Source: Aliidiomarina sanyensis (GTDB lineage: Bacteria; Pseudomonadota; Gammaproteobacteria; Enterobacterales; Alteromonadaceae). Taken from it: DNA of 64,000 bases. A program made the translations under genes and the position numbers. Location of the stretch: assembly GCF_003987175.1 (NCBI RefSeq), contig NZ_PIPM01000001.1, forward strand, positions 372,001-436,000, written 5' to 3'. Positions 1 to 64,000 of the stretch are shown here, piece after piece (within the stretch, counting starts at the first letter, position 1; each line of letters starts with the position of its first letter). The notes under the pieces are model-generated. The model worked only from the letters and a program-made list of their open reading frames with translations, did no database searches and had not been told where the DNA came from.

Positions 1-771
1 ATGCACCCGAATTTGATGGGTCCGACCGGTCACTGGTGACGCCTCAATCAATGTGGCTGATATACCACTCTCAGGAAAGCGTTCGCGTACCTTAAAGCGA
101 GTTAATGACGCTTTTCCATCAGCATCGGTTCTGACGATTCGCTCGCCCGATTGCAAGGTGTTTTTCTGAAGTGCTTGATCCACTTTTTTTAATTGGCCAG
201 GCCACGAGCCAAAAACTAATGCAACGTAGGTTTTTTCCATGTCTTTGTCGCGCAGTTGCTCATGCAATGCGCGCAGTGCGGATCGTTTCTTCGCGATCAT
301 GAGCACCCCTGAGGTATCCCGATCGAGGCGATGCACTAGTTCAAGAAATTTCGCTTGTGGGCGCAGCGCACGCAAACCCTCAATGAGACCAAACTGCAAG
401 CCGCTTCCGCCATGCACTGCGAGTCCTGCCGGCTTGTTGACCACCATCATGCAATCATCTTCAAATATGATGCAGGCTTCCAGACCGGCGATTTTCTCAA
501 GTTTGGGATTCGGCAACGGCTGCTTTTCCGCCACACGAACAGGCGGAATTCGGACGCTATCCCCCGCTTCGAGCCGATAATCAGGCTTTGCGCGCTTTTT
601 ATTGATGCGCACCTCGCCCTTTCGGACGATCCGATAAATCATACTTTTGGGAACGCCTTTCAGCTGTGCAAGCAAAAAGTTATCAAGACGCTGCCCCGCT
701 TCATCGGCACTTACCGTGTAAAAACGGACTTGCTGCGGGACGGTATTTGGTTCGTTTTGGATGTCGCTCAT
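1..771 (-). CDS. rluC: Ribosomal large subunit pseudouridine synthase C (3'-truncated by window edge)
   Basis: RluC isomerises uridines at 955, 2504 and 2580 of 23S rRNA (known for the E. coli enzyme). I translated the minus strand from an ATG at 771: 257 codons stay open to the window edge, so the C-terminus is missing. An S4-like RNA-binding region spans about residues 28-75. The RluA-family catalytic motif HRLDRDTSG lies at 147-155, with the nucleophile being the Asp of HRLD. The last visible residues, GRTHQIRVH, are the conserved late motif of the family. It is divergent from rne, the usual order in gammaproteobacteria. The closest alternative is another RluA/RluD-type paralogue, but length, S4 domain and rne neighbourhood favour RluC. 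Confidence 0.93.
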
Positions 772-1282
772 CGGGCACTTCATTGGTGTTAAAATCGGAT
801 CAAGCTTATCACGCTGGCTATCTAAACGCATCCGAAATGCGGTTATCACACGCAATACAGAGGCGCCGTCTGATGGCACAATTGCGACTTGTTACTTTGC
901 GAAGTAAATGCGACAATACCCTGTCAGACCTCTGTGGTCTGCGTAAAACTTTTTTCTCGATGAATTTTCTCGAAAAACACAACACTGAATAGAAGTGAAC
1001 GCCTGTTTCGGCATGTAAGAAATTTATTGTTACACGTAGCCACCGTCACCGCAGTCGGTCACGGAAAGAGATACGGGTAACTTCGCGAAGCTTTCCAGTG
1101 AAAGCCCCGCGTTAAAAGATAAGTACAGTAAGCAGCAATAGCATTGGCTTTGTCGGACAAGAGAATCGAGCGCACCTCTCAGAGATACGGTGCCAGACGA
1201 CAGACTGTGCAACGGAACAGGACCGTGAGCAAGCGGTACAGTGTTGTGATTTCGTACCTAACAAAAGTATGAGTCACACAAT
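772..1282 (+). promoter_or_regulatory. rluC-rne intergenic region with long rne 5' leader
   Basis: These 511 bases between divergent rluC and rne hold no credible gene; the short frames here have no ribosome site or family resemblance. In E. coli the rne mRNA has a long structured leader through which RNase E cleaves its own message, and the length here fits such a leader. Visible small hairpins are CAGACC/GGTCTG at 925-941 and CTTCGCGAAG near 1081-1090. A weak promoter candidate is TTGCGA, 17 bases, TAAATG around 892-920. There is no strong Shine-Dalgarno before the rne ATG. The autoregulatory assignment is inference. Confidence 0.45.
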
Positions 1283-4200
1283 ATGAAAAGAATGCTAATC
1301 AACGCGACGCAACAGGAAGAACTCCGCGTTGCGCTCGTGGATGGTCAACGGTTATACGATCTGGATATTGAAAGTCCAGGACACGAACAAAAAAAAGCAA
1401 ACATCTACAAGGGTAAAATTACCCGCGTCGAGCCAAGTCTCGAAGCTGCATTTGTTGATTACGGTGCAGAACGCCATGGCTTCCTTCCTTTAAAAGAAAT
1501 CGCCAAAACCTATTTTCCCAAAGATTATCGCTTCGATGGTCGTCCGAACATTCGCGACGTCGTCAAAGAAGGTCAAGAAGTTATCGTCCAGATCGATAAA
1601 GAAGAACGTGGCCAAAAAGGGGCCGCGTTAACGACTTTTATCTCACTGGCCGGAAGTTATCTTGTCTTAATGCCAAATAACCCGCGCGCAGGTGGTATTT
1701 CACGCCGGATTGAAGGTGACGAACGGACTGAACTGAAAGACGCACTCTCTACACTTGAAATCCCAAATGGAATGGGACTGATTGTGCGGACCGCAGGCGT
1801 CGGGAAATCAGCCGAAGAGCTTGCGTGGGATTTAAACGTTCTTGTCCATCATTGGCAAGCAATCGAACAGGTCTCGGGTAACCGCCCTGCTCCATTTCTT
1901 GTCCATCAAGAATCCAACGTCATCTTCCGTGCGATACGTGATTATTTGCGTCGGGATATCGGTGAAATCTTAATTGATGATACCCAAATGTTTGAGCAAG
2001 CCCGCGAGCACATTCAGGTTGTACGACCTGATTTTGTCAGCCGCGTGAAGCTCTACAAGGGTGATGTCCCGCTATTTAGTCACTATCAAATCGAAAGCCA
2101 GATTGAATCCGCCTTTCAGCGCGAAGTCCGGCTTCCGTCCGGTGGCTCAATTGTCATCGATCCCACTGAGGCTTTGACATCAATCGATATCAACTCCGCG
2201 AAAGCGACCAAGGGCGGTGATATTGAAGAAACTGCATTGCAGACAAACTTAGAAGCAGCCGATGAAATTGCACGTCAACTTCGTTTGCGTGATGTGGGTG
2301 GTCTGATTGTCATCGACTTTATCGACATGACGCCGCCCAAGCATCAACGAGAAGTAGAAAATCGTTTGCGTGATGCGTTAAAGCACGATCGGGCACGGGT
2401 TCAAACAGCACGAATTTCGCGCTTTGGCTTACTCGAAATGTCGCGGCAGCGCTTGCGTCCATCGCTTGGTGAATCAGCAAACCATGTATGTCCGCGTTGT
2501 GATGGTCAAGGAACAATTCGCAGTGACGAGTCACTCTCGTTGTCAATCTTACGCTTGATCGAAGAAGAAGCCCTCAAAGACAACACAGCACAAGTAAATG
2601 CTCAAGTGCCGGTCAGCGTGGCAACTTACCTATTAAATGAAAAACGTGAGGCACTTCGTTCAATTGAGAAACGAAATGAGGTGAATGTTCTGGTCATTCC
2701 AAACCAGAACCTAGACACGCCTCATTTCGATGTGCAGCGATTGCGTAAAGACGAGATCACAGACGTGCAAAGCTATCGTCTGATTCAAGCGGTGGAAGTG
2801 AAGGAAATCGAATTTGCGAAGCCAAAAGAAAAGGTCGCGGATGAACCCGCACTGAAAACGCTGGTCGCTCCTACGCCTCCACCCCCCGCTGCACCAGCAG
2901 AAAAATCACGGGATCAAGGCCCGGGGCTCTTCACCAAAATCGCGATTTGGTTGAAAGGTTTATTTACGTCAGACGAGACGTCAGATAAAAAACCGAAGCA
3001 AGAAAATACAAATCGCAATCGTCAAGGCAAGCCGCGAGATGATCGTCGTCGCAATGGTCGCGGTGGTCGCAACAACAACCGCCGGGGTGCAAACCGCGGA
3101 GGTCGTGGAAAGGCTGATGAGGCTGAAAAGAGCAACGAGCAACTGAAGCACGATACAAAACCTGCAGAAAAAGCGGCTGATCATCGCGATTCAGATAACA
3201 AAGGGAATGAACGTGGCCCTCGCCGTCGGCGTCGCCGCGGCGGCAAGAATCAAGCGGATGGTGCACAAAAGCCAACAACAACCGAGCAGGATCAAAGCGC
3301 ACAACAAGCAGACGATAAAGGTTCTGAATCGAAAAAATCGTCTCAGGATAGCGCGCCGCAAATGCCACGGGAACGTCGGGAGCGTCGTAAGCTCGAACAA
3401 AGCGTACGAATGGGCAAAGGCAGCGTAGCGCCTGCGCAAACGGCTGTTGAACACGGAAGTTCAGATGAGCCTAAAGCAACGGCAGCAGATACAACTGAAA
3501 GCACCGTCCCGGCGAATGACAACACCGTTCAGGTGAGCGACAGCGCTGGACAAAGAACAGAAGAGAAACCAGCACAGCAAGAAAGCACAGCTGAGCAAAC
3601 GGTTGACCAAGTGCCCACAGGAAAGCAAACGAGTGAGGACAACGCAGAAGCTGACGTGAAGAAGCCTCGCCGCCGCACACGTCGTAAACCGAAAGCCGAG
3701 ACTGCTGAGCAGGAAAATGCAGAAGCGTCTGAAAAAACTGAAGAAACAAAGGTTTCCGACAAAAAAACGGCAACAACTCCGAGTGAAGCCGAGGACGTTC
3801 AGGTCAGTGAGAGTGAGCGTGTTGAAGACCAGGTACAAGCTAAAGATTCAGTGACGGAAACGGAATCGGCAATCGAAGAAGCCGGAGACCCAAACGTGAA
3901 AGCGCAGCGCCCAGTCGACACCGTTGCCGCGGACACAACTGAGACAAAAGAGCGTCCCGAGGATAACGAAAGCCCAGTTTCAGAAGCGTCAGATCAAGGC
4001 ACCGAGGCACCGGCCAGTGAAGTGAAAACGTCCGGACAACCGCCCGCTGAGGAAGTAATGGAACCCGCGGCAGAAGAGAAGCCGAAGCGCGAAGCGACCA
4101 AGGCAAGTAAAGCGAAAAAGCCCCAGAAAGGAGGCAGTCGTATTTCCGCGCCGATGGCTAAAGCAAGTGCAGAAACGGTGTCTGATAACATCGTATTTCC

Positions 4201-4315
4201 ACCCGCTCGATCCGACAGCGAGCGAGCCCAGGTCCATCATTCAGGTCGCCACTCTGGCCTAGCAAATGCTGTCAATAAGTCAGCGTCGGGAGCAGTACGC
4301 TGTCAACCTGAGTAA
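1283..4315 (+). CDS. rne: Ribonuclease E
   Basis: Endoribonuclease and scaffold of the RNA degradosome at the inner membrane; it processes rRNA and tRNA and starts mRNA decay. At 1010 aa it has the usual length. The N-terminal catalytic half carries an S1 domain (about residues 35-120), the DNase-I-like site with Asp in [12 protein letters not shown] (near 300) and in IVIDFIDM (near 345), and the zinc-link CPRCDGQG near 402-405. An amphipathic helix [16 protein letters not shown] near 548-563 matches the known membrane-targeting segment. The rest is a low-complexity Arg- and Glu/Ala-rich scaffold with RRRRRRGGK and RRRTRRK patches that should bind RNA. The start ATG begins the conserved [13 protein letters not shown]. 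An intrinsic terminator follows. Confidence 0.97.
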
Positions 4316-4336
4316 GTAAAGCGGAACCACAACTAA

Positions 4337-4364
4337 AAACGGCATATCGATGGATATGCCGTTT
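4337..4364. terminator. Bidirectional terminator between rne and comEA-like gene
   Basis: A 12-bp perfect inverted repeat (AAACGGCATATC / GATATGCCGTTT, 4-base loop) is followed by a T-run on the plus strand. It is preceded by a shorter A-rich stretch that can serve the convergent minus-strand gene. It ends the rne transcript. Confidence 0.85.
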
Positions 4365-4378
4365 TTTTTATTTCTCGT

Positions 4379-4732
4379 TTAAAGAATAATGCGATCTCGG
4401 TTGTGATTCAGAACTTGAATGCCAAGCCCGCGAACCTCAAGCAGTTGATCAATGTCAGTAAACCCACCGAGTTGCTCGCGCAGTTCAATAATCGCTCGAG
4501 CCCGGGCAAGCCCCACTCCTCTTAGTTTCGCTGCAAGTTCCTCCGCATTTGCGACATTTACATTGACCATCGCGTTTTGTTCGGAGCGCAATCGCTGCCC
4601 TGCTTGATGGACGGGGTTCATGGATGTTTCGCTCATACTGACATCCATTGCTGAAGCGGAAGCCAAATACAACGATGAGGAGGCAAGAATTGCCGACACC
4701 AGCATGGGGAGTACACGTTTGTGGTAAAGCAT
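4379..4732 (-). CDS. ComEA-family helix-hairpin-helix DNA-binding protein
   Basis: Small exported DNA-binding protein (117 aa). A basic and hydrophobic N-terminus (MLYHKRVLPMLVSAILASSS) ending near ASASA looks like a signal peptide. The C-terminal half is a ComEA helix-hairpin-helix domain, with NVNVANAEELA, GVGLARARAI and a second hairpin EVRGLG. In competent bacteria ComEA binds incoming DNA in the periplasm. I chose the ATG at 4732 because AAAAGGA sits at ribosome-binding distance; an in-frame ATG at 4759 lacks one. It stands alone and converges on rne. Whether the organism is transformable cannot be judged, since no other com or pil gene is present. Confidence 0.82.
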   Translation of the reverse strand: MLYHKRVLPMLVSAILASSSLYLASASAMDVSMSETSMNPVHQAGQRLRSEQNAMVNVNVANAEELAAKLRGVGLARARAIIELREQLGGFTDIDQLLEVRGLGIQVLNHNRDRIIL

Positions 4733-4808
4733 AAAGGTATCCTTTTTCAAGTAATGCACAACCTCCCTGGTTGCACGTTTTTAGTATGAAATAAGGATAC
4801 CGAGGGCG

Positions 4809-5516
4809 CTAGACGAGGTGCTCTAAAATTTGCTGGTTGATGGCTGAAAGCGTGGCGTTTGGATCCTTGCTTTCACGAATTGGACGGCCCAATACGAGGA
4901 AGTCGACCCCAGCATCGATCGCTGCGCCAGGTGACATGACCCGATGTTGATCATGGGTGGCGAATCCCTCAGGCCGGATACCCGGTGTAACTAACAAGAA
5001 ATCAGCTCCCAAGGCACCCTTTAGCATTACCGCCTCGCGCGCTGAACAAACGACGCCATCGAGACCCGCCGACTTTGCAAGTTCTGCCAGTGCTAAAACC
5101 TGCTCATTTAATGAACGTTGAATTCCTACTTCCGGTAAGCTCTCACTCGCCATACTCGTTAGGACCGTTACTGCGATGAGTTTTGGTCGCTTTTCACCAT
5201 ATGGCTCGAGCACGTGGCGCGCCGCTTTCATCATATCGACGCCGCCCGAGGCATGAACGTTCACCATCCAAACACCGAGTTCAGCCGCAGCTTTCACCGC
5301 TTTCGCTACTGTATTTGGGATGTCATGAAACTTGAGATCGAGGAATACATCAAAGCCGAGTTCATGAAGTGTTCGTACCAAGGCAGGCCCAGCAGTCGTG
5401 AATAGTTCTTTTCCTACCTTGACCCGACATTGCTGCGGATCCAGCGTTTTAACAAAGGCCAAGGCCTGTTCTGCGTCATCAAAGTCAAGTGCTACGATAA
5501 TACGTTTTTCTGTCAT
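4809..5516 (-). CDS. pyrF: Orotidine 5'-phosphate decarboxylase
   Basis: Decarboxylates OMP to UMP, the last step of de novo pyrimidine synthesis, in the cytosol. The 235-aa TIM-barrel protein shows ALDFDD at the N-terminus and the catalytic D-K-D array in [10 protein letters not shown]. The phosphate-binding end VTPGIRPEG and the late VLGRPI are also present. The start is set at the ATG overlapping the lapB stop as ATGA (translational coupling). A longer in-frame start would run into lapB. The lapA-lapB-pyrF order matches E. coli. Confidence 0.97.
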
Positions 5517-6670
5517 TCCCCGTCTAATCCTCGTGTCGGTTTGATGGACCCCCAATATTTACATGAGGGGCAGTGCCAATAGAGTGTTTGACCTGAAAAC
5601 CCGCAGTGACGGCAGCGATATTTAGCGCGTTGCTTTAATTGCTCCGACACCATGGTACCGAGTAACTGCAAGCTCTTACGTGATTTTTCTGAATCCGCCG
5701 ACGCCGCGTTAAATTGAATAAGTTTATGGAAGGCACGCATGGTTGGATTCTTTTGCAGTGCAACCATCATAAACTGTTCCGCAGACTCGCGGTCATTACG
5801 CCCGGCAATAATATCCGCCAGCATGACGGTTGCACTCGCACAAGGTTTCTCCATCACGACATCGTGTAGAAAACTCACGAGCCCGTCTTGATCCTCTAAA
5901 CGCTCATATGCTGCGCGAATTAGCGGGAGCACTTCGGGAATGAAATCTTTATCTTCATCCGCAATCGGAAGCAAGTAGCCAAGCGCCTTTCGTGCTTTGT
6001 CCTGCCCGAGCCACCACCGTCCGAGTGAAAGCCGCGCGCGAATACAGCCCTTATCATGTTTGAGTGCTTTTTCGTAAAACTTGAGTGCTGCGTTCGTATC
6101 CTCTTGCATGTCAGCGAGTTCACAGTAAAGCTGTGAAACCACAGGAAGAACGCTTCGGTCTGTTTTTGACAGCTTCAGTGCAACACGAATTGCCTTATCC
6201 CACTCGTGTGTGGCCTCGTACAGCGACAGAAGATGGGTGAGACTCTCGGCTTGATAACTCGAGTGGGCCTGTAGCTCGGTAAACATTTGTTCGGCTCGAT
6301 CATAGAGCCCTGCTGAGAGATAATCCTGGCCTAACTCGAACATCGCCTGATAGCGTTCTTGCTCAGATAATGACGGACGAGAAATTAGGTTTTGATGAAT
6401 GCGTATCGCGCGGTCGACCTCACCGCGGCGCCGAAAGAGTTTTCCAAGGGTCCAATGGGTTTCGATCGTCTCACTATCAATGTCGAGCATATCAATGAAC
6501 AGATCGACCGCTTTATCGCTTTGTTCGGAAAGTAATAAATTGATACCCGTAACATAGTTCTTCGAGAACTCTTCTTGCTCTTTTCTCTGTTCTACACGAA
6601 CACTATTCCGGCCCATAAACCAGCCATAGGCAGCGGCAACTGGCAGGAGTAGGAAGAGCAATTCAAGCAT
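5513..6670 (-). CDS. lapB: Lipopolysaccharide assembly protein B (TPR and rubredoxin-like)
   Basis: LapB (YciM) is an inner-membrane-anchored cytoplasmic TPR protein. In E. coli it works with FtsH to degrade LpxC and so limits lipopolysaccharide synthesis. The 385-aa sequence begins with one membrane helix ([19 protein letters not shown]). Many TPR repeats follow, and it ends in a rubredoxin-like metal knuckle CRHCG...CPSC near residues 352-372. It lies 3 bases after lapA and overlaps pyrF by 4 bases, so the three probably form one operon. Confidence 0.95.
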
Positions 6671-6673
6671 GGG

Positions 6674-6970
6674 TTAGTGTTTCCCTTCAACCGATGTTCC
6701 TGTTTGGCTGCATTCGCTTGCCACCTGTTTGACTAAGGCCTTGCGCAAACGTCGAACCGTCCATTTTAGCCGCAGATATGCACCTGCAATCGTTAGCAAA
6801 CCGAGTATAAACCCAACAGCAAGTGTCACACCAATGACTGCACCGAGGCTATAGGTCTGCTCTACAACGAGCAAATTCACGGACACGTCCTGCGCATTAT
6901 TCTTTCCCAGAATAAAGGCGAGGAGAAACAGCAAAATTAAAGGTATGAACGAAAGTACGATACGAGCCAT
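6674..6970 (-). CDS. lapA: Lipopolysaccharide assembly protein A (DUF1049)
   Basis: Small inner-membrane protein of 98 aa with two membrane helices (VLSFIPLILLFLLAFILG and GAVIGVTLAVGFILGLLTIA) and a basic cytoplasmic tail containing RLRKAL. LapA works with LapB in lipopolysaccharide assembly in E. coli. It starts at an ATG directly after a terminator-like hairpin that separates it from ihfB, and is followed 3 bases later by lapB. Confidence 0.9.
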   Translation of the reverse strand: MARIVLSFIPLILLFLLAFILGKNNAQDVSVNLLVVEQTYSLGAVIGVTLAVGFILGLLTIAGAYLRLKWTVRRLRKALVKQVASECSQTGTSVEGKH

Positions 6971-6996
6971 AACAAATCCCTGATCGGCAACAAGAA

Positions 6997-7025
6997 AAAA
7001 GGCATGCCATTATAGCATGCCTTTT
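6997..7025 (-). terminator. Terminator after ihfB with TATAAT in its loop
   Basis: On the minus strand an 11-bp stem AAAAGGCATGC/GCATGCCTTTT is followed by TTTTTTCTTG, giving a good intrinsic terminator for the rpsA-ihfB transcript. The loop reads TATAATG on the same strand, a perfect -10 hexamer just upstream of lapA. No convincing -35 stands 17 bases before it. Confidence 0.8.
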
Positions 7026-7061
7026 CGGAATTACTGCGTACTGACAAAAGTCAACAGACGC

Positions 7062-7352
7062 CTAGCCTTGCGCTGATTCATTGACGCGTTCCCGAAGCGC
7101 TTTTCCAGGTTTGAAGTGCGGGACATACTTTCCACCCAATTCAACCTTGTCACCCGTCTTCGGGTTCCGGCCCACACGGGGTCGGCGAAAGTGAAGGGAA
7201 AAACTCCCAAACCCCCGGATCTCAATCCGGTCGCCATCCGCGAGGGCATGAACCATGACTTCGAGAATTTCTCGAACGCCTCGCTCCACGTCCTTTGGCT
7301 GCAGCTCTGGCTGCTTCGCAATCAAAATTTCAATCAGCTCAGACTTCGTCAT
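7062..7352 (-). CDS. ihfB: Integration host factor subunit beta
   Basis: One half of the sequence-specific DNA-bending heterodimer IHF, which shapes promoters, origins and recombination sites. The 96-aa protein has the full HU/IHF fold with [10 protein letters not shown], the hydrophobic core [10 protein letters not shown], and the intercalating-proline arm [11 protein letters not shown]. Its position just downstream of rpsA is the standard IhfB context, as opposed to IhfA near pheT in this same window. It is followed by a terminator. Confidence 0.97.
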
Positions 7353-7400
7353 AACAGATCCTCAATTGATGCACAAAGCAGCCATCGGTTTGATCAACGA

Positions 7401-9074
7401 TTAATCGTCAGTCTTCGCCGCTTTGAACGCTTCTGCCATTGCGTTGTTGAACGCGTTGTCTTCAGTCGCATTTACGCTATCAAGTGCCGCTTTTTCTTCT
7501 GCTTCGTCTTTCGCTTTGATTGACAAGCTGATGACACGATTTTTGCGGTCGATGCCCATGTAACGCGCTTCAACAGCATCACCTGACTTCAGCACAGTGC
7601 TCGCGTCTTCAACCCGGTCACGTGAAATGTCAGATGCACGGACGTAACCTTCTACGCCGTCAGCCAAGCTGACCGTTGCGCCTTTCGCGTCAACTTCAGT
7701 GACTGTACCGTTAACAATAGCACCCTTCTTGTGAGCCGCAAGGAAGTTGTTCACTGGATCTTCAGAAATTTGCTTGATCCCCAGTGAGATACGCTCGCGC
7801 TCTGCGTCAACTTGCAGAACCACAGCTTCTACTTCTTCGCCTTTCTTGAAGTCACGTACCGCTTCTTCGCCTGCTGCATTCCAAGAAATGTCAGACAAGT
7901 GAACAAGACCGTCAATGTTGCCATCCAAGCCAATGAAGATACCGAAGTCAGTGATTGACTTGATCTTGCCAGAGACTTTGTCGCCTTTCTGGTGGTTCTT
8001 CGCAAACTCTTCCCATGGGTTTGGTTTGCACTGCTTGATGCCCAGAGAAATACGACGACGCTCTTCGTCGATCTCCAACACCATCACTTCAACCACGTCG
8101 TCTAAGTTAACGATCTTCGATGGATGCACGTTTTTGTTCGTCCAATCCATTTCAGACACGTGAACCAAACCTTCTACGCCTTCTTCGATTTCGACGAAGC
8201 AGCCGTAGTCAGTCAGATTGGTGACGCGACCTTGCAGGGTTGAGCTCTCTGGATAACGCGCAGAGATATCGCTCCACGGATCTTCGCCCAATTGCTTGAG
8301 GCCCAAAGATACACGCGTACGATCACGATCAAACTTCAATACTTTACAGGTGATTTCGTCACCAACATTCACGATTTCGCTTGGGTGCTTCACACGCTTC
8401 CAAGCCATATCTGTGATGTGCAACAAGCCGTCAACGCCGCCAAGGTCTACGAACGCGCCGTAGTCAGTCAAATTCTTCACGATACCAGTGACTTCTTGAC
8501 CTTCTTGGAGGTTTTCCAGCAATGCATCACGCTCAGCGCTGTTCTCTTTCTCAATCACTGCACGACGTGAAACAACCACGTTGTTGCGCTTCTGATCGAG
8601 CTTGATAACCTTGAACTCAAGGTCGCGATTCTCGAGGTGTGCTGTGTCGCGAATTGGACGCACATCAACCAAAGAACCAGGCAAGAACGCGCGCACGCCG
8701 TTCAGGTCGACGGTGAAGCCGCCCTTCACTTTGCCGCTAATGATTCCCGTAACTGTCTCATCATTTTCATGAGCAGCTTCTAGTTGCAACCATGCTTCGA
8801 AACGCTTCGCTTTTTCGCGCGAGAGAATCGTTTCGCCGAATCCATCTTCAACTGCATCCAAGGCAACTTCAACGGTATCGCCAACAGCGATTTCCAGTTT
8901 ACCTTCAGAGTTCATGAATTGTTCAGCAGGAATGGCGCTTTCAGACTTTAGGCCGGCGTCAACCAGTACCAGATCTTTTTCGATAGCAACAACGGTGCCT
9001 TTTACGATAGAGCCAGGACGGGTTTCTGTTTCTTTGAGGCTTTCCTCAAACAGTTGGGCAAAATTTTCAGTCAT
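7401..9074 (-). CDS. rpsA: 30S ribosomal protein S1
   Basis: S1 brings mRNA to the 30S subunit and unfolds leaders during initiation. The protein is 557 aa, the same length as in E. coli. It has six S1 repeats; the repeated signatures [20 protein letters not shown] and [20 protein letters not shown] mark repeats 3 and 4. It lies between cmk and ihfB. The 147 bases upstream are strongly structured and probably carry autoregulation (separate entry). Confidence 0.98.
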
Positions 9075-9221
9075 AGATTTAGTTAACTTTTAAGTGAGTC
9101 ACATCCACCGAACTTCCGTGACGGCGGGGTTGTTTTACTTTGTCGGCACAATCCTTAGCACCGACCCTTGACGGCCTTTGGCCCTCAATTTGAGCAACCC
9201 GTGAGCGCTCGCTCCGCGGGT
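9075..9221 (-). promoter_or_regulatory. Structured rpsA leader (probable S1 autoregulatory region)
   Basis: The region between cmk and rpsA folds, on the minus strand, into consecutive hairpins. One (9198-9222) pairs ACCCG with CGGGT and overlaps the cmk stop. A short one at 9170-9186 has GGCC-AAA-GGCC. A third at 9142-9165 has stem GTCGGTGC/GTGCCGAC and loop TAAGGATT. No classical ribosome-binding site precedes the ATG; the last bases are A/U-rich (AAAAGTTAACTAAATC). E. coli rpsA has a comparable leader, with GGA-containing hairpins, no good SD and repression by S1 itself. The equivalence is inference from fold and context. Confidence 0.6.
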
Positions 9222-9974
9222 CTAAATTCTGTTTTCGTCCGCTTTCCCTTCAGAGGCAGAAAGCTTCGTGTGTGCAAACTGCAACACTTTCGCGACAACA
9301 TCCTCAATGGATATTTCAGTTGAATCGATAAATAGCGAATCCTCCGCAGGCTTTAAAGGCGCTACAGAGCGATTTGTATCGCGATGGTCACGATCTTTGA
9401 TCTCATCAACTAACGTGCTCATATTAGCATCAAAGCCCTTTTCCTGCAATTGCAGAAAACGCCGTCGCGCCCGTTCTTCGGCGCTCGCAGTAAGGAAGAT
9501 TTTGGCTTGCGCATCGGGGAATACGACCGTACCCATATCGCGACCATCGGCCACCAAACCTGGAAGCTCACGGAAAGCGCGTTGTCGACGCAGCAGCGCT
9601 TCGCGAACGCGTGGTAACGCGGCTATTTTGGATGCATTCATTCCCACCTCTTCGGTGCGAATGGTCATGGTGATGTCCTCACCTTCTAAGATGGTATGCG
9701 TCAGGCCGGTTTCTTCGTTTGCAACAAACTCAACGTCCAAGTCTGTTGCCAATGCAACGAGACTATCTTCGTCTGATGGTTCAAAGTCGTGATGCACTGC
9801 TGCAATCGCAAGAACACGATAAATTGCGCCGCTGTCGAGCAAATGCCATCCAAGCTTCTCTGCCAGTAACCGACATACCGTGCCCTTCCCCGAGCCGCTT
9901 GGGCCATCGATGGTGATCACTGGCGCTAAGACCGGCGTGGGTGGTGTCGACTTCCCTGGTTCGATATCCGACAT
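9222..9974 (-). CDS. cmk: Cytidylate kinase
   Basis: Phosphorylates CMP and dCMP with ATP for nucleotide supply. The 250-aa protein carries the P-loop GPSGSGKGT near residue 25, the CMP-binding DGRDMGT, and the LID-region arginines in [13 protein letters not shown]. The N-terminal 17 residues before the core are an unconserved extension; the next in-frame ATG would remove the P-loop. It sits between aroA and rpsA, as in E. coli and Pseudomonas. Confidence 0.96.
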
Positions 9975-10119
9975 GCGTACCTCTTAAGAAAAAATTCAAG
10001 CGCCGAGATTATACGGATTTTGTGCAAAATTGCATCTTTAATCAGCGATTACCTCAAAACCCATTTCACAACGAGCCCTTGCGGGCCCACCGAAATAGCA
10101 TGCCTGAGGTTTATGAAAT

Positions 10120-11409
10120 TTAGGTGAGCAAGGATTGAAAAGTTTGAAAATAATCTGGAAATGTCTTCTTGCAACACGCCGGATCCAAAATAGTGACCCC
10201 AGCGGGCGCGAATGCGAGCAATGAGAAACACATTGCCATTCGGTGGTCATCATAGGTCTCTATCGTGCCATGATGAATCGTTGCGGGTGGCACAATAGTA
10301 ATCGCATCCGCGTCCTCGACCACTTCTGCACCGGTTTTCCGAAGTTCCGTGGCCATGGCATGAAGTCGATCCGTTTCTTTCAAGCGCCAATTGTAGACAT
10401 TTCGAATACGAGTTGCGCCTTTTGCAAACAACGCGGTAGTCGCAATCGTCATCGCCGCATCTGGAATGGCATTTAAATCAAAGTCGCCGCCGCGAAGTGC
10501 ATCACCCTTCTCTACCGTGATACTGCGCTCCGCATAGGTGACGCGCGCGCCCATCTTCGCGAGAACATCGGCAAACTTTTTGTCCCCTTGGAGACTCGCA
10601 GAGCCAACGCCGTGCACGGTCACGGGCCCACCCGCAATCGCTGCCGCAGCTAAAAAATAGGAAGCGGAGGACGCATCCCCCTCGATCCAGTACACCCCAG
10701 GGCTTTTGTACCCCTGACCACCCTTCACGCGATATTCGCGATCAGATACCACCTCAACCTGAGCGCCAAAACTACGCATCATCGCAACGGTTAGATGAAT
10801 GTAAGGGGCTGAAACGACCTCACCGGTAAGCTGCAATTGAGAGTCCTGTGGGAGCAAAGGGAGGACCATCAGTATGGCACTCACATATTGACTCGATAAA
10901 CTCCCATCCAGAGTGATGGTCCCGCCGTACAATGATGTACCCCGAATACGCAACGGGGGATAACCAGATTCTGCTAGATACTCAATATCCGCCCCAATCT
11001 GGCGCATTGCTTCAATTTGTGGACCAATCGGGCGCTCGTACATCCGCGGTTCACCGGTCAAGATGAACTCCCCATCACTCGCTGCAAGCACTGCCGCAAG
11101 GGGGCGCATTGCAGTTCCCGCGTTTCCGAGAAAAAGTTCCACGGCCCGCGCGGTAGAAAAACGTCCGCCTTTACCGTGCACCAGAATTTGGGTTGCCTCA
11201 TCACCGGATTCCATCGAAACATCGAGTGCCGTCAAGGCCTCCCGCATTCGCGCGGTATCATCACTTAACAGCATATTTTCCAGCCGAGTGCTCCCCTCAG
11301 CCAATGCCGCAAGCAAAAATGCACGATTTGCGATGCTTTTTGAACCGGGTAGCGTCACCTCTCCCTGAATTCCTCGAGCATACGATAAACTTATTGCAGG
11401 TGATGACAT
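10120..11409 (-). CDS. aroA: 3-phosphoshikimate 1-carboxyvinyltransferase (EPSP synthase)
   Basis: Joins PEP to shikimate-3-phosphate, the sixth step of the chorismate pathway. At 429 aa it has normal length, with the N-terminal LPGSKSIANRAFLLAALAEG and the PEP-site LFLGNAGTAMRPLAA. This is the class I form typical of gammaproteobacteria. The late ETDRLHAMATEL and DDHRMAMCF are intact. It follows hisC with a 2-base gap and is separated from cmk by 145 bases that contain a small GC hairpin but no clear terminator. Confidence 0.97.
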   Translation of the reverse strand: MSSPAISLSYARGIQGEVTLPGSKSIANRAFLLAALAEGSTRLENMLLSDDTARMREALTALDVSMESGDEATQILVHGKGGRFSTARAVELFLGNAGTAMRPLAAVLAASDGEFILTGEPRMYERPIGPQIEAMRQIGADIEYLAESGYPPLRIRGTSLYGGTITLDGSLSSQYVSAILMVLPLLPQDSQLQLTGEVVSAPYIHLTVAMMRSFGAQVEVVSDREYRVKGGQGYKSPGVYWIEGDASSASYFLAAAAIAGGPVTVHGVGSASLQGDKKFADVLAKMGARVTYAERSITVEKGDALRGGDFDLNAIPDAAMTIATTALFAKGATRIRNVYNWRLKETDRLHAMATELRKTGAEVVEDADAITIVPPATIHHGTIETYDDHRMAMCFSLLAFAPAGVTILDPACCKKTFPDYFQTFQSLLT

Positions 11410-11411
11410 GA

Positions 11412-12521
11412 TTATTGACCGTTTAAAATTTCCGCCATGGCATTACAAAACGCATCGTTCTCTTGTGGCAAGCCAATGCTTACGCGCAAATGATTGGGTA
11501 ATTCATAGCCTGCAACTGGGCGCACGATGACCCCCTTATGCAATAGCTTCTGAAACATTTCTGCGGACTGTGGCCCAACTTCGATGGTTAAAAAATTTCC
11601 ATGTGAAGGAATGAAGGGCAATTTATATTGCTCGCAAAACGCGATAAGTTGGGCCATACCGTCACGATTAACAGAGACTGAACGGGCAATAAAATCCTCA
11701 TCTTGTAAAGCCGCAATGCTAGCCGTGAGCGCCAACTCATTCATGTTAAATGGCTGTCGAATCCGGTTCATTAAGTCAGCAATTGCCGGATGGGAAACCA
11801 TATAACCAGAACGAATTCCAGCCAGTCCATAGGCCTTCGAAAACGTGCGACTCACGACGAGATTCGGATACTTTTCGATCCATGCCAAGCTCGGTGCCCG
11901 CTCTGACTCTGGGACATATTCATAGTAGGCTTCGTCGAGTACGATTAAGACATGGTGAGGCACGCGGGCGATGAACGCCTCGAGAGCTTCTTTGCTTAGG
12001 AAAGTCCCAGTTGGGTTGTTTGGATTTGCCACGAAAATCATCCGAGTTTTATCCGTGACCGCAGCGAGCATCGCTTCCAAATCATGCCCATAGTCTTTTG
12101 CTGGAACGGCAATTCCAGTCGCGCCGATCGCCTTGGTAACAAGCGGATAAACCACAAATGCATGTTGCGCATAAATGACTTCATTTTCAGCCGTCACAAA
12201 GGTGCGGGCGAGCAGCTCGAGCACGTCGTTTGAGCCATTTCCTAGCGTAACTTGCTGAGGCTTAACAGAAAACTTATCGGCAATTGCTTGTTTGAGGTAG
12301 AACCCATTCGCATCCGGGTAGCGTGCAAGACCCGTAATTTTTGCAGCGAGCGCATCCCGCACTTTCTGACTGACGCCCAAAGGATTCTCATTGGAAGCGA
12401 GCTTAACAATATTCTTAATTCCCAGCTCCCGTTCAACCTCTTCAATTGGTTTTCCTGCTTGATAAGGTTGCAGCTCACGAATTCCAGGAAGGGCCAAACG
12501 TGCGGCATCAAAATCGTGCAT
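11412..12521 (-). CDS. hisC: Histidinol-phosphate/aromatic aminotransferase
   Basis: PLP-dependent class I/II aminotransferase of 369 aa. The PLP lysine is in SRTFSKAYGLAGIRSGY; cofactor contacts are NPNNPTGT and DEAYYEY, and the C-terminal RVSIG binds the substrate carboxylate. HisC converts imidazole acetol phosphate to histidinol phosphate. No other his gene is here; the gene lies between serC and aroA. In Pseudomonas the HisC-type enzyme at this position serves phenylalanine and tyrosine synthesis, so aromatic transamination is the likelier role here (inference from context). Confidence 0.9.
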   Translation of the reverse strand: MHDFDAARLALPGIRELQPYQAGKPIEEVERELGIKNIVKLASNENPLGVSQKVRDALAAKITGLARYPDANGFYLKQAIADKFSVKPQQVTLGNGSNDVLELLARTFVTAENEVIYAQHAFVVYPLVTKAIGATGIAVPAKDYGHDLEAMLAAVTDKTRMIFVANPNNPTGTFLSKEALEAFIARVPHHVLIVLDEAYYEYVPESERAPSLAWIEKYPNLVVSRTFSKAYGLAGIRSGYMVSHPAIADLMNRIRQPFNMNELALTASIAALQDEDFIARSVSVNRDGMAQLIAFCEQYKLPFIPSHGNFLTIEVGPQSAEMFQKLLHKGVIVRPVAGYELPNHLRVSIGLPQENDAFCNAMAEILNGQ

Positions 12522-12565
12522 GGTATTCCTCTATTTTTTATTTACGAGCACCTGAGCGGCACTTC

Positions 12566-13648
12566 TTATGCATATTCATTTTCAAAGCGAGTCATAAAAT
12601 CGACGAGTGCTTGCGCGCCTTCAAATGGCATCGCGTTGTACATGCTAGCGCGCATTCCCCCAACGAAACGATGTCCTTTCAATGACAACAGCCCCTCGCT
12701 TTTCGCGCGACGCAAAAATTCCGCATCAAGATCAGGGTTCGCCAATTGAAATGGGATATTCATCATCGAACGGTTTTCTTGAGCGATTGTGTTGCGATAA
12801 AACGATGAATTATCAACGCACTCGTACAGTAATTTGGCTTTTCTTCGGTTTACCTCGGCCATGGCTTCGACACCACCCTCGGCTTTCAACCACTTAAAAA
12901 CTTCGGCCGCCAGATACCAAGCAAAGGTGTTTGGCGTGTTATACATAGACTTTTCAGCGGCCTGCACCTGATAGTTCATCACGGTGCACACACTGTTTTG
13001 CGCGGTGCGTTCAAGCAGATCGTTTCGAACAATGACCACCGATAAGCCCGATGGCCCGATATTTTTCTGCGCCCCAGCATAAATGATACCGAATTTTGAT
13101 ACGTCAATTGGCTCTGCAAGGATGACCGAAGACATATCAGCCACTACGGGCACATCAACTTCCGGTACTGTGTGAAGCGCTATCCCGTCTACCGTCTCAT
13201 TTGGACAGTAGTGCAAATACGTTGCGTTCTCTGACAGAGACCATGAATCAACGGAGGGAATCATCTTTCCACTCGGCCCCTCTGTCACATGCGCAACCTC
13301 ATTCACGTGAGCAACGTATTTCTTTGCCTCACGAATCGCAAACTGAGACCAAATTCCTGAATTTAGATAATCGACAGTATCCTGTGGGCCTGCGATATTC
13401 AGTGGGACCGCTGAAAATTGTCCTCGCCCACCACCATGCATAAATAGCACAGAATAATTGTCGGGAATTTTCATGAGGTCGCGGAGATCTTGCTCCGCTT
13501 GCTCCGTCATTTGAACATAGATGGGATCCCGATGGCTGATCTCCATCACGGAAATTCCGAGACCCTGCCAGTCGAGTAATTCAGTTTGAGCTTTCTTTAA
13601 AACAGGAGCCGGCAACATGGCCGGCCCCGCTGAAAAGTTATAAATCAT
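12566..13648 (-). CDS. serC: Phosphoserine aminotransferase
   Basis: Transfers an amino group from glutamate to 3-phosphohydroxypyruvate in serine synthesis, and also acts in pyridoxal phosphate synthesis. I take the ATG at 13648, which gives [13 protein letters not shown] and 360 aa, the family length. An upstream in-frame start at 13696 would add 16 residues deep inside gyrA. PLP site features are [13 protein letters not shown] (Lys) and [12 protein letters not shown]. The gene overlaps the gyrA 3' end by 11 bases, which suggests coupled translation. Confidence 0.96.
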
Positions 13649-16271
13649 CTCCCGTGACTCCGGAATCTGAAACATCGATTGAACCGTCCTCCGCAACCTC
13701 AGCTGCCTCGGTACCCTCTTCTAATTCCAATTCTTCTTCATCGATTTCTGCAACACGCGCCATCCCAACGACCACCTCATCCGCACCGGTGCGAATTAAG
13801 GTGACACCCTGGGTATTCCGACCCACGGTTGAGACTTCATCGACTCGTGTTCGGACTAAGGTTCCACGGTTACTGATAAGCATCAGGTGCTCTCCCGGGA
13901 CCACTTCAAGGGCTCCGACCACTGCCCCATTTCGCTCGGATACCTTGATGGACACAACCCCCATGGTCGCCCGACTCTTCGCTGGATAATCTGCCAAAGG
14001 AGTCCGTTTTCCGAAGCCATTTTCCGTGACTGTTAAAATAGCACTCTCGGCACTGCGCGGAACAATCAACGAGACAATCCGTTGCTCCTCGCTAATCCGC
14101 ATACCCCGAACGCCTGTTGCGGTGCGGCCCATAGAGCGTACTTGGTCTTCTGTAAAGCGCACCACCTTGCCCGCATCTGAGAACAAGAGAATTTCGGATT
14201 GCCCGTCAGTAATATCGACGCCGATCAACTCATCGCCCTCATTCAGACTCAAGGCAATAATTCCGCTGGTACGGGGGCGTGAATAGTCTACAAGCGGCGT
14301 CTTTTTCACAGTCCCTTTGCGTGTTGCCATGAACACAAACTTATCCGACTCAAAATCAGACACTGGTAGAATCGCGGTGATCCGCTCCCCATCCTCGAGT
14401 GGCAACAGATTCACGATCGGCTTGCCTCGTGCTGCACGGCTTGCATACGGAAGCTGATACGTCTTCATCCAATAGACACGCCCGCGGCTCGAGAAGCACA
14501 AAATCATATCGTGAGTATTCGCCACCAAGAGACGTTCGATGAAATCTTCATCTTTCATCTTAGTCGCCGCTTTGCCTTTGCCACCACGTTTTTGCGCTTC
14601 GTATTCTTTCAGTGATTGGTATTTTACGTAGCCTTGATGTGACAGCGTGACTACAACATCTTCACGCTCAATCAAGTCTTCCATATTAATGTCATGGCTT
14701 GCTGCGGTAATTTCTGTTCGACGCGCGTCACCAAACTCTGCTTTAACCGCTTCGAGTTCTTCGCGAATAACTTCCATTAGCCGCTCCGAACTTCCCAGGA
14801 TACGCAGAAGTTCAGCGATGGTATCGAGAAGCCCCTTGTACTCATCAAGAATTTTCTCGTGTTCGAGACCTGTTAATTTGTGCAGGCGCAGGTCAAGGAT
14901 AGCTTGGGCCTGGTTCTCGGTTAACCGGTAGCTACTCTCGACGACACCAAATCCGGGCTCAACCCAGTCTGGACGCGCAGCATCCACGCCAGCACGCTCT
15001 AGCATGACCGCCACATCACCAAGGCCCCATGCGTGAGCAATCAACTGTGCTCTGGCTTCCGCTGGAGATGGTGAGCGTTTAATCAGTTCAATAATTTCAT
15101 TGATGTTCGCCAACGCGACAGCAAGGCCTTCCAAAATGTGTGCACGTTCACGGGCTTTGCGGAGTTCATAAACCGTGCGCCGCGTGACGACTTCACGGCG
15201 ATGCGTGATAAATGCTTCGAGCATCTCACGCAGGTTAAACAGCTTCGGTTGGCCTTTATCCAACGCCACCATATTGAAGCCGAACGCAACCTGCATCTGG
15301 GTGTTCTGGTACAGGTGATTCAGCATCACCTCACCTGATTCACCGCGTTTGAGCTCAATGACAATGCGCATTCCATCTTTGTCAGATTCATCGCGTAATG
15401 CGCTGATGCCTTCAATTCGTTTCTCTTTCACCAGCTCGGCAATTTTTTCAATGAGCTTGGCTTTGTTTACCTGGTAAGGGATCTCGTGGACAATAATCGT
15501 ATCGCGACCGTTATTCTCGTCCGTGATCGCGTCTGCGCGCGCGCGAATGTAAATCTTGCCTCGCCCCGTTCGATACGCATCAATAATCCCCTGTCGGCCT
15601 GACACAATACCTGCTGTCGGGAAGTCTGGCCCTGGGATGTACTCCATGAGTTCTTCGAGTTGGATATCAGGATTGTCGACCATGGCCAAACAGCCATTCA
15701 CGACCTCGGTTAAATTGTGAGGAGGAATATTGGTCGCCATGCCCACCGCAATACCTGAGGAGCCATTGGCCAACAAGTTGGGAACGCGCGTAGGCAATAC
15801 TTCTGGGATGAATTCGGTGCCATCATAGTTCGGTACAAAATCGACTGTTTCTTTGTCGAGATCTGCCAGGAGTTGATGGGCTATTTTCGACATCCGAACT
15901 TCGGTGTAACGCATCGCTGCTGCTGAGTCACCATCGACCGAACCGAAGTTACCTTGCCCATCGGCTAGCATATATCGCAGTGAAAATGGCTGCGCCATCC
16001 GTACGATGGTGTCGTACACAGCACTATCACCATGGGGGTGATATTTACCGATCACGTCACCGACGACCCGGGCTGATTTTTTGTATGGTTTGTTGAAATC
16101 ATTTCCAAGTACATTCATCGCAAAGAGAACGCGACGATGGACCGGTTTCAGACCATCCCGAACATCGGGGAGTGCACGTCCGATAATGACGCTCATTGCG
16201 TAGTCGAGGTATGAATTCTTGAGTTCGTCCTCGATGTTAATCGGCATGACTTCTTTGGCAAGATCGCTCAT
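13638..16271 (-). CDS. gyrA: DNA gyrase subunit A
   Basis: Cuts and rejoins DNA in the A2B2 gyrase that introduces negative supercoils. The 877-aa protein has the breakage-reunion domain with the catalytic tyrosine in [10 protein letters not shown] (residue 122). The quinolone-resistance region [12 protein letters not shown] has Ser83 and Asp87, the susceptible-type residues. The C-terminal beta-pinwheel opens with the GyrA box QKRGGKG, and the tail is very acidic ([18 protein letters not shown]). It is the first gene of the serC-hisC-aroA-cmk-rpsA string and is divergent from ubiG. Confidence 0.98.
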
Positions 16272-16543
16272 ATATTTTCCCTAACCAGTACTCTTTGTAT
16301 CGTTATAGTTTTCGAGTAAATCGCCTTTTTAGAATCGCCCCAGAATATCACAGGGGAGCGTTCTTGACGACTGTCTTTGCCCTTATCCAACGAGTTTTCC
16401 CATCATCCGTTCCAACCTGCAAACCGACACTGGTGTCCCACGCTCGCTTTCGGTACACTTCAGGCAACTGTGCCATGGAAAGTCAGCGCGCGCCACTCCC
16501 TTAAGCGCCTTTCATCCACGGCTTTATCGTTAGGAAGTATTGA

Positions 16544-17272
16544 ATGTCTGAGCACACACAGCACGCGAATGTTGATCCCACTGAAATTGAAAAGTTTAAT
16601 GCTATGGCATCCCGCTGGTGGGATCCCGAGGGGGATTTCCGTCCCCTCCATCAAATCAATCCCCTGCGGGTCGAGTTTGTCGAACAATATGGACTAGGCG
16701 TTGCTGGAAAAGACATTGTCGATGTCGGTTGTGGTGGCGGTATTTTGACCGAGGCTTTGGCCCGTGCCGGTGGACGTGTTACCGGAATCGATATGAGTCC
16801 TGATGCGCTCGGTGTCGCACATCTGCACGCCTTAGAGCATGGGCTTGATATCCGCTACGAGCAAACCACCGCGGAATCCTTTGCGGCGAATCATGCAGGA
16901 CAATTTGATGTGGTGACCTGTATGGAAATGCTTGAACATGTTCCGGATCCTTCGGCTGTCGTTCGGGCCTGTGCGACACTCGTGAAGCCCGGCGGGCGCA
17001 TTATTTTTTCCACGTTAAATCGCACGCTGAAAGCGAAGCTTCTTGGGGTCTATCTTGCAGAATATGTGTTGCGATGGGTTCCCAAAGGAACGCACGAAGC
17101 AGAGAAGTTTATCCGTCCATCTGAGCTTATGCAGTTTGCCGAGCACGCCGGCTTACAGGAAGTTGCCGCTACCGGCATTCATTACAATCCTATTCTAGGG
17201 CAGTTCTTCCTGAGTGATCGGAACCTCGATGTAAACTACTTATTTGCAGCTGAGCGTCCTGCCGAAGCATAG
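16544..17272 (+). CDS. ubiG: Ubiquinone biosynthesis O-methyltransferase
   Basis: SAM-dependent enzyme that performs both O-methylations of ubiquinone synthesis. The 242-aa protein shows FNAMASRWWDPEGDFRPLH, the classic UbiG N-terminus. The SAM motif I is DVGCGGGILTEALA, and GIDMSPD and CMEMLEHVPDP follow. The amphipathic stretch KAKLLGVYLAEYVLRW is probably the membrane-contact region. It is divergent from gyrA, a conserved arrangement, and is followed 34 bases later by a HAD phosphatase. Confidence 0.97.
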   Translation: MSEHTQHANVDPTEIEKFNAMASRWWDPEGDFRPLHQINPLRVEFVEQYGLGVAGKDIVDVGCGGGILTEALARAGGRVTGIDMSPDALGVAHLHALEHGLDIRYEQTTAESFAANHAGQFDVVTCMEMLEHVPDPSAVVRACATLVKPGGRIIFSTLNRTLKAKLLGVYLAEYVLRWVPKGTHEAEKFIRPSELMQFAEHAGLQEVAATGIHYNPILGQFFLSDRNLDVNYLFAAERPAEA

Positions 17273-17306
17273 CGTCATCCGCAAGGGAGCGAAAAGGAAC
17301 AATCCC

Positions 17307-18002
17307 ATGACCACCAAAAACGATCCTGTACGTACCGCACCACAAGCGATCCTTTTTGATCTTGATGGCACACTTCTCGATACGGCTCCAGATCTCGGCT
17401 TTGCTCTGAACGAAGTGTTAAAGAAATATCAATTACCCATAAAAACTGCTGAAGAATACCGGCCTTATGCATCCCATGGTTCGATGGGACTTTTGCAATT
17501 TGGATTTGGAAGTTCGCTTGAACGGTTTGATAAACACGCGCTAAGACAAGAGTTCCTGGCGATTTATGAGACGAATGTCTGCGTCCACACCCAATTGTTC
17601 CCGCATGTCGAAGAGACGTTAGCTCGCTTGGTAGAAAAGAACGTGCGATTAGGTATCGTTACCAACAAACCAACCCGCTACACAGATCTCGTTCTTGCCG
17701 AGTTTCCTGCCCTTGCGGCAATCGACGTCGTAGTCTGTGGTGATACGCTACCGGTGAGTAAGCCCGATCCTGCTCCGTTACGCTTCGCCGCAGAACAGTT
17801 GGGGCTCGCCCCAACGCAGTGTCTCTACGTGGGCGATGCTGAGCGCGACATCACAGCGGGCCGACGAGCGCAGATGAAAACGGTGCTCGCCACTTATGGC
17901 TATCTTGGAGAAGACGATCGTCCAGAATTGTGGGCGGCCGATTATGAAATTCAATGCATTTCGGAGCTGATAGAATGGTTTTCTGATCCATTTCATTCAT
18001 GA
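17307..18002 (+). CDS. HAD-family phosphatase (Gph/MupP type)
   Basis: HAD hydrolase of 231 aa. Motif I is FDLDGTLLDT (nucleophile and acid Asp), motif II IVTNKP, motif III with Lys in SKPDP, and motif IV GDAERDITAG. The start is the ATG at 17307, preceded by AAAAGGAAC; an upstream in-frame start at 17244 lies inside ubiG. Candidates are phosphoglycolate phosphatase (Gph), or the MupP N-acetylmuramate-6-phosphate phosphatase of peptidoglycan recycling. MupP adjoins ubiG in Pseudomonas, and this gene directly follows ubiG, so MupP is a serious alternative. Substrate cannot be decided from sequence. Confidence 0.85.
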   Translation: MTTKNDPVRTAPQAILFDLDGTLLDTAPDLGFALNEVLKKYQLPIKTAEEYRPYASHGSMGLLQFGFGSSLERFDKHALRQEFLAIYETNVCVHTQLFPHVEETLARLVEKNVRLGIVTNKPTRYTDLVLAEFPALAAIDVVVCGDTLPVSKPDPAPLRFAAEQLGLAPTQCLYVGDAERDITAGRRAQMKTVLATYGYLGEDDRPELWAADYEIQCISELIEWFSDPFHS

Positions 18003-18225
18003 CCTTGGATCTTGCGCTGCAAACGCCCATGTAAGCAAAGATCATATATTCCTCTTTGTATTATAAAAACTTAACGAAATAACCAATCATTCTAAAATCA
18101 GAAATTCGCCGCTACGCCTTGAGTTGCGTGAAATTCTCATTTTGCAACCCACCCCGGCATGAAAAAAGCGAAATTCTTCGCTTGATCAAACCCCCATCCA
18201 TGACTAGCATACGACTTACACCGCA

Positions 18226-18241
18226 ACACTATATATTGTGT
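18226..18241 (+). promoter_or_regulatory. NrdR box 1
   Basis: ACACTATATATTGTGT is a near-perfect 16-bp palindrome and matches the NrdR consensus for ribonucleotide reductase operons. It lies 71 bases before the nrdA start. NrdR is an ATP/dATP-sensing zinc repressor, and its gene is not in this window. Confidence 0.88.
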
Positions 18242-18267
18242 GAAATCCCGCCACGTTCGATCTTGAA

Positions 18268-18283
18268 ACACAAGATATAGTGA
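18268..18283 (+). promoter_or_regulatory. NrdR box 2
   Basis: ACACAAGATATAGTGA matches the same palindrome less exactly. It starts 42 bases after box 1, four helical turns, so both boxes face the same side of the DNA. Paired, in-phase boxes are the normal NrdR arrangement. Confidence 0.83.
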
Positions 18284-18311
18284 TAAGACCAAAAACACCT
18301 GCGAGGGTCCT

Positions 18312-20654
18312 ATGAGCCAGTCAATCTATGTCACAAAACGCGATGGAAACCGCGAACCACTCGATCTCGAAAAGATTCACCGTGTCATTCACTGGGCCGC
18401 TGAAGGGCTTCGTAATGTCTCGGTTTCCCAGGTCGCGTTAAAAGCTCGGATCCAGTTTTACGATGGAATTAAAACAGCGGATATCCATGAAACCATTATT
18501 CGTGCAGCCGCTGATCTCATCAGTGAAGAAGCTCCAGACTATCAATACCTCGCTGCACGCCTTGCGATCTTCCACCTGCGCAAGAAAGCCTACGGGCAAT
18601 TTGAACCACCGCACCTATACGCACATGTAAGTCGACTGGTCGGTATGAACCGCTACGACCAACATCTTCTCGATGACTACACCAAGGAAGAGTTCGAGCA
18701 GTTGAATAGCTACCTTGACCATAGTCGCGATCTGAATTTTTCATACGCAGCGGTAAAGCAGCTTGAAGGCAAATACTTGGTACAGAATCGCGTAACCGGT
18801 GATGTCTACGAGAGTGCCCAGTTCCTCTACATTCTGGTCGCTGCATGTTTGTTCGCTGATTACCCTCGGGAAACGCGTCTGGACTATGTTCGTCGGTTCT
18901 ACGATGCGACTTCACAGTTCAAAATTTCACTGCCCACACCCATTATGTCGGGTGTACGGACACCAACACGCCAATTCAGCTCGTGTGTTTTGATTGAGTG
19001 TGGCGACAGCCTCGATTCCATTAACGCAACCGCAAGCGCCATCGTAAAATATGTATCACAGCGCGCAGGTATCGGGATTAATGCAGGACGTATCCGCGCT
19101 CTTGGCAGCCCCATTCGTAATGGTGAGGCCTTCCACACGGGATGTATTCCATTTTTCAAATACTTCCAAACTGCCGTCAAAAGCTGTTCGCAAGGCGGTG
19201 TCCGTGGCGGCGCAGCCACTTTGTTCTACCCACTCTGGCATCTAGAAGTTGAGTCACTCCTTGTGCTCAAAAACAATCGTGGTGTAGAAGAGAACCGTGT
19301 CCGGCATTTGGATTACGGCGTGCAGTTTAACAAGGTTATGTATCAACGGTTGGTCAAAGACCAGTACATTACCCTGTTTAGTCCATCCGATGTGCCCGGG
19401 TTATATGATGCATTCTTCGCGGATCAGCATGAGTTCGAGCGTCTTTATGTTCAGTACGAAGCCGACGAAAGCATTCGCAAGAAGCGCATTAAAGCGATTG
19501 AGCTATTCAGCCTGTTTATGCAAGAGCGCGCAAGCACCGGCCGAATTTACTTACAGAATGTGGACCATACCAACAACCACAGTCCGTTCAATCCAAAATT
19601 GGCGCCGGTTCGCCAAAGTAACCTGTGTTTGGAAATCGCGCTCCCAACCAAGCCTTTGCAGCACATCAACGATGAAGAAGGCGAGATCGCGCTTTGTACC
19701 CTCTCAGCATTTAACTTAGGAGCCATCCAATCATTGGATGACTTTGAAGAGCTCGCCGATCTAGCAGTCCGTGCACTGGATAGTCTCCTTGATTATCAAG
19801 ACTATCCGGTTCCAGCAGCCAAAAATGCCTCTATGGCGCGTCGGACGCTTGGGATTGGGGTGATTAACTTCGCTTACTATTTGGCGAAGAATGGCGTCCG
19901 CTACAGCGATGGCAGTGCCAATAACTTGGTTCACCGCACGTTTGAAGCAATCCAATATTACTTAATGAAAGCATCGAATGAGCTAGCGAAAGAGAAAGGT
20001 GCCTGTCCGAAGTTTAATGAGACCACTTATGCCGAGGGTATTATGCCCATCGACACATACAAAAAAGATCTCGATGCAATCTGCAGCGAGCCGCTCCATT
20101 ACGATTGGGATGCTCTACGCAAGTCAGTCCAACAGTATGGATTGCGAAACTCCACACTATCAGCACTCATGCCATCTGAGACGTCTTCACAAATCTCAAA
20201 TGCGACCAATGGCATCGAGCCACCGCGTGGCCATGTGAGCATCAAATCATCGAAAGATGGGGTCCTCAAACAAGTGGTGCCAGATTATGAGAATTTGAAA
20301 GATCAGTATGAACTGCTTTGGACAATTCCGAGTAACAAAGGGTATCTGGAACTCGTTGGAATTATGCAGAAGTTTGTTGATCAAACCATCTCTGCAAATA
20401 CCAATTATGACCCATCGAAGTTTGAAGGTGGCAAAGTTCCGATGAAACAACTTCTGCAAGATTTGCTCTACGCCTACAAGTTGGGTGTTAAAACGATGTA
20501 CTACCACAATACGCGTGATGGTGCCTCAGACAGCCAAACGGACATGAGTGCTGCGATGCGGAAGAAGTTAGAAGCGAACGCAGAAAATTCGCAAGCGGTC
20601 ACCGCCGTCATTGAAGAAGATGATGATTGTGCCGGTGGCGCATGCAAAATTTGA
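18312..20654 (+). CDS. nrdA: Ribonucleoside-diphosphate reductase class Ia, alpha subunit
   Basis: Large subunit of aerobic ribonucleotide reductase; it converts NDPs to dNDPs using a radical generated in NrdB. The 780-aa protein starts with an ATP-cone ([20 protein letters not shown]) for allosteric activity control. The barrel has the redox Cys in QFSSCVL, the radical Cys with Asn and Glu in [10 protein letters not shown], and the second redox Cys in CTLSAFNLG. The radical-path Tyr pair is in [10 protein letters not shown]. The C-terminal thiol shuttle CAGGACKI receives electrons from glutaredoxin or thioredoxin. It is followed 7 bases later by nrdB. Confidence 0.98.
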
Positions 20655-20661
20655 GGTAATC

Positions 20662-21792
20662 ATGCGATATTCAACGTTTAATCAAACGAACGTCAACCCA
20701 CTGGGCGAACCTATGTTTTTTGGGAACCCAGTGAACGTAGCGCGTTACGACCAACAGCGTCATCCAATATTTGAAAAGCTCATTGAAAAACAACTGAGCT
20801 TTTTCTGGCGCCCTGAGGAAGTGGATGTCAGCCGTGATCGGGTCGACTTTCAGAAGGTTTCAGATTCGGAAAAACATATTTTTATTTCCAATCTGAAGTA
20901 TCAGACGTTGCTCGATTCTGTACAAGGACGGAGTCCAAATATCGCCCTCCTCCCTATCGTGTCTTTACCAGAACTCGAAACTTGGATTGAAACTTGGGCG
21001 TTCTCAGAGACCATTCACTCACGCTCATACACGCATATCTTGCGGAACTTGTTCAGCGATCCAAGTGCAGTTTTTGATGACATCGTAACTAACGAGGAAA
21101 TCCAGTTGCGCGCGACGGATATCTCAAAGTACTACGATGACCTTATTTTCCATACACAACTGTGGCAAACCTACGGCGAAGGTGAGGTGACTCTCGACGG
21201 GGAAACCTACCATGTGAATGTTCGAAATCTGAAGAAAAAGCTTTTTTTGTGCATTAATTCAGTGAATGCCCTCGAGGCAATCCGTTTTTATGTCAGCTTT
21301 GCTTGTTCCTTCGCATTCGCAGAACGTGAGTTGATGGAGGGGAATGCTAAGATTATCCGCTTGATCGCGAGGGATGAAAACCTCCATCTCACGTCAACAC
21401 AACACATCATCAATCTGTGGCAGCACGGTGAAGACGATCCCGAGATGCAAGAAATCGCCAAAGAGTGCCGCGAAGAAGCGCTTGAGATTTTTCGCAAAGC
21501 GGTTCAGCAAGAGAAGAAATGGGCCAACTATTTGTTCCAGCATGGTTCAATGATTGGATTGAACGAGCAGATTCTCTGTCAATACGTTGAGTACATTGCC
21601 AACCTGCGCATGCAAGCGATTGGATTTGAACCCGAGTATGAGCAGAAAAGCAATCCTCTTCCTTGGATGAACAAATATCTGGTTTCAGACAACGTACAGG
21701 TTGCACCGCAAGAAGCTGAGATCAGCTCCTATTTGGTCGGCCAGATCGACAGTCAAGTCAGCGTCGACGACTTTGGAGATTTCGATCTGTAA
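20662..21792 (+). CDS. nrdB: Ribonucleoside-diphosphate reductase class Ia, beta subunit
   Basis: Small subunit of ribonucleotide reductase; its di-iron centre makes and stores the tyrosyl radical. The ATG at 20662, preceded by GAGG, gives 376 aa, identical in length to E. coli NrdB; an earlier in-frame ATG overlaps nrdA. The radical and iron region is [20 protein letters not shown]. Later iron ligands are in the ANELMEGNA-like segment [11 protein letters not shown] and [13 protein letters not shown]. The C-terminus [10 protein letters not shown] is the tail that docks to NrdA. Confidence 0.98.
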
Positions 21793-21795
21793 GCC

Positions 21796-22059
21796 ATGAG
21801 TTGCTTTCGTATCGTCATTAATCAGCAGATTACCACAGAGGTCGAGGCAGATGCCCCGGCCTCTTTGCTTGAAACGATGGAAGCAACCGGACTTGAGACT
21901 CGTTACCATTGTCGGAATGGTTTTTGTGGTGCATGTCGAACCAAGCTCATCTCAGGCACGGTTGAATACCTCGCCGATCCCCTCGCCTACGTCCGCCCAG
22001 GTGACATATTGCCCTGTGTCTGCCGAGCGACCTCCGATCTCGAGCTCGAACACACCTAA
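21796..22059 (+). CDS. yfaE: 2Fe-2S ferredoxin maintaining NrdB
   Basis: 87-aa plant-type ferredoxin. The cluster cysteines are in CRNGFCGACRTK plus a final Cys in DILPCVCRA. In E. coli YfaE regenerates the di-iron tyrosyl cofactor of NrdB and is encoded directly after it. Here it begins 3 bases after the nrdB stop, so it is almost certainly co-transcribed and co-translated with nrdAB. Confidence 0.94.
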   Translation: MSCFRIVINQQITTEVEADAPASLLETMEATGLETRYHCRNGFCGACRTKLISGTVEYLADPLAYVRPGDILPCVCRATSDLELEHT

Positions 22060-22206
22060 CCCACAGAAACCAAAAGCCACAAACCGAACAGGGGTATCGC
22101 TTTTCTCGATTTCACTTTCCGCTGCTGTTTTGGCATACTGCGCGCCATATTACTTTGTGCAACAACTGCACGTACACGCGTACGAAATTATGATGAGGTA
22201 CTCTAC

Positions 22207-22479
22207 ATGTTGACGGTTATTTTCGGTCGCCCCGGTTGTCCTTTCTGCGTTCGCGCAGAACAAATCGCCGCAAAACTTGCTAGCGATCGCGACGATTTCG
22301 AGTATCGCTATGTCGATATGATGAAAGAAGGGATCAGCAAAGCCGACTTAGAGAAAACCATTGGTAAGCCAGTGATGACTGTCCCCCAAATTTTTGTGGA
22401 TGAAACGCACATTGGTGGCTGTACCGAATTTGAAGCGTACGCAAAAGCAAACCTCGGGCTCTACGCCAACGTTTCCTGA
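22207..22479 (+). CDS. grxA: Glutaredoxin 1-type
   Basis: 90-aa glutaredoxin with active site GRPGCPFCVRAEQ near residues 8-20. The glutathione-binding TVPQIFVDETHIGG with cis-Pro is typical of GrxA, the form that reduces ribonucleotide reductase and PAPS reductase in E. coli. GAGGTA precedes the start. It lies 147 bases after yfaE on the same strand, so it may belong to the nrd regulon or have its own promoter. Its placement beside nrdAB strongly suggests it is the NrdA reductant. Confidence 0.95.
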   Translation: MLTVIFGRPGCPFCVRAEQIAAKLASDRDDFEYRYVDMMKEGISKADLEKTIGKPVMTVPQIFVDETHIGGCTEFEAYAKANLGLYANVS

Positions 22480-22511
22480 GTGTCGACGACAGCCATAAAA
22501 GTTCCATAAAA

Positions 22512-22540
22512 AAGGCCCGCTCAATCATATTGCGGGCCTT
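22512..22540. terminator. Terminator between grxA and prpF
   Basis: The GC-rich stem AAGGCCCGC/GCGGGCCTT has an 11-base loop. A T-run follows it on the minus strand (TTTTTTATGG), so it best ends the prp operon. On the plus strand the tail TTCCTCCTG is weaker, but it may also end grxA. Confidence 0.8.
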
Positions 22541-22629
22541 CCTCCTGTATACGCACCTTGATCCGACGTGTTGCTGACGAGGGAATACCCGACCTGCCCG
22601 TGCAACCAAAGCGACTCATTGCGGTGGTT

Positions 22630-23817
22630 CTAGAAGGAGTCACCCGGGACACGCACCCAACCTTCCATGAGAATTCGCGCACTACGACTCATCAGGGCTT
22701 TAGTTGCTGTCCATTGTCCGTTCACCTGTGCCACTTCAGCACCTACGCGCAAGGTGCCCGAAGGATGTCCAAAGGTCACTTCAGAGCGTTCGCCACCACC
22801 TGCTGCTTGATTCACAAGCGTTCCAGGGACCGCTGCAGCTGTGCCAATGGCAACTGCCGCTGTGCCCATCATGGCATGATGTAGCTTCCCCATAGACAGT
22901 GCCCGCACCACCAAATCAATATCAGCCGAATCCACACCTTTACCACTGGAAGTCGTATAACTTTGTGGTGCGCCAACAAACGCGATTTTGGGGGTGTGCT
23001 GACGAGACTCCGCTTCCTGCAAATCGCGGATAAGGCCCATTTTTAGCGCACCATGAGCGCGAATCAGTTCAAACATTGCAAGTGCTTTTGGATCTTCATT
23101 GATTGCGCCCTGCAGTTCCGTACCGGTGTAACCAATACTTTCTGCGTTCACGAATATCGTCGGGATCCCGGCGTTGATAAACGTAGCTTGCAAGCGACCC
23201 AATCCGGGCACTTCAAAATCATCGACCAGATTGCCGGTTGGAAACATGGAACCAGCATCACCGTCATCCGCGGCAGGATCCATAAATTCAATTGGGACCT
23301 CAGCCGCCGGAAACGTAACGCCATCCAGTTCAAAATCTCCAGTTTCTTGCACTTGACCGTCTTGGATTGGAACATGTGCAATGATGGTTTTTCCAATATT
23401 CGCTTGCCAGATCCGCACGGTCACCGTGCCGTTCTCTGGAATTCGGGCAGGAGGAATCAGGCCACTATGAATGGCAAAAGGTCCCACCGCAGCGGAGAGA
23501 TTTCCACAATTTCCAGACCAATCCACAAACGCCTTATCAATACTCACCTGACCGAACAAGTAGTCAATATCATGGTCTGGTTGCGAGCTTTGAGACACAA
23601 TAACGCTTTTGCTCGTACTGGAGGTTGCCCCACCCATGCCATCAATTTGCTTTTGATAGGGATCTGGGCTTCCGATCACACGCAGCAACAACGCATCCCT
23701 TGCCTTCCCCGGCTGCTGAGCAGCCGGAGGAAGGTCATCAAGGCGAAAGAAAACGCCCTTGCTCGTGCCGCCCCGCATGTAAATCGCGGGGATCTTCACT
23801 TGAGGTACGGTACGCAT
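22630..23817 (-). CDS. prpF: 2-methylaconitate cis-trans isomerase
   Basis: PrpF isomerises 2-methylaconitate made by AcnD so that the methylcitrate cycle can proceed; it is found only with AcnD. The 395-aa diaminopimelate-epimerase-fold protein shows YMRGGTSKGVFF at the start, GSPDPYQKQIDGMGGATSST next, and the active-site region WSGNCGNLSAAVGPFA. It follows acnD by 2 bases and is the last gene of the prp operon, ahead of a terminator. Confidence 0.95.
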   Translation of the reverse strand: MRTVPQVKIPAIYMRGGTSKGVFFRLDDLPPAAQQPGKARDALLLRVIGSPDPYQKQIDGMGGATSSTSKSVIVSQSSQPDHDIDYLFGQVSIDKAFVDWSGNCGNLSAAVGPFAIHSGLIPPARIPENGTVTVRIWQANIGKTIIAHVPIQDGQVQETGDFELDGVTFPAAEVPIEFMDPAADDGDAGSMFPTGNLVDDFEVPGLGRLQATFINAGIPTIFVNAESIGYTGTELQGAINEDPKALAMFELIRAHGALKMGLIRDLQEAESRQHTPKIAFVGAPQSYTTSSGKGVDSADIDLVVRALSMGKLHHAMMGTAAVAIGTAAAVPGTLVNQAAGGGERSEVTFGHPSGTLRVGAEVAQVNGQWTATKALMSRSARILMEGWVRVPGDSF

Positions 23818-23819
23818 GA

Positions 23820-26408
23820 TTAAGCTCCTGCCTCAAGGAAGTCCTTTGCGAATCGCTGCAACACACCGCCAGCAGAATAAATTGTCAGTTCTTCAGCGGT
23901 ATCCAAGCGACATTTCACTGGAATTTTACTTGTCTCACCATTCTCACGATGAATCACGAGAGTTAGCTTGGCGCCTGGTGAAGGCTCGCCTTCGACATCA
24001 AAGACTTCGGTTCCATCAATGTGCAATGATTTACGTGTCGTGCCCGGTTCGAACTCAAGTGGCATGACCCCCATCCCAATCAAGTTCGTCCGGTGAATTC
24101 GCTCAAAGCCTTCGGCTACAATTGCCTCGACTCCGGCGAGCCGCACACCTTTCGCTGCCCAATCACGTGAAGAGCCTTGACCGTAATCCGCACCTGCAAT
24201 AATAATCAACGGTTGCTTCCGCTCCATGTAGGTTTCGATCGCCTCCCACATGCGAACGACTTTACCGTCCGGCTCAATACGCGCCAATGAACCTTGCTTC
24301 ACTTTTCCATCTTCCAAAACCATTTCGTTAAACAGCTTCGGATTCGCAAGGGTTGCTCGCTGTGCGGTCAGGTGATCCCCTCGGTGCGTGGCGTATGAGT
24401 TGAAATCCTCTTCCGGCACACCCATGCTGGCGAGATACTCTCCCGCTGCACTGTCAGCCATGATTGCATTCGATGGAGACAAATGATCGGTCGTAATGTT
24501 GTCCCCAAGCACAGCGAGTGGACGCATTCCTTTTAAACTCACCTCATTTGCGAGCGCGCCTTCCCAGTAGGGCGGACGACGAATATAGGTGCTCTGAGGG
24601 CGCCATTCATACAGCGGATTGGTCTGTGTGCCGTAATCCACGTTAAGCTCAAACATGGGGTCGTAGGTTTTTTTGAACTGTTCCGGCTTTACAGCCTGCT
24701 TTACAATCGCATCGATTTCTTCGTCACTTGGCCAAATATCTTTCAATGTGATCGCATTACCATTCGCGTCAAATCCCAACGCATCTTTTTCGATATCGAA
24801 GCGAATTGTCCCTGCAATCGCATAGGCAACAACCAAGGGAGGCGATGCCAAGAACGCTTGTTTTGCGTAGGGATGGATGCGACCATCGAAATTGCGATTC
24901 CCAGACAACACCGCCGTGGCATACAGATCCCGTTCAACGATCTCCTGCTGAATTTTAGGATCCAACGCACCACTCATGCCATTACATGTGGTACAAGCGA
25001 ATCCAACAACGCCAAATCCTAGCTGTTCCAACTCAGGCAACAAACTTGCCTCTTCAAGATACATTTTGACGGTTTTAGACCCAGGCGCGAGAGAAGTCTT
25101 TACCCATGGCTTGCGGACCAGACCCAATTTGTTCGCGTTGCGGGCAATTAAGCCTGCAGCAATCATATTGCGTGGGTTGCTGGTGTTAGTACAGGACGTA
25201 ATGGCAGCAATAATACAAGCGCCATCAGGCATTTTGCCGTCTTCTTGCGTCCACGCACCGGCAATACCGCGGCTGCTTAACTCACGTGCTGGGAGCAAGG
25301 CATGCGGATTGGAGGGGCCTGCCAAGTTCCGCTCAACGGTACTTAAATCAAAGCGAAGCACACGTTCATATTCCGCAGTCTTTAAACTGTCGGCCCAGAG
25401 CCCCGTATGTTTCGCATAGGACTCAACCAACGCGACTTGGTCGTCATCACGTCCTGTTAGTTTTAAGTAATCAATGGTTTGATCATCGATATAGAACATA
25501 GCCGCTGTTGCGCCATATTCTGGGGTCATATTCGAGATCGTCGCGCGATCACCAATAGATAAGCCATCCGCGCCCTCACCAAAGAACTCGAGATAGGCTC
25601 CTACCACTCGCTCACGACGCAGAAATTCTGTAATGGCGAGCACCAGATCAGTCCCTGTGATACCTGGCTTCAGCTTCCCAACAAGCTCAACCCCAATAAT
25701 GTCGGGCAAGCGCATGTAAGAAGCTCGGCCAAGCATGACACTCTCCGCTTCCAATCCACCGACACCCACGGAAATGACGCCAAGCGCATCTACCATTGGG
25801 GTATGACTGTCTGTTCCCACACAAGTGTCTGGAAACGCCACACCATCACGGACTTGCACCACAGGAGACATTTTCTCCAAGTTAATTTGGTGCATAATGC
25901 CGTTCCCCGGTGGAATCACATCGACATTCTTAAATGCCGTTTTGGTCCAATTAATAAAATGGAACCGGTCATCATTCCGACGGTCCTCGATGGCTCGATT
26001 CTTCTCGAACGCATCCTTTTCAAAACCAGCATGTTCCACCGCGAGCGAGTGATCAACAATTAACTGAGTCGGAACCACAGGGTTTACCTTCGCAGGATCA
26101 CCGCCCTGCTCCGCGATTGCATCACGCAAACCGGCTAGATCGACAAGCGCCGTTTGACCCAGAATATCGTGACACACCACACGGGCGGGAAACCACGGAA
26201 AGTCGAGATCGCGTTTGCGCTCGATCAGTTGTTTCAGACTTGCAGTCAACTGGTCCGGCTCACACCGACGGACGAGGTTCTCCGCAAGAATACGAGACGT
26301 GTAAGGGAGCCCTTCGTAGGCTCCCGGTTGGATAGCGTTTACCGCTTCTCGCGTATCGAAATACTCAAGATGGCTTCCCGGTAAACGTTTGCGATACGAT
26401 GTATTCAT
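23820..26408 (-). CDS. acnD: Fe/S-dependent 2-methylcitrate dehydratase
   Basis: Aconitase-family enzyme that dehydrates 2-methylcitrate. It replaces the cofactor-free PrpD, which is absent here. The 862-aa protein has the three 4Fe-4S cysteines in ITSCTNTSNP and CTTCNG. The swivel domain contains GSSRDWAAKG and the SNAIMADSAAGEYL segment. It is shorter than AcnA (about 890 aa) and lies directly before prpF, which together identify AcnD. Confidence 0.94.
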   Translation of the reverse strand: MNTSYRKRLPGSHLEYFDTREAVNAIQPGAYEGLPYTSRILAENLVRRCEPDQLTASLKQLIERKRDLDFPWFPARVVCHDILGQTALVDLAGLRDAIAEQGGDPAKVNPVVPTQLIVDHSLAVEHAGFEKDAFEKNRAIEDRRNDDRFHFINWTKTAFKNVDVIPPGNGIMHQINLEKMSPVVQVRDGVAFPDTCVGTDSHTPMVDALGVISVGVGGLEAESVMLGRASYMRLPDIIGVELVGKLKPGITGTDLVLAITEFLRRERVVGAYLEFFGEGADGLSIGDRATISNMTPEYGATAAMFYIDDQTIDYLKLTGRDDDQVALVESYAKHTGLWADSLKTAEYERVLRFDLSTVERNLAGPSNPHALLPARELSSRGIAGAWTQEDGKMPDGACIIAAITSCTNTSNPRNMIAAGLIARNANKLGLVRKPWVKTSLAPGSKTVKMYLEEASLLPELEQLGFGVVGFACTTCNGMSGALDPKIQQEIVERDLYATAVLSGNRNFDGRIHPYAKQAFLASPPLVVAYAIAGTIRFDIEKDALGFDANGNAITLKDIWPSDEEIDAIVKQAVKPEQFKKTYDPMFELNVDYGTQTNPLYEWRPQSTYIRRPPYWEGALANEVSLKGMRPLAVLGDNITTDHLSPSNAIMADSAAGEYLASMGVPEEDFNSYATHRGDHLTAQRATLANPKLFNEMVLEDGKVKQGSLARIEPDGKVVRMWEAIETYMERKQPLIIIAGADYGQGSSRDWAAKGVRLAGVEAIVAEGFERIHRTNLIGMGVMPLEFEPGTTRKSLHIDGTEVFDVEGEPSPGAKLTLVIHRENGETSKIPVKCRLDTAEELTIYSAGGVLQRFAKDFLEAGA

Positions 26409-26415
26409 AATGACC

Positions 26416-27540
26416 TTACCGTTCGTTCAACGCAGGTACTTTACGCGGCGCAGGGCCCGTATAGTCAGCGCTTGGGCGAATGATTCGATTATTTGCACGT
26501 TGTTCTTTCACGTGCGCAGTCCACCCTGTAACACGCGACATCACAAAGATTGGCGTGAACAGCTTGGTTGGAATCCCCATGTAATGGTAGGCAGACGCAT
26601 GGAAGAAGTCTGCGTTGGGGAACAACTTCTTCTCCCGCCACATCACCTCTTCGCAGCGCACCGAGACATCATATAAGCGGCTATCGCCAAATTCTTTCGC
26701 AAGCTTTTCCGACCATTCTTTAATAATGTCATTACGTGGATCGAATTCACGATAGACCGCGTGTCCAAAGCCCATGATCTTCTCTTTGCGCGCCAGCATT
26801 TCCATCAAGGTTTTTTCAGCATGATCGGGATCTTTCATGTCCTGAATCAGATCCATGGCTGCTTCGTTCGCGCCACCATGCAATGGGCCGCGCAACGAAC
26901 CAATGGCACCCGTCACACAAGAGAAAATATCAGACAGTGTTGAGGCACACACCCGGGCGGTAAATGTAGAGGCATTAAACTCGTGCTCAGCATACAGAAT
27001 AAGCGAGGTGTTCATTACTGCGGTATGCAGCTCAGAGGGCTTCTTGTCATGGAGTAAATGCAAGAAATGCGCACCAATCGATTCATCATCTGTTTCCGTT
27101 TCGATGCGAACCCCTTCATGACTGAAGCGATACCAGTACAACAGAATGCTTGGGAATGCAGCAAGTAGCCGCTCAATTTTGTCGTCTGCTTGGCTGAAAT
27201 CTTCCTCGCCTTCGATATTTCCAAGGAATGAACAGCCGGTGCGCATGACATCCATCGGGTGGGCATCGGCGGGAATCCGCTCAAGAACATCCTTTAAGCT
27301 TTGCGGCAAACCGCGCAACGTTTTGAGACGGCCACGATAAGCGATTAATTGATCACTATTTGGGAGTTCACCATGGGCCAGCAAATAAGCGACTTCTTCG
27401 AACGATACTTTGTCGGCAAGTTCTTTAATATCATATCCGTAATACGTCAATCCAGAGCCACTTTTCCCGACCGTGCATAACGCAGTTTCGCCAGCTACTT
27501 GTCCACGCAAACCTGCGCCACCTAATTTTTTATCGACCAT
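26416..27540 (-). CDS. prpC: 2-methylcitrate synthase
   Basis: Condenses propionyl-CoA with oxaloacetate to 2-methylcitrate. The 374-aa citrate-synthase-fold protein has GGANEAAMDLI with the first catalytic His region, GFGHAVYREFDPRN with the second, and the terminal NNRIIRPSADYTGP. It is in the short type-II size class typical of PrpC. Context between prpB and acnD settles methylcitrate rather than citrate synthase. Confidence 0.96.
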   Translation of the reverse strand: MVDKKLGGAGLRGQVAGETALCTVGKSGSGLTYYGYDIKELADKVSFEEVAYLLAHGELPNSDQLIAYRGRLKTLRGLPQSLKDVLERIPADAHPMDVMRTGCSFLGNIEGEEDFSQADDKIERLLAAFPSILLYWYRFSHEGVRIETETDDESIGAHFLHLLHDKKPSELHTAVMNTSLILYAEHEFNASTFTARVCASTLSDIFSCVTGAIGSLRGPLHGGANEAAMDLIQDMKDPDHAEKTLMEMLARKEKIMGFGHAVYREFDPRNDIIKEWSEKLAKEFGDSRLYDVSVRCEEVMWREKKLFPNADFFHASAYHYMGIPTKLFTPIFVMSRVTGWTAHVKEQRANNRIIRPSADYTGPAPRKVPALNER

Positions 27541-27587
27541 GATTCTCTCCTTCCAATATCTAATGTAATTCGGGATACGTCGTTGGG

Positions 27588-28469
27588 TTATTTTTTACCA
27601 AACAATGAGTCAAGCTTGTCTTCAAACGCGTGATAGTTCAAAAAGTCGTACAGTTCAGCCCGCGTTTGCATGCTTTCAACCACCGCTTTTTGATCACCGT
27701 GTGCCAGAATACTCTCATAGACATTCAAGGCTGCTTTGTTCATAGCGCGGAAGGCACTGAGTGGATAGAGCACCATCTCTACCCCGACACTGGCCAATTC
27801 CTCTTTATTAAACAAGGGTGTTGCACCAAATTCAGTGATATTCGCCAAAACGGGAACCGAAAGTGCTTTCGTGAACGCTTCGTATTGCTCTAGGGTGTGC
27901 ACTGCCTCGGCAAAAATAGCGTCGGCACCTGCTTCGACACAGGCCTGAGCACGCTCTATCGCTGCGTCTAATCCCTCCTGTTGCAATGCATCTGTTCGCG
28001 CCATGATCAAAAACTGATCGTCTGGACGAGCATCAACGGCTGCTTTCACGCGATCAACCATTTCCCCTTGGGTAACAATTTCTTTATTCGGACGGTGCCC
28101 ACAGCGTTTCTGTGCGACTTGATCTTCAATGTGAAAACCAGCAGCACCCGCCCGCGTCATTTCTTTTACGGTGCGAGCGATATTAAACGCACCGCCCCAC
28201 CCGGTGTCTGCATCCACCAACAAGGGTAACTCTGTCGCTCCCGTAATGCGGCGGATGTCCTCACACACGTCATTCAAAGAGGTCATTCCAAGGTCCGGTA
28301 GACCAAACGATGCATTCGCAACACCTGCTCCGGACAAATAAAGTGCTTTGTGACCGACTCGTTCCGCCATCATCGCAGTGTAGGCATTAATCGTCCCAAC
28401 GATCTGAAGGGGCTTTTCCTGCGCAACCGCTTGGCGTAACTTTGCACCTGCGCTCAGTATCTTAGTCAT
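27588..28469 (-). CDS. prpB: 2-methylisocitrate lyase
   Basis: Splits 2-methylisocitrate to pyruvate and succinate. The 293-aa TIM-barrel protein of the isocitrate lyase/PEP mutase family has the active-site loop KRCGHRPNK, the metal site DADTGWGG and FHIEDQ. I chose the ATG at 28469, which starts [12 protein letters not shown], overlaps the prpR 3' end by 8 bases and has AAGGAAAG before it. Confidence 0.96.
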
Positions 28470-29178
28470 GTTCTTTCCTTGTGTTCTGTAATTGAATTTC
28501 AACATTTCGTCGTGATGCGCCAATATGGCGACGCATCAGAAGGTCGGCGAGTTCGCCATCACGATTCGCAATGGCCTGTAAAATTGCTTTATGTTCATCA
28601 AAGGCCCGCGAGACTCGCGGCCCGTTCATCCCCATCTGGACGCGATACATCCGGACCAGAAAATAAAGTTCGTCGCACAGAATATTAATCAGATAGGGAT
28701 TCTTACTCCCAAGAATGATTCGGTAATGAAAATCAAGATCACCGGCTTCTTGGTAATAACTTTCCCCTTCGCGTACCCGTTGTGTTTCCAGATGACGATT
28801 TAACAACGCCTGCATTTCCTCGATCTCATCGTGTGGCATATGTTCGGCAGCCAAGCGACAAGCAAGACCTTCCAGCTCCTCGCGCAACTGGTAAAGCGAA
28901 ATCAGTCCCTCATGGGAGAGGGTCACCACCCGCGCTCCCGCGTTTGGCGTCCGTTCAATTAAATGGCAGCGTTCTAAACGCGCCAATGCCTCACGGAGCG
29001 GAGCGCGACTGACGGAAAAACGTCGCGCAAGCTCGGGCTCGCTGATTTTGCTCCCTGCGGGAATTTCTCCTTCCACAATGGCCCGCTGGATTTCAAATAG
29101 AACCCGATCGGAACTGGTAATTGGCAAACGCCATGTGGGGGCATATCCGTTCACTGAAGTGCTCGCAATTGTCGACAT
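28462..29178 (-). CDS. prpR: GntR-family (FadR subfamily) regulator of the methylcitrate operon
   Basis: Transcription regulator of 238 aa. It has an N-terminal winged helix ([20 protein letters not shown]) and a C-terminal FCD ligand domain starting near [16 protein letters not shown]. It heads the prp operon and overlaps prpB, so it probably represses its own operon until a cycle metabolite binds. I chose the ATG at 29178: the longer frame to 29331 would read through a strong promoter (29198-29226) and an operator. This GntR type differs from the sigma-54-dependent PrpR of E. coli. Confidence 0.88.
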
Positions 29179-29179
29179 A
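29168..29179 (-). promoter_or_regulatory. Candidate PrpR operator 1, overlapping prpR start codon
   Basis: ATTGTCGACATA matches 10 of 12 positions of the perfect palindrome found 74 bases upstream. It overlaps the prpR ATG, about 12-22 bases past the expected transcription start. Confidence 0.55.
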
Positions 29180-29197
29180 GGGTATGATCGGACCTGA

Positions 29198-29226
29198 ATA
29201 ATACGCTTCAAATATGACATTTTCAA
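29198..29226 (-). promoter_or_regulatory. Sigma-70 promoter of the prp operon
   Basis: On the minus strand TTGAAA (29226-29221), a 17-base spacer and TATTAT (29203-29198) form a near-consensus promoter. It points at prpR, with transcription expected to start about 12 bases before the chosen ATG. Confidence 0.7.
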
Positions 29227-29241
29227 GAAAACGACGCCTTG

Positions 29242-29253
29242 ATTGTCGACAAT
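29242..29253 (-). promoter_or_regulatory. Candidate PrpR operator 2
   Basis: ATTGTCGACAAT is a perfect 12-bp palindrome, extended to 14 bp as GATTGTCGACAATC, and resembles FadR-subfamily GntR sites. It lies just upstream of the prp -35 box and is about seven helical turns from operator 1. Confidence 0.62.
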
Positions 29254-29346
29254 CCAGCACCAATTACCGTAAATGTAAAAAATTAGTTGGTGAATTCGGT
29301 ATTTCTGCTTATATTTCGAACAGTACAACACATCAACGGAGGCTTT

Positions 29347-29952
29347 ATGCGTCGGTTTATCCTTCTCTCCGCGGTCTGTGGATTCAGTATCGCGCTTCCT
29401 TTTTCACTCACAGGATGTGACGCAACAGAAGCGGCTAATTTCAGTTTGGCATCCGAGTGCTATAATCGGCACCCCAATGATATGTGGGCGCGGCAACAGT
29501 GTGTTGATCGCGGAATCTACCAGCGCGAGGCGACGGCCTGCCAACATGACGTGAACGGCTTACGGGCAACCTACGGTGGAAACCGTATAGAGAACCTTCA
29601 TCTTCAGGCCGATCGACAGATTCAAATCGCCTGGCAATGGGTTGAGCCTTACAGCGATAATTTCAATCAGTGCCTTGCGTCCAATACCTACTCGGTGTGC
29701 TACAACAACCTCACAGCCCCCTCACTGAATCACATCGCTGCAGCACGTGAACAGGCGCTTCGGGTGGCCGCGGAAGAGAATGGGTATGCGCAACGCTGGA
29801 ATTCAATTTTAAATCGGTGCTCGCAATACATGAATCAACAGATTCCATACAAAGACCATTACAACAACGCAGATCTCATTGCAGAGCTTGATAGCTGGAC
29901 ACTTTTCGTCAACAATTCAACAAACTATTGGCGTCAAGTTCATCAGAAGTAA
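29347..29952 (+). CDS. Uncharacterised cysteine-rich lipoprotein
   Basis: I do not recognise a family. The ATG at 29347 follows GGAGG. The N-terminus MRRFILLSAVCGFSIALPF leads to a lipobox SLTGC, so it should be a lipoprotein of 201 aa. The mature part is hydrophilic and aromatic-rich, with six further cysteines (ECYN, QQCV, ACQH, QCLA, VCYN, RCSQ). These could form three disulfides in the periplasm or outside. A six-helix membrane protein follows 26 bases later, and the two are likely co-transcribed. The divergent prp operator region lies upstream, but a link to propionate is only positional. Confidence 0.7.
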   Translation: MRRFILLSAVCGFSIALPFSLTGCDATEAANFSLASECYNRHPNDMWARQQCVDRGIYQREATACQHDVNGLRATYGGNRIENLHLQADRQIQIAWQWVEPYSDNFNQCLASNTYSVCYNNLTAPSLNHIAAAREQALRVAAEENGYAQRWNSILNRCSQYMNQQIPYKDHYNNADLIAELDSWTLFVNNSTNYWRQVHQK

Positions 29953-29978
29953 TCAAAGAGCCGAACAAAGGAGCCCCT

Positions 29979-30650
29979 ATGCAACCCAAGCACATTGCTT
30001 GGATCGTTTTTTTAATTCCAATTTTAGCAGCAAACGGAGCATACCTGATTGGACGATTCGAAGGGGTTGCGTACGAATGCATACCCTATTTGCATGGGTG
30101 CACATCCATCAGCCGAGCCGCTCGGCTCGGGAGCGCCATCTTTTGGTTTCGCGGGCTCATGATGCCCATTGCCGTCTTTTTGTTTGCATTTTGGTACCTT
30201 CATTATCACTGGCTAGCCCACATCACAGGCAAACGCCCGTTCCACGTGCTGATCAGTGGCGTCATCGGTGCAGTTTTTCTCATATTGTATGTGGATTTTT
30301 TGGGGACCGAAGGGGATTTCTACCGCTTCATGCGTGAACAAGGAATTCTTTTTTATTTTGCGTTTACCGCACTCGCCCAAATGTTCAGTATTCATTGGCT
30401 TCATGCGAAAACAGAAGTTCTCCACAGACGCCTCAAACGCCTTTTACAAGCCCAAGCAAGTCTTATCATCATCGCATGGGGCTTTGCCATGGTCCAGTTG
30501 ACCGTCAAGACGCTCGAATTAAGCTGGTCGAGTCAAATGGAAAACGCGGCTGCGTGGAATGTATCCTTGTTGATGTCGTTTTTTTACTTGTTTACTGCCT
30601 GGATGTGGCAACACACCCAGTACCGCTGGACGCTCCTCAATAAATCCTGA
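29979..30650 (+). CDS. Uncharacterised six-helix integral membrane protein
   Basis: No family recognised with confidence; some resemblance in size and helix count to Frag1/DRAM/Sfk1-like proteins. The ATG at 29979 has AAAGGAG before it. The 223-aa protein has about six hydrophobic helices, among them WIVFLIPILAANGAYLIG and HVLISGVIGAVFLILYVDF. A short polar loop HGCTSISRAARLG after helix 1 is the most motif-like part. It is probably in an operon with the lipoprotein upstream, and converges on hrpA with no obvious terminator in the 9-base gap. Confidence 0.65.
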   Translation: MQPKHIAWIVFLIPILAANGAYLIGRFEGVAYECIPYLHGCTSISRAARLGSAIFWFRGLMMPIAVFLFAFWYLHYHWLAHITGKRPFHVLISGVIGAVFLILYVDFLGTEGDFYRFMREQGILFYFAFTALAQMFSIHWLHAKTEVLHRRLKRLLQAQASLIIIAWGFAMVQLTVKTLELSWSSQMENAAAWNVSLLMSFFYLFTAWMWQHTQYRWTLLNKS

Positions 30651-30659
30651 CGCGCTGCT

Positions 30660-33600
30660 CTATGCTTTGGACATGAGCGCTTCAATCTCATCGAGCCGCT
30701 GTTTTAAGCGCTGTTCAGATACTGGGAATGCGGTTCCGAGTTGTTGAGCAAACGTCGAGACCCGAAACTCCTCGAGATACCAACGAAACTCAGTCCATTC
30801 ATCTGGCGCAGCTTCGCCTGGAAGAATTTTCTTCTCCAGAGCCTGCCAACGTGACTCTAGTTTTTCAAAAACAAGGCACCGGAGACGGTCTTTGTTTGGA
30901 TCAACAGGTAATTTCTCGACCCGTTGAGCGAGCGCTTTCAGATAACGCTCGGCGTCACTCAGGCGGGCTTCTCCAAAATCACTGACAAACCCTGGATAGA
31001 CCAAGCGTTCAAGGTGTGCTTTGACATCATTGTAGGAGTTCACCAGAGGTAACGGGATCTTACCTTTTAACTGTTTTTGTATTTGATGGCTGAGTAAAAG
31101 ACAACGTTCGACCTGTTGCGCAATCGACAACGTTTTATCATTCAGTTCGGCTCGAACACGATCGCACAGGGCGCGAAACTCAGTTTCATTTTTAGGTTCA
31201 CTCTCACCGATCAAGCTATCGATCGCGGCCAACATGCAATCTTCAATCAACGACTCAACTCGTCCCCACGGGTTGAAGTACATTGCGAGCTTCGCCTTGT
31301 TAGGGAGCTTCTCGCGTAAATAACTCACCGGTGAAGGGATCTGCAAAAGGACTAATTTACGCAGGCCCTGACGATTTGCTTGTCTTGCTTCCTCCGGGTT
31401 ATCGAACACGCGAATTGCGACAGTTTTCCCTTCATCCTGAAGTGCCGGAAACGCTTGAATGGCGAAGCGGCCTGTTTTCTTTTCAACGGGTCGAGGAGCT
31501 TGGCCGAACGTCCAATCCGTCAAGCCAGATTGCTCGACATCATCTCCAGCGGTCGCTACCAGAGTTTCGGTAACTTTCGGCTGCAGCTGAACTTGAACTT
31601 GACGGAGGTCCCTGCCCCGCGCAATCACTTGGTCATGTTCATCAAGTACACGGAAGTTTACTCTTAAATGGTCTGGGACCAAGTCCCACTGCCAAGCGTC
31701 CGGCGGAACTTCAATCCCACTCATTCGTTTGAAGCGCTGAGTCATTGAATGAACGAGCGATGTTTCGCTACCAATCAAGGACGCATCCACGCTTTCAAAA
31801 AACGCACGCGCATAATTTGGCGCAGGAACAAAATTGCGACGCCATTGTTTTGGTAGCGACTTAATCAACGCGACAATAAGCGCTTCACGAAATGCCGGAA
31901 CTTGCCAATCAAAGCCGTATGGCTGAACTTGATTTAACTGCGGCAACGGAATATCGACCGACACGCCATCATCTGGGTCACCGGGCTCAAATAGGTACTG
32001 GAGTGGAAGGCGCAAACGCCCCTGCGTCCAGGTATCGGGATATTGATTCTCGGTCACATGGGTGGCTTCTTGCTGCATCAATTGTTCTCGAGTGAAATGC
32101 AAAACTCGAGGGTCTGTTTGACGCGCTTTTTTAAGCCATGCAAGCAACGCACGGTCATCGTAAATATCTGCGGGCAAATGCTGATCATACGCCATGTAAA
32201 GCGCTTCCTCATCCACCAAGATGTCACGACGACGTGATTTATCTTCAAGCGCGCGTATATCGGCTATTAATTCAAGGTTGGCTTTAAGGAACGCTGGTGG
32301 TTTTTGCATTTGTGCATTCACCAGCGCTTCTCGAATAAATACTTCGCGCGCTGTGACTGGATCGATAGGGCCGTATTGCACAATTCGCCCGGTTACAATC
32401 AATAAGCCGTACAAGGTGACCTGTTCGGTGGCAACCACTGCACCACGTTTCCGCAAATAGCGAGGCTCATGATGCTTTTTCCGAACCAAATGTTCAGCGG
32501 CAGGTTCAATCCACTCAGGTTCGATCCCTGCAACATATCGTCCGTATAATTTGCTTGTTTCTACCAACTCGGCGGTCATGATCCATTTCGGTTTTTTTCG
32601 AAATACACCTGAGCCTGGGAAAATAAAGAAACGGCTTTGGCGCGCGCCGAGATACTGGTGTTTCTCGTCCTTTTGTCCAATGTGAGAGAGCAATCCGCTC
32701 AATAAAGCGCGATGAACTTGCGTGCTCGTTGCAGGTTCGTCATTAATCCGCATCCCCTGCTCACGCACACTTTGGCGTAACTGAGTGTAGACGTCTTGCC
32801 ACTCCCGCACTCGCAAATAATGAATAAACTCCTTTTGACACTGCTTGCGAAATTGATTTCCGGTCAGCGCTTTTTGCTGTTCTTGTAAGTAATCCCATAG
32901 CTTCAGATAACTGAGAAAGTCTGAGCTTTCGTCAAGAAAGCGACGATGCAGTTCGTCCGCTCGCTGTTGTTTATCGTGAGGACGTTCACGCGGATCTTGA
33001 ATACTCAATGCTGCTACGATGATTAGAACTTCCCGAACAGATTGGTGGTCTTGCGCTGCAAGCAGCATACGCCCTAATCGGGGATCAACTGGGAAACGCC
33101 CTAGCGCACGGCCAATCGACGTCAGCTTCGGTGGGCGACGACGTGAACCGGAAGTAAACGCACCGAGCTCTTCAAGAAGTCTCACGCCATCGTTAATAAA
33201 GCGTTCGTCGGGCCGCTGTAAAAAAGGAAATGAGCGTATATCACCCAATTTCAATGTCGTCATTTGCAAAATGACCGAGGCCAGATTGGTCCGTAGGATT
33301 TCCGGATCCGTGAAGGCCGGCCGTTGTTGGTAGTCCGCCTCGCTGTATAGCCGAATACATATTCCGGGCCCCACACGCCCACACCGGCCCGCGCGTTGAT
33401 TGGCACTCGCTTGCGAAATCGGCTCGATGGGCAATCGTTGCACCTTGGTGCGATAGCTGTAGCGTGAAATTCGTGCCGTTCCTGGGTCAATTACATAACG
33501 TATACCGGGAACCGTGAGACTGGTTTCCGCAACATTGGTTGCGAGAACAATTCGGCGTCCTTGACTCGGTTGGAAAATTCTATTTTGCTCGCTTGCCGAT

Positions 33601-34424
33601 AAGCGAGCATACAGTGGAATGATCTCGAGCGGTCCTCGATGATCCCGATGGAATTCCTTCAATGCATCAGCGCTATCGCGTATTTCCCGCTCGCCACTGA
33701 GAAAAACCAAGATATCACCGGGACCCTCAGCCATTAACTCGGCCGAGGCATCACAAATCCCTTGGAGCATATCTACTTCGTCCGTGTCCCGCGTGTCTTG
33801 TGCGTTATCCTCACTCAGGAGCGGTCGGTAACGCATCTCAACTGGATATGTTCGCCCCGATACCTCTATCACTGGTGCGTCACGGAAATGTTGAGAAAAG
33901 CGTTCAGTTTCGATCGTTGCGGACGTAATAATCACTTTCAAGTCCGCTCTTTTTTCAATAAGTTGGCGCAATACACCCAGAAGAAAGTCAATATTCAGAG
34001 AGCGTTCGTGCGCTTCATCAATAATTATGACGCTGTATTGACGAAGGAGCCTGTCGCGCTGCAGCTCAGCCAACAAAATCCCATCCGTCATCAATTTAAT
34101 CGCCGTGTGTTCGGACGATTGGTCCTGAAAACGAATTTTATAACCCACTGTCTGGCCCAAAGGCTCTGCGAGCTCTTCGGCGATCCGTCGGGCAACCGAG
34201 CGGGCTGCAAGCCGACGTGGTTGCGTGTGTCCAATGACTCCCTGTTCACCATAGCCCATTTCAAGAAGCATCTTGGGTAACTGCGTGGTTTTGCCAGAAC
34301 CCGTCTCTCCTGCGAGCACGATCACCTGATTTGCTTCAATAGCTGCTTGAATGCGCTGACGCTCGGCCACGACAGGGAGTTGTTCGGGATAAGAAATAAC
34401 GCGCTTCGTGTTGAATTCAGACAT
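30660..34424 (-). CDS. hrpA: ATP-dependent RNA helicase HrpA
   Basis: DEAH-box RNA helicase (1254 aa from the chosen ATG). Visible are motif I GETGSGKTTQ, motif II DEAH in IIIDEAHERSLN, motif III SATIE, and motif VI QRAGRCGRVGPG. The HA2/OB-fold region follows, and then the long C-terminal DUF3418 part that distinguishes HrpA from HrpB. HrpA in E. coli rescues stalled ribosomes and processes fimbrial mRNA. The open frame extends to 34496, but that would cover the terminator of the upstream CBS gene, so I place the start at MSEFNTKRV. No strong SD is visible there. Confidence 0.94.
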   Translation of the reverse strand: MSEFNTKRVISYPEQLPVVAERQRIQAAIEANQVIVLAGETGSGKTTQLPKMLLEMGYGEQGVIGHTQPRRLAARSVARRIAEELAEPLGQTVGYKIRFQDQSSEHTAIKLMTDGILLAELQRDRLLRQYSVIIIDEAHERSLNIDFLLGVLRQLIEKRADLKVIITSATIETERFSQHFRDAPVIEVSGRTYPVEMRYRPLLSEDNAQDTRDTDEVDMLQGICDASAELMAEGPGDILVFLSGEREIRDSADALKEFHRDHRGPLEIIPLYARLSASEQNRIFQPSQGRRIVLATNVAETSLTVPGIRYVIDPGTARISRYSYRTKVQRLPIEPISQASANQRAGRCGRVGPGICIRLYSEADYQQRPAFTDPEILRTNLASVILQMTTLKLGDIRSFPFLQRPDERFINDGVRLLEELGAFTSGSRRRPPKLTSIGRALGRFPVDPRLGRMLLAAQDHQSVREVLIIVAALSIQDPRERPHDKQQRADELHRRFLDESSDFLSYLKLWDYLQEQQKALTGNQFRKQCQKEFIHYLRVREWQDVYTQLRQSVREQGMRINDEPATSTQVHRALLSGLLSHIGQKDEKHQYLGARQSRFFIFPGSGVFRKKPKWIMTAELVETSKLYGRYVAGIEPEWIEPAAEHLVRKKHHEPRYLRKRGAVVATEQVTLYGLLIVTGRIVQYGPIDPVTAREVFIREALVNAQMQKPPAFLKANLELIADIRALEDKSRRRDILVDEEALYMAYDQHLPADIYDDRALLAWLKKARQTDPRVLHFTREQLMQQEATHVTENQYPDTWTQGRLRLPLQYLFEPGDPDDGVSVDIPLPQLNQVQPYGFDWQVPAFREALIVALIKSLPKQWRRNFVPAPNYARAFFESVDASLIGSETSLVHSMTQRFKRMSGIEVPPDAWQWDLVPDHLRVNFRVLDEHDQVIARGRDLRQVQVQLQPKVTETLVATAGDDVEQSGLTDWTFGQAPRPVEKKTGRFAIQAFPALQDEGKTVAIRVFDNPEEARQANRQGLRKLVLLQIPSPVSYLREKLPNKAKLAMYFNPWGRVESLIEDCMLAAIDSLIGESEPKNETEFRALCDRVRAELNDKTLSIAQQVERCLLLSHQIQKQLKGKIPLPLVNSYNDVKAHLERLVYPGFVSDFGEARLSDAERYLKALAQRVEKLPVDPNKDRLRCLVFEKLESRWQALEKKILPGEAAPDEWTEFRWYLEEFRVSTFAQQLGTAFPVSEQRLKQRLDEIEALMSKA

Positions 34425-34446
34425 CGGATGATTTTGGAAAAATTCA

Positions 34447-34483
34447 AAGAAAAAGGCCGTCCAGTTTATCAAACCAGACGGCC
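34447..34483 (-). terminator. Terminator after the CBS-domain gene
   Basis: On the minus strand GGCCGTC pairs with GACGGCC around a loop that itself contains GTTT/AAAC. TTTTTCTTTG follows. It lies between the CBS gene and hrpA, and so separates their transcripts. Confidence 0.82.
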
Positions 34484-34505
34484 CTCGCCTATGCACAATC
34501 CTGTA

Positions 34506-34922
34506 TTAATGATTCGCGTATGAATCCCGTAAATGAAGATCAATCGCCCGCAACACATCGGTCCGACTTATCACACCAACCAATTGGTTTGCATAGTCAA
34601 CCACTGGATATACCTTGGGACGTTGATTCCCGAGCTGTTGGGCAAGATCCAAAATTGCCATATCTGAATTCACGGTGACGACTTCAGCACTCATACAATC
34701 CTCGACCGTCGCTGACTGCTCCTTATGGTAGGTTCCTTCAAGCATCATCGCCAGGCAATCTTGCTCGGACAGAAAGCCAATCACTGCTCCGTGTTCATCA
34801 ATAACGGGACCGCCACTTTGGTTTGCAGAAACCAGCATCGAAACTGCGGTTTCTACCGGCATTGAGCGGGTAAATTTCACTGGGTGCCGATTCATGTAAT
34901 CCTGAACTTTGACCGACCGCAT
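34506..34922 (-). CDS. CBS-domain protein
   Basis: 138-aa protein made of two CBS motifs (about residues 8-60 and 75-130), with typical GGPVIDEHGAVIGFLSEQDC and YPVVDYANQLVGVISRTDVL strands. CBS pairs bind adenine nucleotides and usually regulate a partner, but no partner domain is fused. It starts 4 bases after the isoaspartyl peptidase gene, and its SD AGGAGG is inside that gene's end, so the two form an operon. Function unknown. Confidence 0.85.
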   Translation of the reverse strand: MRSVKVQDYMNRHPVKFTRSMPVETAVSMLVSANQSGGPVIDEHGAVIGFLSEQDCLAMMLEGTYHKEQSATVEDCMSAEVVTVNSDMAILDLAQQLGNQRPKVYPVVDYANQLVGVISRTDVLRAIDLHLRDSYANH

Positions 34923-34926
34923 AGAT

Positions 34927-35997
34927 TCACTCCTCCTGCTGATAAATTCCGATCACCGTACCTTCACGCTGCGTTCGTGCCCCGCGGTACATGCCCTCTG
35001 TATTGAACGGCATGCTAAAGTTTCCTTGCGCATCCATGATGATTACGCCGCCGGTGCCACCAACCGGTAGCAACACATTATGAATCACATGTGCGCCGGC
35101 TTCCTCAATGGATTCGCCCAAGTATTTCACACGACTACAGACCTGTGCCGATACGTTGTAACGAATGAAGTATTCTCCATGGCCCGTTGCGGAGACACCG
35201 CAACTCGCATTGTCGGCCCAAGTGCCCGCACCAATAATGGGGGCATCACCAATCCGATTGTAGCGTTTTGCGGTCATCCCGCCGGTTGACGTACCTGCGA
35301 CAATATTACCTCGCTGATCAACCGCTACCGCTCCAACCGTCCCCATATTAAACGCGGGATCCCATGTGCCGGACTGCGCAATTTGATCGCCCGTGCGGTC
35401 TTCTTCCCGCAAGAGCTCAAGGGCACGCTGCAACTGCTCATAACGGTGCTCCGTATTGAAGTAACTGTTCTCGACGAGTTCAAGACCGCGTTCTTCAGCA
35501 AACTCCGCTGCACCCTCGGCACTCAGCATAACATGACGACTATTTTCCATCACTTCGCGCGCGAGCTGAATTGGACTTTTCACTGTCCGAACCCCTGCGA
35601 CTGCCCCCGCGTCGAGTAAACCGCCATGCATAATCGATGCATCAAGTTCATGACCACCATCAAAGGTATAAACCGACCCGCGCCCTGCATTGAATAAAGG
35701 CTCTTCCTCCATGACTTGGATAGCAGCAATGACAGCGTCCATACTCTCGCCACCTGCTTCGAGTATGGCGTACCCCGCATCAAGTGCTGCGTTCAATGCG
35801 GCCTTAAATGCCTCTTCGCGCTCTGGGGTCATGTTTTCGCGGGTAATGGTGCCTGCACCGCCATGGATCACCAATCCGAAGTTTACTTCATCCTGCTGTG
35901 CAGCCTGTGCTTGCCCGGTAGCATCGCCTGAATCCGCGCCACATCCAACTAATGTGATAACTGCAGCAATTGTCAGTGCTAAGCGTGTTTTCCCCAT
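34927..35997 (-). CDS. Isoaspartyl peptidase / L-asparaginase (Ntn hydrolase), probable lipoprotein
   Basis: 356-aa plant-type asparaginase family protein that cleaves itself to expose a Thr nucleophile, here in FNMGTVGAVAVD near residue 224. It hydrolyses isoaspartyl dipeptides and asparagine. The family signatures LVIHGGAGTI, NAGRGSVYT and TSTGGMTAKRYNRIGDAP are intact. The N-terminus MGKTRLALTIAAVITLVGCG has a lipobox, so unlike the cytosolic E. coli IaaA this form is exported and probably lipid-anchored. That suits peptide scavenging from outside. GGGGAG precedes the ATG. Confidence 0.9.
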   Translation of the reverse strand: MGKTRLALTIAAVITLVGCGADSGDATGQAQAAQQDEVNFGLVIHGGAGTITRENMTPEREEAFKAALNAALDAGYAILEAGGESMDAVIAAIQVMEEEPLFNAGRGSVYTFDGGHELDASIMHGGLLDAGAVAGVRTVKSPIQLAREVMENSRHVMLSAEGAAEFAEERGLELVENSYFNTEHRYEQLQRALELLREEDRTGDQIAQSGTWDPAFNMGTVGAVAVDQRGNIVAGTSTGGMTAKRYNRIGDAPIIGAGTWADNASCGVSATGHGEYFIRYNVSAQVCSRVKYLGESIEEAGAHVIHNVLLPVGGTGGVIIMDAQGNFSMPFNTEGMYRGARTQREGTVIGIYQQEE

Positions 35998-36167
35998 GAT
36001 ACGTCTCCCCTTCGGTTTTCATTATTAATTTAGACGGTTTCTGATGATCTTTCCGAATTTTCTTACGGATTCTCGTCATTATGCGCAGGTTAGAAACTCG
36101 CATACAAGGGGAGCGCGATGATATGCTTGCGACCAAAGATCAATGAAACTGATACTGGCTGAAACCA

Positions 36168-37604
36168 ATGACAGCAACAATATACTGGCATGATTACGAA
36201 GCAGGTGGCGTCAATCCGCGGGTTGATCGCCCCATGCAATTTGCAGGCGTACGAACGGATCGCGAACTGAACATCATTAGCAAGCCACTGAGCCTGTATT
36301 GCCAATTAAGCCCCGATTACCTCCCGCACCCAGAAGCATGTTTAATTACAGGAATCACTCCGCAGACTGCGAACCAACGAGGGTTGCCTGAAGCCGAGTT
36401 TGCTCGACGCATTCTCAAGGAGTTTGCGCAGCCGGAAACGACCGTATGTGGCTATAACAATATTCGCTACGACGATGAGATAACCCGCTTTTTGTTTTAT
36501 CGAAATTTTTTAGACCCGTATGCCTATAGCTGGCAAGACGGAAACAGTCGTTGGGATTTGCTCACGCTCGTGCGCTCAGCATGGGCGCTCCGGCCGGATG
36601 GAATACAATGGCCAACCACTGAGGAAGGACGAGTGATTCTAAAACTCGATCAACTCGCCCCTGCAAACGGGATAGAACACGGTCAAGCGCACGATGCACT
36701 GGCCGATGTGTATGCAACGATCGAGCTGGCCAAAGTGATTAAAACGGCTCAACCCAAACTGTACGATTTTTGTTTCGATATCCGCCGTAAACATGCCCTA
36801 ACCCAGATTGTTGAGAAAGCCATGGTGCAATCAACGATGCTGGTTCATGTCAGCGGCCATTATGGTGCCGACGCAGGCTATGCCCGTTGGATTATGCCTC
36901 TCGGGTTTTCGCCCCGCCAACCAAATCAGTTAATCGCTTGGCGGCTCGATTGTGATCCCCAAACGTTTCTCGCGATGGATGCAGAGTCGCTACGGCAGCT
37001 CTGGCTTACTCCACAGGATGAACTCGGCACACAAGAACGTCCCGGTATCGTCACAATCGCTCTCAATCAATGCCCGTTTCTGGCGCCTGGAGCAACCTTA
37101 AGCGAAGCGCGTGCGCGAACCTTTGGTCAGTCGCAGCACGACGCGCTGAATACGCTGACCTTGTTACAACAGTCGGAAGCATTTCGAGCCACCGTCCTGC
37201 ACGCAGCAAGTCAGGAGCGTGAGTACGCGGCGGAACGCGAAGATGATGTTGATCAAGCACTATATTCCGGCGGCTTTTTTAGTCAGCAAGCGCGCAGTCA
37301 CATGGATTTGATCGCACGGGCCAGTCCAGAACAATTGGGCGGAATGGATCTTCCGTTCGATGACCCTCGCATTCCACCACTGCTGTTCCGCTATCGGGCA
37401 CGAAATTTCCCGACGACGCTGTCAAATCACGAACAGGAAAAATGGCGACGGTTCTGTCAGGAGCGCCTGCAATATGGTGGTCACGGATATCTAAGCCTTG
37501 AGGAGTATGCCCTGCACATTGAAAACTTGGCACATCAACATGAGTCTGACCCACAGAAAATGGCCATTCTAAAGGCACTGTATCAACACGCGCAAAGCCT
37601 CTAG
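36168..37604 (+). CDS. sbcB: Exodeoxyribonuclease I
   Basis: 3'-5' single-strand DNA exonuclease of mismatch repair and recombination. The 478-aa protein has the DEDDh acidic pair in IYWHDYEAGG, the middle GYNNIRYDDE segment and the HGQAHDALADV motif with the catalytic His and Asp. A C-terminal exonuclease-I helical extension follows. The length equals E. coli ExoI (475 aa). It is a single gene followed by a strong terminator. Confidence 0.96.
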   Translation: MTATIYWHDYEAGGVNPRVDRPMQFAGVRTDRELNIISKPLSLYCQLSPDYLPHPEACLITGITPQTANQRGLPEAEFARRILKEFAQPETTVCGYNNIRYDDEITRFLFYRNFLDPYAYSWQDGNSRWDLLTLVRSAWALRPDGIQWPTTEEGRVILKLDQLAPANGIEHGQAHDALADVYATIELAKVIKTAQPKLYDFCFDIRRKHALTQIVEKAMVQSTMLVHVSGHYGADAGYARWIMPLGFSPRQPNQLIAWRLDCDPQTFLAMDAESLRQLWLTPQDELGTQERPGIVTIALNQCPFLAPGATLSEARARTFGQSQHDALNTLTLLQQSEAFRATVLHAASQEREYAAEREDDVDQALYSGGFFSQQARSHMDLIARASPEQLGGMDLPFDDPRIPPLLFRYRARNFPTTLSNHEQEKWRRFCQERLQYGGHGYLSLEEYALHIENLAHQHESDPQKMAILKALYQHAQSL

Positions 37605-37642
37605 TGGCGCCGGCCTTTACCCGCGCACGCGGTACGTTAAGA

Positions 37643-37675
37643 TAAAAAAACGCGTTCCGAAGAACGCGTTTTTTA
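37643..37675. terminator. Bidirectional terminator between sbcB and the MMPL gene
   Basis: The perfect stem AAAAAACGCGTTC/GAACGCGTTTTTT has a CGAA loop and supplies a T-run on either strand, serving both convergent genes. Confidence 0.9.
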
Positions 37676-37696
37676 TGTGCTGAGTCATCGAAACGT

Positions 37697-40060
37697 TTAA
37701 GACGGTATTCCGATTGCCTTGGGTTCCGACTTCGGCCCCACACGGAACAAGCGTGCGAGGGCTGGGATCAGAATCAAAGCACCCAACATATTCCAGAGGA
37801 ACATGAAGGTAAGTAGTAGCCCCATATCCGCTTGGAACTTGATCGGCGACCACATCCACGTTGCGACACCAATGGCCAAGGTCAAACCGGTAAAGCCAAC
37901 CGCCTTACCTGTCTTCGATAGTGCATAGATATAGCTCTCGGCCAGATCCATACCTTGATTCAAGGCTTCGCGAACCTTCGAGTAGATATAAATCCCGTAA
38001 TCAACCCCGATACCAACCCCAAGTGCAATCACGGGTAAGGTGGCAACTTTCACCCCGATACCGAGCATCGACATAAGGGCTTGGCTCGTCACCGTCGTAA
38101 ACATTAACGGAAGAACAATACACAGTACGGTCCGAATACTGCGGAAGGTAATTAAACACAGGGCAATCACGACACCGTACACCCACATCAGCATGCGCAT
38201 TTGTGCGTCTTCAATGACTTTATTTGTCGCTGCCTCGATCCCTGCATTTCCAGCAGCCATCAAGAACTCAACATCATCCGACGGGTATTGCGCAGCAAAA
38301 GCTCGAACCTCATCAACGACTCGGTTCAAGGTATCCGCTTTGTGATCATTCAGATAAAGAATGATGGGGGCCATTGAACAATCGCCATTAAAAAGACCGC
38401 TCGGACGTTGATTAATGGACGCATTGATGACGAAGTTATCGCGGTTCACACTCGACCACTTCAAGTTTCCTTCGTTGATCCCCGCCATGCCTAACTTTGA
38501 GACATAAACAATCGAGCGAACGCTCTGGACTCCAGGTACATTTTCCATGTGCCACTGGAACCGGTCCATCAGCGCCATATTGTTGTACTGAATACATTGC
38601 TCTGGTGCAGTCTCCACCATCACCACAAAAATATCCGTACTGGCGCTGTAATTCTCGACCTGAAACGCATTATCAAGGTTATAGCGAGAGTCAGCACGCA
38701 GCTCTGGGGCGCCGCTATCTAAATCACCTATCTGCAGGTTTTGTGCCTGGTAAAGCCCCCACACCGTCATCAAGCCAGCCACCACAACAGCGCCGACCGC
38801 CCATTTCGGTTGGGTAAAGCGTCCAAACAACGCGAAAATTGGATGTGGTTTCTGACGCACTTTTTGCAGATACCGCACACCGCCCTTCGACACATCGAGA
38901 TAAGAAGTCAAGATGGGCAGTAAGCCAAGATTAGTCAGAACAATAACCGCAACACCAATACTTGCTGCAATTGCCAGCTCTTTGATCACCGCCACGTCGA
39001 TGACCATCAGCGTCGTGAAACCAATGGCGTCAGATGCCAATGCGGTAAGACCTGCCGCGTACAAACCTCGGAATGCGAGTCGAGATGCTTGGAGCTTGTC
39101 CAAACCGTCGGCACGGTTGGCCATCACGGCATTGATGATCTGCACCCCATGACTTACCCCGATCGCAAAGACCAGGAACGGGACGAGCATCGAATATGGG
39201 TTAATGCCACTGCCAATCAGCTTAATAATACCAAGCTGCCAAATCACCGCGATGACCGAACAGAGGAGGACAACCAACGAACTTCTCACGCATCGGCTGT
39301 ATAAGAACAACATCCCAAACGTAATGAGCATCGCGAGCAGGAAGAACCCTCCAACGAGCAATGCCCCATCAATCAAGTCACCAACAACCTTCGCAAAACC
39401 AACAATTTGGATATTGATCGTGTCAGATTCAAACCGCTCTCGAATATCCCGCTCCAGGCGTTGGCCAAACTCATGATAGTCCAAACTCTCACCCGTCTCC
39501 GGGTCAACCTCATTCAAAGGCACATAGATGAGCGCCGAACGGAAATTATTTGCGACTAAATCCCCGACGGTACCGGAACGCAATATATTCTGACGTAACT
39601 GTTCAAGTGATTCCTCTGAACCATCATAGGTTGCAGGAATCACAGGACCACCGACAAAGCCTTCCTCTGTGACCTCTGACCATCGGACGTTCGGCGTCCA
39701 AATTGAGCGCATTCCAGACCGATTCACACCTCGAACGAACGAGAGTTCATCAGTAACTTCACGGAGTAGCTCTTGAAAATCCGCATCGAAAATAGTGCCA
39801 TCCGTGGTTTCAACTGAGACCCGAATTGCATTTCCAAGCGCGGCGAGGTCATCTTCATATTTGAAAAAGTTCTGCACGAATTCGTGGTTGGCTGGAATCA
39901 TCTTCCGGAAACTTGCATCCGGGCGAACCTGCGCCGCATGATAAAGAAGAAAAGCGGTCAAGCCAGCAAAAATGAGCACCCAGAGTAACCGGTGTTTGAA
40001 AAGGAGATTCTCAGCCAGCGACGCCTTGCCCTGACTCGTGTTTTTTAGTGTTTCTTGCAT
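37697..40060 (-). CDS. RND/MMPL-family transporter
   Basis: 787-aa inner-membrane protein with the MMPL/RND plan. There is one N-terminal helix, a periplasmic domain of about 200 residues, a block of five to six helices (GGFFLLAMLITFGMLFLY onward), a second periplasmic domain and a second helix block. Residues such as GIGVDYGIYIYSKVRE, with a charged Asp in a helix, are typical of proton-driven members. MMPL proteins export lipids or other hydrophobic compounds. It follows the Ycf48-like gene by 15 bases. Substrate unknown; tripartite partners are not encoded nearby. Confidence 0.88.
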   Translation of the reverse strand: MQETLKNTSQGKASLAENLLFKHRLLWVLIFAGLTAFLLYHAAQVRPDASFRKMIPANHEFVQNFFKYEDDLAALGNAIRVSVETTDGTIFDADFQELLREVTDELSFVRGVNRSGMRSIWTPNVRWSEVTEEGFVGGPVIPATYDGSEESLEQLRQNILRSGTVGDLVANNFRSALIYVPLNEVDPETGESLDYHEFGQRLERDIRERFESDTINIQIVGFAKVVGDLIDGALLVGGFFLLAMLITFGMLFLYSRCVRSSLVVLLCSVIAVIWQLGIIKLIGSGINPYSMLVPFLVFAIGVSHGVQIINAVMANRADGLDKLQASRLAFRGLYAAGLTALASDAIGFTTLMVIDVAVIKELAIAASIGVAVIVLTNLGLLPILTSYLDVSKGGVRYLQKVRQKPHPIFALFGRFTQPKWAVGAVVVAGLMTVWGLYQAQNLQIGDLDSGAPELRADSRYNLDNAFQVENYSASTDIFVVMVETAPEQCIQYNNMALMDRFQWHMENVPGVQSVRSIVYVSKLGMAGINEGNLKWSSVNRDNFVINASINQRPSGLFNGDCSMAPIILYLNDHKADTLNRVVDEVRAFAAQYPSDDVEFLMAAGNAGIEAATNKVIEDAQMRMLMWVYGVVIALCLITFRSIRTVLCIVLPLMFTTVTSQALMSMLGIGVKVATLPVIALGVGIGVDYGIYIYSKVREALNQGMDLAESYIYALSKTGKAVGFTGLTLAIGVATWMWSPIKFQADMGLLLTFMFLWNMLGALILIPALARLFRVGPKSEPKAIGIPS

Positions 40061-40075
40061 GAGTTCAAGGCCCCT

Positions 40076-41203
40076 TTAGTGTCCAATGACCGCTGGCAGC
40101 TGAAATGTTTGCACTCCAGCCCGTCCGGTTAAAATTAAGGTGTTATTGGTCGTTTCTCGGACCGATGACAGCGGTACATTTGATTCATGGGAAAAGAGAG
40201 TCACGTCGTACGTGTCTGGATCAATCACGAGAATCACGCCTGAATGTCCCACTAAAACCACTCGCCCATCACTCAGTACCGTTCCACTGTTTATGTTGTA
40301 ACGAGTATTGGTGGGAACCTGAAGAAAGCTCTCACCGTCATCATCGGAGACAAAAACGTTTCCACGGAGGCCATAGATCCAAAGTTGACCCTGCGCGTCA
40401 TATAAAGCACCGAATAACGAACCGTGGTAAGGTGAATCGAGCATTTCAAAGGTTTCACCCTGATCTTCACTGCGTGCGAGAAGCCCCGACTCACCAACAA
40501 GAATGAGTGTTCCGTCTGGACTGGTCACCAATTTGTTGGGGTGGTATCCCACAACATTATCAATCGCAGCATTAATGACATCCCAACTCGCACCGCCATC
40601 CACGGTCCGCACGATGGTTCCGTATGCGCCGACCGCTAGGCCCACCTCACGATTAAAGAAATGAACATCTAAAAATGGTTTTGTCGGTCCGACATCAAAC
40701 TGGATTTCTGCACCGCCGATGTGAAACCCTAATTCATCGAGCGCAAATTCAAGTTCTTCACGTTCAAACTCATCATCGGTATCGGCAATTGCATCTTCGA
40801 GATAAATCTCGCGCTCTTGCAGCCACTCATACTCTTTTTCCAACAAGCGATGCCCATCCATGCGAAACTCCCAGGTGACACCGCCATCGGTGCTCTGCAA
40901 GATAACGCCTTCATGGCCTACTGCCCACATGTGCTCTTCATCGACGACTTGCACTGCGGTTAACAGGACGCTCGTTGGGACCCTTTGTTGTACCCAACCC
41001 GAGGCCTCATGGTGGATCACAATGGTGCCGAGGGCGCCGACCGCAATTAATTGCCCATTGTGTGAATCCATACCCACGAGCAAGGCTTGTTCCGCAAGAC
41101 GCGCCTGAGGGGCTGGGGTGAAAAGCGGATCGTAACGCTCAGCCAATACAGGCTGAACTGCGAGCAGGGTGGCGAAACAACCAGCCAACGCAATCCGAAT
41201 CAT
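40076..41203 (-). CDS. Exported Ycf48-like (BNR-repeat propeller) protein
   Basis: 375-aa protein with a signal peptide (MIRIALAGCFATLLAVQPVLA) and a beta-propeller made of repeats such as TVDGGASWDVI, SEDQGETFEML and SDDDGESFLQV (Asp-box S/T-x-D-x-G-x-x-W/F). An acidic insertion rich in Glu and Asp lies about residues 135-165. Ycf48 is a photosystem II assembly factor in phototrophs, but in heterotrophs homologues sit beside MMPL and DUF1329 genes. It was probably co-opted as a periplasmic partner of the downstream transporter. Confidence 0.85.
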   Translation of the reverse strand: MIRIALAGCFATLLAVQPVLAERYDPLFTPAPQARLAEQALLVGMDSHNGQLIAVGALGTIVIHHEASGWVQQRVPTSVLLTAVQVVDEEHMWAVGHEGVILQSTDGGVTWEFRMDGHRLLEKEYEWLQEREIYLEDAIADTDDEFEREELEFALDELGFHIGGAEIQFDVGPTKPFLDVHFFNREVGLAVGAYGTIVRTVDGGASWDVINAAIDNVVGYHPNKLVTSPDGTLILVGESGLLARSEDQGETFEMLDSPYHGSLFGALYDAQGQLWIYGLRGNVFVSDDDGESFLQVPTNTRYNINSGTVLSDGRVVLVGHSGVILVIDPDTYDVTLFSHESNVPLSSVRETTNNTLILTGRAGVQTFQLPAVIGH

Positions 41204-41337
41204 AAGTGAACTCCAGTTATATCGAGTGAATCGGCAAACCGATCTTTCTTTGTTATGTTACCGATTGTATAGTCTAACGGGCGTTTGAAAACCCCCGAGA
41301 CCAAATTTTTCTTAATTTTGCTGGTATTTAATACAAA

Positions 41338-41365
41338 TTGTAGACATATTTTATTTTGTTATATT
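41338..41365 (+). promoter_or_regulatory. Candidate promoter for the DUF1329 gene
   Basis: TTGTAG, 16 bases, then TATATT, in a markedly A/T-rich stretch, points at the DUF1329 gene about 85 bases downstream. The score is modest and no regulator site is evident. Confidence 0.4.
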
Positions 41366-41455
41366 TTGGTGTAGCTTAGGTGATAACTCCATCCGGAACT
41401 ATTCCCCGGCGTGGTGTTCAAAAATAAGAACGCACAGGAACTAAGGACAACGACA

Positions 41456-42808
41456 ATGAAGAAAATCATGCTTACTGCTGGAGTCATGGCGTTATCGCTG
41501 GTCTCTGCAAGCGTCAATGCGGCGGTTTCTGCTGAGGAAGCGGCGCGTCTGGGTCAAGATTTGACTCCGTTGGGCGCAGAGCGGGCCGGCAACGCTGACG
41601 GACGTATTCCAGAGTGGACGGGCGGTTTGAGCCGTCCAGGTGAGGATGTCAATCGTCCCCGGAACCCATTTCCGGATGACGAAATTCTTTACACGATTAC
41701 CCGTGACAATCTTGATGAGCACCGCGAGCGCTTGAGCCCGGGGCAAATTGCCATGTTTGAGCGTTATGAAACGTATAAAATGAACGTTTATCAAACGCGT
41801 CGGACGGCGGCCTATCCGCAGGAAATTTACGATATCGTGAAACGAAATGCGACCAACGCTTCGCTTGTCGAAGGCGGATCAGGTCTTGAAGGGTTTGAAA
41901 GCTATGTGCCCTTCCCTATCCCATCGAACGGTCTCGAGGTTATTTGGAACCACTTGACGCGCTACCGTGGTGGTGCCGTTCAACGGACAGTCGGTCAGTT
42001 CCCAGTTCAAACAAACGGACGTTATGAAATGGTTCGTCTGCGTGAACAGCTGGTTTGGCCGGAAAATCTACAAGGTGGCCGTGATGCCCGTGCCGACGAC
42101 AACATCTTGTTCTATTTCCTACAAGAAGTTTTGGCGCCTGCCTCACAAACGGGCAACATCTTGCTCGTTCACGATACCATTAACCAGGTACAAGAAACCC
42201 GTCGGGCATGGCTATACAACGCGGGGCAGCGCCGCGTTCGTCGTGCACCCAGTGTAGCCTATGATGGTCCAGGTACCGCGTCAGATGGTCTTCGGACGTC
42301 AGACGGTCTTGACATGTTCAACGGTGCGCCAGACAAGTACAACTGGAATTTGGTGGGCAAGAAAGAGATGTATATCCCATACAATAACTTTAAGTTGTTG
42401 GATGACAATCTTCGCTACACCGACATCATTCGCCCGGGTCACATGAACCAAGACCACGTGCGCTATGAGCTGCACCGTGTCTGGGTCGTTGAAGCAACCT
42501 TACGCGACGGTGAGCGTCACATCTACGCCCAGCGGAACTTCTTCATTGATGAAGATACCTGGACCGCGTCAGTGATCGATCATTACGACGGTCGTGGACA
42601 GCTGTGGCGTGTTGCAGAAGCTTACAACGTTCAGTTCTATGGAAGTGATGTTCCGTGGATGGCCGCAGAAGCACTTTATGACCTGAACAACGGTCGCTAC
42701 ATTGTGCTGGGGCTGGGTAATGAAGAAGGTGATTTCATCAACTTCGACATCACGCCACGTCGCTCTGACTTCACAACACAAGCACTCCGCCGGATGGGTG
42801 TCCGTTAA
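41456..42808 (+). CDS. Exported DUF1329 protein
   Basis: 450-aa protein with a clear signal peptide (MKKIMLTAGVMALSLVSASVNA) cut before AVSAEEAARLG. DUF1329 signatures are LTPLGAERAGNADGRIPEWT near the N-terminus of the mature form, NHLTRYRGGAV and RRAWLYNAGQRRVRRAP. The family has a LolA/LolB-like fold and is thought to handle hydrophobic ligands or lipids in the periplasm. AAGGA stands before the chosen ATG. It is divergent from the Ycf48/MMPL pair. The usual companion, a DUF1302 outer-membrane protein, is not present. Confidence 0.9.
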   Translation: MKKIMLTAGVMALSLVSASVNAAVSAEEAARLGQDLTPLGAERAGNADGRIPEWTGGLSRPGEDVNRPRNPFPDDEILYTITRDNLDEHRERLSPGQIAMFERYETYKMNVYQTRRTAAYPQEIYDIVKRNATNASLVEGGSGLEGFESYVPFPIPSNGLEVIWNHLTRYRGGAVQRTVGQFPVQTNGRYEMVRLREQLVWPENLQGGRDARADDNILFYFLQEVLAPASQTGNILLVHDTINQVQETRRAWLYNAGQRRVRRAPSVAYDGPGTASDGLRTSDGLDMFNGAPDKYNWNLVGKKEMYIPYNNFKLLDDNLRYTDIIRPGHMNQDHVRYELHRVWVVEATLRDGERHIYAQRNFFIDEDTWTASVIDHYDGRGQLWRVAEAYNVQFYGSDVPWMAAEALYDLNNGRYIVLGLGNEEGDFINFDITPRRSDFTTQALRRMGVR

Positions 42809-42839
42809 GCACACGGACAACTCGGCAAGTTCTAACGAA

Positions 42840-42866
42840 AGCCCTGCATGATGCAGGGCTTTTTGT
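42840..42866 (+). terminator. Terminator after the DUF1329 gene
   Basis: AGCCCTGCA-TGA-TGCAGGGCT is followed by TTTTTG. It abuts the convergent gene's stop at 42866. Confidence 0.88.
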
Positions 42867-43747
42867 TACTTAAGTCGGGTAATGAGGCTGCTGGTATCCC
42901 AGCGCGACCCACCCGCTTGCTGGACATCAGCATAAAATTGATCAATCAGTGCAGTAACTGGCAAACGCGCACCATTTTGGTTTGCTTCGGCAAGGGCAAT
43001 TCCAAGGTCTTTACGCATCCAATCGACCGCAAAGCCAAATTCAAACTCATCCCGCCACATGGTCGCTGAGCGATTTTCCATCTGCCAACTTCCGGCCGAG
43101 CCTTTGCTAATTGCAGCAACTAGTTTTTCGGGATCCAAACCTGCTTTTTTCGCAAAGGCGAGACCTTCCGACAATCCCTGAACCACACCCGCAATACAAA
43201 TTTGATTCACCATTTTGGCAAGTTGACCACTCCCGACCGGACCTTGTAAACCGACATGGCGGGAAAACGTATCCATGAGCGGTTGCACTCGAGCTAATGT
43301 ATCAGCTTCCCCCCCCACCATGACTGTCAACTGACCATTCTCTGCTCCGATCTGGCCCCCAGATACAGGCGCGTCCAGAAACGCTTTTCCTTGCGCTTTT
43401 GCCGCTTCGCCTAGCTCGCGAGCGAGTTCAGCGGATGCAGTTGTGTGATCGACAAGGATTCCTCCCTCTACAAGCGCATTCAACACCCCGTCATCGCCAT
43501 AGGTCACGCTGCGCACATCATCGTCATTGCCAACACACAGAAACACCACATCACGACCCATCGCTGCTTCTCGTGGGGTCAATCCTAAGCTGCCACCATA
43601 TTCAGCGACCCACCGCTCTGCTTTAGCGTGCGTTCGATTGTAGACACAAACGTCGTACCCTGCTTTCGCTAGAAATCCAGCCATGGGATACCCCATGACA
43701 CCCATACCAATAAAAGCAACACGTGGCTTTGAAGATTCTTGCTTCAT
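42866..43747 (-). CDS. 3-hydroxyisobutyrate dehydrogenase-family oxidoreductase
   Basis: 293-aa beta-hydroxyacid dehydrogenase. N-terminal Rossmann fold FIGMGVMGYPMAGFLAKAGY, substrate loop DAPVSGGQIGAENG, and the catalytic Lys in SGQLAKMVNQICIAG. Members reduce or oxidise 3-hydroxyisobutyrate, tartronate semialdehyde or similar acids with NAD(P). VYNRTHAKAERW, with Arg after the second beta strand, hints at NADP preference. It overlaps cmoM by 4 bases, and no valine-degradation gene is nearby, so the substrate is open. Confidence 0.85.
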   Translation of the reverse strand: MKQESSKPRVAFIGMGVMGYPMAGFLAKAGYDVCVYNRTHAKAERWVAEYGGSLGLTPREAAMGRDVVFLCVGNDDDVRSVTYGDDGVLNALVEGGILVDHTTASAELARELGEAAKAQGKAFLDAPVSGGQIGAENGQLTVMVGGEADTLARVQPLMDTFSRHVGLQGPVGSGQLAKMVNQICIAGVVQGLSEGLAFAKKAGLDPEKLVAAISKGSAGSWQMENRSATMWRDEFEFGFAVDWMRKDLGIALAEANQNGARLPVTALIDQFYADVQQAGGSRWDTSSLITRLK

Positions 43748-44520
43748 GACGACTCCTTTTTATACAACAAGTGCTGATATCGCCCCAGAGCACGGTATGG
43801 CTCCTGTTGACGATAGGCCAATTCGAGTGGGATGAGTTGCGCTAAATTAAATTCTGCGGGACGCAGATAATCATGGAAACAACGCACACCGCTGTGCGCA
43901 TATAAACTCAGCGGAAATTGCTCCATCCGCTGTATGACCGAGTTCGGATCGAGCGGTTGATTTGGACTAAATCGAACCTTTTTGCGAACTTGTAAGTTGT
44001 TTGTGACATAGTCAAAATTGCCATACACCATATTCGCCATGCGCTTTGCATGCAGATTGTAAAACATAAGCGACAGCCACCCCGCCGGCCGCACCCATTT
44101 TTGAATACTAGCAAGTGCAGCAAAGGGCTCCGCGAGCCACTCTAACACCGCATGACATAACACGATGTCAAAAGTCTGATCGGCAAGTACGGCATCGAGG
44201 TTCTGCAGACCTGCGACGTGATACTCATAATGCGCTACGAGACCTTCATCGGTGTGGCGCTGTCGAGCGGCTTCCACCATTTCTGCCGAAAGGTCAGTAT
44301 GGACCACAGAATGCCCGGCACGGGCAAATTCCCGATTCAACTGACCAAGCCCACCGCCGATATCGAGTACACGCAAGGGGGACGGATGCTGAATTAGAAA
44401 ACGAAGATCCGCATGTAAGACAGCTTCCCTAATTTTTCCTTTACCGCTCGCATAAATATTGCGATCAAATTGCATTACATCCGAATCAAATACGCGATCT
44501 TTCGATTTCTTAGAGGTCAT
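43744..44520 (-). CDS. cmoM: tRNA 5-carboxymethoxyuridine methyltransferase
   Basis: SAM-dependent enzyme (258 aa) that methylates cmo5U34 of tRNA to mcmo5U, improving wobble decoding. The N-terminal DRNIYASGKGKIREAVLHAD closely follows the CmoM pattern. SAM motif I is VLDIGGGLGQLN, and later CHAVLEWLAEP is conserved. It lies in an operon between the NIF3 gene (1-base overlap) and the dehydrogenase (4-base overlap). Confidence 0.9.
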   Translation of the reverse strand: MTSKKSKDRVFDSDVMQFDRNIYASGKGKIREAVLHADLRFLIQHPSPLRVLDIGGGLGQLNREFARAGHSVVHTDLSAEMVEAARQRHTDEGLVAHYEYHVAGLQNLDAVLADQTFDIVLCHAVLEWLAEPFAALASIQKWVRPAGWLSLMFYNLHAKRMANMVYGNFDYVTNNLQVRKKVRFSPNQPLDPNSVIQRMEQFPLSLYAHSGVRCFHDYLRPAEFNLAQLIPLELAYRQQEPYRALGRYQHLLYKKESS

Positions 44521-45275
44521 CAGGCTGGGTTATCCATATCAAGGAAATCAACCGCGATGTCAAAGTTCTCAGCGATTCGCTCGCCGAGCGCTTTGACTCC
44601 ATAGCGTTCAGTTGCATGATGCCCCGCTGCAAAAAATTGAATGCCACACTCGCGGGCAACATGGATCGTTTGCTCGCTCACTTCACCGGTGATAAATGCA
44701 TCCGCACCACTTTGATAAGCTTGCTCAATGAAGCTTTGCCCGCCGCCCGTGCACACCGCGATACGCTGAATCGGCTGTTCATTCAACTCCACAGCGACCA
44801 GCGTTCGCTCTAACATCGTTTCCAGTTGGTCCGCTAACTCATAGCCTGAGCATGCGGAAGGCAAATACCCTTGCATGAGCACACCATCAGGTTTAGGGCC
44901 TGATACCGCACTGATTTCGGACGCGCCGAGACGTTGTAGAAGTTGGGCGTTATTCCCAAACTCGGGGTGAATATCAAGCGGTAAGTGATACCCAATCAAA
45001 TTTATGTCTGCCATCAAGAGGGTCCGCAAACGTCGTTGTTTCATGCCTATGACACGATTATCTTCCCCTTTCCAGAAGTAACCGTGGTGCACAAGGACGG
45101 TATCCGCACCTGCTTTTACAGCAGCATCGAGAAGCCGCTGGCTTGCAGTCACCCCAGTGATGATGTGCTTGATCTCCACGCATCCTTCAACTTGCAAACC
45201 ATTCGGGCAGTAATCAGATATCAAGTGCGGCTGCAACCACTCGTCGAGGGTTGCCAATAATGCATCGCGTTTCAT
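44520..45275 (-). CDS. NIF3/YbgI-family metal-binding protein
   Basis: 251-aa NIF3-like protein (E. coli YbgI type). It has an N-terminal DYCPNGLQVEG, two-metal ligand histidines in LVHHGYFWKG and YHLPLDIHPEFGNN, and the C-terminal AAGHHATERYGVKALGE. The family is conserved but has no settled reaction; GTP cyclohydrolase activity has been claimed for some relatives. AAAGGAGG precedes the ATG at 45275, so the longer in-frame start at 45317 is unlikely. Confidence 0.9.
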   Translation of the reverse strand: MKRDALLATLDEWLQPHLISDYCPNGLQVEGCVEIKHIITGVTASQRLLDAAVKAGADTVLVHHGYFWKGEDNRVIGMKQRRLRTLLMADINLIGYHLPLDIHPEFGNNAQLLQRLGASEISAVSGPKPDGVLMQGYLPSACSGYELADQLETMLERTLVAVELNEQPIQRIAVCTGGGQSFIEQAYQSGADAFITGEVSEQTIHVARECGIQFFAAGHHATERYGVKALGERIAENFDIAVDFLDMDNPA

Positions 45276-45379
45276 CAACGCCTCCTTTGTGTACTTTTTC
45301 TGCGCTGAATTAGACACTCATTCGAAAAATAGGTATAAAAAGACAGTCACGTCTTATGTTAACACACAGGGATACAACG

Positions 45380-45760
45380 ATGAGCAAACTCGATAAAGAA
45401 CAGGTGCTTGCTGATTATACTGCCGCGTATGAGAAAGCACATGGTAAGAAGCCAGACATCGCTGAGAACAGTGGTTGGTACAGCGTCGATGGCGGAAAGA
45501 ATGTCCGTTTAGCCCAACTAGCTGAAGAGGCCGCAACGCTTGGTGGCAGTAAACCGGCTGCAAAAAAACCGAGTGCGGGTGCAAAGAAAGACAAAGCTTC
45601 TGCTGCCAAGAAAGAACCGGCCAAGAAGCCCGCTGCGAAGAAGTCATCGGCAACGAAATCCGCGAATAAAGGCGCTGGCGGCCTGACAGCAAAAGAATTG
45701 TGGAAGCAGCGACTTGCTGAACAACCCTCAGCGCGACTTCCCCGGGGCATGCAATCATAA
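45380..45760 (+). CDS. Small basic protein with histone-H1-like Lys/Ala tail
   Basis: 126-aa protein in two parts. The first 60 residues are globular and end with GWYSVDGGKNVRLAQLAEEA. They are followed by a Lys/Ala/Pro tail with repeated AAKK/PAKKP units like eukaryotic H1 and bacterial H1-like proteins. A short end AKELWKQRLAEQPSARLPRG follows. Nucleic-acid binding is likely from charge alone. I use the ATG at 45380 (MSKLDKEQ). It is divergent from the NIF3 gene and ends in a terminator. Function unknown. Confidence 0.78.
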   Translation: MSKLDKEQVLADYTAAYEKAHGKKPDIAENSGWYSVDGGKNVRLAQLAEEAATLGGSKPAAKKPSAGAKKDKASAAKKEPAKKPAAKKSSATKSANKGAGGLTAKELWKQRLAEQPSARLPRGMQS

Positions 45761-45769
45761 ATTCAACAA

Positions 45770-45805
45770 AAAACGCCATTCAAGTTATCTCTCGAATGGC
45801 GTTTT
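45770..45805. terminator. Bidirectional terminator ending the H1-like gene and the ten-gene operon
   Basis: AAAACGCCATTC/GAATGGCGTTTT has a 12-base loop. T-runs lie on both sides, placed between convergent genes. It closes the minus-strand photolyase operon. Confidence 0.85.
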
Positions 45806-45820
45806 CTTTATCTTTTTGAA

Positions 45821-46351
45821 CTAATCAGCACGTTTGCGCTCCATGAAGATCGTGATTTCACCTACCCGAAATCCGAACTTGCGCATCTCCGTGCGATTGA
45901 ACAAGCGATCCTCATCGACCAAGAACATCCAGTCGTCTAACGTAATATTGATCGTTCCATCACGCCACGGGACTTCCAACTGGTATACCCAATGCAATGC
46001 ATTTCCGGCCGTGGTCCCACGCGCAATGCCAACAACGTCCCCTGCAGTACCTTCGTAACGATTTGGGCCGAGTTTCGTCAATTCCCAGACTCGCGTTTCT
46101 TCCCGACCATCATCCCAATAAAATACCTCGTCCAGAACACCTTGGTTTCCTTCCCAGGTTGCGACGATATCAGCACGGAACCGCTGAGTCACCTTACCCG
46201 AACGATCCTGAATAATTCCATACGCTACAATGTCACCGACAAAAAATTCATCGAGATTGAGAGTCGGTTCGACCCCCTCATATTCACTAATTTGAGTCGA
46301 GCACGCAGCCATGGTGAGTGCCATACCAATTCCAAGGAACCATTTTTTCAT
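45821..46351 (-). CDS. DUF3833 lipoprotein
   Basis: 176-aa lipoprotein. The start MKKWFLGIGMALTMAAC contains the lipobox; GGAGAG precedes this ATG. The mature part, with YEGVEPTLNLDEFF, FWDDGREETRVW-like YWDDGREETRVWEL, DDWMFLVDEDRLFNRTEMRK and FGFRVGEITIFMERK, matches the DUF3833 pattern, which folds as a lipocalin-like barrel. It is last in the photolyase operon. A lipid-related role is inferred from its neighbours. Confidence 0.85.
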   Translation of the reverse strand: MKKWFLGIGMALTMAACSTQISEYEGVEPTLNLDEFFVGDIVAYGIIQDRSGKVTQRFRADIVATWEGNQGVLDEVFYWDDGREETRVWELTKLGPNRYEGTAGDVVGIARGTTAGNALHWVYQLEVPWRDGTINITLDDWMFLVDEDRLFNRTEMRKFGFRVGEITIFMERKRAD

Positions 46352-46363
46352 GTCTCTCTCCAA

Positions 46364-46924
46364 TCAACGACTTGCGCCTACTAATTCATCACGACTTGAG
46401 CGATATCGCGCGTTCTCAGACAACCAAATCGCTAAAAATTGATCGGAGAATGTGTCGCTTTCGATCGTACCGAGATATCCCTCAGAACCGTAAAATGACG
46501 TTCCGTATTCGTCTCGAGCATGGGCAACGAGACATTGTCCCCGCTCCACATCGGGCCACATTTGCGCAAGCGTTTCTAACCAAGCATTCGCTTGGTCATC
46601 AAGATCAAATCCGAGTCGTTCCCATTCATCCCGAGTTTGCTCGACCAGTTGTGATGCGCTGAAATTACGCAAGTAATTCAAGCGCAACAACCGTTCCTCG
46701 GGATCATCGTAACGGCCGGATGGGCTATACAATGCCGCATCGTAGACACGGAACAAGAGAACGCGTAAACGAGTCGAACCAACCTCCTGCAGACTGGTAT
46801 CCCCCGAACCGTTCGTTAATGATTCGGCACAAGCATCGGATGCATTCGACCCGTGAGCAACTGAGACATTAAATGCCAAAAGACCTGCCACTAGAAAGGG
46901 GCTTATTCTCTTTAAAGGACGCAT
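46364..46924 (-). CDS. Exported chalcone-isomerase-like protein
   Basis: 186-aa protein with a signal peptide (MRPLKRISPFLVAGLLAFNVSVAHGS). The mature part shows GSTRLRVLLFRVYDAALYSP, LNYLRNFSASQLVEQT and a C-terminal FSDQFLAIWLSENA. These are typical of bacterial chalcone-isomerase-like proteins, whose relatives bind fatty acids. GAGGAA precedes the ATG at 46924; the open frame runs further into the upstream gene. It lies 12 bases before the DUF3833 gene. Confidence 0.82.
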   Translation of the reverse strand: MRPLKRISPFLVAGLLAFNVSVAHGSNASDACAESLTNGSGDTSLQEVGSTRLRVLLFRVYDAALYSPSGRYDDPEERLLRLNYLRNFSASQLVEQTRDEWERLGFDLDDQANAWLETLAQMWPDVERGQCLVAHARDEYGTSFYGSEGYLGTIESDTFSDQFLAIWLSENARYRSSRDELVGASR

Positions 46925-46949
46925 GACCTGTTCCTCATTCAACTCAACC

Positions 46950-47525
46950 TCAAGAATTTGAGGATGGTTCTTTCGATTCCAGATGATTACGTTGTGCGAG
47001 GATTTTCGGATTGACTTGGAATGCAATTAAGACCATCAGCAACGCCCACGCCGTCGCGTAGATTGCGATCGTAATCGGGAGTTCAAAGTGAAGCTCTGCG
47101 GCACCAAACCGAGCCCCAGCAAGATAGGTGATCGGCCCGAAAATTGCGCCTGCCAATAGAGCCAAGACGAGCCGCCGATGCAGCCAGTCGAATACGACCA
47201 AGGCCATCCCGGTAAAGCCAATCCAAAGCAGGTACAGCCAGGCAGGCACACCCGACGTGTCAGTGAAGGTAATGACCCCTCCAAGCACGGTCGCCCATTC
47301 GACCATAATACCTGCGGCAAAAATGATCAGAAAAGATTTTCGCTGTAACCACAATGGTCTCGGGGTTGCGGCGAACATCAGAGCAATCAAAAGTGCCGTC
47401 ACCCAGAACCAGTCGTTTCGACCAAGAACAGCACTTAACCAAATAAAATCAAACACCACAAATGCAACGATGCGAGGATTCTTTCCGAACCGTATAAGCG
47501 CGTTCCAGATGGGGTGTCGGTTCAT
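46950..47525 (-). CDS. DUF2878 integral membrane protein
   Basis: 191-aa inner-membrane protein with about six helices, for example WVTALLIALMFAATP, SFLIIFAAGIMVEWATVLGG and YLLWIGFTGMALVVF. DUF2878 members have no known function. They recur beside cfa-like, DUF1365 and chalcone-isomerase-like genes. The ATG at 47525 overlaps the cfa stop as ATGA; the longer frame is inside cfa. Confidence 0.83.
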   Translation of the reverse strand: MNRHPIWNALIRFGKNPRIVAFVVFDFIWLSAVLGRNDWFWVTALLIALMFAATPRPLWLQRKSFLIIFAAGIMVEWATVLGGVITFTDTSGVPAWLYLLWIGFTGMALVVFDWLHRRLVLALLAGAIFGPITYLAGARFGAAELHFELPITIAIYATAWALLMVLIAFQVNPKILAQRNHLESKEPSSNS

Positions 47526-48775
47526 GATGACGGACCTTGCAGGGCTTTCGTCGCCTGAATTTGAACCGCGCTTATCGTGCGTTGAAGAAAGCCACCTTCG
47601 CAATAACACAGATAGTAATTCCACAGGCGGGCGAACCGGTCGTCGTACCCATGTTGGCGTAATGCTGGCATATTTTGGTTAAAGCGTGAGCGCCATGCGC
47701 GCAACGTGTGGGCATAGTCGATTCCAATGTCCGATAGTTCGCGCATCACAAGCTGAGTATGCCGACGGTACATCCGACTAATTAATTCCACTGACGGTAG
47801 ATAGCCGCCGGGGAAGATATATTTTTGAATAAAATCCACGTTCCGATTGTATCGTTCGAGGCGTTGGTCAGCGATGGTAATCGCCTGCAGTACCATGGTG
47901 CCACCTGGTTTCAATAGGTCGTTACACTTCTTGAAAAAGACCGGCATGTACTCCGCCCCCACGGCTTCTATCATTTCCACCGAAACCAGTTTGTCGAACT
48001 GCCCCTCGAGGTCACGATAGTCGCGTTTTAAAAGGGTAACTTTGTCTTCAAGCCCTTGCTCACGAACCAGCGCTTGTGCATGCTTATACTGTTCTTCTGA
48101 AATGGTTGTTGTCGTGACTTTGCAGCCATACTGACTGGCAGCAAAAATAGCCAACCCGCCCCACCCCGTGCCAATTTCTACCAGGTGATCACTCGGCTTT
48201 AAATCAAGCATTGAACACAACCGAGCCAGCTTCGCTTCCTGTGCTTCCTCGATGGTCGCCTCGGGCGTTGGAAACACAGCACTTGAATACTGCATACGCG
48301 AATCAAGAAACTCGGTGTAAAGCTCGTTTCCAAGATCATAATGAGCTGCAATGTTTTCTTTCGCGCGCGTTTTACTATTTCGGCGTCTTAGATGGCTGAT
48401 GCGCTGAACAGGCCACGATAACCAAGCGAGCTTCTTCTCAAGTCTGTCCATCACATGGAGATTCGCAGCAAACAGCTCGATCACTTTCGTCACGTCAGGT
48501 GATGTCCACTCCCCCTCCACAAACGACTCACCAGCGCCAATGTCACCGCCAAGCAGAAACCGTTGGTACGTCCGTGGGGACTGAACATCAATGGTTGCAA
48601 TCGGTCCACGGTCGGCGGTCCCGAAGACTCCGACCTTCGTGCCCTGCTCCAAAATGGTCAGTTGCCCAATCGCGAGATGATTGAGTACTCGAAATAATAG
48701 GCTTCGCGTAAATTTCTCGACGCGAGACATGTCTGAAAACTCCATAACGACCGTTGTTCCTTCCGACATTCTCAT
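47522..48775 (-). CDS. cfa: Cyclopropane-fatty-acyl-phospholipid synthase family methyltransferase
   Basis: 417-aa enzyme transferring a methyl(ene) group from SAM to acyl-chain double bonds in the membrane. SAM motif I is VEIGTGWGGLAIFAA, and conserved SVEMIEAVGAEYMPVFF and FIQKYIFPGGYLPS follow. The C-terminal YYLCYCEGGFLQRTI holds the conserved Cys region. It is longer than E. coli Cfa (382 aa) at the N-terminus. Related Cfa-family enzymes in this gene context make methylated or furan fatty acids in Rhodobacter, so the product may not be a cyclopropane (inference). Confidence 0.9.
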   Translation of the reverse strand: MRMSEGTTVVMEFSDMSRVEKFTRSLLFRVLNHLAIGQLTILEQGTKVGVFGTADRGPIATIDVQSPRTYQRFLLGGDIGAGESFVEGEWTSPDVTKVIELFAANLHVMDRLEKKLAWLSWPVQRISHLRRRNSKTRAKENIAAHYDLGNELYTEFLDSRMQYSSAVFPTPEATIEEAQEAKLARLCSMLDLKPSDHLVEIGTGWGGLAIFAASQYGCKVTTTTISEEQYKHAQALVREQGLEDKVTLLKRDYRDLEGQFDKLVSVEMIEAVGAEYMPVFFKKCNDLLKPGGTMVLQAITIADQRLERYNRNVDFIQKYIFPGGYLPSVELISRMYRRHTQLVMRELSDIGIDYAHTLRAWRSRFNQNMPALRQHGYDDRFARLWNYYLCYCEGGFLQRTISAVQIQATKALQGPSS

Positions 48776-49656
48776 AACTTTGTGTCCTCTGAGTGGGTGC
48801 TTTTCCCACTTTCTTTTGTCTTCCCTTTCAACGTGACATCCTGACTTTTTGCTGAACCGGGATGACCATAGAAAGGCACACGCTTGATAAAAAGTTTCAG
48901 TGCTTGCCAGTAGATGCCCGCAACAATCTTAAGGCTCATCCACGGATGTTTCCTTAATACGGCTTGAATGGCGGCTCGGTTCAATGATTGGCGCTTCCCC
49001 GTGAGGGTTGCGTCAAAGTCTTTTTCGTCAGTATGACATCCAATGTGGACCAGAATGGGCGACTGCTCTTCTTGTTTGGGGAGCGTCAAACGCCAGTGAT
49101 AACGCATATTCATTGGGTTAAACGGAGAGACATGGAATGCTTTCGCATGGTCTGCAAGGTGTTCTAGATCCAACAGATAATAATGCCGTTCATTCCACGG
49201 CGTATTACTGACCTCGGCCAGCATATGGCTGTAAACGCCCGCCTCGTTGCGCAAGTAATAACAGTTGATTGGGCTAAAAAACAGTCCGAAACAGCGAATA
49301 TTTCCCAAGAAAAAAACATCGCCGGTCAGCTCGGTTCCAGCCAAGGCCGACATTTTTGCGCGCACCGCATTTGCGAGGGACTGATTCGGCTCTGTGCGTT
49401 GGCCGCGCAGGTAGTCCTGTGGATTGAATTGAAATACCGCGCGCTTCCTAGAGGTTGAAAGCAAACGAGATAGCCCATCAGCCGATGCGAGGTCATCTAA
49501 GTGAAACCACCACTGCATCACCGAATAATGAAAATGATGAGATTTCGGCACGAAACGACGGTGACGGACTGCGCCCCAATAAATGGCGTGTTCATGGGTG
49601 CTGTCTGCCGACACTTCCCGTGAATTGACGCTGTCTAAACGGCTAGAACCGCGCAT
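48772..49656 (-). CDS. DUF1365 protein
   Basis: 294-aa DUF1365 member. It has AIYWGAVRHRRFVPKSHHFH at the N-terminus, RCFGLFFSPINCYYLRNEAG, NTPWNERHYYLL and AFHVSPFNPMNMRYHW. No reaction is established, but the family is almost always found between a flavin amine oxidase-like gene and a cfa-like gene, exactly as here. A role in modifying unsaturated acyl chains is therefore likely. Start and stop overlap both neighbours (TAATG upstream, ATGA downstream). Confidence 0.9.
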   Translation of the reverse strand: MRGSSRLDSVNSREVSADSTHEHAIYWGAVRHRRFVPKSHHFHYSVMQWWFHLDDLASADGLSRLLSTSRKRAVFQFNPQDYLRGQRTEPNQSLANAVRAKMSALAGTELTGDVFFLGNIRCFGLFFSPINCYYLRNEAGVYSHMLAEVSNTPWNERHYYLLDLEHLADHAKAFHVSPFNPMNMRYHWRLTLPKQEEQSPILVHIGCHTDEKDFDATLTGKRQSLNRAAIQAVLRKHPWMSLKIVAGIYWQALKLFIKRVPFYGHPGSAKSQDVTLKGKTKESGKSTHSEDTKL

Positions 49657-50975
49657 TATTGGGGGGCCTGTTGACTATTTAATGCCTCCGAACCGGCATC
49701 GTCCGGCCCGGGAATTCCAAAGCGGTGTGCCACATCGACGGCACTGCGGACTCCATCTTCGTGAAAGCCACTATACCAGTATGCACCACAAAAATGCGTT
49801 CGAGCGACACCACATATTTCATGGCGCCGGGCACGCTTTTGAAATGATGCGACGCTGTAAACGGGGTGCGCATAGGTAAATTGGCCCAAAATCCGCTCGG
49901 GCGCTATCGCAGCGGTGTTATTCAGCGTAACGCAAAAGGTTTCAGGCGTTGCAGCATCAAGTCGCTGAAGGATATTCATGTTGTAAGTCACCGTTGCAGG
50001 TCGTTGCCCACCTTTCGATGTGTCCGGTAGTAAATAGTTCCAACTCGCCCAGGCCGCCTTGCGTTGTGGGAGCTGCCCAATGTCGGTATGTAGCACCACG
50101 TCATTATCTTGGTACGGAATTCCACCTAGAATTTCCCGTTCAGCGTCGGTTGCGTCACCCAATAACTGAAGGGCTTGGTCACTGTGACAGGCAAATACAA
50201 TATGATCAAACGTTTGTTGAGTGCCATCTGCAAATTCAATGACCACATGATCTGGCTGACGCGTGACGTGTGCGATATTCGCATCGAGCACAATTCGCTC
50301 GGAGAAACGTCGGGTCAGCGCAGGAATATAAGACCGAGAGCCCCCTTCAATGACATGCCATTGCGGCCGATCTGAAATATTCAGCAATCCGTGATTCATG
50401 AAGAATTTAAGGAAAAAGGCAAGTGGAAAGGCAGCCGCCTCGTCGAGGCTCGCTGACCAAATTGCCGCGCACATGGGGTATAGATAATTTTCAGAGAAAT
50501 CAGGGCCAAGCTTAAGCTCTGCGACAAATTCACGCAAGGTCACGCCGTCTAAATCAGCCTGATTGCGTGTTTGAAATGCCACCTTTGCTGCGTTATTAAA
50601 ACGGACAATATCCCGTAACATCCGGTAGAAACGCGGGCGAAGCAAATTTCTTCTTTGCGCAAACAGCGTCCACAAACTATGACCATTGTACTCGAGACCG
50701 GTCCGTGGGTTCTGGACACTAAAGGACATCTCTGTATCTTTCCAACCTACCCCAAGTTCACGCATCAGTGCACGAAAATGGGGGTAGGTACGATCATTAA
50801 AAACAATGAATCCGGTATCGATTGCATAGGCTTTTCCGTGAACTTCAACATCCACTGTTGCCGTGTGCCCTCCAATCACTTTATTTTTTTCAAAAAGATA
50901 TACTTCGTGTTCTTTCGAGAGCAAGTGGCCCGCGGTCATTCCCGCAACACCGCCACCAATGACAGCAATTTTCAT
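49656..50975 (-). CDS. FAD-dependent amine-oxidase-family oxidoreductase
   Basis: 439-aa flavoprotein. It has an N-terminal dinucleotide fold AVIGGGVAGMTAGHLLSKEH, then VIGGHTATVDVEVHGKAYAI and DTGFIVFNDRTYPHFRALM. The C-terminal FAD contact is FCGAYWYSGFHEDGVRSA. The superfamily includes phytoene desaturases and amine oxidases; this subgroup partners DUF1365 and Cfa proteins. In Rhodobacter such genes are in the RpoE-ChrR regulon and relate to furan fatty acid synthesis, so an acyl-chain desaturase is plausible. The reaction here is not shown. Confidence 0.88.
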   Translation of the reverse strand: MKIAVIGGGVAGMTAGHLLSKEHEVYLFEKNKVIGGHTATVDVEVHGKAYAIDTGFIVFNDRTYPHFRALMRELGVGWKDTEMSFSVQNPRTGLEYNGHSLWTLFAQRRNLLRPRFYRMLRDIVRFNNAAKVAFQTRNQADLDGVTLREFVAELKLGPDFSENYLYPMCAAIWSASLDEAAAFPLAFFLKFFMNHGLLNISDRPQWHVIEGGSRSYIPALTRRFSERIVLDANIAHVTRQPDHVVIEFADGTQQTFDHIVFACHSDQALQLLGDATDAEREILGGIPYQDNDVVLHTDIGQLPQRKAAWASWNYLLPDTSKGGQRPATVTYNMNILQRLDAATPETFCVTLNNTAAIAPERILGQFTYAHPVYSVASFQKRARRHEICGVARTHFCGAYWYSGFHEDGVRSAVDVAHRFGIPGPDDAGSEALNSQQAPQ

Positions 50976-51001
50976 TCATTTTCCCTAAGGTTGCGCCTTG
51001 C

Positions 51002-51748
51002 CTATTTTTGTGACTGCTTCATACGTTTTGCCAACGCCATTTGGATCCCCATCGGTAGACGCTGCATACTTGCGAGGATCCAACCAAACACGCCTGGAAA
51101 TGCAATGTGCTGTTTTCGTTTTGCAAGACCTTTGATAATTGCCTTGGACGCATCCGTCACCGAGATACGCATCGGCATATCAAAGTCATTTCGGTCTGTC
51201 ATGGGCGTTTCAACAAAACCAGGCGAGATCGTGACCACCTCAATCCCGGTTCCTGCCAGATCCGCTTGCAGCGAGCGCGCGAAATAATGCACAGCCGCTT
51301 TGCTTGCGCCATACGCTTCAGCACGCACAAACGGGAATTGACGCGCCATACTGTCGACAACGACCAAGCGATTACCCGGCTGTAAATGCGGTAACAAGCG
51401 TTCAGCGCAATAAACAACCCCAAAAAAATTGGCTGCAAACACGCGCTCAACGAGTGCTGCATCAAAATGCTGAGGATCATCAATATACTCACACACGCCG
51501 GCATTTAAAATGGCCACATCGATCGGATACGCTTTGGCGTAGCCACCCAACACGTGAGCGACCGCATCGCGTTCGGTCACATCAAACGCAAGGGAGGTGA
51601 ATTTTCCGGGTCCCGTCGTAGACGCTTCAAGCGCAGCGAGCTTCTCTTTGTTTCGACCACAGGCAATGACGTGATTCCCGGCTTGCCGATAATCTCGGCA
51701 GAGTTGTTCACCAATCCCGGAAGTTGCACCGGTAATTAAAATATTCAT
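51002..51748 (-). CDS. Short-chain dehydrogenase/reductase
   Basis: 248-aa SDR with cofactor motif GATSGIGEQL, NAG in ILNAGVCEY, catalytic Ser in VVDSMARQ and YxxxK in YGASK, then ISPGFVETPMTDRN. The C-terminal stretch FPGVFGWILASMQRLPMGIQ is hydrophobic and may touch the membrane. It overlaps the SnoaL-like gene by 4 bases, and amine oxidase follows after 26 bases. The substrate is unknown; its place in the cluster suggests a lipid-derived keto or hydroxy compound. Confidence 0.88.
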   Translation of the reverse strand: MNILITGATSGIGEQLCRDYRQAGNHVIACGRNKEKLAALEASTTGPGKFTSLAFDVTERDAVAHVLGGYAKAYPIDVAILNAGVCEYIDDPQHFDAALVERVFAANFFGVVYCAERLLPHLQPGNRLVVVDSMARQFPFVRAEAYGASKAAVHYFARSLQADLAGTGIEVVTISPGFVETPMTDRNDFDMPMRISVTDASKAIIKGLAKRKQHIAFPGVFGWILASMQRLPMGIQMALAKRMKQSQK

Positions 51749-52203
51749 GCGTGCTCCAAACGGCGACGGACCTTATTGATGACCCAGCCAAGGACTGGAA
51801 TGTGCTCGTAGATCATCGCGCCGAGATCATAGTAGTCTATATGGTGGCGAATCGAATTCGTCTCTTCGTCAAACACCACGTGGGTGGTGCCGGGCACAAC
51901 GATCTCAATCCCTCCCGCAAGTTTTTCGTGCTGTAATCTCATTTGCCAAACCAAAAAGCCCTGCTTGGCATCAATCATCTCCTCATGAATCACAAATTGA
52001 CACGACTGCGCATTACTCAGCCCATGTTCGAGGTAGGCCTGCAATGATTCACGTCCATTCACTTGCATCACGGGGTCAATGAAGGTGACCTCCTCGTGAT
52101 AAATCGACGACAGGGACTTAAGATCCTGTGCGGTCAGGTCACCATAGAAGGTTTTAAATTCCGCAATCAGGTCTCGACGCGCTTGTGTCTTAAATTTAGC
52201 CAT
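51745..52203 (-). CDS. SnoaL/NTF2-like protein
   Basis: 152-aa protein with the NTF2-like cone fold pattern: an N-terminal helix FKTFYGDLTAQDLKSLSSIY, then VTFIDPVMQVNGRESLQAYL, and the final HHIDYYDLGAMIYEHIPVLG. The family includes isomerases, hydrolases and ligand carriers, so no reaction can be assigned. It overlaps photolyase by 8 bases and the SDR by 4 bases, a tightly coupled position. Confidence 0.83.
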   Translation of the reverse strand: MAKFKTQARRDLIAEFKTFYGDLTAQDLKSLSSIYHEEVTFIDPVMQVNGRESLQAYLEHGLSNAQSCQFVIHEEMIDAKQGFLVWQMRLQHEKLAGGIEIVVPGTTHVVFDEETNSIRHHIDYYDLGAMIYEHIPVLGWVINKVRRRLEHA

Positions 52204-53626
52204 TTTTCACTCGCTTGAATGTACTGATGAAAGTTTCACGGGCTTCCTTGTGATCAACTATAGGTGCAGGGTAGTCAGATTTCCCATGCTGCGTTAACCA
52301 CTCATGGGGCTCATGAATGTATTTGTCCGGCACTGCAGCTAACGCAGGAACCCATTTACGGATGTAGGTGCCTTTCGGATCGACCTTCTCGCTTTGTCTT
52401 GTCGGATTGAACACTCTAAAATAGGGAACTGCATCGGTTCCTGTGGATGCACTCCACTGCCACCCCCCGTTATTCGCCGGAAAACTCCCATCAATCAGGT
52501 TTCGCATAAAAAATGTCTCACCCAAGCGCCAATCGATATGCAGATCTTTTGTCAGGAAATTAGCCACAATCATCCGAACTCGATTGTGCATCCAACCTGT
52601 TTCACGCAATTCCTGCATTCCGGCATCTACAATTGGAAACCCTGTTCGCCCCTCGCACCACGCCTGAAATAAATCGTTATCGTGGCTCCACGGGTAGTTG
52701 TCTGTTTCCACTTGAAAGGGCTCATGTTTGCATAAACGGGGTTCGTGGAACATGAGATGCTGATAAAATTCGCGCCAAGCAAGCTCCGATAACCAAGTGT
52801 TCATTCCTTCGTTCAAGCCGCTCGGAAATTCTGGACTTTGTTTCTGCAGAAAATGGGCAGCGACACGAGGCGAGATAGCCCCTATCTCCCAATAAGGCGA
52901 TAACTGAGACGTCCCTGGCTGAGCAGGTAAATCTCGCGTTGACGCGTAGTCAGAGACTTTCTCGAGTATGTAAGCAGAGACTTTCTTGCGAATATTTGCT
53001 TCTCCGACAACCCATCCTTGGCTTGATCGGCATACACCTTCGAGCTCGTCTGGTACGTGACATGAAATACGAGGTCCAGACGTTTTTTTCCGTATGGGCA
53101 GAACAGAGCGCTGATAAGGACCGGGAATACCGGCTCGAATTAACTCTGCTTTCCACGCTTTGAAAAAAGGTGTGAACATCTTGTAGTAACTCCCCCCACC
53201 CGTTTGAATCCGCTCGGGGGGAACAAGTAAGTTGCTATCGAAACAATGAACTGCCAACCCATGCTTTTCAGCAAGTTGTTTCACGCGGGTGTCCCGCTGT
53301 ACTTCATGGAGGGCGTACTCTCGATTAAAGTAAAGCGCTGCTGCAGAAATTTCTTTCGCATATTCAACGACTTTTTGCGCAGCGTCTTTGTATCGCTTAC
53401 CTTCAATCACATGAAGTACGTAGCCTCGCTCCGCTAAATCGTCTGCAATCGTTTGCGCGTGCCGATGATATAGCTCCCATTTTGCGGGTGACCAGTCATG
53501 CAGCTTCCACATCTCGGGGGTCGAAACCCAAACGAACTCTACCTGTTCATGTTCTCTCGTTGCCCCATAGACTGCATCGTTATCTAAGAGCCTTAGGTCG
53601 TTTCGGAACCACACCAATGCCGTCAT
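52196..53626 (-). CDS. phrB: Deoxyribodipyrimidine photolyase (CPD class I)
   Basis: Light-driven repair of cyclobutane pyrimidine dimers with FADH- and an antenna chromophore. The 476-aa protein begins LVWFRNDLRLLDNDAVYGA and has the FAD-binding C-terminal half with LSELAWREFYQHLM, MHNRVRMIVANFLTKDLHID and GGWQWSASTGTDAVPYFRVF. These are photolyase class I signatures rather than cryptochrome-DASH. It lies second in the ten-gene operon, one base after the DUF523/DUF1722 gene. Confidence 0.96.
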   Translation of the reverse strand: MTALVWFRNDLRLLDNDAVYGATREHEQVEFVWVSTPEMWKLHDWSPAKWELYHRHAQTIADDLAERGYVLHVIEGKRYKDAAQKVVEYAKEISAAALYFNREYALHEVQRDTRVKQLAEKHGLAVHCFDSNLLVPPERIQTGGGSYYKMFTPFFKAWKAELIRAGIPGPYQRSVLPIRKKTSGPRISCHVPDELEGVCRSSQGWVVGEANIRKKVSAYILEKVSDYASTRDLPAQPGTSQLSPYWEIGAISPRVAAHFLQKQSPEFPSGLNEGMNTWLSELAWREFYQHLMFHEPRLCKHEPFQVETDNYPWSHDNDLFQAWCEGRTGFPIVDAGMQELRETGWMHNRVRMIVANFLTKDLHIDWRLGETFFMRNLIDGSFPANNGGWQWSASTGTDAVPYFRVFNPTRQSEKVDPKGTYIRKWVPALAAVPDKYIHEPHEWLTQHGKSDYPAPIVDHKEARETFISTFKRVKNG

Positions 53627-53627
53627 A

Positions 53628-54560
53628 TCAAAGTCCGTACCGTAGTTTTAAATCTGTCGGATACGGCCGCAGATACGACTGGGACGCGAGATATTCATCG
53701 GGATATTGCTTTAAATAGCTCTGCACTAAGGTGAGAGGAGCCGCGAGAGGCTGCTCCCCCGCTCGGTACTGTAAAATAATGTCTGTGAGTTCTTGTCGTT
53801 GCACGTCGTTCAAGTTTTTAGAAAAGTAACCTTGTATGTGCTGCAGCACATTCGTGTGATCACGCCGACTTGCTGGGCGACTCAAGGCACTCATGAGGCG
53901 CTGAATGTAATGTGAGCAAAAACTTTCCGACACGACATCACATTCCGCGAGCTCTCGTCCAAGTGAACGATAGGTCGGTTGATCATGCGCCAATAAAGTG
54001 AGCTTGTGCCGCGCATGAAATGCATAGAGATCTGCCTTCTGAATAGGTCGCGGCAACGATTTCCATTCGTGATACACGTAGAGCCGGAGAACAAAATTTT
54101 CTCGCAGGAGCGGATCATTCAAGCGTCCGTCTTCTTCCATTGGCAACGACGGATACAACGCACGTAGACGCGCTGCGAAAATACCCATTCCTTCTTTCTG
54201 GTTTGCATTGGAATCTTCCGCATACACGCGCACTCGCTCCATACCGCAACTGGGTGATTTCGCGCAGAGAATGTAACCGCTCAACTTATCGAGTTGTGCG
54301 GTTCGAATATCAGCAAATTCTGCCAAGCGTGCCGTTACATCCTCACCGGTCTTCTGTACCACCGCTCGCGGACGCTCGACATCGCCAACCAGCCGGATGG
54401 TTGGTCGTGGAACGGACATACCAATCCCCACCTCAGGGCACAAGGGAAGGTACTCGACGTGTTTACCTAACTGGTGCTGGCAAAATGTTGACGCTTTGTG
54501 GCCACCGTCATATCGAACTTTTTGACCTAGCAAACAGGCGCTAATACCGACATAAATCAA
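53628..54560 (-). CDS. DUF523-DUF1722 (YbgA-type) protein, TTG start
   Basis: 310-aa two-domain protein. The N-terminal DUF523 has GISACLLGQKVRYDGGHK and the Cys-rich CAKSPSCGMERVRVY. The C-terminal DUF1722 begins near KADLYAFHARHKLTLLAH. In E. coli the related ybgA precedes phr, the same order as here. Its function is uncertain; homologues in the DUF523 group have been linked to thiouracil breakdown. The start is TTG at 54560 with AGAGG at the right distance. No in-frame ATG lies between it and the conserved motif, and the ATG at 54553 is out of frame. Confidence 0.88.
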   Translation of the reverse strand: MIYVGISACLLGQKVRYDGGHKASTFCQHQLGKHVEYLPLCPEVGIGMSVPRPTIRLVGDVERPRAVVQKTGEDVTARLAEFADIRTAQLDKLSGYILCAKSPSCGMERVRVYAEDSNANQKEGMGIFAARLRALYPSLPMEEDGRLNDPLLRENFVLRLYVYHEWKSLPRPIQKADLYAFHARHKLTLLAHDQPTYRSLGRELAECDVVSESFCSHYIQRLMSALSRPASRRDHTNVLQHIQGYFSKNLNDVQRQELTDIILQYRAGEQPLAAPLTLVQSYLKQYPDEYLASQSYLRPYPTDLKLRYGL

Positions 54561-54660
54561 CTGTTATCCCTCTAAAAATCAACCAATTCAACACGTAAAC
54601 GCAATCCATTGAGAGGCATTTCAATGCACTCATGACATTCTAAAAATTACCATAGCGTGA

Positions 54661-54688
54661 TTTACGAGGAATCGCATGGCCCGGATTT
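54661..54688 (-). promoter_or_regulatory. Candidate ECF-sigma promoter of the photolyase operon
   Basis: On the minus strand AAATCC, 15 bases, TCGTAAA. It resembles the TGATCC/CGTAA-type promoter recognised by the ChrR-partner sigma factors. It lies about 100 bases before the operon's TTG start. The -35 is the weakest of the three copies. Confidence 0.5.
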
Positions 54689-54718
54689 ACAAAAAGTGAA
54701 ATAAAAACGTCTCAATTC

Positions 54719-54746
54719 AGATCCAGCTGCACCCATTTGACGTAAA
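54719..54746 (+). promoter_or_regulatory. Candidate ECF-sigma promoter of the LON-domain gene
   Basis: AGATCC, 15 bases, ACGTAAA, about 120 bases before the LON-domain ATG. It has the same spacer as the copies before the photolyase operon and the sigma gene. Confidence 0.55.
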
Positions 54747-54864
54747 AAGAAGCACTTCACAAATCCACGCAGTAAGCGCACATGAGGTCGACTTGACGTT
54801 ATGCTCTATGCTGTGTGGCTTTGTCCGGAATTTAGCCGTGTGTAAAAACTGAGCAATAAAACGA

Positions 54865-55467
54865 ATGAGTGAACAAAATACGCAGACGCTTGGATTATTT
54901 CCACTGACTTCACACATACTGCCTGGAGGCCGGATGCAGTTGCGCATCTTCGAGCCACGATATGTTCGTCTGGTCCGTGAAGCACTCAAAGCACAGTCTG
55001 GATTCGGCCTGTGCATGTTGAATCCTGAAGGGTGCAAAGATGAAAATACGCATATCTTAACGACTGGAACCCTCGTGCGGATCGTTGACTTTGAAAGTCT
55101 CTCAGACGGGTATCTTGGCATCACGATCGAAGGTGACCGTATCTTCGACATTCAAGACATCTGGACAGAAAGTGATGGTCTGCGCAAAGGAACCGTGTCG
55201 CTTCGGATGCCCACTGCACAGCAGAGCGGACAGGGGGTAGATGAGCAAGATTCAATACTCATCGAGCGCTTGCGCGAAGTATTTGAGGTGTATCCTGAGT
55301 TTGCCGAGTTGTATCCAGAGAAACAGTTCGATGATCCGCTGTGGGTCTATCATCGATGGCTCGAGATTTTGCCGTTGCAACCCACCACCAAGCAAAATTT
55401 ACTCCGTCATGATTACACCAAAGATGTGCAGCATTTTTTGCATGATCTCTTCGCGCAGAATCAATAA
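54865..55467 (+). CDS. Stand-alone LON substrate-binding domain protein
   Basis: 200-aa protein consisting only of the N-terminal (PF02190-type) domain of Lon protease. It has LGLFPLTSHILPGGRMQLRI, then FEPRYVRLVREAL and GFGLCMLNPEG. It lacks ATPase and peptidase domains. The domain binds misfolded or specific substrates in Lon. Such solo proteins are widespread and not understood. Its placement between the photolyase operon and the sigma/anti-sigma pair, behind the same type of promoter, suggests a role in this stress response. Confidence 0.88.
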   Translation: MSEQNTQTLGLFPLTSHILPGGRMQLRIFEPRYVRLVREALKAQSGFGLCMLNPEGCKDENTHILTTGTLVRIVDFESLSDGYLGITIEGDRIFDIQDIWTESDGLRKGTVSLRMPTAQQSGQGVDEQDSILIERLREVFEVYPEFAELYPEKQFDDPLWVYHRWLEILPLQPTTKQNLLRHDYTKDVQHFLHDLFAQNQ

Positions 55468-55516
55468 TCGCGCTTCGAACGCGAGAAAAAATATTTATCG
55501 GCAGACAGATCCAGCG

Positions 55517-55544
55517 TGATCTATTTTGCTCAAAATGTCGTTTA
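55517..55544 (+). promoter_or_regulatory. Candidate autoregulated ECF-sigma promoter of the sigma-chrR operon
   Basis: TGATCT, 15 bases, TCGTTTA directly upstream of the sigma gene. Autoregulation through this kind of site is the rule for RpoE-ChrR pairs. Confidence 0.6.
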
Positions 55545-55591
55545 TTTAGACAAGCGAGTTGGTGCTAGTAAAAATAAAGGCGTACACTACT

Positions 55592-56218
55592 ATGCAGGTT
55601 ATGCTAGAGAAGCGGAAATCGCGGCAGTCTATGAGCTCATCGCAAAGGGAACCCCAAGAGATGACGGCTGAACATTTAGGCCAGTTATTAGCGGAAGTTG
55701 CAGACACACGTTCACGGCGTGCGTTTAGTGAATTGTTTCGGCACTTCGCTCCTCGGCTGCAATCATTTGCAACCCGCCAATTCGGCAACGAACAAACTGC
55801 AATGGACTTAGTGCAAGAAACGATGACCAACGTGTGGCACAAAGCGCATTTATTTAGCCCCGAAAAAGGGTCGCCAACCACGTGGATCTTTACCATTGCA
55901 CGAAATATCCGTTTCGATATTTTGCGCAAGAATAAACATCGACAGAATGATGTCAGCGCCGAAGATTTATGGCCGGTTCTGTCCGAGGAAACGTCAGACT
56001 CAGACGAAGAGTTTGCTTTAGACACGAAGATCTTAATGCAAGAGATTGGAGAGTATTACCTGCAACTTCCAGACGCACAGCGAATTGTCGTTGAGCAAAT
56101 TTACATTGAAGGAAAGTCGCAGCAAGAAGTTTCGGATGCCCTTGGTATTCCGCTAGGTACAGTGAAGTCACGCACACGGCTTGCGTTGCAGAAGTTAAGA
56201 GAGCTGATAAGTGAATAA
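55592..56218 (+). CDS. ECF sigma factor of the RpoE/ChrR (ECF11-like) type
   Basis: RNA polymerase sigma factor with only regions 2 and 4. Region 2 runs from FSELFRHFAPRLQSFATRQF through DLVQETMTNVWHKA and SPTTWIFTIARNIRFDILRK. Region 4 has YIEGKSQQEVSDAL and the helix-turn-helix GIPLGTVKSRTRLAL. Pairing with a ChrR-type anti-sigma marks it as the singlet-oxygen/photo-oxidative stress sigma known from Rhodobacter and Caulobacter. I start at the first ATG (55592); ATGs at 55601, 55631 and 55661 are also possible, and the N-terminal 20-30 residues look unconserved. Confidence 0.9.
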   Translation: MQVMLEKRKSRQSMSSSQREPQEMTAEHLGQLLAEVADTRSRRAFSELFRHFAPRLQSFATRQFGNEQTAMDLVQETMTNVWHKAHLFSPEKGSPTTWIFTIARNIRFDILRKNKHRQNDVSAEDLWPVLSEETSDSDEEFALDTKILMQEIGEYYLQLPDAQRIVVEQIYIEGKSQQEVSDALGIPLGTVKSRTRLALQKLRELISE

Positions 56219-56876
56219 GATTAAGTTTCATCCATCTGAAGAATTGCTTGTTGGCTACGCCAGCGGCGATCTCAACCCTGCACTCACCGTGGTCGTTGGC
56301 ACACACATTGATATGTGTCCTCGCTGCCGCAGTGTTGCGGAAGACATTCAAAACCACATGGCGACGCGCGAACTTCATCAGTCTGCGCCCTTAGCCGAGC
56401 CTGATCTGAATTCGATGCTTGAGCACATCATGGCCTCAGAGTCTCCGATCGTACGCTCCGCCAAAGTTCACGAGCAGGTATCGCTTGAGGGCAAGGTATT
56501 TAAAGTTCCTCGCTCACTCGGTCGGCACGTGGACCGCTTAGGCCCTTGGAGCCATATGCCCGGCGGTTTATGGCGAGCACCACTTGAGCTCGACGCAGAT
56601 TCACGCATGAACCTCATCTACATGCAAGAGAACGCATCACTGCCAGAGCATACGCATCGAGGCAGTGAGGCAACTTTGGTATTGAATGGTGTATTCAATG
56701 ACGAGCATGACGAGTATCGAGACGGCGACTTCATCTTCTTGGATGAACACAAGCACCACTCGCCTCAAACGACCGATGAAGATTGCTTAACCCTAGCGTA
56801 TCTTGATGCGCCGTTGCAGTTTACATCTGGATTAGCGCGTTTACTGAATCCATTCAGTAGCTTATTTTTCCGCTAG
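56211..56876 (+). CDS. chrR: ChrR-type zinc anti-sigma factor with C-terminal cupin
   Basis: 221-aa anti-sigma factor. The N-terminal zinc domain shows His7, His32, Cys36 and Cys39 (FHPSEELLVGYASGDL and GTHIDMCPRC), matching the His-His-Cys-Cys site of ChrR one residue offset. The C-terminal cupin has metal ligands in LPEHTHRGSEATLVL and LDEHKHHSPQT and is the part needed to sense singlet oxygen in Rhodobacter. It starts with GTG and overlaps the sigma gene by 8 bases, ensuring matched production. It should hold the sigma factor inactive until oxidative damage. Confidence 0.93.
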   Translation: MNKIKFHPSEELLVGYASGDLNPALTVVVGTHIDMCPRCRSVAEDIQNHMATRELHQSAPLAEPDLNSMLEHIMASESPIVRSAKVHEQVSLEGKVFKVPRSLGRHVDRLGPWSHMPGGLWRAPLELDADSRMNLIYMQENASLPEHTHRGSEATLVLNGVFNDEHDEYRDGDFIFLDEHKHHSPQTTDEDCLTLAYLDAPLQFTSGLARLLNPFSSLFFR

Positions 56877-56887
56877 GAATTTAGCGC

Positions 56888-56919
56888 AAAAAAACACCGG
56901 CATCAGCCGGTGTTTTTTT
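56888..56919. terminator. Bidirectional terminator between chrR and ihfA
   Basis: AAAAAAACACCGGC/GCCGGTGTTTTTTT with a short ATCA loop serves both convergent transcripts. Confidence 0.9.
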
Positions 56920-56920
56920 A

Positions 56921-57223
56921 TTACTCTTTCTCTCTCGGTACCGCATCTTCAACACGGGCTTTAAACTTCTGACCCGGTTTAAATGTTACGACGCGACGTG
57001 CAGAAATTGGAATATCTTCCCCAGTTTTCGGATTACGTCCTGGGCGTTCTGCCTTATCCCGAAGATCGAAGTTACCAAAGCCAGAAATCTTTACCTGCTC
57101 TCCGCTTTCAAGAGTCGTCCGTATTTCTTCGAAAAACAACTCGACGAGATCTTTCGCATCTCGACGATTCATGCCCACTTTCTCGAATAAATGCTCTGCA
57201 ATTTCTGCTTTCGTAAGTGCCAT
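56921..57223 (-). CDS. ihfA: Integration host factor subunit alpha
   Basis: 100-aa partner of Ihf[41 protein letters not shown] and the [18 protein letters not shown] arm are diagnostic. It follows pheT by 1 base, the conserved pheST-ihfA order, and ends in a terminator. Confidence 0.97.
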
Positions 57224-57224
57224 A

Positions 57225-59615
57225 TTAACTATCCCTCAACACCGCGTTGAAATCGTTTTCAAGCACTTCAACAACCTGACTCATCAGCGCATTTACTTCT
57301 GAGTCCTCAAGTGTGCGATCCTGTGCTTGAAGAGTCAGGGCAATGGCTAGGCTTTTCTTTCCAGCCGGCACATTGTCACCTGTGTAGACGTCAAATAAGT
57401 TTAGGTCAACTAACTGATTTGCGCCAACTTTCCGAATCGAATCAAGGATGTTTCCGGCGGTTACGTGCTGTTCAACGAGAACGGCAATATCTCGGCGAAT
57501 CGAAGGGTAACGTGAAACCGGGATCGCATTCGGTATTTTCTTCGTTGTGAACTCATTCAGTGCAAGTTCAAAAACAAAAGCACGTCCTTTGATTCCGAAG
57601 GTCTTCTCAAACTGTGGGTGAAGTGCACCGAGATAGCCAATCCGCACGTCACCACGATAGACTGCCGCGCTTTGACCCGGATGCAAGGCACTGTGCGCTT
57701 CCGCAACAAAGCGAACATCCGTCGCTCCACCGGCAGCACACAGCAGCCGTTCAACATGTCCTTTCAAATCAAAGAAATCCGCTGGACGGACACCGTCTGC
57801 CCAGTGTTCACCTTGCAGTGTGCCCACCATCACACCGGCTAGCATCGGCTCTTGGCGAATTCCATTCTCTGCTTGCGCATCTGGCACGAATCGCAGACCC
57901 GATTCGAATAAGCGAACATTCTGCTGCTGTCGCTTTTGGTTATAGCCTGCAGCGGCTAATAACCCCGGCCACAAGCCAAGACGCATGGAGGACATTTCCA
58001 CTGATATAGGGTGTGGCAGCACCAGCGTTTCTTGCTGAGGATAGAGCAGTTCTTGTTGCTTCGGGTCAACAAAGCTATATGTGATCGCTTCTTGATATCC
58101 TTGGGCAATAAGAACCTGCTTGAGCGTACGCAAAGAAGTTTTGGCCTCTGGAGTTCGCTGCATTCGTAATGCAGCCTGAGGTGCTTCGACAGGGATATTA
58201 TTGTAGCCATATACCCGCGCGACCTCTTCGATCAAATCTTCTTCGATTTGGATATCGAAACGATAAGTAGGCACGACAACATGCCATCCTTCCGTAGACT
58301 TAGTCACAGCAAAACCAAGTCGCTGTAACATGGATTCGACCTGGCGCGGTTCAATTACGAGTCCCAGAACTTTTTCTAACCGTTGAGCACGCAAGGTAAC
58401 ACCCGCTGGGTTCGGTAAATGATCTTGAGACTTCGCTTCAACCACTGGACCGACATCCCCACCACAAATTGCGATAATCAGTTGGGTTGCACGTTCCATT
58501 GCTGTGTGCTGTAACTCTGGATCCACACCGCGCTCATAGCGGTGCGATGCATCCGTGTGCAATCCATAACGACGGGCACGACCCATGATTGCATTCGGAG
58601 AGAAAAAGGCACTCTCTAGGAAAATATCGCGCGTTGCGGAAGTGACGCCACTGCCTTCTCCACCAAAAACTCCCGCCATGGCCAGGGCCTTTTCTGCGTC
58701 AGCAATAACCAACACATCATCTTGCAGCTTCACTGTCTGACCGTCCAACAACGTCATTTCTTCATCGTTGGATGCCCAGCGAACTTGCACATCGCCGGAA
58801 ATCGCAGATAAGTCAAAGCCATGCATTGGATGACCTAACTCAATTAGCACGTAGTTCGTCACATCGACCACGGGGTCAATCGAACGAATGCCACTCCGAC
58901 GCAAGCGCTCTTGCAACCACAGCGGTGTCGGTTTGGTGACATCGACGTTGCGAATTATTCGACCAAGGTACCGGGGGCAGCCTTCCGGAGCGACAAGTGA
59001 AATGCCACGGACATCGCTGATCGTCGCTGGCACGCTCGGCATGTCTGGAGTATTCACATCGATATCGTTCAACACTCCCACTTCACGGGCAAGACCGCGG
59101 ATCCCAAGACAGTCGGCACGATTTGGTGTCAGGTCAATATCGAGCGCTTTATCATCCAAGTTCAGCCATACACGGAAATCTTGACCAATAGGAGCATCTT
59201 CCGGTAGCTCCATAATGCCTTCGTGGTCTTCGCTTAAGCCCAATTCTGACGCTGAACACAGCATTCCATGAGACGGCTCGCCGCGAAGTTTACTTTTCTT
59301 AATCTTAAAATCACCCGGTAGAACGGCCCCTACGGTAGCCACGGCAACTTTGAGTCCCATTCGGCAATTGGTTGCACCGCACACAATATCAAGCAGCTCA
59401 TTGGTGCCTACGTCTACTTTGGTCACTTGCAATTTGTCGGCGTTTGGATGCTGCGCGCAGGATATAACCTGCCCGACTACCACCCCATTAAACTCGCCCG
59501 CAACGGGCTCAAACCCATCGACTTCAAGACCTGCCATACTGAGCTGTTCAGCCAAGGCTTCGGTGTTCAGTTGTGGATTGACCCACTCACGCAACCACTG
59601 TTCACTGAATTTCAT
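57225..59615 (-). CDS. pheT: Phenylalanyl-tRNA synthetase beta subunit
   Basis: Non-catalytic subunit of the (alpha-beta)2 enzyme, with editing and tRNA recognition. The 796-aa protein has an N-terminal tRNA-binding OB domain ([20 protein letters not shown]), the B3/B4 editing and B5 regions, a catalytic-like core ([20 protein letters not shown]) and a C-terminal ferredoxin-like anticodon domain ([19 protein letters not shown]). Normal length. Located between pheS (21-base gap) and ihfA. Confidence 0.98.
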
Positions 59616-59636
59616 GATGTAATCTTCCTTTACGAC

Positions 59637-60724
<1,088 letters not shown>

Positions 60725-60761
60725 AACGGCTCCCCTCTTTCTGACAAATTGAAGCGGCTGC

Positions 60762-61121
60762 TTACGCGCCCAGACCTTCTTTTGCTTTCGCAACCAATGC
60801 AGAGAAACCTGCTTGGTCGTGAACTGCGATGTCTGCCAGGATCTTACGATCGATCTCTACAGATGCTTTCTTCAAACCGTTGATAAAACGGCTGTAAGAC
60901 AAACCACCTTGACGCGCCGCAGCGTTAATCCGAACAATCCATAATTGACGGAACTGACGCTTTTTCGCACGACGGTCACGATATGCGTATTGACCGGCTT
61001 TGATTACTGCTTGTTTCGCTACGCGGAATACGCGTGAACGAGCACCATAGTAACCTTTTGCTTGCTTCAGGATTTTCTTGTGACGCGCACGCGCGATCAC
61101 ACCACGTTTTACTCGTGCCAT
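60762..61121 (-). CDS. rplT: 50S ribosomal protein L20
   Basis: 119-aa L20, needed for early 50S assembly. [20 protein letters not shown] and the basic N-terminal helix, then [20 protein letters not shown], are diagnostic. L20 represses rpmI-rplT translation in E. coli. It follows rpmI by 15 bases. Confidence 0.98.
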
Positions 61122-61136
61122 GTTTCAATCTCCTCT

Positions 61137-61334
61137 TTACGCGTACGGCAACATACGATCGACTAATGCAACATCGCTCTTGTGAACCATGTTCTTAGCG
61201 CGAAGGTGACGCTTACGCTTAGAGCTCTTTTTGGTCAGAATATGACGCAAGTGAGACTGTTTGCACTTGTATCCGCCTGAAGCGGTTTTCTTAAAGCGCT
61301 TCGAGGCGCTTTTTACACTTTTCATTTTTGGCAT
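61137..61334 (-). CDS. rpmI: 50S ribosomal protein L35
   Basis: 65-aa L35 from the ATG at 61334 ([20 protein letters not shown]), preceded by GGAG; a longer frame to 61373 lacks support. It ends in VDRMLPYA like other L35 proteins. The 77 bases between infC and rpmI contain the hairpin AATCACC/GGTGATT (61378-61396), which may take part in L20 control. Confidence 0.96.
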
Positions 61335-61411
61335 TACAAATACTCCGCATTGGATTGCCAATTGAAATAACAAGGTGAATCACCGCCATGGTGATTACTT
61401 GAGAACCTGTG

Positions 61412-61954
61412 CTACTTCTTACTTTCCGGTGCCAAGACCATAATCATCTGGCGACCTTCAGCCCGACGAGGGAACGATTCGCAGTTCGAAACTTCCTCTA
61501 GATCAGTTTTAATCCGCTCTAGAAGTTCAATTCCGATCTCCTGATGTGCCATTTCCCGGCCACGGAAACGCACGGTGACTTTCGCTTTGTCACCTCCCTC
61601 AAGAAAGCGACGCAGGTTGCGCAGTTTTACCTGGTAATCGCCTTCATCTGTGCCAGGTCGGAATTTAACTTCCTTCACCTGAATCTGTTTCTGCTTTTTC
61701 TTTTGCTCTTTCTGCTGCTTACTTTTCTCGTAAAGGAACTTTCCGTAGTCCATTACGCGACACACAGGCGGCTCAGCATTGGGGCTGATCTCGACGAGAT
61801 CCAACCCTGCTTCTGCAGCTAACTCGAGCGCTTCATTTAAACTGACAACCCCTCGCTGTTCGCCTTCTGCGTCAATTAAGCGAACTTCATGCGCGGTGAT
61901 TGTATCATTTATCCGTGTTTTATCGGCCTTTTGACCTTTTTTTCCGCCTTTAAT
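61412..61954 (-). CDS. infC: Translation initiation factor IF-3 (ATT start)
   Basis: IF-3 checks start-codon pairing on the 30S subunit. The reading frame has no ATG at its head. The codons ATT-AAA-GGC-GGA-AAA at 61954 match the E. coli infC start exactly, and GGAGGA precedes them. This gives 180 aa, the E. coli length. The rare ATT start lets IF-3 repress its own translation. Domains: the N-terminal [20 protein letters not shown], a Lys/Gln-rich linker ([15 protein letters not shown]), and the C-terminal [17 protein letters not shown]. Confidence 0.96.
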
Positions 61955-61974
61955 TGTGTGTTCCTCCAATCGGA

Positions 61975-63891
61975 TTAAGAGATTACGCGTGCATTTACGT
62001 CACCGCGCAGACGAGTCATGAAGTCGGCAACCGCAAACTTGCCGAGGTCTTCACCCCGTCGGGTCCGCACCGCGACTTGTCCTTCTTCGACTTCGCGATC
62101 ACCGACCACCAATAAATAAGGCACGCGCTTGAGCGTGTGCTCGCGAATTTTAAAGCCTATCTTCTCATTTCTCAAGTCGGCTTTTGCTCTAAAGCCCTGT
62201 TTTTTCAATTCTGACACAAGATTTTGAGCATATTCCGCCTGATTATCGGTGATATTCATCACCACAACCTGCATTGGCGCCAACCAGGTGGGGAAAAATC
62301 CAGCATATTCCTCAATCAAAATTCCCATGAAACGCTCCAGCGAGCCTAAAATGGCTCGGTGAATCATCACAGGAACGTGCCGTTCGTTGTCTTCACCTAC
62401 ATAGGTCGCACCCAGACGATTTGGAAGTGCAAAATCCAACTGAATGGTGCCGCATTGCCACGCGCGACCAAGACAATCAAACAGGGTAAATTCTATTTTC
62501 GGGCCATAGAATGCTCCCTCACCCGGCAAGTACTCAAATTCAATGTCATGGCTTTTCAAGGCCTCAGCCAATGCTGATTCAGCTCGGTCCCAGGTCGCAT
62601 CGTCACCAAGCCGCTTTTCAGGACGGGTGGACAGTTTAACATCTATTCGCTCAAAGCCGAAGGCTTGGTATGTTTCGTAAACCATTCGAATGCAACCGGC
62701 AACTTCTTCTTGCACCTGCGACTCGGTACAAAAAATATGTGCATCGTCCTGCGTAAAGCCACGCACGCGCATCAAACCATGGAGCGCGCCGGAAGGTTCG
62801 TTCCGATGACAACAGCCGAACTCGGCCATCCGGAGTGGGAGATCACGGTATGATTTCAATCCTTGATTAAAAATCTGTACGTGCCCAGGGCAGTTCATTG
62901 GCTTCACCGCATACTCTCGATTTTCAGATGCGGTGGTAAACATCAACTCGGAGAACTTTTCCCAATGACCTGAGCGCTCCCACAGCACTCGGTCCATCAT
63001 CAGTGGACCTTTCACCTCTTGGTAGTTGTATTCGTTCAGCTTTTCACGAATATACTTTTCCAACTCTTGGAAAATAGTCCATCCGTTGTGGTGCCAGAAC
63101 ACCATACCCGGCGCTTCTTCTTGCCAGTGGAATAGATCTTGGGTTTTCCCGATCTTGCGATGATCGCGTTTTTCAGCCTCTTCTAATCGCTGTAGATACG
63201 CTTTTAAATCTTTTTTATCGGTCCATGCGGTCCCATAAATACGCTGCAACATCTTGTTGTCAGAATCACCGCGCCAATAGGCGCCAGCAACTTTCATGAT
63301 TTTGAAGTGCTTGCAAAAACGCATATTCGGGACGTGCGGGCCGCGGCACATGTCAACGTATTCTTCGTGATGATACAGACCAGGGCGATCTGAGCGGTCA
63401 ATATTCTCGTCGAGAATTTCAACTTTATAACTTTCACCACGTGCGACGAATGTCTCGCGCGCTTCTTCCCAACTGACCTTCTTTTTCACCACATCATATT
63501 CGGTTTTGGCCAATTGCTGCATACGTTGCTCGAGCGCTTCTAAATCGTCTTGAGACAACGGACGATCGATATCAACGTCGTAATAAAACCCGTTTTCAAT
63601 CACCGGACCGATCGCCATTTTCGTATCCGGCCACATTTGCTTGATTGCGTGCCCGAGCAAATGCGCACAGGAATGACGAATAATCTCGAGTCCCTCCGCG
63701 TTTTTCGGCGTGATAATTTCAAGAGAGGCATTTTCTTCAATCAGATCGGTGGCATCAACGAGGACACCATTGACACGCCCTGCGACGGTCGCCTTGGCTA
63801 AACCAGGGCCAATATCATTGGCGACATCTAAAACAGAAACGGCGTGATTGAATTCACGTTGACTACCATCGGGGAGCGTAATGACCGGCAT
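61975..63891 (-). CDS. thrS: Threonyl-tRNA synthetase
   Basis: Class II synthetase, 638 aa. The N-terminal TGS domain ([20 protein letters not shown]) is followed by the editing domain with [15 protein letters not shown]. The catalytic core has the zinc ligands in [10 protein letters not shown], the motif 2 [18 protein letters not shown], and motif 3 [19 protein letters not shown]. An anticodon-binding C-terminus follows. It is first in the thrS-infC-rpmI-rplT-pheST-ihfA series. AAAGGAA precedes the ATG. Confidence 0.98.
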
Positions 63892-64000
63892 GCTAATTCC
63901 TTTCTACAGTGGTGACACCCACCAAGTGCCACATGTACATCTTTAAATCGTTCTGTGCGACAGCACCTTTGCGGCGCATGACAAAAACGAGCGAAGTTGA
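63892..64000 (-). promoter_or_regulatory. thrS leader region
   Basis: The 109 bases upstream of thrS reach the window edge. In E. coli this leader mimics the tRNA-Thr anticodon arm and ThrRS represses its own translation by binding it. Here I see possible pairing between GGTG and CACC near 63905-63920, but cannot demonstrate the mimic. A 28-codon frame (63893-63979), lacking a ribosome site, ends one base before the thrS ATG and contains two adjacent Thr codons. Confidence 0.35.

Follow-up and report, generated by a model that had tools for sequence, protein, structure and literature searches.

In Shewanella oneidensis, over-expression of RpoE2 raises the transcripts of chrR, of the Lon-domain gene SO_1987, and of SO_3386, which opens the ybgA-phrB-cfa operon (PMC4336711, excerpts). 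In Rhodobacter sphaeroides, according to excerpts of the published work, an RpoE promoter precedes both the RSP_1091-1087 and the rpoE-chrR units; furan synthesis has been shown in Rhodobacter and Rhodopseudomonas, and DUF1365 is named as the UfaO domain (PMC7380195, excerpts). In Pseudomonas, phrB, LitR, and RudS share an operon (PMC11417400), and RudS activity has been shown in P. putida and others. How does the present locus compare with these systems? By analogy with other bacteria, from which the full mechanism is drawn, it is very probably a photo-oxidative stress system of the sigma-E/ChrR kind, carried by an Aliidiomarina-like bacterium, with RudS, photolyase, and furan-lipid arms.

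Within the window (the whole 64-kb stretch of DNA that was analysed), ten minus-strand genes run from 54560 to 45821 (Table 1). Their coordinates and strands are as the first-pass annotation gave them, and so is the largest gap, 26 bases; from RudS to DUF3833, the gaps are 1, -8, -4, 26, -1, -4, -103, -77, and 0 bases, the -103 and -77 overlaps becoming -4 and +25 with ATG starts at 47525 and 46924. The sigma/ChrR pair (55559-56876), whose frames overlap by 8 bases, had been placed next to this operon; it is indeed nearby, but a Lon-domain gene that the annotation omitted sits between the two, on the sigma strand, and heads the sigma unit. The earlier interpretation is right in outline and incomplete: an RpoE-ChrR-type pair, with the sigma gene overlapping a chrR gene that has an intact HHCC site and cupin, and a photolyase within the operon were all correctly recognized; the photolyase score clears the curated cut-off by a narrow margin, and sigma-E-type promoter sites (below) add support. 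What escaped it were RudS, the Lon-domain gene, and the regulon already published for Shewanella, a non-phototrophic relative. The same gene order recurs in named Aliidiomarina and Idiomarina loci; thus, the arrangement is not due to chance. For the comparisons below, protein sets were drawn from 80 named loci, dropping those without a clean reading frame, which left 77 relatives for UfaM, 78 for UfaO, 76 for ChrR, 65 for LON, and 27 for RudS; per-gene locus counts are tblastn matches anywhere in the locus.

Table 1. Genes and predicted promoter sites of the locus, in window coordinates.
Feature	Position	Strand	Evidence and remarks
DUF3833 protein	45821..46363	-	PF12915, 217.9 bits; start probably 46351
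Chalcone_3-like protein	46364..47026	-	PF16036, 34.6 bits (cut-off 27); start probably 46924
DUF2878 protein	46950..47624	-	PF11086, 100.1 bits; start probably 47525
UfaM-like SAM methyltransferase	47522..48775	-	PF02353, 286.1 bits; Cfa superfamily, non-canonical Cfa
UfaO-like DUF1365 protein	48772..49656	-	PF07103, 238.6 bits; predicted furan-forming oxygenase
UfaD-like flavin fatty-acyl desaturase	49656..50975	-	PF01593, 69.1 bits; function by analogy with RSP1091
Short-chain dehydrogenase	51002..51748	-	PF00106, 142.9 bits
SnoaL-like protein	51745..52203	-	PF12680, 46.2 bits
CPD-type DNA photolyase (Phr)	52196..53626	-	NF007955, 508.8 bits (cut-off 506, a narrow pass)
RudS-like tRNA 4-thiouridine desulfidase (TudS/DUF523 + DUF1722)	53628..54560	-	PF04463 + PF08349; first operon gene
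Weak predicted sigma-E promoter, ten-gene operon	54659..54690	-	Score 11.2, rank 12 in window
Predicted sigma-E promoter, Lon-domain gene	54717..54748	+	Score 19.0, highest in the window, either strand
Stand-alone Lon substrate-binding-domain protein	54865..55467	+	LON_substr_bdg PF02190, 59.2 bits (cut-off 28.7); first gene of sigma unit
Predicted sigma-E promoter, sigma gene	55515..55546	+	Score 16.1, rank 3 in window
ECF sigma factor, sigma-E/ChrR type	55559..56218	+	Pfam Sigma70_r2/r4
ChrR anti-sigma factor, HHCC zinc site + cupin domain	56211..56876	+	TIGR02451, 180.5 bits (cut-off 124.5)

Among solved sequences, the regulatory pair is closest to its Rhodobacter counterpart: the best PDB relative of the sigma factor is R. 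sphaeroides RpoE (2q1z, E 1.9e-33), and ChrR matches R. sphaeroides ChrR (2z2s, E 2.7e-25). The zinc-site residues H7, H32, C36, and C39 and the cupin (PF12973) residues H147, H149, E153, and H183 are identical in all 77 sequences (the window and 76 relatives), so that the ECF11 sigma-E/ChrR hallmarks, a sigma gene overlapping a chrR gene with HHCC and a C-terminal cupin-like His-His-Glu-His, are present. Thr stands where R. sphaeroides ChrR has its second C-terminal Cys; both C-terminal Cys residues of that protein are reported to be dispensable. The TTG at 55559 follows the predicted promoter site by ~13 bases, which makes a later ATG the likelier sigma start, probably the one at 55592, 55601, 55631, or 55661. 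Among 96 genomes, the window's own included, ChrR scores over the cut-off in 65 and DUF1365 is found in 73, both together in 65; no genome has ChrR without DUF1365, and 56 of the 66 ChrR matches lie within 12 kb of DUF1365.

Promoter-like sites were scored with a matrix built from the upstream stretches of the relatives, the window being kept out of the training. The ECF11 promoter words TGATCC and CGTA are strong before the regulator's own unit and weak before the operon, where 4 of 100 shuffled versions of the intergenic stretch reach the score of 11.2. This weakness tells against sigma control of the operon: of 21 sequences compared, 13, including the window, score below 11.5 at the operon site, while two other loci (L042 and L045) reach 16.2 and 15.1. 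Among relatives, scores exceed 12 before the Lon-domain gene in 64/66, the sigma gene in 63/77, and the operon in 61/80, a partly circular count because the relatives are the training set; upstream stretches shuffled once each give 2, 1, and 2, respectively. A simpler consensus count finds the Lon site of the window and misses its sigma and operon sites. The second-best window site (17.4, minus strand, 52381) lies inside the photolyase gene and exceeds 12 in 23 of 27 loci with photolyase and SnoaL genes, window included. An internal promoter before the SnoaL gene was nevertheless rejected: the bases encode a conserved photolyase stretch, Asp-Pro ... Ile-Arg-Lys (by eye), and coding alone can explain the site, which indicates that the matrix also matches coding sequence. 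Genome-wide, 14 exact pattern matches against 10 for the reversed control show no clear excess of regulon sites; a looser pattern gives 64 against 11. The loci of the two other photolyase matches contain no site scoring at least 13. Separately, one good intergenic promoter-like site precedes a DUF4397 lipoprotein gene.

The first gene of the operon encodes a RudS-like protein that aligns with TudS (6z92, E 6.8e-10). The functional residues of RudS comprise three cluster Cys, a catalytic Glu, an Arg, and two Ser (PMC11417400); here C9, C41, C105, E43, R52, and S102 are present in 28/28 sequences (the window and 27 relatives), and position 104 is Ser in 24, including the window (S104), and Thr in 4. 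The same genome encodes ThiI, the maker of 4-thiouridine (E 9.4e-62), so its tRNA can carry the modified base. A literature search found no paper joining 4-thiouridine, ChrR, and photolyase. At the other end of the operon, the DUF2878, Chalcone_3, and DUF3833 genes probably encode envelope proteins with a part in handling the modified lipid. By eye, the N-terminus of the Chalcone_3-like protein resembles a signal peptide and DUF3833 carries a lipoprotein-like signal. The AlphaFold model of DUF3833 (pLDDT 93.2; alignment with 35 of 40 relatives, the window protein being taken from the codon next to its likely ATG onward) is a calycin-like barrel that Foldseek matches to CpeS (E 1.3e-4) and Ycf58 (E 6.3e-4).

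What would the lipid genes make? Judged by domain family, order, and residues, they correspond to the ufaD-ufaO-ufaM trio of furan fatty acid synthesis; all three gene types stand together at the locus, in an order kept in relatives. The lipid modification proposed in the first-pass annotation can thus be named more exactly, whereas a rebuilding of unsaturated acyl chains fits poorly, as the Rhodobacter counterparts make a furan fatty acid and are themselves needed for ChrR turnover. The same regulation could in principle feed cyclopropane or simple methyl-branched chains instead: the methyltransferase belongs to the CMAS family, the Shewanella authors name their operon gene cfa (PMC4336711, excerpts), and Halomonas ufaM alone yields a methyl-branched chain in E. 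coli, a strain in which cyclic chains are also found. Such an outcome appears improbable given that genes for UfaD and UfaO adjoin the methyltransferase gene, and that the protein falls below the Cfa equivalog cut-offs (NF008686, 287.8 bits against 400). The Cys and His of E. coli Cfa have a role in bicarbonate binding. In the UfaM type, the Cys is Ser or Ala in 77/78 and the His is Gln (Q297) in 78/78 (the window and 77 relatives); the Ser/Ala and Gln pattern also holds in 8/8 ChrR-linked ufaM-type genes outside the order, while both original residues are retained in E. coli Cfa and in a second, weaker CMAS gene of one locus (L193). On score and residue replacement, the reading of 47522-48775 as a cyclopropane synthase was rejected, and the cyclopropane product suggested earlier is unlikely. 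The genome has a single full-length CMAS match, besides three that are partial and weak. A literature search found no paper joining DUF1365, photolyase, and cyclopropane. For UfaO, the model (pLDDT 88.7; alignment with 61 of 78 relatives) has no PDB match at E <=0.001, the best being lipocalins (E 0.036, low TM-scores), so no cofactor can be proposed.

The signal and the regulator can also be read differently. Because the Shewanella and Vibrio cholerae systems also answer peroxide or nitric oxide, the main signal may be something other than singlet oxygen: S. oneidensis rpoE2-chrR is induced by peroxide, and rpoE2 mutants are sensitive to peroxide and paraquat (PMC4336711, excerpts). A general response to oxidants, organic peroxide, or nitric oxide, with light and singlet oxygen incidental, is nonetheless doubtful; nitric oxide acts via ChrR in V. 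cholerae, but so does blue light, and photolyase and RudS fit light or UV best. That the operon answers mainly to another regulator, such as a LitR/MerR light regulator as in Pseudomonas, is very unlikely: related Pseudomonas genes are under LitR, some light-induced V. cholerae genes are under MerR, and the operon site in the window is weak, yet the genome has no B12-binding domain over the cut-off (one weak match lies below it) and Pfam finds no MerR match among 19 neighbourhood proteins.

Under the favoured sigma-E/ChrR scheme, ChrR would hold the sigma factor until singlet oxygen or a related oxidant, the presumed inducer, causes loss of ChrR; free sigma-E would then transcribe the ten-gene operon as well as its own Lon-sigma-chrR unit. 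RudS would strip the near-UV chromophore 4-thiouridine from tRNA, the photolyase would repair pyrimidine dimers, and UfaM, UfaD, and UfaO would act on an unsaturated phospholipid chain to give a methylated furan fatty acid, which may quench or signal the oxidant and promote ChrR turnover as in Rhodobacter. Gene content, order, catalytic residues, promoter-like sites, and conservation are seen directly here; sigma control is carried over from Shewanella, furan synthesis from Rhodobacter/Rhodopseudomonas, and RudS activity from P. putida, and each is expected to hold in this bacterium. If so, one oxidant-sensing switch would govern tRNA-base removal, DNA photorepair, and furan lipid synthesis, joining three light defences in a marine bacterium that lacks photosynthetic reaction centres. 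The earlier label of non-phototroph stands as regards reaction centres (PF00124 is absent from the genome, with a match in one control genome); a rhodopsin search, made with proteorhodopsin in mind as a source of the oxidant, gave no match in any control genome and so does not bear on the label.

The Lon-domain gene is the least explained part of the locus. Of the 77 named loci with a sigma gene, 66 have it immediately ahead of that gene, and it adjoins the sigma gene in 4 of 8 inspected loci whose ufa genes are elsewhere. Lon status is listed for 39 of the 65 ChrR genomes, the other 26, the window's own included, being without it; the count leaves out Lon matches in frames >300 aa (Lon proteases, plus one of 358 aa) as well as two fragments, broken or 79 aa long (G068:C236, G089:C72). 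A 2019 review from the Rhodobacter field, in the excerpts at hand, lists the proteases of ChrR turnover as unknown, and this gene offers a concrete candidate. As a long shot, its product might be made under sigma-E control, recognise oxidised or unfolded ChrR (or sigma-E) and hand it over to a protease, or block the handover, setting the speed at which the response turns on and off: an order-specific route of ChrR turnover.

Set beside the described systems, the locus shares with S. oneidensis the overlapping rpoE2-chrR frames, the ybgA-phrB-cfa operon, a Lon-domain gene (SO_1987) beside rpoE2-chrR by locus number, and the promoter words TGATCC and CGTAAT; the Shewanella regulator (SO_1985-1987) and operon (SO_3386-3374) are distant by locus number, whereas they are neighbours here (PMC4336711, excerpts). 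That paper names cfa, and the word furan is absent from its text. As here, the R. sphaeroides ufaD-ufaO operon adjoins rpoE-chrR (PMC3818230, excerpts), and the SDR and DUF3833 genes may correspond to RSP_1087 and RSP_1088, judging by length and by order in two loci of Rhodobacter-type layout (L189, L190). Unlike the window, those two loci have neither a Lon-domain gene nor RudS within their 16-kb stretches, and R. sphaeroides keeps ufaM far from ufaD and ufaO, which are all together here. Pseudomonas, too, holds phrB, a short-chain dehydrogenase, an FAD oxidoreductase, and ufaM in one region with a light-inducible promoter, but runs them by class II LitR with a LOV partner rather than by sigma-E/ChrR (PMC9758184, excerpts). 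The locus is a well-preserved copy of a known anti-photo-oxidation gene set, in a marine relative of Idiomarina.

The first-pass annotation described ten minus-strand genes beside a sigma/chrR pair, and gene coordinates and family assignments bear this out; the plus-strand Lon-domain gene was missing from that inventory. The carrying genome comprises 2.59 Mb in 47 contigs. By sequence, the closest solved structures are R. sphaeroides RpoE for the sigma factor and R. sphaeroides ChrR for the anti-sigma factor, and the zinc site and cupin reported as intact are indeed so: their residues are present in the window and in 76 aligned relatives. A Lys/Ala-rich frame lies with the NIF3 gene to one side and the operon to the other; a Pfam scan gave it no match, and tblastn returns one or two pieces of it in several relatives.

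Features of the locus and one site elsewhere in the genome (window positions unless a contig is named)
Feature	Position	Strand
Operon, in order: DUF523-DUF1722, photolyase, SnoaL-like, short-chain dehydrogenase (SDR), flavin amine oxidase, DUF1365, CMAS methyltransferase, DUF2878, Chalcone_3, DUF3833	54560-45821	minus
Lon substrate-binding-domain gene, then ECF sigma gene, then chrR		plus
Lys/Ala-rich 134-aa frame	45356-45760	plus
Second-ranked predicted promoter site	52381	minus
Sigma-E-like site (TGATCC, CGTAAT) of L181, genome G000, contig C12	62830	minus

Which fatty acid would this operon make? UfaM, UfaD and UfaO, the last a DUF1365 protein, yield a methylated furan fatty acid on phospholipids (Lemke and co-workers, PMC7380195). 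All three types are present in the window, in the order D-O-M. The CMAS methyltransferase scores under the Cfa equivalog cut-offs. At the two E. coli Cfa active-site positions compared, which we take to be Cys139 and His266, alignments show C and H, and the window protein has Ser and Gln instead. Gln occupies the His position in 78 of 78 UfaM-type sequences, and the Cys position holds Ser (57), Ala (20) or Cys (1); ChrR-linked ufaM-type genes from outside the order have Gln with Ser or Ala in all eight cases. His and Cys are kept in E. coli Cfa and in the weaker second CMAS gene of L193, a locus of another genome. Given the Ufa trio, the sub-cut-off score and the Ser/Gln pair, we read the lipid arm as furan fatty acid synthesis and infer this product, rather than a cyclopropane, from the sequences; a Cfa identity of the methyltransferase was rejected on the same score and residues. 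The genome holds one full-length CMAS match, the window methyltransferase itself, and three partial, weak ones. Halomonas ufaM in E. coli gives an 11-methyl intermediate, with cyclic chains also present in the strain (PMC12089945). In L193, two CMAS genes sit by one sigma/chrR pair, one Gln/Ser (UfaM type) and one His/Cys (Cfa type).

The DUF3833 protein is modeled as a barrel, and Foldseek matches this model to CpeS and to Ycf58, which resembles fatty-acid-binding proteins. By eye, the DUF3833 N-terminus resembles a lipoprotein signal, Chalcone_3 begins with what looks like a signal peptide, and DUF2878 appears membrane-bound. In L189 and L190, loci outside the order, ufaD-ufaO are followed by a gap and then DUF3833 plus SDR, divergent from sigma-chrR, a layout that fits R. 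sphaeroides RSP_1091-1087 in order and lengths. Because RSP1087-1089 are dispensable for furan synthesis (PMC7380195), a part in dealing with the lipid, or with damage to it, is more likely for the envelope genes described here than a part in its synthesis.

The first operon gene encodes a TudS domain fused to DUF1722, the make-up of RudS, an eraser of tRNA 4-thiouridine (PMC11417400). The window protein retains the cluster Cys and the catalytic Glu, Arg and Ser of P. putida RudS, residues probed there by mutation (PMC11417400), and ThiI, the maker of 4-thiouridine, is found in the genome. The RudS gene has been linked to photolyase and LitR, and the word ChrR is absent from that paper (PMC11417400); our literature search found no paper uniting 4-thiouridine, ChrR and photolyase. 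The Shewanella ybgA gene (SO_3386), a possible RudS gene, has been reported to depend on RpoE2 (PMC4336711).

How widely is this arrangement kept? In Aliidiomarina and Idiomarina loci the gene order persists from pheT and an IHF/HU-type gene to NIF3; the nearest matches of the window DUF1365 protein are from Aliidiomarina (58 to 66% identity, among the best matches listed) and Idiomarina. Relatives were gathered as 80 loci picked via DUF1365, which is therefore left out of the gene counts: by tblastn, UfaD is found in 80, UfaM in 79, the sigma gene in 77, SDR in 73, SnoaL in 70, Chalcone_3 in 49, DUF3833 in 40, DUF2878 in 31, and the RudS-like gene and photolyase in 27 each. Among 96 genomes of the genus, family and order, the window's own included, 65 have ChrR over the cut-off and 73 have DUF1365; every ChrR genome has DUF1365, eight have DUF1365 without ChrR, and 23 have neither. 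ChrR lies within 12 kb of DUF1365 in 56 of 66 ChrR matches.

A promoter matrix trained on relatives, window excluded, places the top site of the 64 kb (score 19.0) upstream of the Lon-domain gene and the third (16.1) upstream of the sigma gene; published Shewanella RpoE2 promoters contain the same two words as the predicted sites (PMC4336711). The operon's own upstream site is a weak one, with a score of 11.2 (rank 12) that 4 of 100 shuffles of its intergenic stretch reach; it scores better in two near relatives (L042, 16.2; L045, 15.1) and below 11.5 in 13 of 21 sequences examined, the window among them. The second-ranked site, within the photolyase gene and 153 bases 5′ of the SnoaL gene, has counterparts scoring above 12 in 23 of 27 loci; it may act as a promoter within the operon, or it may reflect a stretch of protein sequence conserved in the photolyase. 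The good site of L181 stands 37 bases before a gene for a 470-aa DUF4397 lipoprotein, possibly a further regulon member.

The Lon-domain gene lies immediately 5′ of the sigma gene, on the same strand, in 66 of 77 sigma-bearing loci; the remaining 11 have no Lon match within the locus. Across the 96 genomes, 34 of 46 stand-alone Lon genes among the matches listed share the strand of ChrR and lie no more than 3 kb from it; the 12 others fall in genomes without (seven) or with (five) ChrR over the cut-off, so the protein can occur apart from ChrR. A closer look at 16 stretches found Lon-sigma-chrR without ufa genes in four (L157, L158, L159, L161), the Lon gene upstream but some 3 kb away in one (L160), the ufa cluster along with both Lon and sigma-chrR in six (L169, L170, L171, L172 and, with weak Lon scores, L165 and L166), and no Lon gene in five (L162, L163, L164, L167, L168). 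Eight of the ten ChrR matches far from ufa genes were inspected: Lon is adjacent in four, at 3 kb in one and not in three. One genome, G046, has two ChrR genes: that in L161 accompanies a Lon-domain gene, with no ufa genes in the stretch, and that in L162 lies beside a ufa cluster without a Lon-domain gene. Among 30 ChrR loci sampled from the phylum with short flanks, the Lon gene is present at 7 of 8 within the order and 0 of 22 outside it; 14 longer stretches from outside the order all lack it as well. The bond between the Lon-domain gene and sigma-chrR is close and limited to the order.

What might this protein do? In Shewanella, the Lon-domain gene is next to rpoE2 and induced by RpoE2 (PMC4336711). 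In Rhodobacter, homologues of DegS and RseP have been connected with ChrR turnover (PMC3818230), and a review calls the proteins and proteases governing this turnover unknown. Adjacency to sigma-chrR, RpoE2 induction and the review's statement make a role in ChrR turnover a fair guess rather than an established result; a general function in quality control is no less likely.

The type of system is already known from PMC4336711, PMC3818230 and PMC7380195, and also from Dufour 2008 (cited in PMC6852236). The first-pass interpretation, a photo-oxidative stress locus with a photolyase and lipid-modification operon, is right in part. The present analysis adds (i) a fuller reading of the operon, with a RudS-like protein, photolyase and a putative UfaM instead of Cfa; and (ii) the close, order-limited association of the Lon-domain gene with sigma-chrR.
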